A stretch of 55,233 nt of DNA from Parcubacteria bacterium C7867-006 (GTDB taxonomy: Bacteria; Patescibacteriota; Minisyncoccia; Phycocordibacterales; DATDWN01). Shown in pieces: positions 1 through 55,233 of the stretch. The notes beneath the pieces were generated by a model. The model searched no databases and was not told where the DNA came from. It worked only from the letters and a program-made list of their open reading frames with translations. The position numbers and the translations under genes were made by a program. Numbering within the stretch: the first letter of the stretch is position 1; the number at the start of each line of letters is the position of its first letter. The stretch covers positions 1 through 55,233 of the forward strand of contig LFCP01000003.1 in the NCBI GenBank assembly GCA_001189155.1, in the 5' to 3' direction.

Positions 1-164
1 GTATTTTTTGCATAAATAGTAATACCACGCTCCTGTTCTAGGGCATTTGAGTCCATACTTATTCCTTCTTCAGTTACCATACCAGTCTGACGCATCAGAG
101 CGTCTGTCAGGGTAGTTTTTCCGTGGTCCACGTGAGCAATAATTGCTATGTTTCTTATCTGCAT
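1..164 (-). CDS. typA: GTP-binding protein TypA/BipA, N-terminal fragment (runs off window)
   Basis: Reverse translation [56 protein letters not shown]-loop AHVDHGKTT plus MDSN.LE.ERGITI.AKNT typical of TypA. Confidence 0.9.
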
Positions 165-283
165 ATAATTTGATTTAAAAATCCGCTAAAGCGGTAAATT
201 TGAGCCCTAATTAAAGCAAATTTTTGGCCTTGAGTCAAACTTTTCCCTTGCTTAACTATTTAAAAATTGAGACAATTTATGGA

Positions 284-898
284 ATGTTTATTTCACCAAC
301 AGAGGTTTTAGCAATATTAGAACACTATAAGTATTTTCTGATTTTCCCAATTGCGATAATAGAAGGTCCGATTATTATTATCATTACAGGTTTTTTGGTC
401 TATTTAGGGTATCTTAACGGTTTTGTCGCTTATTCGGTTTTAGTTGTTGCCGATATTATAGGTGATTCGATGTATTATGGTATTGGTAAGTTATGGAAGA
501 AATCTGCTTTGGTAAAAAAATGGGCAAAAATTATTGGTTATGATGAAAATAGCGAGGCTTTCCTAGAGGATCATTTTCGTAAACATAAAGGCAAAACTTT
601 TCTTTTGGCAAAAATATCTCACGGTATTGGTGGGGCCGTTCAGGTCTCTTCGGGAATTGCTGGAGTAAATTATTTTGAATTTCTTACTTATAGTGTTCTA
701 GGGACAATACCTAAGGCCGCCCTCCTATTTTTTGTTGGTTATTATGCTGGTAGTTCTTACGTTAGGATTGATAGTTATTTTGATTTTATTGCGAAAATCA
801 CTCTTACTCTGTCTTTTTTGTTGGTTATTTATTTTATTTTATCTAAATATGCTAAACGTTATTTAACATCAAAAAATGATAATGAAATTATTAATTAG
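284..898 (+). CDS. DedA-family (SNARE-associated/VTT) membrane protein
   Basis: Multi-TM ORF with DedA-like IEGP...GY..G...G..IGDS.YY.IG; internal Met MFISPTEV preferred as start. Confidence 0.7.
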   Translation: MFISPTEVLAILEHYKYFLIFPIAIIEGPIIIIITGFLVYLGYLNGFVAYSVLVVADIIGDSMYYGIGKLWKKSALVKKWAKIIGYDENSEAFLEDHFRKHKGKTFLLAKISHGIGGAVQVSSGIAGVNYFEFLTYSVLGTIPKAALLFFVGYYAGSSYVRIDSYFDFIAKITLTLSFLLVIYFILSKYAKRYLTSKNDNEIIN

Positions 899-925
899 AA
901 ATTAATTTTGTGTTACAATAACTCT

Positions 926-1174
926 ATGGAATCTCCAATATCTATTTTACCACCACTGCCAACTCTACATTTGTCCCTTTCTATAACTTCAAATATTCTA
1001 TTCGGTGTTTTGTTGGTTTTTGGTGTTATTTATATAATAGTTTCTGGAGTTTTGTTCTATCACTGGACAGCATATGGGATGGGTAGCAAAGGGGTATATG
1101 TCGGTGAGGTTTTGTTTTCATCTGTTTCAGTTCTACTGTTTATTACAGCAGTTTTATCTATTAGTTATTTTTAA
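926..1174 (+). CDS. small two-TM membrane protein, unknown
   Basis: ORF MESPISILPPL...; TACAAT box 6 nt before ATG. Confidence 0.55.
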   Translation: MESPISILPPLPTLHLSLSITSNILFGVLLVFGVIYIIVSGVLFYHWTAYGMGSKGVYVGEVLFSSVSVLLFITAVLSISYF

Positions 1175-1177
1175 ATT

Positions 1178-1729
1178 ATGGCAAGAGATGTTTTACATTT
1201 AGAGGCTGACGAGCACATTATATTGGAAGTTAGAAAACATTGGATTGTTTTTGTTGGTTATGCAATAAGCCTTTTATTTTCTAGTCTTATGCCATTTTTA
1301 ATTTTTGTGGTTGTTAGAGTGTTTTATCCAAGTATTTTAGATATAGGAATGAAAGGTAACGTAAATGCTTTATTTCTATTTGTTTATTGTTTATGGTTAC
1401 TGTTTTTATGGATATCTTTTTTTATAAATTGGACAAAGTATTATTTGGATGTTTGGTATGTAACAGAAAAAAGAATTATTGCTGTTGATCAAAGAAAAAT
1501 ATTTGATAGAGGCATATCAAATCTACGTTTTGATAAAATTCAAGACGTCACTTTGGATGTAAGAGGTTTTATTCCAACTCTACTTAACTATGGAAATGTA
1601 AAAGTTCAAACTGCTGGGGAGGACAACTATGAGTTTTCTATGAGTACCGTAAAAGATCCTGAAAATGTCAGAAAGGTTATATTTAATCAACATAACGAAA
1701 TAGGGGATAAAAGTAGGAGTATTTTTTAG
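1178..1729 (+). CDS. PH domain-containing (bPH2/YdbT-like) membrane protein
   Basis: Two TMs, then WYVTEKRIIAVDQRKIFDRGISNLRFDKIQDVTLDVRGFIPTLLNYGNVKVQTAG. Confidence 0.75.
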   Translation: MARDVLHLEADEHIILEVRKHWIVFVGYAISLLFSSLMPFLIFVVVRVFYPSILDIGMKGNVNALFLFVYCLWLLFLWISFFINWTKYYLDVWYVTEKRIIAVDQRKIFDRGISNLRFDKIQDVTLDVRGFIPTLLNYGNVKVQTAGEDNYEFSMSTVKDPENVRKVIFNQHNEIGDKSRSIF

Positions 1730-1815
1730 GTAGTAATACACAGGGTACTAGTGATTATTTTTTTAGGTATTGTATAATATATACTGTAAGTCTTATTAAT
1801 AAGTAAACTTAAAAT

Positions 1816-2034
1816 ATGAAATCTTTACACAAGATTGCTTTTGTTCTTCTAGTGATCGGTGGTTTAAACTGGTTACTAGTAGCATTTGGTTATAACCTAG
1901 TTGATTCTTTACTTGGAACAGGTTCTACACTATCAATGCTCGTTTACATTATTGTTGGTCTTTCTGCTGTGTATGAAGCTGTTACACACAAGAAGAACTG
2001 CAAGAACTGTAATCCAGGTGGAGGACAGATGTAA
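1816..2034 (+). CDS. DUF378 domain-containing small membrane protein
   Basis: KIAFVLLVIGGLNWLLVAFGYNLVDSLLG...VYIIVGLSAVYE. Confidence 0.8.
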   Translation: MKSLHKIAFVLLVIGGLNWLLVAFGYNLVDSLLGTGSTLSMLVYIIVGLSAVYEAVTHKKNCKNCNPGGGQM

Positions 2035-2052
2035 TTTGTTTGTTAATAAAAG

Positions 2053-2085
2053 CAAAAGCTCCGAAAGGGGCTTTTGTTTTTATTT
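2053..2085 (+). terminator. Rho-independent terminator
   Basis: caaaagctccgaaaggggcttttg followed by T-rich tract. Confidence 0.8.
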
Positions 2086-2116
2086 TAATAATTATAATCA
2101 ATAATATATAAATACA

Positions 2117-2500
2117 ATGGATATAAATAAAAAAATAGTTATGGAGTATGAAGAATTAGCTTTTAATAAAAAAGATGTAAAAGCAGCTGTTGAGTACTTG
2201 CATGATAATTTTAAACAACACAATCCTCAAGTTCCAGATGGTAAAGAGGGTTTCATAAATGGTATCGGTGGTTATCTTTTGGCTAATAATCCAAATCTTA
2301 AAAAAGAAATCAAAAGAATAGTAGTAGATGGTGATATGGTCGCAGCTCATTCTTTTGCTAAGTTTAATGGTGAAAATGAATCTGAAAGAGGTGTCGCAAT
2401 AGCCGATTTTTATGTCATCAAAGACGGTAAGATAGCTGAGCATTGGGATGTTATACAAGAAATTCCTGCTGAGACAGCAAATAGTAATACAATGTTTTAA
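2117..2500 (+). CDS. SnoaL-like / NTF2-fold protein
   Basis: AAVEYLHDNFKQHNPQVPDGKEGF...IADFYVIKDGKIAEHWDVIQEIP. Confidence 0.75.
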   Translation: MDINKKIVMEYEELAFNKKDVKAAVEYLHDNFKQHNPQVPDGKEGFINGIGGYLLANNPNLKKEIKRIVVDGDMVAAHSFAKFNGENESERGVAIADFYVIKDGKIAEHWDVIQEIPAETANSNTMF

Positions 2501-2505
2501 ATTGT

Positions 2506-3069
2506 ATGGATAATAGAGATATTTTAAATGAACCAGTAACCGTTGTTGTAAAAAGAGTAGTTAAGTCTGGTAAAGAAGGAGATTTTGAAAACTGGCTAAA
2601 AGGTGCAACAGAAGATTTAAAAAAATTCCAAGGTTATAGAGATATAACACTAATACGTCCTCAATCTGGATCATCTAAATCAGAGTACGTTTTGGTTATA
2701 AGATTTGATAATTATAAAAATCTTGATAATTGGGAAAATTCTCCTATAAGAAATGAGTGGATGAATAAAGCAAAAGGTTTTACAGAAAATTTAGAGAATC
2801 AACGTATAACGGGTTTGGAATACTGGTTCTCTTTACCAGAAATACCAAAAGCAAATGTTCCACCAAGATACAAAATGGCAATAGTAACAATCATAGCTAT
2901 TTATCCGTTATCAACTCTTATTGGAATCTATCTTGTCCCTAAATTAGTTTGGATAGAGCCTTACTCAAGAGGTTTACTGGTTACTATTTTGTTAGTTGGT
3001 CTGATGACATATGTAGTTATGCCTTATACGACAAAACTTTTTAGAGGATGGCTGTTTAAAGGAAGATAA
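2506..3069 (+). CDS. antibiotic biosynthesis monooxygenase (ABM)-domain protein with C-terminal TMs
   Basis: VTVVVKRVVKSGKEGDFENWLKGATEDLKKFQGYRDITLIRP and C-terminal TM pair. Confidence 0.7.
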   Translation: MDNRDILNEPVTVVVKRVVKSGKEGDFENWLKGATEDLKKFQGYRDITLIRPQSGSSKSEYVLVIRFDNYKNLDNWENSPIRNEWMNKAKGFTENLENQRITGLEYWFSLPEIPKANVPPRYKMAIVTIIAIYPLSTLIGIYLVPKLVWIEPYSRGLLVTILLVGLMTYVVMPYTTKLFRGWLFKGR

Positions 3070-3963
3070 TTAGTCAAAAATATTGGCTAGATATTGGTCT
3101 ATGTCTCTTTGAGAAACATCATAGAAATTAAGGTTTTGATCGTGAAGTCTTGTTGCAAGGGTTACTCCAACAAATCTCCAGTGCCATGGTTCATAGATAT
3201 AGTAGGTATTGTTTTTAGGGTAAGAAAGAATAAAACCGTATTTATATGCATTTGCTGTCAGCCACTTATACGCGTCAGTTTTTTCAAATCCGGTTAGGAC
3301 ACTTCCTATTTTTGGTGTAGTAAAATCTATTGTTGTTCCTAGTTGGTGTTCAGAGTATCCTTGATCTGCTGAAAACTTGTTTGCTCCATATCCATATGTA
3401 ACTTTGTATGCTGATTTCAATCCTGCTTGTGTTGAGAAAGATCTATATGCAGAGAGGATTTGTATATCAACTCCTTGAGCCTTTGCATCATCTAGCATAA
3501 GTTTTAGTTTTGGATATATGTCACTGAGGATTTCAAGAGGTTTATTTTTTATATTTAGATATCGGTCTTCAATAGCAGAAAGTCTTGGAGGTACATAATT
3601 TTCATTTAAAAAATAGACTTTTGAGTATTTTTTAAGTAGTTCCACATCAGTTTGGCTCAGTTTCTGGAGCTGCCCAACTGTACTCGTAATATCTTGGATT
3701 TGGCTTTGTATATATGAGTTGTTTTGCCGTTCAGCTCCAAGTATTGTTAATATCGCATCTTTTTCTCCTCTGACTTTAAAGAGGTTGTTTTGAGTAATAC
3801 TAAGAGCTTGTTTATATGTAGCAACCTGATTTTCTAGAGATATATTCAAGTCTCTCATTTTATAGAATATATATCCGTCATAGATAAATGAAGTTAAAAT
3901 TAAGGCAATACATGCACTCAGGATTACCTTATCTGGCATCAGTTTTTTAATCTTCTCTTTCAT
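3070..3963 (-). CDS. D-alanyl-D-alanine carboxypeptidase, VanY/M15B-like
   Basis: LSAYRSFSTQ, SADQGYSEHQLGTTIDFT, EPWHWRFVG; start set at MKEKIKK, with TATAAT 7 nt upstream. Confidence 0.85.
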   Translation of the reverse strand: MKEKIKKLMPDKVILSACIALILTSFIYDGYIFYKMRDLNISLENQVATYKQALSITQNNLFKVRGEKDAILTILGAERQNNSYIQSQIQDITSTVGQLQKLSQTDVELLKKYSKVYFLNENYVPPRLSAIEDRYLNIKNKPLEILSDIYPKLKLMLDDAKAQGVDIQILSAYRSFSTQAGLKSAYKVTYGYGANKFSADQGYSEHQLGTTIDFTTPKIGSVLTGFEKTDAYKWLTANAYKYGFILSYPKNNTYYIYEPWHWRFVGVTLATRLHDQNLNFYDVSQRDIDQYLANIFD

Positions 3964-3995
3964 TCTGGCGATTATAACATAGTTTTTGGCCAGTA

Positions 3996-4316
3996 TTATA
4001 TGAGGAATTTTTCTACATATATCTCTTTGTGGTGAGCTGTGTAAATTACTTTTCCATTTTGTATTTGGATTATTTGTGGAGTTTCGTGTTTTATTTGGAA
4101 CCACTCCTCAATTTTTTTAGAAAGTACAGGCTCTGTTTGAACTGTTACCATATATATAACTGGGTTTATTTTTCTTTCTCTGATTTTGTTTTCTATGTCA
4201 TCAGCAAGTTTGCTGCTAGTATTGCAATCATCCGAGTATTTGAAAATAGTCACAGTGTTATTTTCTGATTTCTCCAGTATTTCTGATAGATGGGTAGTTT
4301 TTTTGAATAGTGACAT
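3996..4316 (-). CDS. YtxJ-like (monothiol bacilliredoxin) thioredoxin-fold protein
   Basis: FKYSDDCNTSSKLADDIENKI...TEPVLSKKIEEWFQIKHETPQIIQIQNGKVIYTAHH; TATAAT 6 nt before ATG. Confidence 0.7.
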   Translation of the reverse strand: MSLFKKTTHLSEILEKSENNTVTIFKYSDDCNTSSKLADDIENKIRERKINPVIYMVTVQTEPVLSKKIEEWFQIKHETPQIIQIQNGKVIYTAHHKEIYVEKFLI

Positions 4317-4374
4317 TTGCTAATTATATCAAACGGGGTTTAAAGTAGAGAATTAAAAAGATATACTTATAAAA

Positions 4375-4944
4375 ATGAAAATGGATAAGACTAAAATAAA
4401 ATATGCGGTATATGCTATCTGGTTTTTAATGATCGGGGTTTCTTTGTATTATTACTTTTTTGCCGGTAGTGTTATACGAACAGAATTTTCCCGTATATTT
4501 GGTTCCTCACTTGTTTTAGGTTATTTCGTTTATTTGTTGGCGGGGTGTTTGAGAGGATTTACTTTGATTCCAATAACATATCTTATTGTGGTTGGTATTT
4601 TATTTTTACCACCATTACCTTTGTATTTTCTGACAATGATTGGAGTTTTTGTTTCGTCGCTAAGTATATATTATTTCTCAGAGTATCTTAATTTTGATGA
4701 ATATTTTGAAAAAAAACATCCAAAGCAAATTCAGAGTATTAAAAATTTCCTAGTCAAAAATGAACTACCTATTGTTGTGGGTTGGAGTTTTGCGCCGTTT
4801 TTACCTACAGATCTTATTTGTTATGTTTGTGGAGCTATGGAGATAAATGTAAAGAAATTTATTTTTGGAGTTATTGTTGGAGAGGGGATTTCTTGTGCTA
4901 TCTATATTTTTTTAGGTAAAGAAATTATTGGATTTTTGTTTTAA
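4375..4944 (+). CDS. VTT/TVP38-TMEM64 family membrane protein
   Basis: GCLRGFTLIPITYLIVVGILFLPPLPLYFLTMIGVFVSSLSIYYFSEYL... Confidence 0.6.
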   Translation: MKMDKTKIKYAVYAIWFLMIGVSLYYYFFAGSVIRTEFSRIFGSSLVLGYFVYLLAGCLRGFTLIPITYLIVVGILFLPPLPLYFLTMIGVFVSSLSIYYFSEYLNFDEYFEKKHPKQIQSIKNFLVKNELPIVVGWSFAPFLPTDLICYVCGAMEINVKKFIFGVIVGEGISCAIYIFLGKEIIGFLF

Positions 4945-5786
4945 TCTCTATTTTCTAATTTAGGATAAGATATTCTGATTAGAGTTTCATTTAATAGTGG
5001 GGTATCATTGTCTTCTGATTCATCCTCGTGTTCTATTTTTGTTTTAGTTTCTGTTTCTTGTTGTGTAGATGTTGCTTCAATCATCATTGTGGCACTGAAA
5101 GTTGAAACATTGTTATTTATTTGTGTTTCTTCTGAAGGGGTAGTTTTTGCTCTAAGGGAGTTGTTTTCAACATTTTTTACTTTCGGTTGTTCTTGTTTCC
5201 TGTTTTTCAGTATTTCATCTACAACATCTTTGTGTTTTTGTAGTGAGTTTTCTAATTTTATTTTAACTTCTTTTGCTGACTTTTTATCTCCACTTGTATC
5301 AAGAGTTTTAACCCTCTGCATTGTTGATTGTAAGTCCTGACTAAACTGGTTTTCTATTTGTGCCCTAATTGTTTGGTCGAGTTTATTTTGGGTAGAGAGC
5401 ATTTCGGCTTCAGAAAGTCGTTCATCTATATGAGTTGCTTCTATATTTGCTTTAGCTTCTGGTGTAAGAGCTGTAAATGTTTCCAGTCTCTCATTCAGGT
5501 TTATTTTAATAGGGTATAGAACATCTCCCGGTAGAGAATATTTTGCTACAGCAGAAGTTCCCCCTGTTGCCGAAATAAGCAGTACTATTACAAATGCGCT
5601 AGCTAGGATTTTGTGATGCAAAAACATATCGTTTGAAAAAGGAGAAAGAATTTTGTCGCCAGCTTTTTTATACCAAGGCTCTCTGATTGGATTATCCATC
5701 ACAAAAGATTGAAGTGCTTTAAAACCAGCTTGCTTTTCGGCATCTGTCATTCTTTCGCTATTTATTTTTTTGAATAATTCATTCAT
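4941..5786 (-). CDS. DUF5667-type membrane protein (putative anti-sigma-like partner)
   Basis: N-terminal cytoplasmic segment, one TM, YSLPGDVLYPIKINLNERLETFTALTPEAKANIEATHIDERLSEAEML; follows the sigma factor gene. Confidence 0.65.
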   Translation of the reverse strand: MNELFKKINSERMTDAEKQAGFKALQSFVMDNPIREPWYKKAGDKILSPFSNDMFLHHKILASAFVIVLLISATGGTSAVAKYSLPGDVLYPIKINLNERLETFTALTPEAKANIEATHIDERLSEAEMLSTQNKLDQTIRAQIENQFSQDLQSTMQRVKTLDTSGDKKSAKEVKIKLENSLQKHKDVVDEILKNRKQEQPKVKNVENNSLRAKTTPSEETQINNNVSTFSATMMIEATSTQQETETKTKIEHEDESEDNDTPLLNETLIRISYPKLENRD

Positions 5787-5790
5787 ATAA

Positions 5791-6333
5791 TTAATTTTCG
5801 TATTTTTTAATCTCTGATGAAACTAAATCTTTTAATTTTTTAATTGCTCTATTTAGTCTTACAGAAACCACATTCTGACTAACATCTAAACTATCTGCCA
5901 TTTCTGATATAGAAAGATCTTCATTATATTTCATAAATAAAATATCTGAGTACATTTCAGGTAAGGTTTGGACAAGCCCCATAATTTTCTCTCCATCTAG
6001 TTTGTTAACTATTGATTCTAACTCATCTACATTGCTAGTTGGTTCAAAACCATCCTCACTCATTGTCTCGAGGGAATCGGTATTGTAGTCTTTTTTGCCT
6101 CTTTTTCTGTATTCGTCAATAACTAGATTTCCTGCAACTTTATATAGAAAAGCTCTTATATTTTCTAACTCACCGTTTTTGGATATGTGAATCCAAGTTT
6201 TCATAAATGTTTCCTGAGTTAAATCAAGGGCTCTTTCTCTGTTGTCAATCTTGAAAATTATGAAACGGAAAATACTGTCAGAATGGCTCTGATATGCTTC
6301 CAGGAACATTTTTTCAAGTACTTTATTTGGCAT
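5791..6333 (-). CDS. ECF-type RNA polymerase sigma factor
   Basis: Region 2 ERALDLTQETFMKTW and region 4 PEMYSDILFMKYNEDLSISEMADSLDVSQNVVSVRLNRAIKKL. Confidence 0.9.
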   Translation of the reverse strand: MPNKVLEKMFLEAYQSHSDSIFRFIIFKIDNRERALDLTQETFMKTWIHISKNGELENIRAFLYKVAGNLVIDEYRKRGKKDYNTDSLETMSEDGFEPTSNVDELESIVNKLDGEKIMGLVQTLPEMYSDILFMKYNEDLSISEMADSLDVSQNVVSVRLNRAIKKLKDLVSSEIKKYEN

Positions 6334-6550
6334 TTGAGACGTTAGTAGGTCTTATTTATTACAGTTTTTTTATCTCTAATTTTATAAGATGTTATGCTAG
6401 ATTTTAGCACATTTTTATATTTTTTCCATATAACTATTGAATAATGTTATAAATTGTTTTCTATTTTTGTTATCCACTGTTTTTTGGTGGTTTTGCACAT
6501 GTAATCAACAGTTTATTAAGAGTTTTGTTGTTGACACTAAAATATCATAA

Positions 6551-6735
6551 GCGGGAGAATATAGTTACGGTTTATCTAGAGAGAAACTTCCTCAATATAA
6601 AATAATCCCGGTATGGGGGAGTTATGACCCTCAATCAAGGATAAATATTACAATAGCGTGAAGTTTTCTTTCACAAAAAAGATAGACCCGCTACACCAAA
6701 GCGCTACGTCATGCACGGGCGCTTTTGGCTTTTAA
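6551..6735 (+). ncRNA. candidate structured non-coding RNA with terminator (unclassified)
   Basis: 444-bp ORF-free gap; TTGACA at 6531; AGCGGG (6550-6555)/CCCGCT (6687-6692) closing stem, GTGAA..TTCAC hairpin, terminator-like AAGCGC..GCGCTT + T-rich at about 6698-6733. Confidence 0.3.
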
Positions 6736-6741
6736 TAGGAA

Positions 6742-6780
6742 AATGACGCACGTCCCGATGGGGTCGGGAAGCGTGCGTCA
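6742..6780 (-). terminator. hairpin terminator overlapping the stop codon of the 6778-7458 gene
   Basis: tgacgcacg..cccga tgggg tcggg..cgtgcgtca; on the minus strand followed by TTTTCC. Confidence 0.65.
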
Positions 6781-7458
6781 TCGGGTTTCCGTAACAGCTA
6801 CGCCATTCACGGACAGGTAGTGATAGGTTACCGTCATACTGGACGGACCCACAAGCTTTACCTGAGCAGTGGACTCTAGGAACACGGGCAGTCTTGCTCC
6901 CTCAATCTTGCTGTAGACTCTGACGAATTTTACATCGTTGGTCCACCATGATGGGTTTTTCACTAAGCGACCTTCAATTCTTACAAGGTCACCAGTTGGT
7001 GTTACGAAGAGCGAACCATCAATCATCAATGGTTCGTTCCGTAGCGGTTTGCTGAGTAACTGAAAAAGATCGGGGAAAACCTCTTCTCCAGCTGTGATGG
7101 TGTAGTTGCTCGGAGTAAAGGCTACTTTTGACGGGTCGATTTTTTCTGTATAAGTCCTTTCATCGTTGAGGGATTTACGAATGGCCTTGTTGCGGATGAT
7201 TCCCGAGCCAGATTCGTTTATCACTCGGTAGAAGAGCCTTTTTCCATTTCCAGACAGGTTTACCTCAACTTCCATTGAGGCTGACATGTTGGTTTTCAGG
7301 TTGCGGGCTTCGATGTGGCGAATGGAGGTGTACTCCATGACAGGCGTAGTTTCTTGTGACAGAAACTTCGCGACGATCTCGTCTTCTTGTTCCTGACCTT
7401 TTGAGCCAGATACGAGGAAGACAATCAAAACAGTGACTGTGGCCAGCACTTTTCTCAT
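6778..7458 (-). CDS. exported protein of unknown function (GC-richer cassette)
   Basis: ORF with signal peptide MRKVLATVTVLIVFLVSGSKG; AGGAGG 4 nt before ATG (7463-7468); GC visibly above neighbours. Confidence 0.75.
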   Translation of the reverse strand: MRKVLATVTVLIVFLVSGSKGQEQEDEIVAKFLSQETTPVMEYTSIRHIEARNLKTNMSASMEVEVNLSGNGKRLFYRVINESGSGIIRNKAIRKSLNDERTYTEKIDPSKVAFTPSNYTITAGEEVFPDLFQLLSKPLRNEPLMIDGSLFVTPTGDLVRIEGRLVKNPSWWTNDVKFVRVYSKIEGARLPVFLESTAQVKLVGPSSMTVTYHYLSVNGVAVTETR

Positions 7459-7566
7459 TGTTCCTCCTCTGGAACGTTCTGGCTCTATTTTACTACAAAT
7501 ATGTTGATTAATGAACTCTAAGATTTATTAACATGAGAGAATTTTAAAATCTGGTATAATCGTTTT

Positions 7567-8529
7567 ATGTTAAAGTACGTCTCGGTATTTTTGGTTGGAA
7601 TTACTGTCGGCGCTTTGTCTGTGTATTTTTATAATCACAAAAATACAACAGTGCTTTCTGATATTTATCCTATACGTTCAAAATCATCAAATTATACTTT
7701 TATAAATCCACTACTCGCTTACAACACACCGGTTTCTGAAGTAGGGAGGTATCATGAACTCGAGGATAAGATAACTGGAGAAATATCAAAAATGAAATCA
7801 GATGGAAAAGTTGATGATGTTTCTGTTTATTTTAGAAATCTAAATACAGGACAATGGGTTGGTATTAATGAAGATAAAGAGTTTAATCCAGCAAGTCTCT
7901 ATAAGTTGCCAATTATGGTTGCTTATTATAAAGAAGCTGAAACTAATCCCGGAGTTTTAACTTTAAAAGTTGAATATAAACCAAGTGACGGAGTTCCCCA
8001 AGATGCAACTCCTGTTAAATATACTTTTGGCAATCTTTATACAGTTGATGAGCTAATAAACGATATGATAATAAACTCCGACAATGTGGCGTTTAATATG
8101 TTGCTTAGAGGTGTTGATAGAAATGGATTGAAAAATGTTTTTGATGATCTTGGTATTAGTTATCCTAACGATGTGGCATACATTTCTCCAAAAGATTACG
8201 CAATGTTTTTCAGGGTTCTTTATAATTCAACTTATTTAAATAGAGAAATGTCAGAAAGAGCATTAAAATTATTGAGCCAGACATCATTTAAGTCAGGACT
8301 AGCCTCTTCTTTGCCTGATACGGTATTTATTTCTCATAAATTCGGTATAAGAACTTTAAACGAAGGAAAACCCGGTCAGTTTTCAGAACTTCATGATTGT
8401 GGAATAGTTTATAAAAAAGATAATCATTATCTTATATGTATTTTTACTAAAGGTAAGCCTGATGTTTCTCCTGCATTTCTTGCTGAAGCTATAGAGGATA
8501 TATCAAAGATAATTTATGCGAATCAATAG
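7567..8529 (+). CDS. class A beta-lactamase-fold serine hydrolase
   Basis: SLYK (SxxK), SDN motif in IINSDNVAFNMLL, HKFG near C-terminus; TGGTATAAT 6 nt before ATG. Confidence 0.8.
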   Translation: MLKYVSVFLVGITVGALSVYFYNHKNTTVLSDIYPIRSKSSNYTFINPLLAYNTPVSEVGRYHELEDKITGEISKMKSDGKVDDVSVYFRNLNTGQWVGINEDKEFNPASLYKLPIMVAYYKEAETNPGVLTLKVEYKPSDGVPQDATPVKYTFGNLYTVDELINDMIINSDNVAFNMLLRGVDRNGLKNVFDDLGISYPNDVAYISPKDYAMFFRVLYNSTYLNREMSERALKLLSQTSFKSGLASSLPDTVFISHKFGIRTLNEGKPGQFSELHDCGIVYKKDNHYLICIFTKGKPDVSPAFLAEAIEDISKIIYANQ

Positions 8530-8625
8530 GTAAAAAGAATGCAAAAAACTATTTCGGGCTTTTTCGGCTCCGGACTGTAGAGGTTATTAGCTAAAGTATT
8601 TTCTTTGTGCCTAAAATCGAAGAAG

Positions 8626-9030
8626 CTAGCTATTCAAATAAGTAATCGTCAACTGAACACAAGTTGCAAACATTCCCCACAGAAGATAAGGGATGTTAGT
8701 GTAGACGACCCAACGGAGCTCAGGCGCACTGTGCCAAACTGCATAGAGTGCCCACACTAGCGTGCCGACGACTAGCAAGATGTCTATTGATGCAAAAAAA
8801 TTATTTACCAAGCGGAATTGTATGAATGGGAAAGCAAAGTTGAAAAGTAGATTTAGAGCAAAAGGTGGGGCCACAATCCATGGAATTTGCTTGGTGAATG
8901 CTTTATAAAATACTGTTCCGAAAGAAACGGCAATAATCGCATACAGAACCACCCACACCGACCCAATGAGCCAGCTCGGTGGTGCCCATGACGGTTTTGT
9001 TAATTGTGCATATTGGGTTTGTTCATTCAT
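8626..9030 (-). CDS. tspO: TspO/MBR family protein
   Basis: KPSWAPPSWLIGSVWVVLYAIIAVS...NLLFNFAFPFIQFRL...LLWGMFATCVQLTI. Confidence 0.85.
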   Translation of the reverse strand: MNEQTQYAQLTKPSWAPPSWLIGSVWVVLYAIIAVSFGTVFYKAFTKQIPWIVAPPFALNLLFNFAFPFIQFRLVNNFFASIDILLVVGTLVWALYAVWHSAPELRWVVYTNIPYLLWGMFATCVQLTITYLNS

Positions 9031-9282
9031 AAACTCATTCTATCATTTTTATTTTAAAATTTCTTTTTTGTTTACTCTGTTAAAATTATGTCATTACATA
9101 AAAGCTTCGATTTATTCTATGAATAAAGAGAAACACCTTCGAGATTTTTCCTGCTCCGCGGGTAGGGGTATCGATCCTTACAGGATCTGTACACCTTTTC
9201 TATTTTTTTGCTTTGCGTGCTCGCAAAAAATTATCAAAGGTTTTCGATCCCTAACGTAAAAGTGTCCCACACTTTTACTCCT

Positions 9283-9311
9283 GCAACGCAAAAACCCCTT
9301 TCGGGGTTTTC
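9283..9311 (-). terminator. terminator downstream of tRNA-Asn
   Basis: aaaacccctttcggggtttt. Confidence 0.6.
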
Positions 9312-9314
9312 TTG

Positions 9315-9386
9315 CTCCGCGGGTAGGGATCGAACCTACGACCAGCCGCTTAACAGGCGGCTGCTCTACCACTGAGCTACCGCGGA
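9315..9386 (-). tRNA. tRNA-Asn (anticodon GTT)
   Basis: TCCGCGG TA GCTC AGTGGTA GAGC A GCCGC CTGTTAA GCGGC TGGTC GTAGG TTCGATC CCTAC CCGCGGA G; 72 nt cloverleaf, CCA not encoded. Confidence 0.95.
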
Positions 9387-9451
9387 ATGTTGTAAAACAT
9401 TTTTTGATTACCATTTTTTATGATAACCAAAATTTGTTTTGCAAAAATGTT

Positions 9452-9575
9452 GTAGCTCAGTGGGACCACTGGTCACTAGTCAAAATCTGTTGATTTTGCT
9501 AGCGACCCCAGCTCGCGCCGTCGCGCTACGCTCTTGCGCACGGGTCCCAAACCCATGCTCACTACCGCGGAATGT
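9452..9575. repeat. palindromic element containing inverted and direct copies of the tRNA-Asn 5' portion
   Basis: gtagctcagtgg (9452-9463) inverted copy of 9369-9380; ctaccgcggaatgt (9562-9575) direct copy of 9377-9390; internal ctagtcaaaatc-tgtt-gattttgctag hairpin. Confidence 0.7.
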
Positions 9576-9679
9576 GTTTATTCCTCCATAATTTGTGGCG
9601 GAATATAAAGATAATAGCAAAAATTTGAAAGAATGCAATTAGCTTGTTGGCTAAAATATAGGGTGTATAATATATGTAT

Positions 9680-10057
9680 ATGAACATCAAAATACGATCA
9701 ATTAATTTTGAGATTACACCAGCAATAGACGATTATATTTCAAAGAAGATATCTTCTTTGGAGAAGTTTTTAGAAAGAAAAGATGGAGAAGTTATCTGTG
9801 AAGTAGAGATAGGTAGAACAACTAAACATCATAACTCAGGTGATATTTTCAAAGCAGAAATAAATCTAACTCAACCTGGTTCAAAACAGGTTTATGCTGT
9901 AGCAGAGGAGGTGGATTTATATTCTGCAATTGATGTTGTTAGAGATGAGGCAGAGAGAGCTATAGTTTCTAGAAAAACAAAAAATAGCACTTTGTTTAGA
10001 CGAGGAGCTGCTCAAGTAAAAAATCTAATAAAAAGGATTAATTTTAGAAGAAATTAA
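9680..10057 (+). CDS. raiA: ribosome hibernation promoting factor / RaiA
   Basis: MNIKIRSINFEITPAIDDYISKKISSLEKFL...VYAVAEEVDLYSAIDVVRDEAERAI. Confidence 0.85.
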   Translation: MNIKIRSINFEITPAIDDYISKKISSLEKFLERKDGEVICEVEIGRTTKHHNSGDIFKAEINLTQPGSKQVYAVAEEVDLYSAIDVVRDEAERAIVSRKTKNSTLFRRGAAQVKNLIKRINFRRN

Positions 10058-10917
10058 TTTTTTCCTCTCAGATAGTCTTTGTAGTTCATCTCTTTTTTGC
10101 CCTCTGGAATAATTCTGTCTAAAACAAGTTCATCATTTTCTATATGTGCTTTTTTAACTATTATTCTTATTTGTTTATCTTTGTTTGAATCAAAAAAGTA
10201 AGCTCCAGGCCATACATTAAAAGCCCTAATTTTTCTTAGGTTTAATTCAGTTTTTTCGTTAAGATCAAGTTCGGCATCTTTTTTTTCTATTTTTTTACAA
10301 AATGTTGCTTTATCGTGGTTCTGCTCTTTTTCAATGATTTTTCCATTTACCCATTCTGGGATTATTTTTGCTAACATTTTACCTCCAGTTTTTGCACATA
10401 TTTTTTCCAGTTCATCAGAGTAGGGAGGCCACTCGGTATTTATTTTTTCTTGCGCTAGTATTGGTCCGTGGTCCATTTCAGCATCTAACCTCATAATACT
10501 TACTCCAGTTTCGCTTTCAGTTAAAATCGCGCTTTGGATAGGAGATGGTCCTCTTAGTTTTGGTAGAAGTGAAGGATGAACATTTAGTGTTTTATATTTT
10601 GGAATGTCTAGAATGTTTTGTGGGATGATTTTTCCATATGAGGCAACAATAAAAAAATCATAGTCTTTTTCTGAGCTGGTTGCTATTGTTTTTAGACTCT
10701 CCTCGTTTCGAAGAGTTTTTAGTTGGAGGTATTTAATTTTTTCTTTTTCTGCCCAAAGTTTTGCTTCTGGTGGGGTTATAACCAGCTTTCTGCCTTTTGG
10801 TTTATCTTCTGTTGTCACAATAAGGCTTGGAACTAATCCATTATTTTTTAACTCATCAAGAACTGTTACAGAAAATTCGTCTGTTCCAAAGAAAGCCCAA
10901 TTAAAATTATTTTTCAT
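10054..10917 (-). CDS. fmt: methionyl-tRNA formyltransferase
   Basis: FFGTDEFSVTVLDEL, VASYGKIIPQNIL, NVHPSLLPKLRGPSPIQSAIL, GVSIMRLDAEMDHGPIL. Confidence 0.93.
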   Translation of the reverse strand: MKNNFNWAFFGTDEFSVTVLDELKNNGLVPSLIVTTEDKPKGRKLVITPPEAKLWAEKEKIKYLQLKTLRNEESLKTIATSSEKDYDFFIVASYGKIIPQNILDIPKYKTLNVHPSLLPKLRGPSPIQSAILTESETGVSIMRLDAEMDHGPILAQEKINTEWPPYSDELEKICAKTGGKMLAKIIPEWVNGKIIEKEQNHDKATFCKKIEKKDAELDLNEKTELNLRKIRAFNVWPGAYFFDSNKDKQIRIIVKKAHIENDELVLDRIIPEGKKEMNYKDYLRGKN

Positions 10918-11470
10918 TATTTTTTGTTTGTTTTACTCTTGCTGGAGGTATTTCTTCTAGATCGGTAGCTTTGTCTATAAATAGAACTCCATCTAGATGG
11001 TCTGTTTCGTGTTGAAATATCTGTGCTAGAAGTCCAGTTCCTCCTCTTTCAAATTTCTTACCATATTCATCATAAGCTTCAATTTTAACTTTTGTTGCTC
11101 TGTTTACTTTTCCGTATAGGTATCTGACTGAAAGACATCCTTCCTCAACCATTTTTCTTTCTTTTGATATTTTTTTGATTACAGGGTTTATAAAAACTAA
11201 ATCTTTATCATCATATACAGCTGACTCGTTTGCTATTTTACCAATTTTTTCTTCTCGCATTATGGATTCTACTTTTTTTGATACAACAAATATTCTTAGG
11301 GCATATCCTATTTGAGGTGCTGCAATAGCAACTCCATCATCCTGAGAGTCTAGAGCCTCTTTCATCTCTTTTAAAATATTTTGTATTTTTGGAGATTCTA
11401 TGTCGCCAAGGGGGACATTTTCCGCTATTTTACGGAGAACCGGTTCATCTCTTTGCAGTATCTTTTTCAT
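10907..11470 (-). CDS. def: peptide deformylase
   Basis: GVAIAAPQIG, EEGCLSV, QHETDHLDGVLF. Confidence 0.95.
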   Translation of the reverse strand: MKKILQRDEPVLRKIAENVPLGDIESPKIQNILKEMKEALDSQDDGVAIAAPQIGYALRIFVVSKKVESIMREEKIGKIANESAVYDDKDLVFINPVIKKISKERKMVEEGCLSVRYLYGKVNRATKVKIEAYDEYGKKFERGGTGLLAQIFQHETDHLDGVLFIDKATDLEEIPPARVKQTKNNEK

Positions 11471-11499
11471 ATGTTGTAATACAAAAATACCATAAAGAG

Positions 11500-13401
11500 C
11501 TACAAAAGTGTAGCTGGATCAATGCGTACCGTACAATGTGGTTGTATAATCCTCAGTTTCTGTAGTAGTTCGTCGTTTGGCCATTTTCCTTTTTGTAGTG
11601 ATATTAGTCCGTGGATAGAATATTTTTTTTGACTTCCTGGGTTAAAAGCCTCAAAAGATTGGAGTTCAAAAGGCTTCATAAATTCAACAATTTCTTCCAT
11701 TTCTTTTTTAACAGTATTTTTTTCACCTTCGATAGTGACTTTTATATATGTTGTAAATGGCGGGTATCCTATGGATTTTCTGTCTTCTATCTCGTCTCTA
11801 TAGAAATCCATTAAATTCCCCCTAAGAGCATAATCAAATATTTTTGTTTTTTCTTGTCTAGTTTGAATTATAAAGTTTTTTTCGGAGATGGCTCTCAACG
11901 CCAGAAGAATATGAAATATTTTTTCATTTATTTGGAAATCTGGGATGGAAAAATATGAATCCAGAGAAACAACAGCAGAGTTTTCGATTTTTTGATTTAA
12001 GTAAGTTAAAGCCATTTCAGTTCCTATCATTATGCTTCCTGGGGTTTCATAAAACAGGTCTCTGATTTTAACTGCCTGTTTGTGAGTCGAGATGTGGTCT
12101 TTGTCCATTATAAATATTTTTATATTAGGGAACATTGTGGAAATTTCTTGTGCCACTCTGTCTATACCTATTCCAAGTGGATTTAATCTCCACCCACCAC
12201 AGTTAATACATAACTTCTGAGCATCATCTCTTTCTCCACAGTGATTACAAACAAACAGATTTCTACTTTCCCCTTTTGTATTTTTTCTTGCGTACAGAAC
12301 TGTTGGAGCTCCGCAGTTTTTACAAACCACTACAGTTCCACAGTCTGTACATACAGTAATAGGGTATAGACCTTTTCTTGCACAAAAAAGAAATGAGTTT
12401 TCATTGTTCTCGAATGTATTTTTTATAAGCTCTTTGAGTCTGTCACTGAGTATAGAAAATTCTTTTTTCTTCATATCAGCAGGAACTCTCATACTAGCCA
12501 GCTCACAGTTAGCTGTGGTTAGCGATCTAAATTTTAGGGGAGCAAGTTCAGCATATTTTCCTTTCTTTTCTTCCCATAATGTTTCAATGCGTAATAATAC
12601 ATCTCCCAGAACAAGTCTGATACCTAACTCCTTTGCTAGGGCTTCTGCAACATCGCGGATATCTAGATATGGCCTAGTCTGCATTTTATAAGCTCTAGAA
12701 CTTTCTTTCTCTATTATTATGGTTCCCAAATCTTTTCTGGGTAGTGAGAGAAATGAGCCTGTAGCTATTATCAACACAGGGTGGTCTTCTTTTACGATTT
12801 TTTCCCAAAAAGAAACCAACTCTTTTTTTGCTATACCAGAGTGGAGAATGTAGGTGTATTTTTCTATACCCTTTTCCAAACTAATTTTTGCATTAAGTAG
12901 ATCTTCTGTTGTTGGTAAACAAAAAAATACACTTCTGCTTTTTGCAAACTCTTCTCTTATCAGGCTTTTGTATGTGGCGTATCTTTCTTCATCATTGGAT
13001 TGGAGTAGCCCAGTTTCATAGAATGAATTTTTTAATTCAGTTTTATTTTCGATAGTTAGTTTGGAGCTATTTTCTAAAATATTTGTTGGTATTAGTGCAG
13101 ATAAAACACTTCCAACACTACCAGCGTTATAGTCGGCGATTTTTTGGCAGGCTTTTATAAATTCGTCCGAAAGAAAAGAGACAGTTTCAATAGCGTCTAT
13201 TTTTTTGATGCTATAAGAAAGTGATTTTAATTCGGATTTTATTTCTTGGGCAACTCTATTTCCTGTTACTAGACCGTATATAGTTTTCTTCCTTAACGGG
13301 ATTGAAACAATAGACCCTATGGGTACTTCTGATTTTGTGAAGTATGTCAGGCTATCTTTAGGCATACCTCTTCCGATTGGTATTACAGTAAGTATGTTCA
13401 T
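11500..13401 (-). CDS. priA: primosomal protein N' (PriA helicase)
   Basis: Zinc-binding cysteines CTDCGTVVVCKNCGAP..CNHCGERDDAQKLCINCGG, GIGIDRVAQEISTMFPNIKIFIMDKD; start at MNILTV (TATAAT 7 nt upstream) rather than the ORF-track start. Confidence 0.85.
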   Translation of the reverse strand: MNILTVIPIGRGMPKDSLTYFTKSEVPIGSIVSIPLRKKTIYGLVTGNRVAQEIKSELKSLSYSIKKIDAIETVSFLSDEFIKACQKIADYNAGSVGSVLSALIPTNILENSSKLTIENKTELKNSFYETGLLQSNDEERYATYKSLIREEFAKSRSVFFCLPTTEDLLNAKISLEKGIEKYTYILHSGIAKKELVSFWEKIVKEDHPVLIIATGSFLSLPRKDLGTIIIEKESSRAYKMQTRPYLDIRDVAEALAKELGIRLVLGDVLLRIETLWEEKKGKYAELAPLKFRSLTTANCELASMRVPADMKKKEFSILSDRLKELIKNTFENNENSFLFCARKGLYPITVCTDCGTVVVCKNCGAPTVLYARKNTKGESRNLFVCNHCGERDDAQKLCINCGGWRLNPLGIGIDRVAQEISTMFPNIKIFIMDKDHISTHKQAVKIRDLFYETPGSIMIGTEMALTYLNQKIENSAVVSLDSYFSIPDFQINEKIFHILLALRAISEKNFIIQTRQEKTKIFDYALRGNLMDFYRDEIEDRKSIGYPPFTTYIKVTIEGEKNTVKKEMEEIVEFMKPFELQSFEAFNPGSQKKYSIHGLISLQKGKWPNDELLQKLRIIQPHCTVRIDPATLL

Positions 13402-13469
13402 AGGGCTCATTATAACAGAAACCCCCAACGTAGCATCGGGAGTTTTATAGGAGGTTTTTGTACCAAAAA

Positions 13470-14234
13470 CTATATTATTACCTGCATTAATACATCACCG
13501 TCTAGAACGTATATAAAGTTTGGGTCTGTTTTTATAAAGTTTGGACTAGTTCCTCTATATATAGGCATAAAGTTTTGTGCACTACTAGTGTCTGTTTCTA
13601 TAACAAAAATACTATTTGTTGTTGAAAATATAACAGCGTCATTTCTGTCTTTGTAGAAGGAAACATTTTTTACAACAGTATCTGGTTGGATTACTTTTGT
13701 TACAACTTCATTATTTTTTACATATATTGCATTATCATCTACCCATAGTGTTACAGTTTTATCTGTGGATGAAATAGGATTATCTTTTTTAGGAATTATA
13801 TTTCTTATTATATTACTTCTGATCTGCCAGTATTCAGGGTCTTTTTGTGTGATGATTTGTCCTGATGCATTTTGTGAAACAAAAATAGGTGAGACTGTTA
13901 TATTTCCATTTGATGGAACAACAAAACTTTTTGTCCAAGGAAAATATCCATCTCTGGCTACAATAACAGAATGGGTTTTTGGTGAAAGAGAAATTTTAAT
14001 TTGCTCATTATCTTTTGAAGTTTCAATTTTTTGTGAGTTGTCTATGAAAACAGAAGTAAGAGGCATCGGTATTGTCATATTTAAATGACCTATTTTCCCA
14101 ACAGTAAGATTGTCTTTAAATCTATAGCCCAGATGGTATGCAAAAAACACACTAAAAAAAATTATTATGGCCAGAGTTGTCCAAATATAGACCATTATTT
14201 TTTTAGTTTTTGATTCTTTTGCAATATCTTCCAT
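13470..14234 (-). CDS. PEGA-domain membrane-anchored protein
   Basis: N-terminal TM then SVIVARDGYFPWTKSFVVPSNGNITVSPIFV. Confidence 0.6.
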   Translation of the reverse strand: MEDIAKESKTKKIMVYIWTTLAIIIFFSVFFAYHLGYRFKDNLTVGKIGHLNMTIPMPLTSVFIDNSQKIETSKDNEQIKISLSPKTHSVIVARDGYFPWTKSFVVPSNGNITVSPIFVSQNASGQIITQKDPEYWQIRSNIIRNIIPKKDNPISSTDKTVTLWVDDNAIYVKNNEVVTKVIQPDTVVKNVSFYKDRNDAVIFSTTNSIFVIETDTSSAQNFMPIYRGTSPNFIKTDPNFIYVLDGDVLMQVII

Positions 14235-14263
14235 ATCGGCTATTATAGTTGTACATTTAACTT

Positions 14264-15277
14264 ATGGCAATTTTTTCAAGAAAACTGGGGATTGATCTAG
14301 GAACAGCCAATATTTTGGTGTTTGTTCCTGGTCGTGGAATAGTTCTAAATGAACCATCTGTTGTGGCTGTTTCTGAGGAGGACAACAGGATTGTAGCTAT
14401 AGGTATTGAGGCCAAAGAGATGATAGGCAGAACTCCAGACAATATAATAGCTTATCGACCTATGAAAGACGGTGTAATAGCTGACTACAGAGTTACAGAG
14501 GCTATGTTGCGTTACTACATAGATAAGGCTCTTGGAAAATGGAATTTTATTAAACCAGAAGTTTTGGTTTCTGTTCCAGCCGGAGTTACTTCAACAGAAA
14601 GACGGGCTGTGATTGAGGCGGCAATAAGAGCCGGAGCAAAAAATGCTTATGTTGTTAAAGAACCTATTCTTGCTGCTATTGGTGCGGGTATTCCTATTCA
14701 TGAGGCGCTAGGACATATGATAGTTGATATTGGTGGAGGAACCACTGACGTGGCGGTGATTTCTCTTGGAGGTATTGTTGCCTCAACTTCTGTTAAATGT
14801 GCGGGAAATAAAATTGATTATGCTATAGCAGACTATATAAAGAAAACATTTAATCTAGGTATTGGAGATAAAACAGCAGAAGATATAAAAATAAAAGTTG
14901 GTTCTGCAATTCCATTAGACGAAGAACTTTCAATGATGATAAAGGGCCGTGATTTTGTTACGGGACTACCGAGAAGTGTTGAAATAAAAACAAACGAGAT
15001 AGTAAAAGCGATAAGTAAAGATTTGCGAGAAATGATAAAAGCCATAAAAGATGTTTTGCAGGAGACTCCACCAGAGCTTGCTTCAGATATTATTGATCAG
15101 GGAATTATAATGACGGGTGGTTCATCGCAGTTGAGAAACTTTCCAGAATTAGTTTTTAGAAGGACTGGTGTAAAGGCGGTTTTGGCAAAAGACGCACTCT
15201 ATTGTGTTGTGAAAGGGACGGGAATTGCATTGGAACATCTAGACATGTACAAAAAGTCTGTAATCTCAAAGAGATAG
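14264..15277 (+). CDS. mreB: rod shape-determining protein MreB (copy 1)
   Basis: IDLGTANILVFVPGRGIVLNEPSVVAV, DIGGGTTDVAVISLGG, MTGGSSQL. Confidence 0.95.
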   Translation: MAIFSRKLGIDLGTANILVFVPGRGIVLNEPSVVAVSEEDNRIVAIGIEAKEMIGRTPDNIIAYRPMKDGVIADYRVTEAMLRYYIDKALGKWNFIKPEVLVSVPAGVTSTERRAVIEAAIRAGAKNAYVVKEPILAAIGAGIPIHEALGHMIVDIGGGTTDVAVISLGGIVASTSVKCAGNKIDYAIADYIKKTFNLGIGDKTAEDIKIKVGSAIPLDEELSMMIKGRDFVTGLPRSVEIKTNEIVKAISKDLREMIKAIKDVLQETPPELASDIIDQGIIMTGGSSQLRNFPELVFRRTGVKAVLAKDALYCVVKGTGIALEHLDMYKKSVISKR

Positions 15278-15280
15278 GCC

Positions 15281-15391
15281 CTCAAATTTGGCGAACTCCT
15301 CGTTCCCAAATTAAAAATATTCGTCACCTTAGCATTAACTAAGGCTCCTCATCTTTTTAATTTCTCACGTCGGATTTCATCCAAATTTGAG
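15281..15391 (+). repeat. palindromic post-stop element (member 3)
   Basis: Terminal IR CTCAAATTTGG/CCAAATTTGAG; inner AAATTAAAAA../..TTTTTAATTT; apical TCACCTTAG..CTAAGGCTCCTCA. Confidence 0.75.
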
Positions 15392-15437
15392 AGTCTTAAT
15401 TAGGTGGTCATTTTATAAAATTTGCTATAATCAAAGA

Positions 15438-16106
15438 ATGGATAATCTTATTAATTCATATAACAAATCAAAAAATCTTCATCACGCTTATTTTTTAGTT
15501 GGTGATAGTGATTCTCTTTTCAAAGAGCTGGTTTTGTTTTTGGAAAATTTTGTCGGGGTCCAAACTTCTGGTAACCCAGATTTTTGGATAGGAAAGTTTG
15601 ATAATCTAACCATAGACGACGCAAGATTCATAAGAGAGAGCTCTGAAAGAAAAGATTTTTCCGGAAATAAAAAAATTTTTGTAATACAAACTGACTTTAT
15701 AAGCCAAGAAGCTCAGAACTCACTCCTTAAAGTTTTTGAGGAACCAACCGAGGGGACTCATTTTTTTATCATTTCACCGCAGGATGTTATTTTACCAACA
15801 CTGCGTTCCAGAATGCAGGTTGTTTTATCGGAAAATTTAGCTTATCAAAAAAATCCAAGCATTCTTGGTTTGAGTTTAAAAGAACGTCTTTCTAAAGTTA
15901 AAGAAATAACAGATGGTATAAGTGATGAAGAAAATACAAAGCAGGATGCAATTTCACTTTTGAATCAAATAGAGCTGGAGTTATACAAAAAAGGTGTAGA
16001 AAAAAATATTATTGGACTAAAGATATGCGATTTAGCAAGGGCTTCTCTCTATGATAGAGGAGCTCTAATCAAAATGATATTAGAAAACGTAATGATTAAC
16101 ATTTAA
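15438..16106 (+). CDS. holB: DNA polymerase III delta'-like clamp-loader subunit
   Basis: NSYNKSKNLHHAYFLVGD...IDDARFIRESSERKDFSGNKKIFVIQTDFISQEAQNSLLKVFEEPTEGTHFFIISPQ..ILPTLRSRMQ. Confidence 0.8.
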   Translation: MDNLINSYNKSKNLHHAYFLVGDSDSLFKELVLFLENFVGVQTSGNPDFWIGKFDNLTIDDARFIRESSERKDFSGNKKIFVIQTDFISQEAQNSLLKVFEEPTEGTHFFIISPQDVILPTLRSRMQVVLSENLAYQKNPSILGLSLKERLSKVKEITDGISDEENTKQDAISLLNQIELELYKKGVEKNIIGLKICDLARASLYDRGALIKMILENVMINI

Positions 16107-16154
16107 AGCTTCCAAGTATTTTTCTAGAGTGTTATCATATAGTGACTAATTAAT

Positions 16155-16343
16155 ATGATTAAACAAATGGTAATCGAATCAAAAAATATTCAAGATGGTT
16201 TTGAGGGATTTGAAAATCGACTACTACAAATTTGCGACAGAAAAGATCAGGAGTTTAGAAATAAATTTAAAGACAAAGTTTTTTTGATGGAAAAAATATT
16301 AAAACTTGCTTCAAAAGATAAAATGTATATAGTTTCAAAATAA
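16155..16343 (+). CDS. small protein of unknown function upstream of frr
   Basis: 62-aa ORF tightly placed before frr. Confidence 0.45.
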   Translation: MIKQMVIESKNIQDGFEGFENRLLQICDRKDQEFRNKFKDKVFLMEKILKLASKDKMYIVSK

Positions 16344-16344
16344 A

Positions 16345-16896
16345 ATGGCTTACAACTTACCACAATTCAAACAGAGTTTAAAAGATGTAGAGGAATGGCT
16401 CAAAAAAGAGTTCACTGGTATTAGAACTGGCCGTGCTACTCCTGCAATACTAGATGGTGTTAAGGTAGATGCCTATGGTACTGAAATGCCAATAAATCAG
16501 GTTGCAAATATTTCTGTTGAGGATGCAAGAATGCTTCGAATTACTCCTTGGGATGCATCTCAAGTAAAAGCTATAGAGAAGGCGATAATGGTTTCTGATC
16601 TCGGTTTATCTGTTTCAGTCGATGACAAGGGGCTTAGAGTTAATTTTCCAGAGCTTACTTCTGATAGAAGAGCAGCGCTTATAAAAATTGCAAAACAAAA
16701 ACTGGAGGATGCTAGAGTTACAGTTAGAACTGAAAGAGAAAAAGCTATAAAAGATATTGATGGTCAAGAAAAAGAAAAAAAGATATCTGAGGATGAAAAG
16801 TTTAGAATGAAAGCGGATTTACAAAAAGTCCTTGATGACGTTATCAGTATCCTAGATGAATTGTTTGCAAAAAAAGAAAAAGAGATTACTGAATAA
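16345..16896 (+). CDS. frr: ribosome recycling factor
   Basis: KKEFTGIRTGRATPAILDGVKVDAYGTEMPINQVANISVEDARMLRITPWD. Confidence 0.95.
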   Translation: MAYNLPQFKQSLKDVEEWLKKEFTGIRTGRATPAILDGVKVDAYGTEMPINQVANISVEDARMLRITPWDASQVKAIEKAIMVSDLGLSVSVDDKGLRVNFPELTSDRRAALIKIAKQKLEDARVTVRTEREKAIKDIDGQEKEKKISEDEKFRMKADLQKVLDDVISILDELFAKKEKEITE

Positions 16897-16903
16897 AATA
16901 TAA

Positions 16904-18001
16904 ATGTCCATATTAGTTTTTCTTATAATTTTAGCTTTACTTATATTGGTCCATGAATTTGGTCATTTTATTGTTGCTAAAAAGTCCGGTATACGAGTGG
17001 ATGAGTTTGGGTTAGGTTTTCCTCCTAAAATATATTCAAAACAGTGGGGTAGTACGCTTTACACATTGAACGCTATACCTTTCGGTGGGTTTGTAAAAAT
17101 TTTTGGAGAAGATCCACATTCAGAAAATATAAGTGAGGAAGATAGGCCGACTAGTTTTTACTATAAACCAAAATGGATTCAGTCCATGGTTCTGGTTGCG
17201 GGAGTAACATTCAATATTCTTTTTGCTTGGTTTCTAATCTCTCTTGGCTATGGAATAGGAATACCATCACCAGTAGATCACTCTGGTTTTGGAGAAGTTA
17301 AAAATCCTCATTTAGTTATAACCGAAGTGATGCAAGATTCTCCAGCACAAAAAGCGGGATTAAAATCAGGTGATTATATTACTTCTCTATCATCTGGAGC
17401 ATCAAATTTGAAAGATAAAGATTTAACTCCAGAAAATATACAAAACGTTATATCCGAAACAAAAACAGAAGTAAAAGTTAATTATGTTAGGGGGTCTGAT
17501 CCAGAGAAAAGTGTTTCTGTTACACCTAGTAATAGTTTATCTGGTGGAAAGAAGGTAATTGGCATAGCGATGGATGAGATCGGTACATTGAAACTGCCTA
17601 TTCATTTGGCTGTTTTAGAGGGAGCCAAAACAACTTATCTTTTAACCAAAGCAACTGCTGTTGGACTGTTTTCATTTTTACGAGATGTAGTTTTGTTCCG
17701 TTCAGATTTTTCACAGGTTAGTGGACCTATTGGTATTGCGGGTGTAGTTGGGGAGGCGACTAAACTTGGATTTACTTACATCATTTCACTTACAGCTCTT
17801 ATTTCTATAAATCTAGCCATCATAAATCTTTTACCATTTCCAGCTCTAGATGGAGGGAGGCTTTTGTTTGTAATAATAGAATCAGTAAAAAGAAAACCTA
17901 TTTCTCCTAGATTTGTTCGTAATGCTAATTTTATAGGTTTTGCAATTTTGATAATACTAATGGTGGTTGTTTCAACTCACGATATTTTGAAACTTTTCTA
18001 G
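16904..18001 (+). CDS. rseP: RIP metalloprotease RseP (site-2 protease family)
   Basis: HEFGHF active site, PDZ domain, NLLPFPALDGGRLLF. Confidence 0.93.
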   Translation: MSILVFLIILALLILVHEFGHFIVAKKSGIRVDEFGLGFPPKIYSKQWGSTLYTLNAIPFGGFVKIFGEDPHSENISEEDRPTSFYYKPKWIQSMVLVAGVTFNILFAWFLISLGYGIGIPSPVDHSGFGEVKNPHLVITEVMQDSPAQKAGLKSGDYITSLSSGASNLKDKDLTPENIQNVISETKTEVKVNYVRGSDPEKSVSVTPSNSLSGGKKVIGIAMDEIGTLKLPIHLAVLEGAKTTYLLTKATAVGLFSFLRDVVLFRSDFSQVSGPIGIAGVVGEATKLGFTYIISLTALISINLAIINLLPFPALDGGRLLFVIIESVKRKPISPRFVRNANFIGFAILIILMVVVSTHDILKLF

Positions 18002-18037
18002 TTGATTTATTTTATAATGGTGCTAAAGTAGTCCCTG

Positions 18038-18175
18038 GGTGGGGCGGCAGACTTTCCCCGTACTCGCGTCCTAGAACCGTAATCCGGGTGCAGTCGAACT
18101 ACCGCCCCACCTGACGAATTCAGCTTCGCTGAATCCATACCCACAGGCCCGCATAACGCGGGTCTTTCTTTTTGA
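18038..18175 (+). ncRNA. candidate structured RNA (unclassified): GC-rich rod hairpin, second hairpin, intrinsic terminator
   Basis: GGTGGGGCGG (18038-18047)/CCGCCCCACC (18102-18111), inner GACT/AGTC, CCCG/CGGG and TAC/GTA; ATTCAGC-ttc-GCTGAAT; CCCGC-ataac-GCGGG then tctttcttttt; TATAAT at about 18013. Confidence 0.55.
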
Positions 18176-18207
18176 CCCATATACTTTTTTAATATAGTAT
18201 TTAGTTT

Positions 18208-19455
18208 ATGCGACAATCACAACTTTTTACAAAAACACGAAAAGAGGCACCAGCAGATGAGACATCAAAAAACGCTCAGTTTCTTATTAGGGCAGGATTT
18301 ATAAACAAAGAAATGGCTGGAGTATATACTCTGCTACCACTAGGTTTTTCTGTAGTAAATAAAATAAAAAAAATTGTAAATGAAGAAATGAATGCTCTTG
18401 GTTCACAAGAAATATTAATGTCTACTATACAACCAAAGGAAGTTTGGGAGGTAACTGATAGGTGGGATTCAGAAAAAGTTGATGTTTGGTTTAAGTCTAT
18501 ATTAAAAAATGGTACAGAGATTGGTTTTGGTTGGTCACATGAAGAACCTATAACCAATATGTTAAAAAGTCATATATCTAGTTACGTAGATCTTCCAGTT
18601 TATGTTCACCAGTTTCAAACAAAACTTCGTAATGAAGAGCGCGCAAAGAGTGGAGTTATGAGAGGAAGAGAGTTTGTTATGAAAGATATGTATTCATATG
18701 CACGAGACGAAAAGGAGCATATGGATTTCTACAATAAAACAATAGATTCGTATAAAAGAGTTTTTGATAGACTTGGTTTGGGTAATGCAACATATGTTAC
18801 TACGGCCTCAGGAGGAGTTTTTTCTGATAAATTTAGTCATGAGTTTCAGACTATTTGTGAAGCCGGAGAAGATAATATATATGTGCACAAAGATGGAAAG
18901 ATGGCTTTAAATGAGGAGGTTTTTAATGATAAAACTCTTTTAGATCTCGGAGTATCGAAGGAAGATTTTGAATTTAAAAAAGCTGCGGAGATTGGAAACA
19001 TATTTACATTTGGAACAAAAAAATGTGAAGAGATAGGTTTGTATTTTACTGATAAAGATGGAAACAAAAAACCAGTTTATTTGGGTTCCTACGGAATAGG
19101 TATTACTAGAGTGATGGGTGTTATTGCAGAAGTATTTTCTGATAATAAAGGTTTAGTGTGGCCAAAAGAAGTTTCGCCATTCAATGTTCATTTAGTAAGA
19201 CTTGGTAATAGTGATGCGTCTTTAGCTTTTGCAGATAGACTTTATACCGAACTAGAAAGTAAGGGTGTTGAGGTTCTCTATGATGATAGAGATCTCAGAC
19301 CAGGAGAGAAATTCGCTGATTCTGATTTAATCGGTATTCCTGTTCGGTTTGTTGTTAGCGATAAAACTGTCGCTGAAAATAAAATAGAAGTTAAATATAG
19401 AACATCTGCAGAAGCAGAGTTGTTGTCAGAAACTGACGCTTTGAAAATTTTATAA
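18208..19455 (+). CDS. proS: prolyl-tRNA synthetase
   Basis: QFLIRAGFINKEMAGVYTLLPLGFSVVNKI, FGWSHEEPIT, RGREFVMKDMYSY, GSYGIGITRVMGVIAE. Confidence 0.95.
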   Translation: MRQSQLFTKTRKEAPADETSKNAQFLIRAGFINKEMAGVYTLLPLGFSVVNKIKKIVNEEMNALGSQEILMSTIQPKEVWEVTDRWDSEKVDVWFKSILKNGTEIGFGWSHEEPITNMLKSHISSYVDLPVYVHQFQTKLRNEERAKSGVMRGREFVMKDMYSYARDEKEHMDFYNKTIDSYKRVFDRLGLGNATYVTTASGGVFSDKFSHEFQTICEAGEDNIYVHKDGKMALNEEVFNDKTLLDLGVSKEDFEFKKAAEIGNIFTFGTKKCEEIGLYFTDKDGNKKPVYLGSYGIGITRVMGVIAEVFSDNKGLVWPKEVSPFNVHLVRLGNSDASLAFADRLYTELESKGVEVLYDDRDLRPGEKFADSDLIGIPVRFVVSDKTVAENKIEVKYRTSAEAELLSETDALKIL

Positions 19456-19501
19456 AAAGTTTTCTAATCTCGTTGAGCCAAAACTTTTGAAAGACCCCGC
19501 A

Positions 19502-19578
19502 GGCCTCTAGCATGGTTCTGTCAACGACCCTGTGAGATACGCATTCCATCTCACAGGGCTCATTGACAGATAGAGGCC
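19502..19578. repeat. long three-segment hairpin (structured RNA or palindromic element)
   Basis: GGCCTCTA/TAGAGGCC, CTGTCAA/TTGACAG, CCCTGTGAGAT/ATCTCACAGGG: 26 stem base pairs in 77 nt. Confidence 0.85.
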
Positions 19579-19672
19579 GAGGACAAAGTGAGATTTTCGC
19601 TGGAAAAGCGAGCGGTCTGGAAAAAGATTTGGTGAGAAAGAGATTTTATTAAATTGTGCTACTATACCCAGA

Positions 19673-20734
19673 ATGATTAAAAACCTAGAACAAATCAAAA
19701 GACTGATTTCCAATGATATTGGGATTGATTTGGGCACAGCAAATACTCTCGTTTATCTTCATGGAAAAGGGGTTGTTATAAATGAACCATCTGTTGTGGC
19801 TGTGAACCAGAAAACTGGTAGGGTTGTTGCTGTTGGAAAGGATGCAAAACAAATGCTAGGAAGAACTCCTGGTCATATTGTTGCTGTTAGACCTCTAGTG
19901 GATGGTGTTATCTCAGACTTTGAAGTAACAGAAGAAATGATCACATATCTTTTGAACAAAGCTCAAAAATCAAACAAGAAACTTTTGGGTCCGCGTGTTG
20001 TTGTTGGGGTTCCATCTGGAATCACAAATGTAGAAATCAGAGCAGTAAGAGATGCCACAAAAAATGCTGGTGCATCAGAAGTTTATATTGTGGAGGAACC
20101 TATGGCTGCAGCAATAGGTATGAGACTTCCGATAATGGATCCAGTTGGGAATATGGTTATTGATATTGGTGGTGGAACAACTGATATTGCTGTTATATCT
20201 TTGGGTGGAGTTGTCCGCTCAAAAAATCTCCGTGTTGCTGGTGATAAATTAAACAACGATATCATATCTTATGTTCGTTCAGAGTTTAAAATTTTAATTG
20301 GAGAAAAGACTGCAGAAAATATAAAAATATCTATCGGAGCTATACTTCCTGGAGATGAACCTCTCGAGGCAACTATACGTGGAAGGGATTTGATTTCTGG
20401 TTTACCTAGAGAAGTTGTTATTACAGATTCAGATATTAGAGAGGCTATTAGCCAATCAATTAACACTTTGGTTGATGGGATAAAAGAGGTTTTGGAAACT
20501 ACACCTCCAGAGGTGTTGGCTGATGTTATGCAAAGAGGCATTTTCCTTGCTGGTGGTGGAGCATTGATAAATGGTTTGGCAGAAATAATTCATGAATATA
20601 CAAAAATACCAGTTCATACAGCACTTGATCCTCTGACCGCAGTCTGTCGAGGAACAGGTATAATACTGGAAAATATGGAGCAATATAAAGACGTTCTAAT
20701 TACCAATAAAGATGAATTACCTCCTAAAAAGTAA
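19673..20734 (+). CDS. mreB: rod shape-determining protein MreB (copy 2)
   Basis: IGIDLGTANTLVYLHGKGVVINEPSVVAVNQKTGRVVAVGKDAKQMLGRTP, DIGGGTTDIAVISLGG, LAGGGALINGL. Confidence 0.95.
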   Translation: MIKNLEQIKRLISNDIGIDLGTANTLVYLHGKGVVINEPSVVAVNQKTGRVVAVGKDAKQMLGRTPGHIVAVRPLVDGVISDFEVTEEMITYLLNKAQKSNKKLLGPRVVVGVPSGITNVEIRAVRDATKNAGASEVYIVEEPMAAAIGMRLPIMDPVGNMVIDIGGGTTDIAVISLGGVVRSKNLRVAGDKLNNDIISYVRSEFKILIGEKTAENIKISIGAILPGDEPLEATIRGRDLISGLPREVVITDSDIREAISQSINTLVDGIKEVLETTPPEVLADVMQRGIFLAGGGALINGLAEIIHEYTKIPVHTALDPLTAVCRGTGIILENMEQYKDVLITNKDELPPKK

Positions 20735-21509
20735 ACCTAAAAATGAACACAAAGGTAAGTTTTTACTAGTATCTATTGTTCTGGGGGGTGTTTTGATTTT
20801 AGGTATATTTTTTTTAGATTTTTCTAGGAATCTTTTTTATAGTTTAGCTAGGCCGTTATGGATTTCTGAGAATTTTATCACTGCTCCATTTCGTGGAATA
20901 ACGAATTTTTTTGTTTTTAAAAATAATTTGATAAATCAAAAACTTGAGTTGGAGGATGAAATCGCATCTTTAAAGTTAAAACAAATAGATTATGATGTTT
21001 TGTTGAAAGAGAATCAGGAATTAAAAGACCAAATAGGTCGTAGTGGTGAAAAAAATCTTATTTTCTCTCGTGTTTTGTCTAGACCACCCCGCTCACCGTA
21101 CGACACTTTTGTTATTGATGTTGGTTCTAATCAAGGAGTGTTTCAAGCGGATAGAGTTTATATGTCAGACAATATTATCGTTGGAGTTGTTAAAACAGTG
21201 ACACCAAACACGTCACTAGTTGAGTTATTTTCATCTGGTGATAACAAACAAGAAGCAATACTTTCTCGTACAGGAGCATCATTTGTCCTAGTTGGTAAGG
21301 GTGGAGCTAATTTCCAAATCGAGGTTCCAAGGGATGCTGATATTTTATGGGGAGATATGTTTCTTTATCCCGGAATAAACTCTTCTGTTATCGGTAGTGT
21401 TTATTACATAGACTCTAGTTCTCAAAGCTCATTTAAAACTGTGTACATAAGAAGCCCAGGCAATGTTTTTCAAGCTAAATCTGTGTTTGTGAATAGAACT
21501 ATAAGGTAG
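20712..21509 (+). CDS. mreC: rod shape-determining protein MreC
   Basis: One TM + coiled coil, SRVLSRPPRSPYDTFVIDVGSNQGV..VVGVVKTV-type; follows mreB. Confidence 0.9.
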   Translation: MNYLLKSKPKNEHKGKFLLVSIVLGGVLILGIFFLDFSRNLFYSLARPLWISENFITAPFRGITNFFVFKNNLINQKLELEDEIASLKLKQIDYDVLLKENQELKDQIGRSGEKNLIFSRVLSRPPRSPYDTFVIDVGSNQGVFQADRVYMSDNIIVGVVKTVTPNTSLVELFSSGDNKQEAILSRTGASFVLVGKGGANFQIEVPRDADILWGDMFLYPGINSSVIGSVYYIDSSSQSSFKTVYIRSPGNVFQAKSVFVNRTIR

Positions 21510-21535
21510 GCTGACTGTTGTGATATCATAGTCTC

Positions 21536-21790
21536 ATGAGTAAAGTATGGACAAGAGTTGGACTTTTTATGCTAACTACTGGAGTAGTTGTTTTGTTGCC
21601 GTGGTGGTTTTCTGTAATAATTCTACTTATTCAGTCAGTGTTTTTGGTAAATTATGTCGAAGTTATTTTCTTTGGATTTTTGATTGATACTTTGTATTCA
21701 TCTCAATATGCATTTCCTTATACAGCTATAGTTATTTCAACAGTTTTCGTTTTGCTAGTTATGTTTGTTAGGACAAGAATTAGAACATAG
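21536..21790 (+). CDS. mreD: MreD-like small membrane protein
   Basis: Hydrophobic ORF between mreC and PBP2. Confidence 0.5.
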   Translation: MSKVWTRVGLFMLTTGVVVLLPWWFSVIILLIQSVFLVNYVEVIFFGFLIDTLYSSQYAFPYTAIVISTVFVLLVMFVRTRIRT

Positions 21791-21791
21791 G

Positions 21792-23498
21792 ATGTTTCAT
21801 CAAATTAAAAATATATTTAGAAAAAGAAACCTAAAGGCAAATCAGGACATAGATCCTGATGAAATTTTTCTAGATTCTCAAAATCTTCCTGAATTTGATA
21901 CAAACCAGTTTGAAGGAAGAATAGAGAAACCAATTTCTCGTAATGTTTATTCGTTAATCACTCTTTTTATCTTTTTGGTTGGTTCTATTTTTTTATATAA
22001 ATTATGGAATTTACAGATAGTTCAAGGAGATAGTTTTCGCACTAGAAGCGATAACAACAGTCTCCATAAAACACTGATTTATGCTGATAGGGGTGTTATA
22101 TATGACAGAAACAAAGTTCCACTTGTGTATAACAACGTAAACCCAGATTCAGTAGATTTTTCTTTGAGAGTTTATGCTACATCAACAGGGCTATCTACAG
22201 TTTTAGGGTATGTAAAATATCCAACAAAAGACTCATCAGGAATATATTATCAAGATAGATTTGATCCAAAAGATGGAATGGAAAAAATTTATAATGATAT
22301 TTTATCTGGTGATGATGGGACAAAAATAATTGAGACGGATGTAAAAGGTAATGTTATATCTGAAAGTGTCGTTCAAAAACCTATTGATGGAGAAAATATA
22401 GATACATCTATTGATATCAGACTGCAGAGACAGTTGAATAAATCACTGCTAGATATTGCAAATAGAGCAGGATATAAGGGTGGTGCTGGAATTATAATGG
22501 ATGTTCGTACCGGAGAAATATTAGCTAGTAGTAATTTTCCAGAGTATGACTCTCAGATAATGACGGACGGTTCAGATAACAAAAAGATTAATGAATGGTT
22601 AAAATCCTCAAATCATCCATTTTTAAACAGAATTATATCTGGTCTATACACTCCAGGATCTATCATGAAACTATTTGTAGCTATGGGGGTTCTTGATCAA
22701 AATGTTATCTCTCCAAATAAACAAATACTGAGTACTGGTTCTATAACTATCCCTAACCCATTTTATCCAGATAAACCATCTGTTTTTATGGATTGGAAAG
22801 CACACGGTTTAGTTGATCTCCGAAGAGCTATTGCTGTTTCTTCTAACGTGTATTTTTATGAAGTCTCTGGCGGATATAAAGATCAAAAAGGAATAGGAAT
22901 AGGTAATTTGGAGAAATATGTTCGGATGTTTGGTTTCGGTACTACTACTGATGTTGATTTCCCAGGAGAAAAAATAGGAACTATTCCAAGTCCAGAATGG
23001 AAAAAGAAAACTTTTAATGGTGAAGAGTGGAGAATTGGAGATACATATAACACAGCTATCGGACAGTACGGTTTTCAGGTTACACCAATACAAGTTGTTC
23101 GTGCTGTAGGAGCAATAGCAACAGATGGGAATCTCGTTACTCCAACATTTATGAAATCAAAGGGTCAACAAGTAACATCTGTTTCTAAAGTTGATTTGAA
23201 TTCTGGATATTACAAAATAGTAAAAGAGGGAATGAGAGAAGGTGTGACAGAGGGGACCTCTCAAGCTATTAATTTTCCGTTTGTAAAAGTTGCCTCAAAA
23301 ACAGGTACTGCCCAGATTGGAGTTGCTAAAGATGAAGTTAATTCGTGGGTTGTTGGTTTTTGGCCTTTAGATAATCCAAAGTATGCCTATACTGTAGTTA
23401 TGGAGCGAGGATCAAAAAATAATCAGTTTGGAGCAGTATTGGTAATGCAGGAGTTTTTAGATTGGGTTCATATATATATACCAGAATATCTTGATTAG
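21792..23498 (+). CDS. mrdA: penicillin-binding protein 2 (transpeptidase)
   Basis: YADRGVIYDRNKVPL, YTPGSIMKLFVAMGVLD, SSNVYFYEV, SKTGTAQ. Confidence 0.9.
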   Translation: MFHQIKNIFRKRNLKANQDIDPDEIFLDSQNLPEFDTNQFEGRIEKPISRNVYSLITLFIFLVGSIFLYKLWNLQIVQGDSFRTRSDNNSLHKTLIYADRGVIYDRNKVPLVYNNVNPDSVDFSLRVYATSTGLSTVLGYVKYPTKDSSGIYYQDRFDPKDGMEKIYNDILSGDDGTKIIETDVKGNVISESVVQKPIDGENIDTSIDIRLQRQLNKSLLDIANRAGYKGGAGIIMDVRTGEILASSNFPEYDSQIMTDGSDNKKINEWLKSSNHPFLNRIISGLYTPGSIMKLFVAMGVLDQNVISPNKQILSTGSITIPNPFYPDKPSVFMDWKAHGLVDLRRAIAVSSNVYFYEVSGGYKDQKGIGIGNLEKYVRMFGFGTTTDVDFPGEKIGTIPSPEWKKKTFNGEEWRIGDTYNTAIGQYGFQVTPIQVVRAVGAIATDGNLVTPTFMKSKGQQVTSVSKVDLNSGYYKIVKEGMREGVTEGTSQAINFPFVKVASKTGTAQIGVAKDEVNSWVVGFWPLDNPKYAYTVVMERGSKNNQFGAVLVMQEFLDWVHIYIPEYLD

Positions 23499-23585
23499 CT
23501 CGGGTCTTTTTGATTGACCTTAAGCCATTTTTGGGCTATACTATGCGGGAATAATTTAATATAAACGGTTCTAATAACACAAAAT

Positions 23586-24044
23586 ATGAAGGATCACGAA
23601 TATTTGACACAGGAAAAATACGACGAATTTAAAAAGGAATTAGAGCTTTTGAAGGGAACAAAAAGAAAGGAAATCGCTGAGTCACTAGAATATGCAAAGC
23701 AACTTGGAGATCTATCTGAGAACGCTGAATATCATGAAGCTAGAGATGCTCAGGCTAATGTAGAGGATAGAATCGCTAAACTAGAACAGCTTTTAAAAAC
23801 AGCATCTATTGTTCAATCAAATCATGGAGGAGTAGTAAATGTTGGTTCAGTTGTAACAGTAGAGAAAGATGGTAAAAAGTTTGAGTACACGATCGTTGGT
23901 TCAGAAGAATCTGATGTTATATCAAATAAGATTTCAATGAGATCTCCATTTGGTCAGGCGATACTTGGGAAGAAAAAAGGAGAAGAATTTACATTCAAGG
24001 CACCATCCGGTGAGCTTAAATACACAGTAAAGGACGTAAAATAG
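23586..24044 (+). CDS. greA: transcription elongation factor GreA
   Basis: YLTQEKYDEFKKELELLK...ARQLGDLSENAEYHEARDAQ-type sequence. Confidence 0.95.
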   Translation: MKDHEYLTQEKYDEFKKELELLKGTKRKEIAESLEYAKQLGDLSENAEYHEARDAQANVEDRIAKLEQLLKTASIVQSNHGGVVNVGSVVTVEKDGKKFEYTIVGSEESDVISNKISMRSPFGQAILGKKKGEEFTFKAPSGELKYTVKDVK

Positions 24045-24051
24045 ATTACAT

Positions 24052-24169
24052 AAAAGGATAACCAGACTCATCTGCGTTGTTGCCGTTCAATTTTATTTGT
24101 TCACCGTACTATTGTACGGCTCACTCATAAAATCTCCGGCGCCTAGCATCTGAGCCCGTTTATCCTTTT
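24052..24169 (+). repeat. palindromic post-stop element (member 1)
   Basis: Terminal IR AAAAGGATAA/TTATCCTTTT; core catctgcgttgttgc..gttcaattttatttgttcaccgtac..gtacggctcactcataaaat..gcgcctagcatct shared with 29240-29364. Confidence 0.85.
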
Positions 24170-24209
24170 CTGTTTGTTCAAAAATATATAAGTGGTAGAA
24201 TAAATAAAT

Positions 24210-25670
24210 ATGGCATCACTAGAAGAAATCAAGCAGGGAAGACTTGCAAAACTACAAATTTTAAAAGATAGAGGCATTAACCCTTACCCAGCGAGAGTCC
24301 CAAGAGATTTTCCTGTTAGTTTTTTAAAAACCAATTTTGATGCACAAGTTGCATCTGGAGATAAAATCTCTGTTGCTGGACGAGTTATGGCTTTGCGTGG
24401 TCAGGGCGCGATACTTTTTGCTGTACTTTTTGATGGAACAGATAGGATTCAAACAATAATCAAAAAAGATTCTTTACCAGAAGATGTTTTTTCTCTTTTT
24501 GTTGATACTGTTGATATTGGTGATTTTGTTTCTGTAACTGGCTTACCTGCACTTTCAAAAACAGGTGAGAAAAGTGTGATAATGGAGTCTTGGGTGATGG
24601 CAAGTAAAACTCTACTTCCTCTTCCAGAAAAATGGCACGGACTTCAGGATACGGACGAGAGATACAGAAAGCGATATCTAGATTTTCTAATGGATGAGGA
24701 TTTGAGAGGTTTGATAATTAAAAAATCGAAATTTTGGGAATCTGTCAGAACATTTTTGAAAGAAAATGACTTTATAGAGGTTGAGACTCCTACGTTGGAA
24801 GTGACAACTGGTGGAGCAGAAGCAAATCCATTTAAAACTCATCATGATGACTATGATATGGATGTGTTTTTGCGTATATCAGTAGGAGAGTTGTGGCAAA
24901 AGAGACTGATGGCTGGAGGATTTTCTAGAACATTTGAAATAGGGCGTGTTTATAGAAACGAGGGCTCAAGTCCAGATCACACTCAAGAGTTTACAAATCT
25001 AGAGTTTTACGCTTCTTTTATGGACTATATAGAGGGTATTCACTTTACTGAGGAGCTTATAAAATACACAGCAAAAGAGACATTTGGAACAATGGATTTT
25101 TCTACTCGCGGACACAGTTTTTCACTTGAAGGTAATTGGCCAAAACTTTCATATGTTGATGTTGTAAAAGAAAAAACTGGAATAGATGTTTTGACTGCAA
25201 GCGCTTCTGAAATGGAAGATAAATTAAAAGAGTTGGGTGTTAAATACGAAGGAAATAATAAAGAGAGATTGACTGATACACTTTGGAAGTACTGCCGAAA
25301 ACAAATCGCTGGTCCAGTTTGGCTTGTTGATGTTCCAAAAATTGTATCACCACTTTCAAAATCAAAAGAGGACAATCCAGAAGTAACAGAGCGTGTTCAG
25401 CTAATACTTGCGGGTTCAGAAATGACAAACGGATTTTCTGAATTAAATGATCCGCTAGATCAAAAAGAAAGATTTGAAAATCAAAAGAAACTTTTGGAGG
25501 GAGGGGACAAAGAAGCTATGATGTCTGACTATGAATTTGTGGAGATGCTTGAATATGGAATGCCTCCTACATTTGGTTTTGGGATGGGAGAGAGATTATT
25601 TGCGTTTCTTGCCGATAAACCTCTTCGTGAGTTACAAGCCTTTCCTCTTATGAGACCAAAATCTGATTAA
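24210..25670 (+). CDS. lysS: lysyl-tRNA synthetase (class II)
   Basis: [54 protein letters not shown]-terminal motif 3 [12 protein letters not shown]. Confidence 0.93.
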
Positions 25671-25685
25671 ATAACAGCTCAAATT

Positions 25686-25712
25686 AGCCCCACCACACGG
25701 TGGGGCTTTTTT
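25686..25712 (+). terminator. Rho-independent terminator
   Basis: agccccaccacacggtggggcttttttg. Confidence 0.9.
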
Positions 25713-25747
25713 GAATATAGTTATCCACTTTTTTGTGGGAGATTTTG

Positions 25748-25801
25748 TTGGACAGTGGGATGAAGTGGTATATAATGTTAGGCAAGTGGGAAGTAGTGGG
25801 A
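25748..25801 (+). promoter_or_regulatory. mraZ promoter with phased MraZ-box repeats
   Basis: TTGGAC-17 nt-TATAAT; TGGGA at 25756, TGGTA at 25766, TGGGA at 25787 and 25797 (10-nt phasing). Confidence 0.8.
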
Positions 25802-25817
25802 AATAAAAAATACGAAA

Positions 25818-26252
25818 ATGTTCATAGGAGAATATACACACACCATCGATGATAAAAACAGACTCTCGCTTCCAGCGAAGTTTCGTTCGGAGATGGGGAA
25901 AAAAGTTGTGGTAACTCCAGGACTTGATGCTTGTCTTTTTGTTTTCACACAAAAAGAGTGGAGCAAGATTGAAGAAAAATTAAACCAATCTTCACTTCTA
26001 CAAGCAGACAACCGAAGTTTCAACCGTTTTATGTTTGCCGGTGCGGTTGAGGCGGAGATAGATTCCATTGGACGTATTTTGATTCCAGATTTCCTTCGAG
26101 ATCGTGCAAATTTGAAAAGCAAAGTTGTTGTGATTGGAGTTTCAAGTCGAGTTGAGTTATGGAACGAGAAGACTTGGACAGATTACAAGAAAGTTGTTGA
26201 AAAGCAGGCCGATACATTAGCTGAGAAACTCGGCCAAGTAGGCGTCCTGTAA
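25818..26252 (+). CDS. mraZ: transcriptional regulator MraZ
   Basis: MFIGEYTHTIDDKNRLSLPAKFRSEM...AVEAEIDSIGRILIPDFLRDRANL. Confidence 0.95.
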   Translation: MFIGEYTHTIDDKNRLSLPAKFRSEMGKKVVVTPGLDACLFVFTQKEWSKIEEKLNQSSLLQADNRSFNRFMFAGAVEAEIDSIGRILIPDFLRDRANLKSKVVVIGVSSRVELWNEKTWTDYKKVVEKQADTLAEKLGQVGVL

Positions 26253-26253
26253 C

Positions 26254-27147
26254 ATGATCCACAAAACTGTTCTTTTACATGAATCAATAGATGGATTGGA
26301 TATCAAAAATGGCGACATTTTTGTTGATGGTACTTTGGGTGGCGGTGGCCATTGCGAGGAGGTAGCTAAAAGGTTTGGCGATTCCGTTGTCATGATCGGA
26401 ATTGACCTTGATCCTGAGGCTATAGAGCGTGCCTCTGCACGATTATCTCCTTTGGAGCCTAACATACGCTATACAGAGGGTAGTTTCCGTAATATTGATA
26501 CTATTCTGGACTCAATGGGTCTAGAAAAGGTAGATAAAATATTGCTGGATATTGGTCTCTCATCAAATCAGTTTGAGGATTCTGGTAGGGGGTTTTCTTT
26601 TCAGAAAGATGAACCTCTGATTATGTCTTTCAAGAAAAACTTGAAACCAGAAGACTTAACAGCAAAAGAGATTGTTAACACTTGGGATTTGGAAAATATA
26701 GGAGCTATTCTCAAAGGTTATGGTGAAGAGCAGTTTGCTTGGAAAATCGCAAAGGCAATCGTTGCAAGAAGAGAGATAAAGCCAATAGAAACTACAACAG
26801 ATTTGGTGGAGATAATAAAAATCGCTACTCCAAAATGGTATCACCACAAAAAAATCCATCCAGCTACAAAAACTTTTCAGGCTCTCCGTATCACAGTAAA
26901 TGATGAGATTGAGAGTTTGAAAGAGGGAATTGTAAAAGGTTTTGAAAGACTAAACTCCAAAGGTAGGTTAGCCGTTATATCTTTCCACAGTATAGAAGAT
27001 AGAGCGGTCAAGAATTTTTATAAAAGTAAGAGTGATGAAAAAGTTGGAAAGATTATTACAAAAAAACCAATCATACCAACTGATATAGAGATAAAAGAAA
27101 ATCCTAGATCAAGAAGTGCCAAGCTAAGAATAATTGAAAAAATATAA
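26254..27147 (+). CDS. rsmH: 16S rRNA m4C1402 methyltransferase RsmH
   Basis: HKTVLLHESIDGL, FVDGTLGGGGH, ILLDIGLSSNQFEDSGRGFSF, HPATKTFQALRI. Confidence 0.95.
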   Translation: MIHKTVLLHESIDGLDIKNGDIFVDGTLGGGGHCEEVAKRFGDSVVMIGIDLDPEAIERASARLSPLEPNIRYTEGSFRNIDTILDSMGLEKVDKILLDIGLSSNQFEDSGRGFSFQKDEPLIMSFKKNLKPEDLTAKEIVNTWDLENIGAILKGYGEEQFAWKIAKAIVARREIKPIETTTDLVEIIKIATPKWYHHKKIHPATKTFQALRITVNDEIESLKEGIVKGFERLNSKGRLAVISFHSIEDRAVKNFYKSKSDEKVGKIITKKPIIPTDIEIKENPRSRSAKLRIIEKI

Positions 27148-27469
27148 ACCAAACGAAATGAAAGAAAAAATATTACAATTAAATAACGAAAAAACTATAT
27201 TCTGGGCTGTTTTAGGTGCATTATTCTTATGTATAGGTTTTTATATGTATTTTATAAATGCGACAGTTCACAACGTTGTTGCTAGACAGAATTTGGAAAG
27301 TGAAGCTTCAAATCTAACTCTAAAAATCGGAAATCAAGAGTTCCAATACATAACAAGTAGGAATAATGTAACAATGCAACTTGCATTATCTATGGGATTC
27401 AAAGAAGTAACAGCTAAAACTTTTATTTCAAAGAATTCAAACAAACAAGTTTCATTTGCTACTCGATAA
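27134..27469 (+). CDS. ftsL: FtsL-like small bitopic membrane protein (start may be 27158)
   Basis: One TM, position between rsmH and ftsI. Confidence 0.5.
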   Translation: MKKYKPNEMKEKILQLNNEKTIFWAVLGALFLCIGFYMYFINATVHNVVARQNLESEASNLTLKIGNQEFQYITSRNNVTMQLALSMGFKEVTAKTFISKNSNKQVSFATR

Positions 27470-27544
27470 TATATTTTGTTCAACCTTTATCGTTTTTGTA
27501 TTCGGCAGTTTTTTGATAAACTATAAACTGCTTTAATTTTTAAT

Positions 27545-29251
27545 ATGAATTATAGTTATATTTCCAGAATTCGGTTAATTTCTCTATCAATCTTTTTATT
27601 TGCTATTTTGCTAATAGGAAGACTGTACATTCTTCAAATCGTCAAAAACGATAACTATACAACGAAAGCTGATAGACAGTATGCCTCATCTGCAAATAAA
27701 ACTTTCAGTAGAGGTACTATATATTTCAAAAACAAAGATAACACTTTAGTTTCTGCTGCTACGCTGAAGTCGGGTTTTATTATCGCCATTAACCCACAAA
27801 TACTTGTTAATCCAGAGGATGTTTATAGCAAAATCAAAGATATCATACCAGTAGAGCATGATGTTTTTATAGCAAAAGCATCAAAAAAGAATGATCCGTA
27901 TGAGGAGATAGCTACTCACGTAGATCTTGATATTGGTCAGAAAATATTAGATTTAAATATAAAAGGACTACAAGCGTATAAAGAAAAGTGGAGGTTTTAT
28001 CCTGGAGGAGATACAGCGTCGCATTTGTTAGGAATACTAGGTTACAAAGGTGATGAGTATGCCGGAAGATATGGTTTGGAGAGACAATATGAAAGTTTGC
28101 TTGAGAGAAAAGATGGTGCATATATAAACTTTTTTGCAGAGATGTTTTCTGACATAAAAGCAGCAGCCGCACCAACAGAGGAAAATGAGGGAGATGTTGT
28201 TACCACTATTGAACCTACAGTACAAACTTTTTTTCAAAGTATTTTGGCTAGTACTACAGAAAAATGGAGTTCAGAGTTAACTGGAGGAATTATTATGGAC
28301 CCAAAAACTGGGGAGATTATTGCTATGGAGACTTTTCCAACATTTGATCCGAATAAACCAGAAGAACAAAAAAATGTAAGGATTTTCTCTAACCCACTTG
28401 TTGAGAATGTGTATGAAATGGGTTCTATTATAAAACCCCTAACAGTTGCTGCTGGTATAGATGCTGGAGTTATCACAGCCAAATCAACTTACTACGATAA
28501 GGGTTACGTTATCATAAATAACAAAAAAGTTTCTAACTTTGATGGTAAGGAAAGAGGTATTGTTAGTATGCAGGATGTGCTTTCTCAGTCACTAAACGTT
28601 GGTGCTGCTCATGTGGAAAGTTTATTGGGTAATAAAAGATTTGCTGATTATATGTTTGCCTATGGTCTGGGAGAAAAAACTGGAGTAGAACTTCCAAATG
28701 AGGCGAGAGATCTTATTGATAATCTAAAAGGAAATATTGATATTGATTTTGCTTCAGCATCTTTCGGGCAGGGTATCGCTCTCACCCCAGTTGCAACTAT
28801 CAGAGCTCTTGCAACCATTGCAAACGGTGGCTATCTAGTGCAACCGCATATAGTAAAAAGTTTAAATTACAAAATTGGTGTATCAAAAAATACTCCAATA
28901 GATAATGGTCGTATAGTTTTGAAAAGAGAAACTACAGAGGAGGTTGCTAGGATGATGACGTATAGTGTGGACCATGTTTTATCTAACGGATCTTTGAGTT
29001 TGCCAAACTATAGTGTGGCGGCTAAAACAGGTACAGCCCAGATTGCCAAAGATGGCGGGGGCGGGTATTATGACGACAAATTCGTGCACACATTTATTGG
29101 GTTTTTCCCATCATATAACCCTAGATTTATAGTGTTTCTGTACACGGTCAATCCAAGGGGTGCACGGTTTGGTTCAGAGACGCTGACGCATCCGTATATG
29201 GATATGGTTAAGTTTCTAATAAACTATTACGAAATACCGCCTGATCGTTAA
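27545..29251 (+). CDS. ftsI: peptidoglycan transpeptidase FtsI/PBP3-like
   Basis: FSRGTIYFKNKDN, YEMGSIIKPLTVAAGID, SQSLNVGAAHV, AAKTGTAQIA. Confidence 0.88.
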   Translation: MNYSYISRIRLISLSIFLFAILLIGRLYILQIVKNDNYTTKADRQYASSANKTFSRGTIYFKNKDNTLVSAATLKSGFIIAINPQILVNPEDVYSKIKDIIPVEHDVFIAKASKKNDPYEEIATHVDLDIGQKILDLNIKGLQAYKEKWRFYPGGDTASHLLGILGYKGDEYAGRYGLERQYESLLERKDGAYINFFAEMFSDIKAAAAPTEENEGDVVTTIEPTVQTFFQSILASTTEKWSSELTGGIIMDPKTGEIIAMETFPTFDPNKPEEQKNVRIFSNPLVENVYEMGSIIKPLTVAAGIDAGVITAKSTYYDKGYVIINNKKVSNFDGKERGIVSMQDVLSQSLNVGAAHVESLLGNKRFADYMFAYGLGEKTGVELPNEARDLIDNLKGNIDIDFASASFGQGIALTPVATIRALATIANGGYLVQPHIVKSLNYKIGVSKNTPIDNGRIVLKRETTEEVARMMTYSVDHVLSNGSLSLPNYSVAAKTGTAQIAKDGGGGYYDDKFVHTFIGFFPSYNPRFIVFLYTVNPRGARFGSETLTHPYMDMVKFLINYYEIPPDR

Positions 29252-29364
29252 AATTATTTCATCTGCGTTGTTGCAGTTCAATTTTGTTCGTTCACCGTAC
29301 TATATGTACGGCTCGCTCACAAAATCTTCTGCGCCTAGCATCTAAAACAATTTTAACGATCAGG
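29240..29364 (+). repeat. palindromic post-stop element (member 2)
   Basis: Outer arms CCTGATCGTTAAAATT (29240-29255, overlaps the ftsI stop codon) / AATTTTAACGATCAGG (29349-29364); core as in 24052-24169. Confidence 0.88.
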
Positions 29365-29378
29365 AAACATTTATTTTT

Positions 29379-30677
29379 ATGGATTATCTAAAACAAATAG
29401 CAAAGCAGGCTTTAAAGTATGAAGCCAAGTTGGTTTTAAAAAAATATAAACCAAAGGTTGTTGCTATAACAGGTAGTGTTGGAAAAACTCTAACAAAAGA
29501 AGCCGTCTATCATGTTTTATCTAAAAATTTTTTTGTAAGGCGAAGCGGAAAAAGTTTTACAGCGGAGCTCGGCATCCCTCTAGCTATTATTGGTTGTGGA
29601 GAGGGTGTTGGAAGTGTATTTCAATTAATAAAAAATCTATTATTCGGTTTGCGAGTGATACTAACAAAGTCCAATTATCCGCAGTGGCTTATTTTGGAAG
29701 TGGATGGAGACAAGCCAGGAGACTTGGAGGCTGTTAGTTCAATGATAAAACCGGATATGGTTGTGATTACTGCTATCGGAGAGACTCCATCACATATAGA
29801 AATGTTTGGTGATCTTGAAACATTTTTGAATGAGAAAAAAGCTATGGTGGACTCTGTCCGTTTCGGTGGAGCTGTTATTTATAACGCAGACGACTCTATT
29901 ACTTTAGAGCTCTCAAAAAGTTCAAAAGTCAGAACGGTATCTGTTGGTGTTCTAAACGGTTCTCAAATCTCTGGTACAGAGTTTGAAATCCTATACGGCA
30001 GTGGTAAAACAGGTTCTGTTCCAACAGGAATGTCTTTTTCAATAAAATATAAAAATGAAGTTTTTCCAATAAATATTTTTGAAACAATCGGCATCCAAAA
30101 TCAATACGCCATACTGCTGGCTTTTGCTGTTGGACTTGAGTTTGGACTCCCCGCATCACAAATAGTTAACTCCCTCGGTAAATACAGTGCTCTACCAGGT
30201 AGGATGAGACTTGTTCCTGGAGTAAAAGATACTTTGATTATAGATGACTCATACAACTCTTCGCCTATTGCGATAGAGGAATCAATAAGAGTTTTGAAGG
30301 ATATAAAATCGGTAGATAAAAAAATCGCTGTTATAGGAGATATGTTAGAACTTGGTCGTTTCTCAGCTATAGAACATAGGAGAGTGGCTGAACTTTTGAA
30401 CGGAGTGGCAACTGACGTGATATGTATTGGAATCAGAGCTAGAAAAATTGTCGATGAGCTACTGAACTATGGATTTCCGGAGTCAAAAATAATTTCATTT
30501 GATACGGCCGATGAGGCTCAGGGTTATTTGCAAAATTTAATAAACGAAGGGGATATTATTTTGATAAAAGGTTCCCAAGCTATGCGAATGGAAAAAATTG
30601 TTGAGGAGGTGATGAGATACCCGCAGGATAAGAATAAGGTGTTGGTACGACAGGAGGAGGAATGGAAGGGGAGGTAG
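29379..30677 (+). CDS. murF: UDP-N-acetylmuramoyl-tripeptide--D-Ala-D-Ala ligase (MurF family)
   Basis: AITGSVGKTLTKEAVYHVLS, DDSYNSSPIAIEESIRVL, VIGDMLELG. Confidence 0.88.
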   Translation: MDYLKQIAKQALKYEAKLVLKKYKPKVVAITGSVGKTLTKEAVYHVLSKNFFVRRSGKSFTAELGIPLAIIGCGEGVGSVFQLIKNLLFGLRVILTKSNYPQWLILEVDGDKPGDLEAVSSMIKPDMVVITAIGETPSHIEMFGDLETFLNEKKAMVDSVRFGGAVIYNADDSITLELSKSSKVRTVSVGVLNGSQISGTEFEILYGSGKTGSVPTGMSFSIKYKNEVFPINIFETIGIQNQYAILLAFAVGLEFGLPASQIVNSLGKYSALPGRMRLVPGVKDTLIIDDSYNSSPIAIEESIRVLKDIKSVDKKIAVIGDMLELGRFSAIEHRRVAELLNGVATDVICIGIRARKIVDELLNYGFPESKIISFDTADEAQGYLQNLINEGDIILIKGSQAMRMEKIVEEVMRYPQDKNKVLVRQEEEWKGR

Positions 30678-30756
30678 TAGTATGAAACATCATTTGGTAC
30701 AATAAATTTATGAAAAAATATTTTTAATTAGCCCGCTTATCCTTGGAATCGGAGCT

Positions 30757-31455
30757 ATGATATTGAATGAATTTTTTGAAAATATTGTTGGCGGGGGTGG
30801 TTTATGTATTGAGGGCACATGGTGTTCTGGTGCAATATTTATCTTTTTCCCATTTTTATTTATAATATTTATTATTGGAGTATTTATGAAAAATCCGACG
30901 AGTACAGTGTCGGATGCTAATATAGAGTCTGATAAAATAATAAATAAAATATTTCTAATAGGTGCAGTTATTATTTTCGTTGGGCTCGAATTTTTAATTT
31001 TGAATGAATTTTTTAAATATTTTTTGGTAGATACTGGTTTATGTGCTCGTAACACACGGTGTAATGGTGTGGTATCTATGTCCCTTCCATTTCTATTTGT
31101 AGTATTTAGTATCTGGGTGTTTATTAGAAGTTCGATGGGGGTAATTTCTGATGTTCAAGTAGAACGCAATAAAAAGATAAATAAAATATTGCTAATAGGT
31201 GCAGGTGTTATTCTTGTTGGAATATTGTTTCTTGAAAGTTCTAGCGCCGGTTTGTGTACCAATGGTTCCTTGTGTTATATTGCATCGTCTGCATTATTTC
31301 CATTTATATTTGTAGCATTTAGTATTTGGCAATTTGTGAAAAATCGTACACGTATAATGACGGAAGCTCAAATACGGCATAGTAAAGTGATAGATAAAAT
31401 ATTTCTAATTGCGGCTGTTACTGTCTTAATTGTAATTTTAATTATAAGTAAATAA
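30757..31455 (+). CDS. membrane protein with about three tandem TM-(GLCx5C)-TM repeats; 5' end apparently frameshifted
   Basis: Repeats GLCIEGTWCSGA, GLCARNTRCNGV, GLCTNGSLCYIA, each flanked by KIFLIGAV-type and PF.F..FSIW.F TMs. Confidence 0.6.
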   Translation: MILNEFFENIVGGGGLCIEGTWCSGAIFIFFPFLFIIFIIGVFMKNPTSTVSDANIESDKIINKIFLIGAVIIFVGLEFLILNEFFKYFLVDTGLCARNTRCNGVVSMSLPFLFVVFSIWVFIRSSMGVISDVQVERNKKINKILLIGAGVILVGILFLESSSAGLCTNGSLCYIASSALFPFIFVAFSIWQFVKNRTRIMTEAQIRHSKVIDKIFLIAAVTVLIVILIISK

Positions 31456-31645
31456 TAATTTATTTCAGCATCTGCCTCGGGCTTACGGAGAATCTTTCGT
31501 GAATAAAAGTTTTTCGTTAAAAACTTTTATCGTGTCTGCAGCTTGCGACTTAGTCTGGTGTACTAGGTGCCCGTTCCGTCGGTTCGATTTCCTAAACAAA
31601 AGATGTTTTGTTTTAAGGTTACAAAATATCGTGATCTCAATTTTG

Positions 31646-31717
31646 TGACCCTACGCGGAATCGAACCGCGCTTCCAGCCTTGAGAAGGCTGTGTCCTAGC
31701 CGATAGACGATAGGGCC
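31646..31717 (-). tRNA. tRNA-Glu (anticodon CTC)
   Basis: GGCCCTA TC GTCT..GGAC A CAGCC TTCTCAA GGCTG GAAG CGCGG TTCGATT CCGCG TAGGGTC A; 72 nt. Confidence 0.92.
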
Positions 31718-31810
31718 AATCTGCCTCTTCGGCAGATCCGCCGATGAGGCGGAACAGGAAAACTATAGCATTTTTTACAGAAAAATCAAAAATAGTGGTA
31801 TAATTTGTTT

Positions 31811-32173
31811 ATGCTTAAAAAATCACTAAATTCTTTTGGCTATGCATTGAGGGGTATTAAAACTACTTGGCAGGAAGAGAATAATTTTCAGATTATGTCG
31901 GTCATCACCGTTGCAGTTTTGTTTATTGTTTTTTATTTTGATTTCACTTTGTTGGAGTCTGCTTTGGTTGTGATTTCTATCACAGTTGTTCTGTCTTTTG
32001 AGATGATGAATACAGCCATAGAGGATTTGTGTAACAAAATAGAACCAAATCAGGACCCAGTTATTGGTAAAATAAAAGATATATCTAGTGGTTTTGTTCT
32101 TCTTTCATCCATCGGAGCCTTAATTGTCGGCATTATAGTTTTCTATAGTCACTTTTCCTATCTGTTTAACTAA
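31811..32173 (+). CDS. dgkA: diacylglycerol / undecaprenol kinase
   Basis: SFGYALRGIKTTWQEENNFQIM...SFEMMNTAIEDLCNKIEPNQDPVIGKIKDISSGFVLLSSIGA. Confidence 0.9.
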   Translation: MLKKSLNSFGYALRGIKTTWQEENNFQIMSVITVAVLFIVFYFDFTLLESALVVISITVVLSFEMMNTAIEDLCNKIEPNQDPVIGKIKDISSGFVLLSSIGALIVGIIVFYSHFSYLFN

Positions 32174-32207
32174 AATATGGTGCTCTGTAGCTTTATAATA
32201 TATAATT

Positions 32208-34967
32208 ATGGCTATGGAAAGAAACCCTGAAGTACCAAATTTCTCAAGTCCGGAAGCAGAGATTGCTTTTTTGAGAGAAAAGATAGCTAGTAAAGAACTA
32301 GAACTTAGAGAGAAAAAAGTAGAGTTTAAAATTGACGATGTTGTAAGTGCAGAAATTAGTAGATACAAAAACACATTACCAAAAGAAGTTTTGGATGAGA
32401 CTTTTGCTTTATCAAAAACAGATATTGATTCAATAGTTCTAAATCTAGAGCCAGAAAAGCACGACGAGAGAATCAGTCAGCTTATGGGTCTTATGAACGA
32501 AAAGGGAATCAAAAATGCTATGTCTGTTTTGTACGAAATGAAAGATCCTCATCTAGAGGATGATTTTCATAGGTTTTTGGTTCAATATCTAAAGAAAGGC
32601 TACAACTCAAAAGGTATAGACGTATCTTCTAGAGAGTTTCGTGGATTGAATATGACTTTGTTTGAAGTTGTTCTACCAGAGGATGCCGATGATAGCGCAG
32701 AAAAGAAATCCAAAACTCTGAAAGAGGTCATCTCAAGTATGGAACAGTTTTTGGCTGGAATGTTATCTGTTACAACAAAAGATGATACAAAAAACTACAA
32801 AGAAAACTATATTGTTCTAGAGATAGCAAATGCAAACGGCAGTGATCAGTTTGTTTTCTATGTCGCGGTCCCAAATATGCATAGGGATTTGTTTGAAAAA
32901 CAGATTATTTCTGTTTTTCATAATGCAAAACTAACAGAAGCCACATCTGATTATAATATTTTTAATGAAGAGGGTATTTCTTTGGGCTCATACATAACAT
33001 CATCAGTAAATCCAATCTATCCGTTCAAAACATACGAGGCTTTTGATCACGATCCGTTAAATATAATACTCAACAGTTTTTCAAAAATAGAAAAAGACGG
33101 CGAGGGTGCAGCTATACAGATAGTTTTCGCTCCTAGAGGTGATTATTATAATAAAAAATATAACCTAGCTATTGAGAAAATAGAGAAGGGAGCTCCAACC
33201 AAAGATGCAATCAATCTTCCAGAGTCAATGACAGGAGCTTTTGTTAAAGAAATATCATCTATATTTAAACCAGTTAAAAAACAAGATGATTCAGCTGAGA
33301 AAAAAATAGACACAGAAGCTATAGAGAAAATAAAAAGAAAAACTTCTAGTGTTATTGTTGCAACAAACATAAGACTAATCGCCTCTGCTCAAAGCAGAAT
33401 CGATGCAGAGAGAATACTGCAGGCAGTAGAGTCTAGTTTCAACCAGTTTACAGACCCCGCTTCAAGTGGACTTAAAGTCGTTCGTTTGGAAAAGGGTAGT
33501 TTGGCCCAAATGTTTAGAGACTTTTCATTTAGAAGTTACAATCCAGATCAGAACCTACCACTGAACCTACATGAGTTTGCTTCTATAATACATTTCAACA
33601 ACACAACACTGGCTCCAACTCCTCAACTAAAACAAACACAGTCTGTTTCAGCTCCAGCTCCAGCGGGTATGCAAAAATCTGGAACACTTTTGGGTGTTAA
33701 CTCTTATAGAAACGTAGATACCGAGATATATATGACAGACGAGGACAGATTGAGACACCTATATACTATCGGTCAGACAGGTACTGGAAAAACTAGATTT
33801 CTAAAAAGTTTAATTATTCAGGATATCAAAGCCGGTCATGGCGCGTGTTTTATTGATCCACACGGAACTGATGTTTTGGATATTCTAGCTAACATTCCAC
33901 AAGAGAGATACAAAGACGTTATTTATTTTGATCCTAGTTATGTAGAGAGACCAATGGCTCTTAATATGCTCGAGTATGATAGAAATTATCCAGAGCAAAA
34001 AACTTTTGTTGTGAACGAACTTTTCAGTATATTCCAAAAACTATATGGAGCTGTACCAGAGTCACTCGGTCCTATGTTTGAACAGTATTTCCGAAATGCA
34101 ACAATGCTTGTGATAGAGGATCCTGACTCTGGCTGTACCTTGCTGGATGTTTCTCGCGTTATGACAAATAAAGAGTTTCGCAAAATGAAACTTGAAAAAT
34201 GTAAAAACCCAGTTGTTGTTCAGTTCTGGACAGAGGTTGCGGAAAAAGCTGGTGGGGAAGCATCACTCGCAAACATTGTTCCATACATCACATCAAAGTT
34301 TGATGTATTTCTTGCAAACGATATTATGCGACCTATCATTGCTCAAGAAAAATCATCTTTCAATTTCCGAGAGATAATGGATAACAAAAAAATCCTTTTG
34401 GTAAATCTATCAAAGGGAAGACTAGGAGATATCAACGCAAATCTTATCGGCCTCATACTAGTTGGGAAAATACTGATGGCCGCACTCTCTCGTGTAGATT
34501 CAGTTACTCCAGATTTTCCACCTTTCTATTTGTATATAGACGAGTTCCAAAACATAACAACAGACTCTATTGCGACTATTCTTTCTGAAGCACGAAAATA
34601 CAAACTGTCTCTCAATATCGCTCACCAGTTTATCGCACAATTACAAGAAAATATCCGTGATGCAGTTTTTGGAAACGTTGGATCTATTGTGGCTCACAGG
34701 GTTGGGGCAGAGGATGCAGAATATCTAGAGAAACAGTTTTCTCCAGAATTTACAGCAAAAGATATTATGAATATTGATAATTTGAACTCAATTGTAAAAA
34801 TGTTAGTTGATGGAAAACCTGCAAAAGCTTTCAATATGAAAGATGCACAACCACCAGTTGGAAATGGAGATATAGTAGAAAAATTAAAACAATTGTCTTT
34901 CTTAGAATACGGAGGGGACAGAAAAACAATAGAAGCTAATATTTTGAGTAAGTATAAACGCGCGTAG
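32208..34967 (+). CDS. TraD/TraG-like P-loop ATPase (type IV secretion/conjugation-type family)
   Basis: TIGQTGTGKTRFLKSLI (Walker A), FIDPHGTDVLD, FYLYIDEFQNITTDSIATILSEARKYKLSLNIAHQFIAQL (Walker B and sensor). Confidence 0.8.
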   Translation: MAMERNPEVPNFSSPEAEIAFLREKIASKELELREKKVEFKIDDVVSAEISRYKNTLPKEVLDETFALSKTDIDSIVLNLEPEKHDERISQLMGLMNEKGIKNAMSVLYEMKDPHLEDDFHRFLVQYLKKGYNSKGIDVSSREFRGLNMTLFEVVLPEDADDSAEKKSKTLKEVISSMEQFLAGMLSVTTKDDTKNYKENYIVLEIANANGSDQFVFYVAVPNMHRDLFEKQIISVFHNAKLTEATSDYNIFNEEGISLGSYITSSVNPIYPFKTYEAFDHDPLNIILNSFSKIEKDGEGAAIQIVFAPRGDYYNKKYNLAIEKIEKGAPTKDAINLPESMTGAFVKEISSIFKPVKKQDDSAEKKIDTEAIEKIKRKTSSVIVATNIRLIASAQSRIDAERILQAVESSFNQFTDPASSGLKVVRLEKGSLAQMFRDFSFRSYNPDQNLPLNLHEFASIIHFNNTTLAPTPQLKQTQSVSAPAPAGMQKSGTLLGVNSYRNVDTEIYMTDEDRLRHLYTIGQTGTGKTRFLKSLIIQDIKAGHGACFIDPHGTDVLDILANIPQERYKDVIYFDPSYVERPMALNMLEYDRNYPEQKTFVVNELFSIFQKLYGAVPESLGPMFEQYFRNATMLVIEDPDSGCTLLDVSRVMTNKEFRKMKLEKCKNPVVVQFWTEVAEKAGGEASLANIVPYITSKFDVFLANDIMRPIIAQEKSSFNFREIMDNKKILLVNLSKGRLGDINANLIGLILVGKILMAALSRVDSVTPDFPPFYLYIDEFQNITTDSIATILSEARKYKLSLNIAHQFIAQLQENIRDAVFGNVGSIVAHRVGAEDAEYLEKQFSPEFTAKDIMNIDNLNSIVKMLVDGKPAKAFNMKDAQPPVGNGDIVEKLKQLSFLEYGGDRKTIEANILSKYKRA

Positions 34968-35045
34968 TTAAATAAAAATAAACACAAAGCGAAAGGCCCT
35001 CACACTATACGTGCGGGGCCTGTGACATGACAGTAAACTTCACTG

Positions 35046-35222
35046 TCAGTCTTCGGGGTCGATGAGGATTTCTTCCATCCTCTCCTGAATCTCAACTTCG
35101 TGCTGAGATTCGAGCAGAGCCTCACGAGCGAGTCTTTCCTCCTCCTCGAGTCTACGGAGAAGGATTTGGGATGCTTCCTCATCTGAGAAAGTGTCCCCTG
35201 GACAGGATCTGTTGTGCGCCAT
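35046..35222 (-). CDS. 58-aa acidic helical protein, unknown (absent from ORF track)
   Basis: MAHNRSCPGDTFSDEEASQILLRRLEEEERLAREALLESQHEVEIQERMEEILIDPED; AGGAGG 5 nt before ATG; TTGACA-18-TATAAT at 35241-35270; stop in TGACAGT/ACTGTCA hairpin. Confidence 0.75.
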   Translation of the reverse strand: MAHNRSCPGDTFSDEEASQILLRRLEEEERLAREALLESQHEVEIQERMEEILIDPED

Positions 35223-35240
35223 CAACTCCTCCTAGCTACT

Positions 35241-35270
35241 ATTATATAACACTATTTACATGATTGTCAA
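35241..35270 (-). promoter_or_regulatory. sigma-70-type promoter for the 35046-35222 gene
   Basis: Minus strand TTGACA atcatgtaaatagtgtta TATAAT. Confidence 0.75.
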
Positions 35271-35331
35271 GTTATTTATCCACATAGCAAAAGAGCCGAC
35301 CTAGTTTCCCAAAGTCGGCCCTTGAAAGTTG

Positions 35332-35544
35332 TCATCGGCTTTTCACTCCTTTTTTGTTTCGGAGTTCCAAAGCTTCTTTTTTGATATTTTTTCTTACTTG
35401 TTCCCTCATTTCTCCAAAGAAACCAAAATGGTTTAGGCCTTCGTCGAGAATGGTTTCGAACAGGTTAGTGTCGGTGTTACCCTTCATCCTCTGCCTATCG
35501 TACTCGGAGTTTACCCACCGAGCCATTACGTGGTTTGTTTTCAT
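35332..35544 (-). CDS. 70-aa protein, unknown (cassette)
   Basis: ORF with AGAGGA before ATG; downstream terminator GGGCCGAC..GTCGGCTC. Confidence 0.65.
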   Translation of the reverse strand: MKTNHVMARWVNSEYDRQRMKGNTDTNLFETILDEGLNHFGFFGEMREQVRKNIKKEALELRNKKGVKSR

Positions 35545-35672
35545 TAAAGAGTCCTCTTAAAATAGTCTAAAACTAATTTAATTTTTGTCTAGTATTTATA
35601 TAATTAATACGAAAAAAGGGTTGGTGCTGCGTGGGAATTGCAGGCGACCAACCCTTATGTGCCGGATGTGTG

Positions 35673-35891
35673 TCATGAGGCTCTCCGCAGCGACAGGTGT
35701 TCTTCTTTTTCGCGAATAGTTCTGGCAACGTTTGCCACATCAATCCGCTTCTGGATGAATTCAGCATCAGTGAATTTCCCAGTACTGCGGATTTCTTCCT
35801 CGACGATTTTGGCTTTTTCGGTTGCACTCAAGTCGCCACCGGCCTTGATTCGTTCGAGAATCCGACGAGCGATTATTAAATCGTCATCCAT
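35673..35891 (-). CDS. 72-aa protein, unknown (cassette)
   Basis: AAGGAGG 6 nt before ATG, upstream TATAAT, downstream AAGGGTTGGT..ACCAACCCTTTTTT terminator. Confidence 0.75.
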   Translation of the reverse strand: MDDDLIIARRILERIKAGGDLSATEKAKIVEEEIRSTGKFTDAEFIQKRIDVANVARTIREKEEHLSLRRAS

Positions 35892-35921
35892 GACCTACCT
35901 CCTTCCTGGCTGTATTATATA

Positions 35922-36377
35922 TTATGCTAAAAGTTCGTCCACTACTGATTTTACAGTATCTCCATCTGCTTTTCCTTTTAAATCTTTCATAAGTGTTCCC
36001 ATAAACATTCCGGCTTTTGATTTATCTACTCCTCCCATTTCTTCCATTTTTGCTTTTGCTATTGTCATCACATCTTCCTTACTCATCATTGCAGGTAGAT
36101 ATGTTTCCAGTATTGCCAGTTCTGCTTTTTCATCTTCAGCAAGTTCTGGTCGTCCTCCTGTAACAAACTGTTCGATAGAATCTTTTCTTTGTTTTACAGC
36201 TCGTCTGATAACAGCTAGAGCATCCTCGTCAGATAGCTCATCCTGAGGCATTTTACCTAGTTTTACCAACTCATTTGTAAACGCAGAAGAAAGTCCTCGA
36301 ACAACACCAAGCTTTACTGTATCCTTGGCTTTCATAGCTTCTTTCATCTGCTCTTTTATATCTGTTTGTATTGTCAT
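35922..36377 (-). CDS. GatB/YqeY domain-containing protein
   Basis: IKEQMKEAMKAKDTVKLGVVRGLSSAFTNE...EAELAILETYLPAMMS..GKADGDTVKSVVDELL. Confidence 0.88.
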   Translation of the reverse strand: MTIQTDIKEQMKEAMKAKDTVKLGVVRGLSSAFTNELVKLGKMPQDELSDEDALAVIRRAVKQRKDSIEQFVTGGRPELAEDEKAELAILETYLPAMMSKEDVMTIAKAKMEEMGGVDKSKAGMFMGTLMKDLKGKADGDTVKSVVDELLA

Positions 36378-36426
36378 AATAATTATAGATTACCACATTG
36401 AAACTTATTTTGGTAGAATTGCCTAT

Positions 36427-37470
36427 ATGAATATAACCATAGTAATAATTATCTTTTTGGCGTTTGTGGTTGGGGCGGGGATTGCATATTTACTTAGACC
36501 AAAACAAGAGACAAATGATACAGGTCTTAAACTTATACTCCAGCAGATAAATGAACTGAACAGGGTTGTAGATGCAAAGATAGGGGAGAGTACAAAAAGT
36601 ATGAACGAGTCGGTTCGTTCACAGTTGCGTGAATCAGGGGAACTCATACGAGAAGTTACAAAGGGACTAACAAAGCTGGATGAGACAAACAAACAAGTAG
36701 TTTCTTTTGCTGATCAACTTCAAAACCTTCAGGATATTTTAAAAAATCCAAAACAAAGAGGAATACTTGGTGAATATTACCTAGAAACACTACTGAAAAA
36801 TGTTCTCGCCCCAAGTCAGTACCAAATGCAGTACGCATTTAAAAACGGGGAGATTGTTGACTGTGTAGTTTTTGTAAAAGATAAAATTATACCCGTGGAT
36901 TCAAAGTTTTCACTGGAAAACTATAACCGAATGATAGAGACGAGTGACAAGACTGAAAAAGAAAGACTTGAGAAACTTTTTGTTAACGATCTTAAACTTC
37001 GTATTACAGAAACATCAAAATACATCAGACCAGAGGAGGGGACTATGGACTTTGCTTTTATGTTCATCCCTCACGAGGCTATTTACTACGACCTTCTCAT
37101 CAACAAAATCGGTGCAGTGACAGAGGAGACAGATAATCTTATTCAAAGAGCAGCTGGTAAATACAAAGTCATCATCGTTTCTCCGACATCTTTCCTGGCT
37201 TACCTCCAGACTGTCCTACAGGGCCTAAAAGCGATGCAAATAGAGGAGACTACAAAAGACATTATAAAAAGGGTTTCTGAGATTGGAACTCATTTAAAGA
37301 AGTATGAGGAGTATCACAACAAACTTGGAACTTCACTAGGTAATGTGGTTAGTCATTTTAACAACTCAAGCAAAGAGTTCAAAAAGATAGACAAAGACGT
37401 GGTGCGTATAACAGGGGAGTCAAACGGTTTTGAACCAGCACTTATCGATAAACCAGATAACGAGGAATAG
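36427..37470 (+). CDS. rmuC: RmuC-family DNA recombination protein
   Basis: N-terminal TM, coiled coil, NPKQRGILGEYYLETLLKNVLAPSQYQMQYAFKNGEIVDCVVFVKDKIIPVDSKFSLENY. Confidence 0.9.
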   Translation: MNITIVIIIFLAFVVGAGIAYLLRPKQETNDTGLKLILQQINELNRVVDAKIGESTKSMNESVRSQLRESGELIREVTKGLTKLDETNKQVVSFADQLQNLQDILKNPKQRGILGEYYLETLLKNVLAPSQYQMQYAFKNGEIVDCVVFVKDKIIPVDSKFSLENYNRMIETSDKTEKERLEKLFVNDLKLRITETSKYIRPEEGTMDFAFMFIPHEAIYYDLLINKIGAVTEETDNLIQRAAGKYKVIIVSPTSFLAYLQTVLQGLKAMQIEETTKDIIKRVSEIGTHLKKYEEYHNKLGTSLGNVVSHFNNSSKEFKKIDKDVVRITGESNGFEPALIDKPDNEE

Positions 37471-37527
37471 AGCCGTAAAAGCTAAGGGGTTGCAATTTTA
37501 AGCCATTTTTTGTATATTACTAGGACT

Positions 37528-37845
37528 ATGGAATTCGCAGTAATACACACAGGTGGAAAGCAATACAAGGTCTCAAAAGGAGACTCTATTAAGATTGAGA
37601 AAATCAAGGGTGATTTCAAAGTAGGAGACAAGATTGTTTTTGACAAAGTGCTACTAGTTGAGGATGGAAAAGATACTAAAATCGGTACACCTTACATTGC
37701 TACTGGCAAAGTAGAGGCTACTCTAGAGGCTGTAGGACGAAACAAGACAGTTGAGGTTATAAAATACAAACAAAAGTCACGATACTTTAAGAAGAATGGT
37801 CATCGACAACCTTGGTTCAAAGTTAAGATAGCTGAAATTAAATAA
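37528..37845 (+). CDS. rplU: 50S ribosomal protein L21
   Basis: MEFAVIHTGGKQYKVSKGDSIKIEKI...KYKQKSRYFKKNGHRQPWFKVKI. Confidence 0.95.
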   Translation: MEFAVIHTGGKQYKVSKGDSIKIEKIKGDFKVGDKIVFDKVLLVEDGKDTKIGTPYIATGKVEATLEAVGRNKTVEVIKYKQKSRYFKKNGHRQPWFKVKIAEIK

Positions 37846-37849
37846 TATA

Positions 37850-37879
37850 AAAAAGCGGGTCCATGTGGACCCGCTTTTT
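37850..37879. terminator. bidirectional terminator between rplU and the acetyltransferase gene
   Basis: aaaaagcgggtccatgtggacccgcttttt. Confidence 0.93.
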
Positions 37880-37892
37880 ATTGAAAGAACTT

Positions 37893-38471
37893 CTAACGAA
37901 CCTTGCCAGTCTTGCGGTAGTGGTTCCAGATTGGAAGCCACTCATCACGGAAGACCCCGAGAACAATCTTGTCGTGGAACTTACCATTCCGGAAGATATG
38001 CTTGCGGAGACGACCTTCAATTTTATACCCACAGTGTAGGCTGTACTGTAGACTACGTTTGTTGAAGGCAAACACATCGGAGCAGATCTTCCTCAGACCG
38101 AGCGTATTGAACGCATAGTCGAGGAGTATCATTTTTGCATCAGTACCATAACCCTTTCCCCAGTATTCGGTCTCACCAATGAGTGCACCGGTTGTACCGA
38201 TTCCGTTGCGCCAGTTGATTCCATGAATACCCATACTTCCGATGGGTTTACCATCCTTGGTTTCGATGACAAGAATGATGTTTTTGTCATCTTTACCAAG
38301 GTTTTCGTACCATGATTCCTCTTGTTTTTCTGTTTGAGGCAACATAGTCAAAAGAAACTGACGAACACGTGGGTCGTTGATCCATCTTGTGAAGTGGGGG
38401 ATATCAGATTTCTGCGCAGGGCGAAGGTTCACGATCTTGCCACTGAGAAAAACAACTCGATTCTCTTTCAT
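37893..38471 (-). CDS. GNAT acetyltransferase (RimJ/RimL-like; cassette)
   Basis: VNLRPAQKSDIPHFTRWINDPRVRQFL...GETEYWGKGYGTDAKMILLDYAFNTLGLRKICSDVFAFNKRSLQYSLHCGYKIEGRLRKHIFRNGKFHD; AAGGAG 6 nt before ATG. Confidence 0.88.
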   Translation of the reverse strand: MKENRVVFLSGKIVNLRPAQKSDIPHFTRWINDPRVRQFLLTMLPQTEKQEESWYENLGKDDKNIILVIETKDGKPIGSMGIHGINWRNGIGTTGALIGETEYWGKGYGTDAKMILLDYAFNTLGLRKICSDVFAFNKRSLQYSLHCGYKIEGRLRKHIFRNGKFHDKIVLGVFRDEWLPIWNHYRKTGKVR

Positions 38472-38494
38472 CTCCGGCTCCTTTTAAAGAACAA

Positions 38495-38531
38495 ACAAAA
38501 CTGCTTCAGCGTTGTGCTGAAGCAGTTTATG
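38495..38531 (-). terminator. hairpin terminator/attenuator upstream of the acetyltransferase gene
   Basis: Minus strand aaactgcttcagcacaacgctgaagcagttttgtttgttcttt. Confidence 0.75.
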
Positions 38532-38558
38532 TAACCCAATTTGTGAATGTTTTAGATT

Positions 38559-38660
38559 TTAAATTTGAGATGCATAGATTGTTCCAGCAGAAATAGGCCC
38601 GTAAGTCGCAACGGATCCTTTGAGTTCTGTATTCATTTGGATACATCTATGATTTTTCAT
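38559..38660 (-). CDS. possible 33-aa sORF (low confidence)
   Basis: MKNHRCIQMNTELKGSVATYGPISAGTIYASQI; upstream TTGATT-16-TAATAT and downstream terminator. Confidence 0.25.
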   Translation of the reverse strand: MKNHRCIQMNTELKGSVATYGPISAGTIYASQI

Positions 38661-38709
38661 AGTATTTTGATATTAACACATTTATAAAAATAATCAATAT
38701 AAAAGAATT

Positions 38710-38727
38710 GGCGCCCCGTGGGGCGCC
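38710..38727 (-). terminator. terminator of the 38741-38923 gene
   Basis: ggcgccccgtggggcgcc then, on the minus strand, aattctttt. Confidence 0.8.
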
Positions 38728-38740
38728 TTTTCGTTGGTGG

Positions 38741-38923
38741 TTACCAACTCTGTCTGATGTCTTCTGGTTTCATGTTGACCAGAGCATCCAACAGAGCAGC
38801 TTCAGAGTCCACTACTCTAGTTCTGTAGTGCTTGATCTGGTCCTCTGTCTGCTGGATGGTCCAGCCGTGCCTCTCGGCAATCTCTCTGATCTTTCTTGCT
38901 CGAACTTCCGGACTGAGTTGCAT
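38741..38923 (-). CDS. 60-aa protein, unknown (cassette)
   Basis: MQLSPEVRARKIREIAERHGWTIQQTEDQIKHYRTRVVDSEAALLDALVNMKPEDIRQSW; GGAGG 5 nt before this ATG, so start is internal to the ORF-track call. Confidence 0.7.
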   Translation of the reverse strand: MQLSPEVRARKIREIAERHGWTIQQTEDQIKHYRTRVVDSEAALLDALVNMKPEDIRQSW

Positions 38924-38984
38924 AAGCCCCTCCGAATTAATATTATCGGTTTTAGTGGGCAATCTCCATATTTTATACTACAAG

Positions 38985-39596
38985 TTATTGTCTATTTTTC
39001 AAAGCGTTCTTTATTGTATCGCTATCAGAGTATTCAAGTTCTGTTCCTGTTGATAATCCTCGGCCGAGGGTGGATATTTTTATATTATTTTTTTCTGTGA
39101 GAGGTCTCAATATCTCTTCTAGGTAGGAGAGAGTGTTTTCACCTTCAGGGTTGTAACTCAAGGCAATTATTATTTCCTTTAATCCCTCTTTTATTTTTTT
39201 ATCAATATTTTCTAGGAGTTCTTTTTGACGAATTCTTTTTTCTGGAGTTTTTTCTAGTATTGGAACTGTTCCACCGAGAATAAAATAGTATCCATTATAA
39301 AAATGGGTTTTTTCAATATTTTCAAAATCTACATCGTGAGAAACTATCATCAAAAGTTTCTCGTCACGGTTTTTGTCTCTACAGGTTGGGCATGTTCCAG
39401 TTGTTGTGTTTGGAAAAAATCTAAAACAAGTATCACAAGAGTGGACGGTTGAGCGAACTTCTTTTATTAGCCCAGCTAAGTCATTTGCATATGCGGGGTT
39501 TCGGTTGAGTAAAAAATACACAAACCTTTTTGCTTGTCTCGGTCCGATTCCAGGAAACTCTTTGAAGAGTTCTATAAGTCTTTGAGTATTATCCAT
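38985..39596 (-). CDS. recR: recombination protein RecR
   Basis: FPGIGPRQAKRFVYFLL, CDTCFRFFPNTTTGTCPTCRD, LGRGLSTGTELEYSDSDTIKNALKNR. Confidence 0.95.
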   Translation of the reverse strand: MDNTQRLIELFKEFPGIGPRQAKRFVYFLLNRNPAYANDLAGLIKEVRSTVHSCDTCFRFFPNTTTGTCPTCRDKNRDEKLLMIVSHDVDFENIEKTHFYNGYYFILGGTVPILEKTPEKRIRQKELLENIDKKIKEGLKEIIIALSYNPEGENTLSYLEEILRPLTEKNNIKISTLGRGLSTGTELEYSDSDTIKNALKNRQ

Positions 39597-39639
39597 TTAG
39601 TACAATAGTATCAAAAATAGATTGCGAGTTAAACTATAG

Positions 39640-39668
39640 TTTACAATATTCTATAAATATGTTATAAA
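39640..39668 (+). promoter_or_regulatory. promoter of the 39689-40468 gene
   Basis: TTTACA-17-TATAAA. Confidence 0.65.
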
Positions 39669-39688
39669 AATGGACGGAGGAAACAGGA

Positions 39689-40468
39689 ATGGCATCTCGC
39701 AATGTTCGTCGCGTCGTGAAGAGGCAGAAGAAGGGAAGCAGTGGTGGCGTAGTTTTCATCGCACTTGTTGTCTTGGGATTGATCTCCCTGGGCTACTATG
39801 TGCGAATGGCCCCATCGTCTACCGTCACCAGGCCTAGCGGTATGGTGGAGATGACAAAGTCGATGTCTGATGATTTCAAGGCAGACATCCAGGCAAAGTT
39901 CGCAGTTCAGGTGACGCAGATCGTCGCAGACACTCCGGACTCTCGTCTGCTTCCACCCGTCGTTCGACAGAAGGTCATCGACCTTGTTCGTAGGAATCAA
40001 GAGAGGCAGATAACCTTTGTCGTCGATGACCAGACATCCGGCGGCGACCCGTTCACTCTGATGGCGTGTATTTGCGACCAGAGCATTGTTGCAGAGAAAC
40101 GCCTAGGCAAACCTGGGATTGCAATACTCCCATGGGTCATGCAGTTTACAAAAAATCAGTCGAAGCTTCAGTCTATGACAAGCTTCGCGCTGACTCTATA
40201 CCACGAGTCACTCCATCTCGATCATTGGCCGCTTCCGAGCAACCCGACTCCTATTCAGGTTTTGGAGGAAGAAACTCGGGTGTATGTGCAGACAAGCCTT
40301 GAGGCAGTACGCCCAATGATCAAGAAAGGTTTGTGGGTCCCGTCTGATTTCGAGAGGATAGATAGGGTACTCCAGATCTGCGGAGACAACGCGGACTGTT
40401 CCCAGTTCAAAGCTCTCATGCTGAAACACAATCCTTTAGCAAGGAACACAAAGCCCGCTTCCACTTAA
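39689..40468 (+). CDS. membrane-anchored protein with HExxH motif, unknown family (cassette)
   Basis: GGAGG 8 nt before ATG; TM VFIALVVLGLISLGYYV; ALTLYHESLHLDHWPLP. Confidence 0.72.
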   Translation: MASRNVRRVVKRQKKGSSGGVVFIALVVLGLISLGYYVRMAPSSTVTRPSGMVEMTKSMSDDFKADIQAKFAVQVTQIVADTPDSRLLPPVVRQKVIDLVRRNQERQITFVVDDQTSGGDPFTLMACICDQSIVAEKRLGKPGIAILPWVMQFTKNQSKLQSMTSFALTLYHESLHLDHWPLPSNPTPIQVLEEETRVYVQTSLEAVRPMIKKGLWVPSDFERIDRVLQICGDNADCSQFKALMLKHNPLARNTKPAST

Positions 40469-40490
40469 CTGTGGGGGCGGGCTCGCCCTT
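40452..40490 (+). terminator. terminator whose stem holds the last codons and stop of the 39689-40468 ORF
   Basis: AGCCCGCttCCACttaactGTGGgGGCGGGCT then cgcccttttat. Confidence 0.75.
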
Positions 40491-40504
40491 TTATAAAGTT
40501 AAAT

Positions 40505-41905
40505 TTAAAACTCACTAAACTCCTTTTCTGCTCCACCATACTGAGATTTATCCATTGATTGGAATGTGGCCTTTTTGTCATTGAAGAATAGTTCAACTTT
40601 TCCTGTTTCTCCGTTTCTGTGTTTTTCGATAAGAATTTCTGCAATGTTTGTTCTCTCTGATTCTTCTTTATATTTGTCTTCACGGTGAATAAACATAACA
40701 ACGTCTGCATCCTGTTCGATGGAACCAGAGTCTCGAAGGTCAGACAGTCTAGGGCGACCACCACGTTGCTCAACGGCACGGGAGAGCTGTGATAGTGCGA
40801 GTACAGGAACATCTAGTTCACGAGCGAGGTTTTTGAGTGAGCGGGAGATTTCGGTAACTTGCTGAACAACATTATCATTTTTTGTTGTTGTTGGAACCAT
40901 TAGTTGCAAATAGTCCACAACAATAAGTCCTAGACCATGTTCACTCTTTAGTCGTCGTGCAATAGAACGCATTTTCAAAATATTGTTTCCTGGCTGGTCG
41001 TCGATAAAAATAGGAGCCTTGTTTAGTTTGTCGAGCGACTCTCGTATAGCCTCAAAGTCGTCCTGACGGGAAAGTTTTCCTGTTCGAAGTTTCCATGCGT
41101 CAACGTTTGCCTGGGCTGCAAGCATACGGTCAACTAACTGCTGGCTACTCATTTCAAGAGAGAAAATACCAACAGGAATATTGTGGTTTACTGCGGCTTG
41201 TCTTGCGATATCTAGAGCAAATGAGGTTTTTCCAACTGATGGTCTGGCAGCAAGGATAATCAAGTCTGATTTTTGTAAACCAGAAAGTTTATTATCAATA
41301 GCTTCAAAGCCTGTTGGGATTCCTCTCAGACCTTTATCATCACTATGTAGCCTATCTAGTCTTTCCCATGCTTCTGTTAGTTCATCTTTGATAGGGACAA
41401 ATTTATGTGCAGTGTTGAAGTTAGTGACATCAAAAAGTTTTTTCTCGGCATGGTCTAGCATTTCTTCCAACTCTTTGTTTTCATCATAGCCAATTTGAGA
41501 AATATGATCAGACGCCTCTATCAATCGTCGCATCATATATTTTTTCTGAACTATCTGTGCATAGTAGGCGATGTTGCTTGATGATGGAACAGAGTTAACT
41601 ATCTCTGTTAAATATGTATTACCGCCGATTTGGTCTAGCCAACCTTTTTCTTTTAGTCTTGCAGAAACAGAGAGTAAATCAATAGGGGAACGCTTTGTAA
41701 AAAGCTCCATCATTGTTTCAAAAATAATTCTGTGCTTTTCAGAGTAAAAAGAATCTTGATTAACTATATCTGTAACATCGAACAAAGCTTCTGGTCGTAG
41801 CATAACAGAACCAAGAAAAGCCATTTCAGCTTCCAAGTTTTGTGGAGGTATGCGAAGTCTGTTTTGAACTGTTTGAGTTATTACTGTATGAGATTGTGGG
41901 GCCAT
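40505..41905 (-). CDS. dnaB: replicative DNA helicase DnaB
   Basis: RIPPQNLEAEMAFLGSVMLRPEAL, AARPSVGKTSFALDIARQAA, LGLIVVDYLQLM, LSQLSRAVEQR..RPRLSDLRDSGSIEQDADVVMF. Confidence 0.96.
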   Translation of the reverse strand: MAPQSHTVITQTVQNRLRIPPQNLEAEMAFLGSVMLRPEALFDVTDIVNQDSFYSEKHRIIFETMMELFTKRSPIDLLSVSARLKEKGWLDQIGGNTYLTEIVNSVPSSSNIAYYAQIVQKKYMMRRLIEASDHISQIGYDENKELEEMLDHAEKKLFDVTNFNTAHKFVPIKDELTEAWERLDRLHSDDKGLRGIPTGFEAIDNKLSGLQKSDLIILAARPSVGKTSFALDIARQAAVNHNIPVGIFSLEMSSQQLVDRMLAAQANVDAWKLRTGKLSRQDDFEAIRESLDKLNKAPIFIDDQPGNNILKMRSIARRLKSEHGLGLIVVDYLQLMVPTTTKNDNVVQQVTEISRSLKNLARELDVPVLALSQLSRAVEQRGGRPRLSDLRDSGSIEQDADVVMFIHREDKYKEESERTNIAEILIEKHRNGETGKVELFFNDKKATFQSMDKSQYGGAEKEFSEF

Positions 41906-41975
41906 GCAAGAATTGTATCACGTGGAAAATTCTCTCCAAACTTGCGGAGTGGGATAAGATGTGGGAAAGCTGTGC

Positions 41976-43310
41976 TTATCTAGGGAGGACTACAGTACCC
42001 TCTGCTGTATCTTTGACTTCAAAGCCAAATTCTTCGATTTTTGCTCTTAATTCATCACTTTTTGCAAAATCTTTACTATTCCTAGCCAAATCTCGTTCTT
42101 TTATGAGGTTTTGAACTTCGTCAGGTATTTCAAAAGTTTCTACTTTGTCTAGCTCTAGGCCGAGGACTTTATCAAAATTAATAATTGTTGATTTTTTATC
42201 TGCATCAGAAATTTTCTCATCTTTTAGGATATCCCAAATTAAGGCCAGTGCTTTTGGAGTATTCAAATCATCATCTATGTATTCCTTGAATTGTGTTTCT
42301 ATTATTTTCCCACCATTTGGAAGAGAATTTATTTTTAATCTCAATCTTTTTAATGCGGTTTGTGCCCCTTCTACAGCTTCCCAAGTAAAATTTAAAATAG
42401 TTGAGTAGTGTGCTCCAAGTATAAAGTATCGATAGGCTATGGGATCAATGTTTTTATCTTTTAAATCCTTAAGTGTAAAAATGTTTCCTAAAGATTTTGA
42501 CATTTTTTTACCATCTACGGTTATGAATCCTCCGTGTACCCAATAGTCAACAAATTTTTTTCCTGTTACAGCTTCTGACTGTGCTATTTCGTTTGTGTGG
42601 TGGGGGAAGATTAGATCAGAGCCTCCCGTGTGTATATCTAGTGTATCACCAAGGTTGTTTATCGCCATCGCAGAACACTCTATGTGCCAGCCAGGTCTAC
42701 CTTTTCCAAATGGAGCATCGTATACAACATCACCATCATCCTCTGAATAAAACTTCCAGAGAGAAAAGTCTCTAGCGTTTTCTTTGTCGTACTCATCGTT
42801 TGCAACTCTTTCTTTAGTTGTGCTCTCCAGATTTAGGTTTGCTAGTTTTCCATAACCCTCAGATTTTGATATATCAAAATAAACTCCGTCTGTGCTTTTA
42901 TAAGCAACGCCTTTTTCTAAAAGTTTTTCAATAAGAGAAATCATTTCAGGAATGCTTTCTGTTGCTCGTGGAGTTTTTGTTGGTTTGAGTATGTTTAGAG
43001 ATTTTAGATCTTCAAAAAACAAATCCTCATATTTTCTAGTTAGAGTTTCCAGACTAACTCCTTCAGACTGACTTCGTTTTATAGTTTTATCATCAACATC
43101 AGTAACATTCATTACTTGGTTAACTTTTAGGTCGTTGTACTCAAACATTCGCCGAAGAATGTCTCCAGTGATAAATGTACGAAAGTTTCCTATGTGAGCA
43201 TAGTCATAAACAGTGGGCCCACAGTTATACATTGAAACCTCTCCTTGTTTTAAGGGTTCAAATTTTCTCTTTTCTTTGGTTAGTGTGTCGTTGAGGTAAA
43301 TATCTGCCAT
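41976..43310 (-). CDS. cysS: cysteinyl-tRNA synthetase
   Basis: MYNCGPTVYDYAHIGNFRTFI, GRPGWHIECSAMA, HTGGSDLIFPHHTNEIAQSEA, KMSKSLGN. Confidence 0.96.
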   Translation of the reverse strand: MADIYLNDTLTKEKRKFEPLKQGEVSMYNCGPTVYDYAHIGNFRTFITGDILRRMFEYNDLKVNQVMNVTDVDDKTIKRSQSEGVSLETLTRKYEDLFFEDLKSLNILKPTKTPRATESIPEMISLIEKLLEKGVAYKSTDGVYFDISKSEGYGKLANLNLESTTKERVANDEYDKENARDFSLWKFYSEDDGDVVYDAPFGKGRPGWHIECSAMAINNLGDTLDIHTGGSDLIFPHHTNEIAQSEAVTGKKFVDYWVHGGFITVDGKKMSKSLGNIFTLKDLKDKNIDPIAYRYFILGAHYSTILNFTWEAVEGAQTALKRLRLKINSLPNGGKIIETQFKEYIDDDLNTPKALALIWDILKDEKISDADKKSTIINFDKVLGLELDKVETFEIPDEVQNLIKERDLARNSKDFAKSDELRAKIEEFGFEVKDTAEGTVVLPR

Positions 43311-43313
43311 AAA

Positions 43314-44234
43314 TTAAATCCATTTTTTGTGTTTTGAGTATATTATAGCTATAAGAGAATAGGCTAGCATAGATACGATAACAATCCAAAAGCCATTAGG
43401 GTTGCTCTCTAAAGGTACTCCACCAACACGCATAGCAAATATCCATGATATAAGGTTCATAGGAAGTAGTATTCCACCGAGGACAGTTAGCTGTTTTACA
43501 GTCTCGTTTTGTTTTGATGTTAGAAGTGAGTTGTTTGTGTCACGTAACTCTCGTAGCATTTCTAGATTTGATTTTATTGCGGTATTGATTTTCAAATAAT
43601 CTATCAAAATAGAATCGACTTCTCTAGCAAAAATATCACCAAAGATTCTCCCCCCATGATCTCGAAGAGATTCTAGTATTTTGTGATGCATATCTGTGAT
43701 TCTTTTGAAATCTAGCAGAGTTCTGGTTACTTCAGATATAGAAACAACCATTTCTTTTTCTTTTCCTTTAAATATATTGTTTGTGATATTTTCAGTAACA
43801 TCCTCTATATATTCTAGTTCCTCGAAAAGTGAGTTGTACAAACCTCTGAGCATTCGCATTAGCACTATATGATCATGAGCTTTTTTCTTGTCACCTTGTT
43901 TGTCTAAAATTTCATTAACCTCTAGTTCTTTACTGAACCGATGTAGGGCATCGATAGTATCGTATCTTGCAGTGATTAAAGCATCTTTTCCTATTATGAA
44001 GTCAATTTCCTGACTTTTTCCTTCTGAATGAGTGTGTTTAAAAACTGGGAAGTGTAATATGCAGTAAATATATTTATCATGGAACTCTATTCTAGGTTTC
44101 GGTGTTGCTGAAGTTAGTTCTTTTGCTACAAAAGGATGAATTCCATAAGTGTTCATCAGTTCATGTATCTCTTCTGGTGTTCCATTATCAATATCTATCC
44201 AAGTCTCGCCGTTGTATTTGTGAGTATTTAACAT
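43314..44234 (-). CDS. corA: CorA-family magnesium transporter
   Basis: C-terminal TM pair, LGGILLPMNLISWIFAMRVGGVPLESNPNGFW; start MLNTHKY supported by TATAAT 7 nt upstream. Confidence 0.85.
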   Translation of the reverse strand: MLNTHKYNGETWIDIDNGTPEEIHELMNTYGIHPFVAKELTSATPKPRIEFHDKYIYCILHFPVFKHTHSEGKSQEIDFIIGKDALITARYDTIDALHRFSKELEVNEILDKQGDKKKAHDHIVLMRMLRGLYNSLFEELEYIEDVTENITNNIFKGKEKEMVVSISEVTRTLLDFKRITDMHHKILESLRDHGGRIFGDIFAREVDSILIDYLKINTAIKSNLEMLRELRDTNNSLLTSKQNETVKQLTVLGGILLPMNLISWIFAMRVGGVPLESNPNGFWIVIVSMLAYSLIAIIYSKHKKWI

Positions 44235-44297
44235 GTTAGTAATTATAACTGAAGATAGATTTGACCACAATATAATTTGTTGAGATAATTGAACTCA

Positions 44298-45527
44298 ATG
44301 AATGATTTTTTTAAAAATCGAGCTTACGTTTTTGGTGGAATTATTATTGTTGGGATTATTTTTTCATCCGGATATTATTTAGGATTAAACAGTAGAACAG
44401 ACGAACAAAAAATTTCTTCTATTATAAATAAGGAAGAGTTAAAAGATAGTCAGGTTGATTTTTCACCTTTTTGGAAGGCTTGGAATGTTATAAACGAAAA
44501 GTATGTTCCAACAAACAGCACTTCAACAGAAAGAGTTAGTGATCAGGATCGTGTTTATGGTGCGATAGAAGGTATGGTGAAATCTCTAGGTGATCCATAC
44601 ACAACTTTTTTCCCACCAACAGAAACAAAAGAATTTAACGAAGCTATTTCCGGTCAGATAGAGGGTGTTGGTATGGAAGTTGGAATAAAAGATGCTATTT
44701 TGACAGTTATTGCTCCTGTAAAAAATACTCCTGCATATCGAGCTGGAATAAAAGCTGGTGATCAGATCTTGAAAATAGATGATTTGATTACAAATGGTTT
44801 GAGTACCGAGGAGGCGATATCGCACATAAGAGGCAAAAAGGGAACATCTGTAAAACTAACAATGCTACGTCCTGGAGCCAAAGAACCTTATGTTGTTAGT
44901 ATTGTGAGAGACGTAATAAATATGCCGACTGTTGAGACTGACACAAAAGGAGATGTCTTCATTATTAGACTATTTAGTTTTTCTGCTATATCACCAAGTC
45001 TTTTTAGAGATGCATTAAGAGAGTTTTATTATTCAGGCAAAAATAAATTAATTATTGATTTGAGGGGAAACCCTGGAGGTTATCTGGAGGCTGCACAGGA
45101 TATGGCTTCTTGGTTTTTACCAATAGGCAAAGTAATTGTTACTGAGGATTTTAGAGATGAAAAAGACAATCAAGTGTTCCGAAGTAAAGGTCCAGATTTG
45201 TTTAGTAGTAATCTAAATCTAGTTGTTTTGATAGATGGAGGTTCGGCTAGTGCTTCAGAGATATTGGCCGGAGCTCTTCATGATCATGGTGTTGCTACTC
45301 TAGTGGGAACACAGTCATTTGGAAAAGGTTCAGTTCAGGAACTTGTTGATATAACAGATGATACTTCACTAAAAGTTACTATAGCAAAATGGTTAACTCC
45401 GAACGGAACATCAATTTCTCATAACGGCCTTACTCCAGATGTTGTTGTTAAGCTAGATGAGAAAAAATATCTAGAAGATAAGATAGATACTCAGTTAAAC
45501 AAGGCGTTGGAAATTCTTGCTCAGTAG
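44298..45527 (+). CDS. S41 carboxyl-terminal processing peptidase
   Basis: GDPYTTFFPPTETKEFNEAISGQIEGVGMEVG, PDZ, DLRGNPGGYLEAAQDMASWFL, GSASASEILAGALHDH, SFGKGSVQELVDI. Confidence 0.93.
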   Translation: MNDFFKNRAYVFGGIIIVGIIFSSGYYLGLNSRTDEQKISSIINKEELKDSQVDFSPFWKAWNVINEKYVPTNSTSTERVSDQDRVYGAIEGMVKSLGDPYTTFFPPTETKEFNEAISGQIEGVGMEVGIKDAILTVIAPVKNTPAYRAGIKAGDQILKIDDLITNGLSTEEAISHIRGKKGTSVKLTMLRPGAKEPYVVSIVRDVINMPTVETDTKGDVFIIRLFSFSAISPSLFRDALREFYYSGKNKLIIDLRGNPGGYLEAAQDMASWFLPIGKVIVTEDFRDEKDNQVFRSKGPDLFSSNLNLVVLIDGGSASASEILAGALHDHGVATLVGTQSFGKGSVQELVDITDDTSLKVTIAKWLTPNGTSISHNGLTPDVVVKLDEKKYLEDKIDTQLNKALEILAQ

Positions 45528-45564
45528 TTTTGAAAGAATTTAGGTTTCGTGATAGTCTGGAAGT

Positions 45565-46008
45565 ATGAAAGTAATATTTTTAAAAGATGTACAAAGTGTT
45601 GGGCGAAAATATGATATCAAAAATGTGGCAGATGGTTATGCATTAAATATGCTTTTGCCTAAAAAGTTGGTTGAAATAGCTACACCACAAGCTATAAAAA
45701 AGATTGAGGAGATGAAGGCCAATGATCTAACTCAGAAAAGAATCCAAGAAGAACTCCTTCAAAAAAACCTAGAGGCCATAAACAGTATTGTTGTTACAAT
45801 AAAAGGTAAGGCAAACGAAAAAGGTCACCTTTTTGCTGGTATAACAAAAGAGATGCTGATTTCTGAAATACAAAAAGTTTCTAGATTAAATATAGATCCT
45901 GAATTGATAGTTTTACCTAAACCAATCAAAGAAGTAGGGGAGCATAAAATAACTATTCAGGCTGGAAACAAAAAAGCTGAGCTAACTTTGGTAGTAGAAT
46001 CCATCTAG
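45565..46008 (+). CDS. rplI: 50S ribosomal protein L9
   Basis: MKVIFLKDVQSVGRKYDIKNVADGYALNMLLPKKLVEIAT. Confidence 0.95.
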   Translation: MKVIFLKDVQSVGRKYDIKNVADGYALNMLLPKKLVEIATPQAIKKIEEMKANDLTQKRIQEELLQKNLEAINSIVVTIKGKANEKGHLFAGITKEMLISEIQKVSRLNIDPELIVLPKPIKEVGEHKITIQAGNKKAELTLVVESI

Positions 46009-46038
46009 TTTTATATAAAATTAAATCTCCGGTATCTA

Positions 46039-46067
46039 TTGACAACATTTAACATAGGTGCTATTAT
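46039..46067 (+). promoter_or_regulatory. near-consensus sigma-70-type promoter for the 46122-46637 gene
   Basis: TTGACA-17-TATTAT. Confidence 0.8.
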
Positions 46068-46121
46068 TTTGGTCGAAATGACGGGGAAGAAGTCCTCGTT
46101 ATACAGTACAAGGAGACAGAT

Positions 46122-46637
46122 ATGTCAGCGAAGCAGACTCTGTTCGAGCGGCTCATGGCGGTGGATCCGGCGACGGCCAACCTTTCCATCTTTCCAGCTT
46201 TCAACGAGGCTGATGAGAAGAAGGTCGGTGAACTGAGCGACTTCCATCGACGGTTGATCGTCCTGCACGCCGCTGTCAACAGCGACTTCAAGAAGGCGAT
46301 CGAGATGACCGAGACGGCCGTCAACGCGCACGATATCTACCATGATGAGAACCCGGACGCCGAGCACGGTGGTCCACTGTGCAAGACGGCGCACGAGGCG
46401 GTCAACAAGGCGGAGGCGTTGGATACGGAAGCTCGCCTCTTGGCTGACATTCTCAAAGCTGTGGTGAGCATCGATTTCCCCGAGGACCTTGCGGAAGGCG
46501 ACACCTTGGGGATTCGCTGCGACGGAAGCGTGATCACCAAGGCGTTGTTCGAGAGTGGGGGTGACGCAATCATGAAGGTGTTGGCTGACGCCATCATGAA
46601 TGGTCGCATGACCGCTGTCGGCATCGGCCGCAGGTAG
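46122..46637 (+). CDS. protein of unknown function, GC-rich (cassette)
   Basis: AAGGAG 6 nt before ATG; consistent ORF; terminator at 46677-46703. Confidence 0.75.
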   Translation: MSAKQTLFERLMAVDPATANLSIFPAFNEADEKKVGELSDFHRRLIVLHAAVNSDFKKAIEMTETAVNAHDIYHDENPDAEHGGPLCKTAHEAVNKAEALDTEARLLADILKAVVSIDFPEDLAEGDTLGIRCDGSVITKALFESGGDAIMKVLADAIMNGRMTAVGIGRR

Positions 46638-46676
46638 CACTGACCACAAGATCAACAGTAATACATCAGTACCCAA

Positions 46677-46711
46677 AAGGGGTGTCCACGACGGACACCC
46701 CTTGCTTTTTA
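46677..46711 (+). terminator. Rho-independent terminator
   Basis: aaggggtgtccacgacggacaccccttgctttttat. Confidence 0.9.
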
Positions 46712-46729
46712 TAACTTGGAGATTTAAAT

Positions 46730-47002
46730 TTAGATAACGTGAACTACTTTTTTTACCACTGTAGTGTTATCAAAATGAGTTTTTCTTTTTGTTCCAAACT
46801 TTACTTTTCCTGATGTCATTGCAAATAGAGTGTGGTCCTTGCCCATAGACACGTTTTTTCCAGGAAGAACATCTGTTCCTCTTTGTCTAATGATTATTGA
46901 GCCAGCCTGAGCCAAATCGCCCTCAGTGATTTTAACACCAAGGTATTTTGGATTTGAATCTCGGCCGTTTTTGGTTGTTCCCGCGGACTTTTTATGTGCC
47001 AT
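46730..47002 (-). CDS. rpmA: 50S ribosomal protein L27
   Basis: [61 protein letters not shown]. Confidence 0.96.
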
Positions 47003-47034
47003 TGCTAATTAATATATGATAAAATGTTGTGGCT

Positions 47035-47421
47035 ATGAGTATAAATGATTTATTAGAAAAAATCAAGCCTTTTTATACCATTCTCCTTATAGTTGTAATA
47101 GCCAGCATTTTCTTTGCTTTAGGTCGGCTTTCAGCTATAAAACAAGACAGTAAACCCATAAAAATAGTCTATCCTAACACCGATCAAGCCGGTCTAGTTG
47201 TTTCTGCAGTTTCTGATCAAGAAAGTGCTGTTTTAAACACAAGTTCTGATATCAGTCAAAGTGGGGAGGTTATAGGTTCAAGAAGTGGCAAAAAGTACTA
47301 CTTTCCATGGTGTGGAACTGTGAAAAAAATTAAACCAGAAAATCAGGTTCACTTTTCATCAATTAATGAAGCACAGAAAGCTGGATTTACTGCCGGAGGA
47401 AATTGTAAAGGTTTAAAATAA
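47035..47421 (+). CDS. membrane-anchored protein with C-terminal Ada-like metal-binding/'sunset' domain
   Basis: One TM, C-terminus GSRSGKKYYFPWCGTVKKIKPENQVHFSSINEAQKAGFTAGGNC. Confidence 0.6.
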   Translation: MSINDLLEKIKPFYTILLIVVIASIFFALGRLSAIKQDSKPIKIVYPNTDQAGLVVSAVSDQESAVLNTSSDISQSGEVIGSRSGKKYYFPWCGTVKKIKPENQVHFSSINEAQKAGFTAGGNCKGLK

Positions 47422-47473
47422 TTTTGTGAAATATAAAATTTTATTTTAAATTTTTTTATGATATATTGATTAG

Positions 47474-49066
47474 ATGCAATATCTAACATTTATCGAAAGA
47501 ATTAAAAGTTTGTTTACAAAAAAAAGAGTTATATGGGGTTCTATTATAGTTCTTATTGTGTTTTTGGGCTGGTTCTTTTTTATTAGAAAAACTGATAATG
47601 CTAAAGTTCAGACTGCAGCAGTTGTAAGAAAAGATATAAAAAGAACAGTTCTAACTACAGGTCAGGTTGTTAGTTCTACAGATCTCAGTTTGAGTTTTCA
47701 GTCTAGTGGAGTTGTTCGAAAAATATATGTGAAGGAGGGGGATAACGTCTCAGCTGGGCAAGTTCTGGCTATATTGGACCAGGGCAATGTTTCAGCTAGT
47801 TTGGAGAGTGCAAAAGGCGCTTTGGCTCAAGCAAAAGCTAACTATGAAAAAGTTAAAGCAGCTGCAACAGCTCAGGATATTGCTGTTAGTCAGGCTGCAG
47901 TTGATTCTGCTAGTGTCACACTAGAGAATGCAAAACAGGATTTGATAAATCAAATTTCTACTTCTTACAACAATGCGAATACAGCTGTTTTGTCTTATAC
48001 AAATATTTTGTATTCAAATCCTCAATCAAATTATCCACAATTTGGAGTTTCTGGCACAGTTCAAACAAATACACAGTTAATTAGTCAGGCAAATAGTGAT
48101 AGAGTTTCTGTAAATAATATTCTTTCTTCTTGGCAGGTTGCGGTAGCTACTTTATCTGAAGATAATTTAGATCAAGTCGCAAATGATTCACTAAAAAATC
48201 TTTTACAAATAAGTAGTTATTTGACCAACATTTTAAATATTCTTACTTCGTACACTCAAATAACATCTGGTGGAAGTCAAACAACTCTCACTACTTATCA
48301 GACAGGAGTAGCTACAGCAAAAAGTACAGTTGATACTTCTTATACAACTATATTAAACGATATTCAGGCAATAAAAACAGCCAGTTATTCTCTAGCTTCA
48401 GCTAAAGCATCATTGGCTTTGAAACAGGCACCAGCAAGACCGGAAGATATTGGTATTGCAGAGGCACAGGTTATGTCAGCTCAAGGGCAATATGATTTAG
48501 CTTTATCTGCTCTAAATAATACAGTTATTGTAGCTCCTGAAAGTGGAACTATTACACAAGTAGACATAAAGCTAGGAGAGCAAGCAACGGCTATGAAAGA
48601 AGTTATTAAACTTCTAAATGTTGGTCAGTTGCATACAGAGGCACAGGTTAGTGAGGCCGATATAGCTTCTATTGTAGTTGGACAGACAATAGATAATACT
48701 TTCGATGCTTTGGGTCCCGATAAGCATTTTCAGAGTAAAGTTCTGACAGTAAATCCTGCATCAACTTTGGTTTCTGGAGTTGTTAATTACAAAATTACAG
48801 GAAGTTTGGAAAATATTCCTGGAGTTAGACCTGGAATGACTTCTAATATGACTATTTTGGTTGCAGAAAAGAAAGACGTTCTTGTTACTCCTTCATCTTC
48901 AATAATAAATCAGGACGGTAAAAAATTTGTCAGAGTGGTTGATGATCCAAAAACAAAAACATATCATCAGGTTGAGGTAGTAGTTGGACTTGAGGCTGAC
49001 GGAGGTGAAGTCGAAGTGCTTTCTGGTTTAACTACAGATAATCAAGTAGTAACCTATGTTAAATAA
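47474..49066 (+). CDS. HlyD/MacA-family efflux periplasmic adaptor
   Basis: VRKIYVKEGDNVSAGQVLAILDQGNVSASLESAKGALAQAKANYE...NTVIVAPESGTITQVDIKLGEQA. Confidence 0.88.
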   Translation: MQYLTFIERIKSLFTKKRVIWGSIIVLIVFLGWFFFIRKTDNAKVQTAAVVRKDIKRTVLTTGQVVSSTDLSLSFQSSGVVRKIYVKEGDNVSAGQVLAILDQGNVSASLESAKGALAQAKANYEKVKAAATAQDIAVSQAAVDSASVTLENAKQDLINQISTSYNNANTAVLSYTNILYSNPQSNYPQFGVSGTVQTNTQLISQANSDRVSVNNILSSWQVAVATLSEDNLDQVANDSLKNLLQISSYLTNILNILTSYTQITSGGSQTTLTTYQTGVATAKSTVDTSYTTILNDIQAIKTASYSLASAKASLALKQAPARPEDIGIAEAQVMSAQGQYDLALSALNNTVIVAPESGTITQVDIKLGEQATAMKEVIKLLNVGQLHTEAQVSEADIASIVVGQTIDNTFDALGPDKHFQSKVLTVNPASTLVSGVVNYKITGSLENIPGVRPGMTSNMTILVAEKKDVLVTPSSSIINQDGKKFVRVVDDPKTKTYHQVEVVVGLEADGGEVEVLSGLTTDNQVVTYVK

Positions 49067-49074
49067 AACAACTA

Positions 49075-49791
49075 ATGCCAATAATACGAACAGAAAATTT
49101 ACAAAAAGAATATTTTAATGAAGGAGTGGGCACCCCAGTTTTGTTCGGTGTTAATTTTACAATGGAAAAAGGAGAGTTTGTTGCTATTATGGGCCCATCT
49201 GGTTCTGGAAAATCTACATTGATGCATATTTTGGGTTTTTTGGATAAAGCAACATCGGGTTTATATGAGTTTGAAGGACAGAATACAAGAAACTTTGATA
49301 AAGATTATTTAGCAAAACTTCGAAATGAAAGAATTGGTTTCGTATTTCAGTCCTTTAACTTATTATCCAGAACAACTGTTTTGGATAATGTAAAACTTCC
49401 TCTTATGTATAGTAATAAAACTAATCACGATGATTTGGCCAAAAAAGCTCTAGCTGATGTTGGTCTGTCTCATCGTTTAGATTTCTACACCAATCAAATT
49501 TCTGGTGGAGAGAAACAACGTGTAGCTATTGCTCGTGCTCTAGTTAATGACCCTGCTGTTATATTTGCAGATGAGCCAACCGGAAACTTGGATTCAAAAT
49601 CTGGTAACGCTGTACTGTCTATTCTGCAGGAGTTAAACAATAAAGGTCACACTATAATACTGGTTACTCATGAGATGGATACAGCAAACCACGCAAAAAG
49701 AATTATTAGAGTAAAGGATGGAATGATTGTTGGTGATGAGTTGGTAAAAAATAGAACTTTCGCTACAGCTGACGGTGAATTGAAAAAATAG
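49075..49791 (+). CDS. MacB/LolD-type ABC transporter ATPase
   Basis: [54 protein letters not shown]. Confidence 0.95.
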
Positions 49792-49804
49792 TTTTTTAAA
49801 TAAA

Positions 49805-51079
49805 ATGGGTTTCATATTTACTATAAAAGCAACGGTAAAAAACTTACTGGCCAGAAAGGGTAGAACTTTTTTGACTATGTTAGGTATTATCATTGGTGTT
49901 GCTGGTGTGATAATTATTATTTCACTTGGTGCAGGTGCGCAGAGCCTTGTATTGGGGCAAGTAAACAAACTCGGAACAAACTTGTTGAGTATTCAGCCAG
50001 GTAAAAGTGACACAAATGGCCCACCTGCACAGGTTTATGGAATTATCATCACAACTTTAGTAGAGGAGGATGCTCAGGCTCTTCGAGCTCAACTGCCGCA
50101 CGCACTTGCTGTAAATGCTTTAGTTCGTGGTATAGGTAGTGTGACATGGCAAAACAAAACAGTTGATACAAATTTTCTTGGAACAGACTCAAGTTATCCT
50201 GATGTTGTTGATTTTACAATGAACTCTGGTGCTTTTATGAATGAAGCAGAGGCTAACAGTGGAGCAAATGTTGTTGTTTTGGGTAAAACTGTTGCAGATT
50301 CACTTTTTAATGGAACTGGAGTTGATCCTATTGGTCAGGTTATAAAGGTAAGAGTTAACTCTGCTGATACCAAAAATCAAAGCTTAGGTGTTCCATTGCG
50401 AGTTGTTGGTGTTGTAAATAAAAGGGGTAGTGCGTTTTTCCAGGATCAGGATGATCAAATATACGTACCTCTTTCTATAGGTCAAAATCAACTTTTAGGA
50501 ATTCACTATTTGCAGGTTATAAACTTAAAAGTAGACAATGCAGATAATATTGATCAGACAATAGAAGATGCAACTCGAGTTCTAAAACAAAGACACCATA
50601 TATTAACAGACGAGAACATTGATTTTACAGTTAGAAATCAAGCTACGGCTATTGGATTACTTACAACAATAACAGATGCTTTAAGTTTATTTTTAACATC
50701 AATGGCTGCTATTTCACTTATTGTTGGTGGAATTGGTATTTTAAATATTATGTTGGTTACAGTGGCAGAGAGAACAAGAGAGATTGGACTTCGAAAAGCG
50801 GTTGGGGCAAAAAATGGAGATATAATGAAACAGTTTTTGCTTGAGTCAGGTATTTTAACTGCCTTGGGAGGAATAATAGGAATAGTTGTTGGGGTTGTTC
50901 TTTCTTATCTTATGGCAGTTCTGATGAAATTTTTAGGATTTGATTGGGATTTTGTAATTTCACTTTGGTCGGTTGTGCTCGCAGTTTCAGTTTCAATTTT
51001 AACTGGAGTTGTTTTTGGTCTCTATCCTTCATATAAAGCATCGAAGTTAGATCCTATCGAAGCATTAAGATACGAATAA
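49805..51079 (+). CDS. MacB-type FtsX-domain ABC permease
   Basis: LLARKGRTFLTMLGIIIGVAGVIIIISLGAGAQ, ISLIVGGIGILNIMLVTVAERTREIGLRKAVGAK. Confidence 0.93.
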   Translation: MGFIFTIKATVKNLLARKGRTFLTMLGIIIGVAGVIIIISLGAGAQSLVLGQVNKLGTNLLSIQPGKSDTNGPPAQVYGIIITTLVEEDAQALRAQLPHALAVNALVRGIGSVTWQNKTVDTNFLGTDSSYPDVVDFTMNSGAFMNEAEANSGANVVVLGKTVADSLFNGTGVDPIGQVIKVRVNSADTKNQSLGVPLRVVGVVNKRGSAFFQDQDDQIYVPLSIGQNQLLGIHYLQVINLKVDNADNIDQTIEDATRVLKQRHHILTDENIDFTVRNQATAIGLLTTITDALSLFLTSMAAISLIVGGIGILNIMLVTVAERTREIGLRKAVGAKNGDIMKQFLLESGILTALGGIIGIVVGVVLSYLMAVLMKFLGFDWDFVISLWSVVLAVSVSILTGVVFGLYPSYKASKLDPIEALRYE

Positions 51080-51080
51080 T

Positions 51081-52325
51081 ATGTTACAACTTATAAAACA
51101 ATCAATAAGAGCACTATCTGCTAATAAAGGCCGAACTATTTTGACCATGCTCGGTATTGTTATCGGTATTGCAACAGTGGTGCTTGTACTTTCTGCTGGT
51201 GCAGGTTTCCGAAGTTTGATTGACTCACAAGTTGCAACACTTGGAACAAATACTCTTTTTATACAAACACGAGTTCCGCCTACAACGAAAAACCGAGCCT
51301 CAAATAGTTCTGGCCCAGGCGGTTCATTTACTGGTGTCACAATAACAAGTTTCAAAGAGCGAGATTTGGATGATATAAAAAAACTTGGAGGAGTAACTGG
51401 TGCATACGGAATAGTTACAGGTCAGGCACCATCTAGTTATAGAAATAATAAAAAGACAGTTATCTACTATGGGGCTGGGGCAGAAAGGTTTAATATAGAT
51501 AGAAGTAAATTGGTTTCTGGAAGATTTTATACTCAGAGCGAGGATAATGGTGGTGCACAAGTTGCGATACTTGGTAGCAACGTAGCAAAGGATTTGTTTG
51601 GGCAGGATGATCCAGTAGGAAAACTTATGCGCATTGGTCCATTGAACTTTTTGGTGGTAGGTGTTTATGAGGCACAGGGAGCATTGAGTGGAAATGATGA
51701 TTTGGTATTTATACCACTTAAAACAGCACAAAAGAAACTTCTAGGAGTTGATTATCTTATGGTTGGTATTGTTGCACTTGATGATATAAATAAAAGCGAC
51801 AGTGTAGCAGAGTCTATAAAACAAGTTATGAGAGATAACCACTCCATAACAAATCCAGACAAAGATGATTTTGAAGTACAAACACAAGCTCAGGCACTCG
51901 AAACATTTAACACAATATTCAGCGGTATCACATATCTACTTATCGCTATTGCCGCTATATCACTTATTGTTGGAGGTGTCGGTATTATGAATATTATGTA
52001 TGTGGTGGTAACAGAGCGAACATCTGAGATTGGTTTGAAAAAAGCTATCGGCGCGAGAGAAAAAGACATTTTAAATGAGTTTTTGGTTGAGGCTGTGTTG
52101 GTAACAATAGCTGGGGGAGTAATAGGTCTTTTGTTCGGAGCCTTTCTTGGTTTTCTTGTTTCTGTTATTGCACAGTCATTTAATATGGAGTGGGCTTTCA
52201 AAGTTCCTCTGTATGCTATCTTTCTAGCGTTCGGAGTTTCTAGTGCTATTGGTATTTTCTTTGGGGTATTCCCAGCACGATCTGCCGCGAAGATGGACCC
52301 GATTGAGGCTTTGAGATACGAGTAG
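51081..52325 (+). CDS. MacB-type FtsX-domain ABC permease (second paralogue)
   Basis: LSANKGRTILTMLGIVIGIATVVLVLSAGAG, ISLIVGGVGIMNIMYVVVTERTSEIGLKKAIGAR. Confidence 0.93.
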   Translation: MLQLIKQSIRALSANKGRTILTMLGIVIGIATVVLVLSAGAGFRSLIDSQVATLGTNTLFIQTRVPPTTKNRASNSSGPGGSFTGVTITSFKERDLDDIKKLGGVTGAYGIVTGQAPSSYRNNKKTVIYYGAGAERFNIDRSKLVSGRFYTQSEDNGGAQVAILGSNVAKDLFGQDDPVGKLMRIGPLNFLVVGVYEAQGALSGNDDLVFIPLKTAQKKLLGVDYLMVGIVALDDINKSDSVAESIKQVMRDNHSITNPDKDDFEVQTQAQALETFNTIFSGITYLLIAIAAISLIVGGVGIMNIMYVVVTERTSEIGLKKAIGAREKDILNEFLVEAVLVTIAGGVIGLLFGAFLGFLVSVIAQSFNMEWAFKVPLYAIFLAFGVSSAIGIFFGVFPARSAAKMDPIEALRYE

Positions 52326-52346
52326 TTTTGTGGTAGTCTTTTTGTT

Positions 52347-53231
52347 ATGTCAGAATACACAATACTTTTGTTTTACAAATATGTTAATATAGAAAACCCT
52401 GAACAGCTCAGGGATGAGCAGAGAGCGCTTTGTGAAAAATTAGGTTTAAAAGGCCGTATAATCGTTGCAAAAGAGGGTATAAATGCCACCGTAGAAGGAA
52501 CTACTGAAGCAACAGATGAATATCTAAAAGCCTATCTTGCTGATCCTCGTTTTGCTGATACACATATAAAAAAGAGTACTGGAACAGGGGACTCGTTTCC
52601 AAAACTTTCAGTTAAGGTTAGAAAAGAAATAGTTTCTTTACATTTGGATAATGATATTAATCCTAATGAGTTAACAGGAGTTCATTTAAAACCAGAAGAG
52701 TTAAAACAATGGTATGAATCTGGAAAGGATTTTGTAGTTGTTGATTTTCGTAATGACTACGAGTTCAAAGTTGGTAGATTTAAAAATTCTGTTATGCCCC
52801 CACTTCAAAACTTTCGAGATATTCCAAAAGCATTGGGCGAGATAGAGGACTTGAAAGACAAAACAGTTCTAACTGTTTGTACTGGTGGTGTTAGATGTGA
52901 AAAAGCTTCAGGACTTTTGAAGCGAGAGGGTTTTAAAGATGTTTATCAGTTAGACGGTGGAATGGTTACGTATATGGAAAAGTTTCCAGGTCAAGAGTTC
53001 GAAGGTTCTTTGTATGTTTTTGATAAACGTATAACAATGACATTTGATCCAGCTGATAAACATAAAGTTATAGGTAAGTGTGAAAAATGTGAGATAGCTA
53101 GTGAGAGATATGTAAATTGTAAAAATCCTAGATGCAACAAACATTTTATATGTTGCGAGGAGTGTTCCGAGGAAGACGGTCGTTCATTCTGTAGTGAGGA
53201 ATGTAGAGAGAAAGTAATGGTTAAAGCATAA
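52347..53231 (+). CDS. trhO: tRNA uridine(34) hydroxylase TrhO / rhodanese-related
   Basis: KEGINATVEGT, rhodanese loop VCTGGVRCEKASGLL, C-terminal Cys cluster CEKCEIASERYVNCKNPRCNKHFICCEECSEEDG. Confidence 0.88.
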   Translation: MSEYTILLFYKYVNIENPEQLRDEQRALCEKLGLKGRIIVAKEGINATVEGTTEATDEYLKAYLADPRFADTHIKKSTGTGDSFPKLSVKVRKEIVSLHLDNDINPNELTGVHLKPEELKQWYESGKDFVVVDFRNDYEFKVGRFKNSVMPPLQNFRDIPKALGEIEDLKDKTVLTVCTGGVRCEKASGLLKREGFKDVYQLDGGMVTYMEKFPGQEFEGSLYVFDKRITMTFDPADKHKVIGKCEKCEIASERYVNCKNPRCNKHFICCEECSEEDGRSFCSEECREKVMVKA

Positions 53232-53233
53232 AT

Positions 53234-54346
53234 ATGTCATACAAAACAGAATGGGATTTAACTCTTTTGTATAAAAATGAGAATGATCCAAAAATAGAGA
53301 AGGAAATACGGGCCGTAGAAAAAGCCACAAAAGCTTTTGAGAAAAAATACATTAGTAAAAATTTTACATCCTCTGCAAAAAGTCTACTAGAAGCCCTAAA
53401 GGATTCTGAAAAATTGGGAGAAATCTTCGGAAAGAGCTTTGATCTCATGAAAGCAACACAAGATTCAGTAGAAAAAAAAGTTGTGTTTGAAACTGGTGGA
53501 GTAGTTCTTGGTAGCAAGTTCTTGCGTGTTATTGTTGCACCAATACTTATAACACAAGATACATCAGAAGAAATAATTGGATATGTATTGTTGATTGAAG
53601 ACATTACCGAAGCAAAAGTGGTAGAGCGTTCTCGAGAAGAATTTTTTGCTATAGCCTCACATGAGCTCCGCACACCACTAACGGCTATTCGTGGAAACAT
53701 GGAGATGCTCCAAGATTTTTGGACAAAACTAAAAGATGCCGAAAAGAAAGAAATGATTGGTGATGCTGTTCTTGGTAGTAAGCGCCTACTTTCCATTGTT
53801 AATGACTTCCTTGATATTTCTCGCCTCGAACAAGGCAAGATTCCACTACACAAAGAGCCGGTGGATATCATCGACACTATTGAAAAATCCCTCCGTGAAA
53901 TGAAAGTGCTCTCGGATTCAAAGAAAATAAAAATTATTTTCAAGAAACCGAATGATTTAGCTCTTTCAATACGCGCAGACGAAGAACGAGTAAAGCAAAT
54001 ACTGATTAACCTTATCAACAATGCATTAACTCATACTGAAAAAGGTACCATCACCCTTTCGGTTGAAAAAACAGAACAGACTGTATCGGTGTCAGTAACT
54101 GACACGGGAACTGGAATACCCCCAGAAAATCAAACACTCCTTTTCCGAAAATTCCAACAAGCGAGCAGCGCAGTACTCAGTCGAGAAGCCACAAAAGGTA
54201 CTGGTCTTGGACTCTATATTTCAAAACTGCTCGTCGAACAAATGGGTGGTACAATAGAGCTGGTAAAGAGTGTACCCAACGAAGGCAGTACCTTTCGCTT
54301 TTCTCTTCCCCTTTCGTCTTCTCCTACTACCACTATTCCTTCCTAA
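53234..54346 (+). CDS. chimeric ORF: oligoendopeptidase F-like N-terminus (about 60 aa) joined to sensor histidine kinase (partial PAS, HisKA, HATPase_c)
   Basis: MSYKTEWDLTLLYKNENDPKIEKEI... resembles M3B PepF start; then FFAIASHELRTPLTAIRGNMEML, NLINNALTHTEKGTI, DTGTGIPPENQ, GTGLGLYISKLLVEQMGG. Confidence 0.75.
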   Translation: MSYKTEWDLTLLYKNENDPKIEKEIRAVEKATKAFEKKYISKNFTSSAKSLLEALKDSEKLGEIFGKSFDLMKATQDSVEKKVVFETGGVVLGSKFLRVIVAPILITQDTSEEIIGYVLLIEDITEAKVVERSREEFFAIASHELRTPLTAIRGNMEMLQDFWTKLKDAEKKEMIGDAVLGSKRLLSIVNDFLDISRLEQGKIPLHKEPVDIIDTIEKSLREMKVLSDSKKIKIIFKKPNDLALSIRADEERVKQILINLINNALTHTEKGTITLSVEKTEQTVSVSVTDTGTGIPPENQTLLFRKFQQASSAVLSREATKGTGLGLYISKLLVEQMGGTIELVKSVPNEGSTFRFSLPLSSSPTTTIPS

Positions 54347-54384
54347 AAAATATGGTACAATAATGAAGTTACGCAATCACCCTT

Positions 54385-54777
54385 ATGGCTACAGAACAAA
54401 AAATATTAATTATTGAGGATGATACTTTTATTAATCGCATTTATAAGCGAGTCTTTAGTCTCTCTGGTTTTGGAATTGAGCTTGCACAAAATGGTGAAGA
54501 GGCTATGGCGAAAATGGAATCGATGAATCCTGCTCCCACTCTTATTATTCTTGATATCATGATCCCAAAAATTTCAGGCTTTGAAGTACTCAAACGTCTC
54601 AAAGGCGATGTTCGGTGGCAGAAAATACCCGTTATTGTTATGACAAATCTTTCTGAAAAAACTGACGAAGAAAAAGCTCTTAATCTCGGAGCATCCCTTT
54701 ACCTCGTGAAAAGCGACCATAATCCCAGAGAAGTGGTACTCAAAGCAAAAGAGTTGATCGACAAACAAATAGTATAG
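54385..54777 (+). CDS. response regulator receiver protein (REC only)
   Basis: KILIIEDDTFINRIYKRVFS...LIILDIMIPKISGFEVLKRL...VIVMTNLSEKTDEEKALNLGASLYLVKSD. Confidence 0.92.
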   Translation: MATEQKILIIEDDTFINRIYKRVFSLSGFGIELAQNGEEAMAKMESMNPAPTLIILDIMIPKISGFEVLKRLKGDVRWQKIPVIVMTNLSEKTDEEKALNLGASLYLVKSDHNPREVVLKAKELIDKQIV

Positions 54778-54807
54778 CGAGAAACAGTGTTGTGTTAGAA
54801 TGAATCT

Positions 54808-55233
54808 ATGAATATTTCTTGGAAAGCTCCCGAACACATGCATACCGAAAAAACATCTGATTGGTTTTGGATGGTTGGTATCGTATCAGCTACTCTTGCA
54901 GTGATCTCAGTACTTCTTGGCAACATCCTTTTTGCAATCCTCATTCTCGTTGGAGTATTTACACTCACCCTCTACAGCATCAAAAAACCTCAAGTGGTCC
55001 ACATTGAACTTCTCCCTACTGGAATTAAAATACACGATCTTGTTTACTTATATACAAATCTTGAATCTTTTTGGATTGAGGAACATGAACTTGCTCCCCG
55101 CATTCTTTTAAAAACAACTAAAAAAATCGCCCCCTATGTCACCGTACTCCTCGGTGACGCCAACCCCGATGAAGTACGAGATGAACTACTTGTCCACTTA
55201 CCTGAAATTAAACACTCTGAACCTTTTTTAGAG
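54808..55233 (+). CDS. two-TM membrane protein, unknown (runs off window)
   Basis: MNISWKAPEHMHTEKTSDWFWMVGIVSATLAVISVLLGNILFAILILVG... open to window end; TAGAAT 6 nt before ATG. Confidence 0.6.
   Translation, partial: MNISWKAPEHMHTEKTSDWFWMVGIVSATLAVISVLLGNILFAILILVGVFTLTLYSIKKPQVVHIELLPTGIKIHDLVYLYTNLESFWIEEHELAPRILLKTTKKIAPYVTVLLGDANPDEVRDELLVHLPEIKHSEPFLE

Follow-up and report, generated by a model that had tools for sequence, protein, structure and literature searches.

The window, which is the whole stretch of 55,233 nucleotides that was analysed, is contig 3 of the 674 kb, 98% complete genome of Parcubacteria bacterium C7867-006. It carries two related palindromic elements, each placed behind a protein-coding gene. 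Copy 1 (24049..24172, structured strand minus) lies 3' of greA (23586..24044, plus strand), a gene taken from the ORF list with orthologs in 12/12 genus genomes, and is followed by lysS (24210..25670, plus strand). Copy 2 (29240..29364, structured strand minus) lies 3' of ftsI, which encodes a penicillin-binding protein (27545..29251, plus strand) and whose end forms the left arm; a gene for a murF-like ligase (29379..30677, plus strand) begins 14 nt past the right arm. In cmsearch, a covariance model matched copy 1 at 24048-24173 (126.3 bits, E=1.5e-30) and copy 2 at 29239-29365 (135.5 bits, E=5.8e-33).

The spans of the copies were measured by counting outward from the innermost TGC/GCA pair. 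The left arm of copy 1 (24049..24072; arm positions 24 to 1) holds AAAAGGATAA, starts 5 nt past the greA stop codon and was delimited by outward pairing without gaps. The conserved core that follows (TGCGTTGTTG ... CGCCTAGCA; 24073..24148, minus strand) is an imperfect palindrome whose internal loops are rich in GA when read on the minus strand, and the right arm (24149..24172), which holds TTATCCTTTT, is missing from the empty greA-lysS junctions of relatives. In copy 2, the left arm (29240..29263) comprises the final ftsI codons (..P D R), the stop TAA and then AATTATTTCATC, the stop (29249-29251) occupying arm positions 15-13. Behind the core (29264..29340, minus strand), inverted-repeat detection delimited a right arm (29341..29364) in which AATTTTAACGATCAGG repeats the end of ftsI in inverted form, and this arm is missing in relatives without an intact element.

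An earlier note on this DNA had described two elements after greA and ftsI with a shared core, and the two cores, each of ~85 nt, indeed align at 91% identity over 84 nt (BLAST, E = 3e-27). It had located the greA copy correctly, with bounds (24052-24169) slightly narrower than the actual pairing, which runs with mismatches from 24049 to 24172. The compensatory changes that it listed, T-A to G-C and T-A to C-G, are both present in the sequence, and the outer stems are locus-specific and self-complementary at both elements, as it had stated.

Spread and insertion sites

When the source genome was searched with BLAST, only the two window copies appeared as strong matches. A covariance model built on 35 Paceibacterota copies recovered eight copies at E<1e-3 and ten at E<0.1 in the same genome, which marks the BLAST result as an artefact of low sensitivity. 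Copies were present in 10/11 same-genus relatives, and the covariance model detected them in 39/99 relatives, with maxima of 27 in G003, 25 in G008 and 22 in G011; the further copies that the earlier note had proposed to look for thus exist in both the genome and its relatives. A pattern scan of GTDB species genomes returned at least 118 loci spread over several phyla. Host groups among the listed loci were Paceibacterota, Negativicutes (Sporomusa, Pelosinus, Anaerospora, Selenomonadales), Desulfobacterota/Geobacteraceae/Smithella, Pseudomonas, Gallionella, Nitrospira, Acidobacteria, Chloroflexi/Dormibacterota and single MAGs from other groups. The element reaches streamlined CPR genomes, and copy number in 20 genomes outside the relatives set, from groups such as Negativicutes, Desulfobacterota, Pseudomonas, Acidobacteria, Chloroflexi and Nitrospira, ranged from 1 up to 124 per genome, the highest among those searched.

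The phage and plasmid collections searched contained zero copies, and IMG/VR gave just two matches, both lacking arms or structure and attributed to chance, with no convincing viral copy. No Rfam family matched at the gathering score, either at the window elements or in 16 loci from other phyla, and none of six core strings was found in the literature text searched. The family is apparently an undescribed and very widespread group of small mobile DNA elements located immediately behind genes. No within-species insertion was caught, so mobility is read from presence and absence between species.

Comparison of the copies shows a dispersed, ancient and structure-conserved element, without cargo in the loci examined. 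No cargo-bearing copy was found among these loci (1.96 Mb), and unpaired half sites in the 1.96 Mb either had a diverged partner nearby, were truncated or were due to chance. Clusters of neighbouring genes mostly represented orthologous loci of related species, and no transposase-like family was recognised as a recurrent neighbour in the unannotated gene clusters.

With genes of at least 100 codons counted as upstream neighbours, a same-strand gene stop lay within 60 nt upstream of 34/40 Paceibacterota copies and 62/96 copies in other phyla. The opposite arrangement was found in 9/40 and 21/96, respectively, and the figure for random points was 8%. Stop codons fall mainly at positions 15 and 21-28 of the arm, and hairpins are placed even inside essential operons (ftsI-murF). 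The orientation bias could reflect a mechanism tied to the coding strand of the gene, or selection against the stronger hairpin in mRNA.

Origin of the outer arms

Among Paceibacterota copies with cores at least 95% identical, outer-arm identity was ~0.5, equal to that among copies with cores 80-95% identical. Two copies from one genome (L142 and L147) have 97% identical cores and arms alike at 2/8, both arm sets being self-complementary, and three Selenomonadales copies, again from one genome, combine cores of ~97% identity with unrelated arms such as GAAACTGCTAGGAAG/CTTCCTAGCAGTTTC. Core identity among copies with unrelated self-complementary outer arms ranged from 96 to 99%, which indicates that the arms are formed when a copy inserts; slow compensatory evolution would not readily yield such arms. 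Perfect outer arms also exceeded expectation (10 vs 3.4 expected; 36 vs 17.7), as expected if arms begin perfect and then decay.

The arms end at a sharp boundary. Self-pairing in Paceibacterota stays at ~0.75-0.85 out to position 24 and falls to background within one or two bases, so that pairing ends at 24-25 there; in other phyla it ends at 21-23. The arms of different copies, where variable, pair mutually at only ~0.3 (source genus/phylum). Many copies in Negativicutes and Desulfobacterota have a common arm consensus, GGCYGTTGA, which suggests that in these groups some of the arm moves together with the element or that a target is preferred, and the extent of arm copying is less certain there.

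Orthologous sites separate the two arms. In eight orthologs that lack an intact element, among them those at the empty sites of G004 and G003, the ftsI product ends in ...PPDR* or differs from this by one residue. The end of ftsI is therefore the same with or without the element, which identifies the left arm as native and the right arm as a copy, and which bears out the earlier description of the left arm as the gene's own last codons and stop. Among element-bearing genes having a match in the element-poor G004, counted by hand from the comparison, 24/29 end at the codon at which the G004 gene ends, or one codon away, and no comparable hairpin was found behind the matching genes at its empty sites. 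In five to seven of these, the final three codons and the stop fall in the arm and recur in mirrored form in the right arm. Most relatives are without the element at the same genes, and without a substitute hairpin. The greA-lysS copy is kept at the orthologous locus in three species, and element remnants occupy the ftsI site in G002 and G010, indicating that copies also decay. Comparison of orthologous loci lacking the element, which the earlier note had recommended, shows a native left arm and a new right arm, which is of fixed length and absent at empty sites.

Taken together, these data favour, at a rough probability of 0.57, a non-autonomous mobile hairpin of ~125 nt that inserts behind stop codons in one orientation and whose right arm is copied from the flank. 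The suggestion made beforehand that insertion generates inverted copies of host sequence gains support from the native left arms and from the near-identical cores with unrelated self-complementary arms.

It is rather unlikely, by comparison, that the core with short arms transposes ordinarily and that template switching within the palindrome during replication later lengthens and homogenises the arms, the right flank being overwritten by an inverted copy of the left flank with no special insertion chemistry. Template-switch tracts would be expected to vary in length, whereas at dozens of unrelated loci pairing stops no more than one or two bases from position 24, and very similar cores already bear fully site-matched arms. 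Such switching at inverted repeats is nevertheless documented, and perfect stems are possible in one event (PMC8794818, PMC8604942). Orthologous copies with matched arm changes, TAA/TTA vs TGA/TCA in L036 and L022, also agree with it, and on this ground template switching may still maintain arms after insertion.

Within the mobile-hairpin reading, the family, its structure, the two kinds of arm and the fixed length are observed, and an enzyme, an intermediate and a snap-back step are inferred. The travelling part would be the conserved core with the inner arms (~105 nt in the source genus). Its structured strand would be the antisense one relative to the upstream gene, in the form of ssDNA or RNA, two intermediates that cannot be told apart by sequence alone. 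The element would land just behind or abutting a stop codon, nearly always in one orientation, with no change to the host sequence of the left outer arm, which often holds the final codons and the stop. By the most likely route, the 3' end of the host coding strand (the 3'-OH of the gene end) would be joined to, or would prime, the element strand; the far end of this strand would then fold back on the palindrome in a snap-back step, be extended by copying ~10 nt of single-stranded host flank, and be sealed to the downstream side. The right outer arm would be an inverted copy of the left flank made at insertion, with copying ending at a boundary fixed at 24 nt from the inner stem in the source phylum and at 22-23 nt in other phyla. 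The abrupt boundary would be accounted for if the single-stranded overhang had a fixed length.

A bacterial SINE-like retroelement is an improbable form of this scheme, in which a structured antisense RNA would be reverse-transcribed from the 3' end of the nicked gene end, and the cDNA would snap back and copy a fixed length of single-stranded target, every insertion rebuilding its own outer arm from the host. If true, it would represent a new transposition outcome common to many phyla, including CPR bacteria. Reverse transcriptase (RVT_1) showed no association with the element, being present in 19/39 element-positive vs 29/60 element-negative relatives, and is absent from several high-copy genomes. 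The Y1 transposase (PF01797) is absent from G000, G003 (27 copies), G006 (18) and G015 (18), and mobilisation by Y1/RAYT was rejected because the transposase is absent from high-copy genomes. Neither Y1_Tnp nor RVT_1 follows the distribution of the element closely, and neither enzyme is required in the host.

No consistent direct repeat was found at the arm ends that would represent a target-site duplication. A few flanks share direct repeats, e.g., 24 nt at L063, a locus that adjoins a normal terminator. Insertion into the loop of a pre-existing terminator was rejected, since a hairpin of that kind is missing from the empty sites of relatives. Should the arm indeed be copied at insertion, the element would gain an inverted target copy of fixed length in place of a direct target-site duplication, a mobile-element outcome of which we found no description. 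The many natural pairs of empty and filled sites are usable for identifying the enzyme.

Fold, covariation and the structured strand

RNA folding gave z values of -6.2 for copy 1 and -8.1 for copy 2, and 0 shuffles folded equally well. Across the 35 Paceibacterota copies, 40/50 structure pairs changed on both sides, vs 30.5 +/- 2.1 in shuffles, and the covariation that the earlier note had expected was recovered with a score of 0.465 vs 0.165 shuffled (slid-structure controls, 0.10-0.14). A warning attaches to such data: 'compensatory' stem changes can stem from copying and not from RNA selection.

The two strands differ in folding. Relative to the upstream gene, the antisense strand is the better folder in 35/35 copies with RNA parameters (mean folding energy -54.3 vs -40.4 kcal/mol for the sense strand) and in 34/35 with DNA parameters. 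Mismatches point to the same strand, an A.C on one strand being a G.U or G.T on the opposite one. In the inner arms, top-strand A.C vs G.T mismatches numbered 66:11 in Paceibacterota (p = 1e-10) and 124:18 in other phyla (p = 1e-20), and flanks beyond the arms showed no bias (51:58 and 117:130). The A.C excess in the outer arms was modest (25:15, p = 0.15, and 46:16), which makes some post-insertion selection on structure likely. On the antisense strand, the conserved C.T/T.C positions read as tandem G.A. Based on the better fold in every copy and the A.C bias, the functional hairpin is most likely that of the antisense strand, as RNA or ssDNA, and not that of the mRNA of the upstream gene.

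This argues against a terminator or RNA-processing hairpin in the upstream mRNA, which the earlier note had offered as its second possibility. We regard it as quite improbable that the element is a host-beneficial 3'-end hairpin, selected to stop or protect transcripts, with arms kept by compensatory mutation. Such selection would fit the strong post-stop bias in one orientation, the covariation and the retention at some orthologous loci, as at greA-lysS in its three species, yet it would act on an mRNA-sense strand that is the worse folder in all 35 copies, with mismatches tolerated only by the opposite strand. In the upstream-gene transcript, no U-tract terminator was found at the element ends, the only match being an internal one of 5 bp at 29263-29276, and the 14 nt between the ftsI element and the start of murF are too little for a promoter. 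The same genes in most relatives do without the element or any other hairpin, and slow compensation cannot put unrelated arms on nearly identical cores.

Relation to known repeats

Integron attC sites resemble the element in that they follow stop codons in a fixed orientation and have one active folded strand with conserved mismatches. Their layout is the reverse, with conserved outer boxes and a variable inside, whereas the element is conserved inside and variable in its outer arms. Like MITEs, the element is short, non-coding, dispersed, intergenic and variable in copy number, but terminal inverted repeats common to copies are lacking in the source genus, and elsewhere the GGCYGTTGA arm is only partly shared. 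The arms of some subfamilies resemble what we take to be transposon ends (TAGGACTTACGCA, GGCTGTTGAAAAA), which counts in favour of a known class. Membership in such a class, whether REP/RAYT repeats, a DDE-transposase MITE with terminal repeats or an integron attC-like site, is nevertheless highly improbable, for the likeness to ERIC, RPE and REP in size, intergenic place and stop-codon contribution (PMC2229807, PMC3733652) is set against the missing GTAG/CGTC tag, the absence of Y1_Tnp from genomes with 18-27 copies, outer arms unshared in the source genus, no regular duplication, a conserved part that lies inside and not at the outer ends, and no Rfam match.

In its working, the element is most like ERIC, RPE and REP, which are small, palindromic, intergenic and often stop-contributing (PMC2229807, PMC3733652, PMC10969869); its new property relative to known repeats is the copied target arm. 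ERIC/IRU sequences share near-equal length, an imperfect palindrome, multi-copy and intergenic occurrence and non-autonomy, and a further likeness is that they are co-transcribed and that their effect on upstream mRNA depends on how they are oriented (PMC2229807). ERIC is a 127 bp, MITE-like sequence with fixed 7-bp terminal repeats, target-site duplication and TA at its termini (PMC2229807), whereas the element has locus-specific outer arms that correspond to the end of the host gene, lacks a regular duplication and has hosts in many phyla. REP sequences (GTAG/CGTC) are likewise palindromic, lie near 3' gene ends and are considered mobile; they can supply a stop codon to flanking ORFs and have G-T pairs in their stems (PMC3733652). 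They differ in being 20-40 bp long, with a GTAG or CGTC tag and, for the GTAG type, a Y1 transposase, whereas the element is ~125 nt, does not require Y1 and has no tag at the pairing end or core end in the CPR and cross-phylum consensus.

Rickettsia palindromic elements, RUP, Correia/NEMIS and Chunjie of Geobacter are, like the element, dispersed and geneless, at ~100-235 bp (PMC2229807, PMC10969869). These palindromic MITEs have terminal inverted repeats or long stem-loops and most insert with TA/TIR signatures; for small palindromic MITEs, we found no report of an arm copied from the target. Intergenic palindromic 'multicopy nucleotide sequences', unnamed and unexplained, have been described in Geobacter (PMC2996986). 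Geobacteraceae also host the present family, and the Geobacter sequences, likened here by description alone, might include it.

Element turnover behind ftsI and at a second locus

Remnants of the element were detected behind ftsI in two relatives of the window genome, at loci L178 (genome G002) and L185 (genome G010), in the forms AATTAGTTCGTCTGCCCG and CCCATCTGC-deletion-ATTTAGCATCTGAGG. These remnants show that both relatives have lost the core at the ftsI site, where the window genome retains the element. The 3′ end of ftsI in a third relative, G008 (contig C11, locus L181), carries a different hairpin from locus position ~2151, whose self-complementary arms of 19–20 nt begin immediately 3′ of the stop codon; the conserved core of the element was not seen in it. 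This hairpin may belong to another family that behaves in the same way, or it may be a strongly altered version of the element.

At L046 (G002, contig C11, reverse strand, ~1880), a variant element, GCATTTCGTTGTTGG...CCGCCTAGAACTGC, has perfect 18-nt arms that include the TAG stop. An older copy has had its left half replaced by this variant, and its right half persists downstream.

Divergent copies and shared arms

The genome to which the window belongs contains divergent copies at other sites (L248–L255), for example with arms AAAACTCGTAAATCTG/CAGATTTACGAGTTTT, which were detectable only with the covariance model. In subfamilies of related genera, the arms are common to several copies (L208, L211, L212, L214, L215, L249, and L252), and we take these shared arms to resemble transposon ends (TAGGACTTACGCA, AACTTCCAAATTTGG).

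Gene context in Pseudomonas and a flanking direct repeat

Several Pseudomonas species share a similar gene context around the element (L057, L061, L091, L096, L097, L100, L127, and L152), indicating that it can be passed on vertically over long periods. The P. straminea genome yielded a single covariance-model hit. The element at L063 adjoins a normal intrinsic terminator, the hairpin of which flanks the element on either side as a direct repeat (23/24 nt), possibly a long target duplication.

A related ORF pair in the window

Two related ORFs of similar sequence, presumably MreB/FtsA-like as judged by eye, lie ~5 kb apart at 14264–15277 and 19673–20734, sharing 77% identity over 83 nt near their start (repeat family D2).
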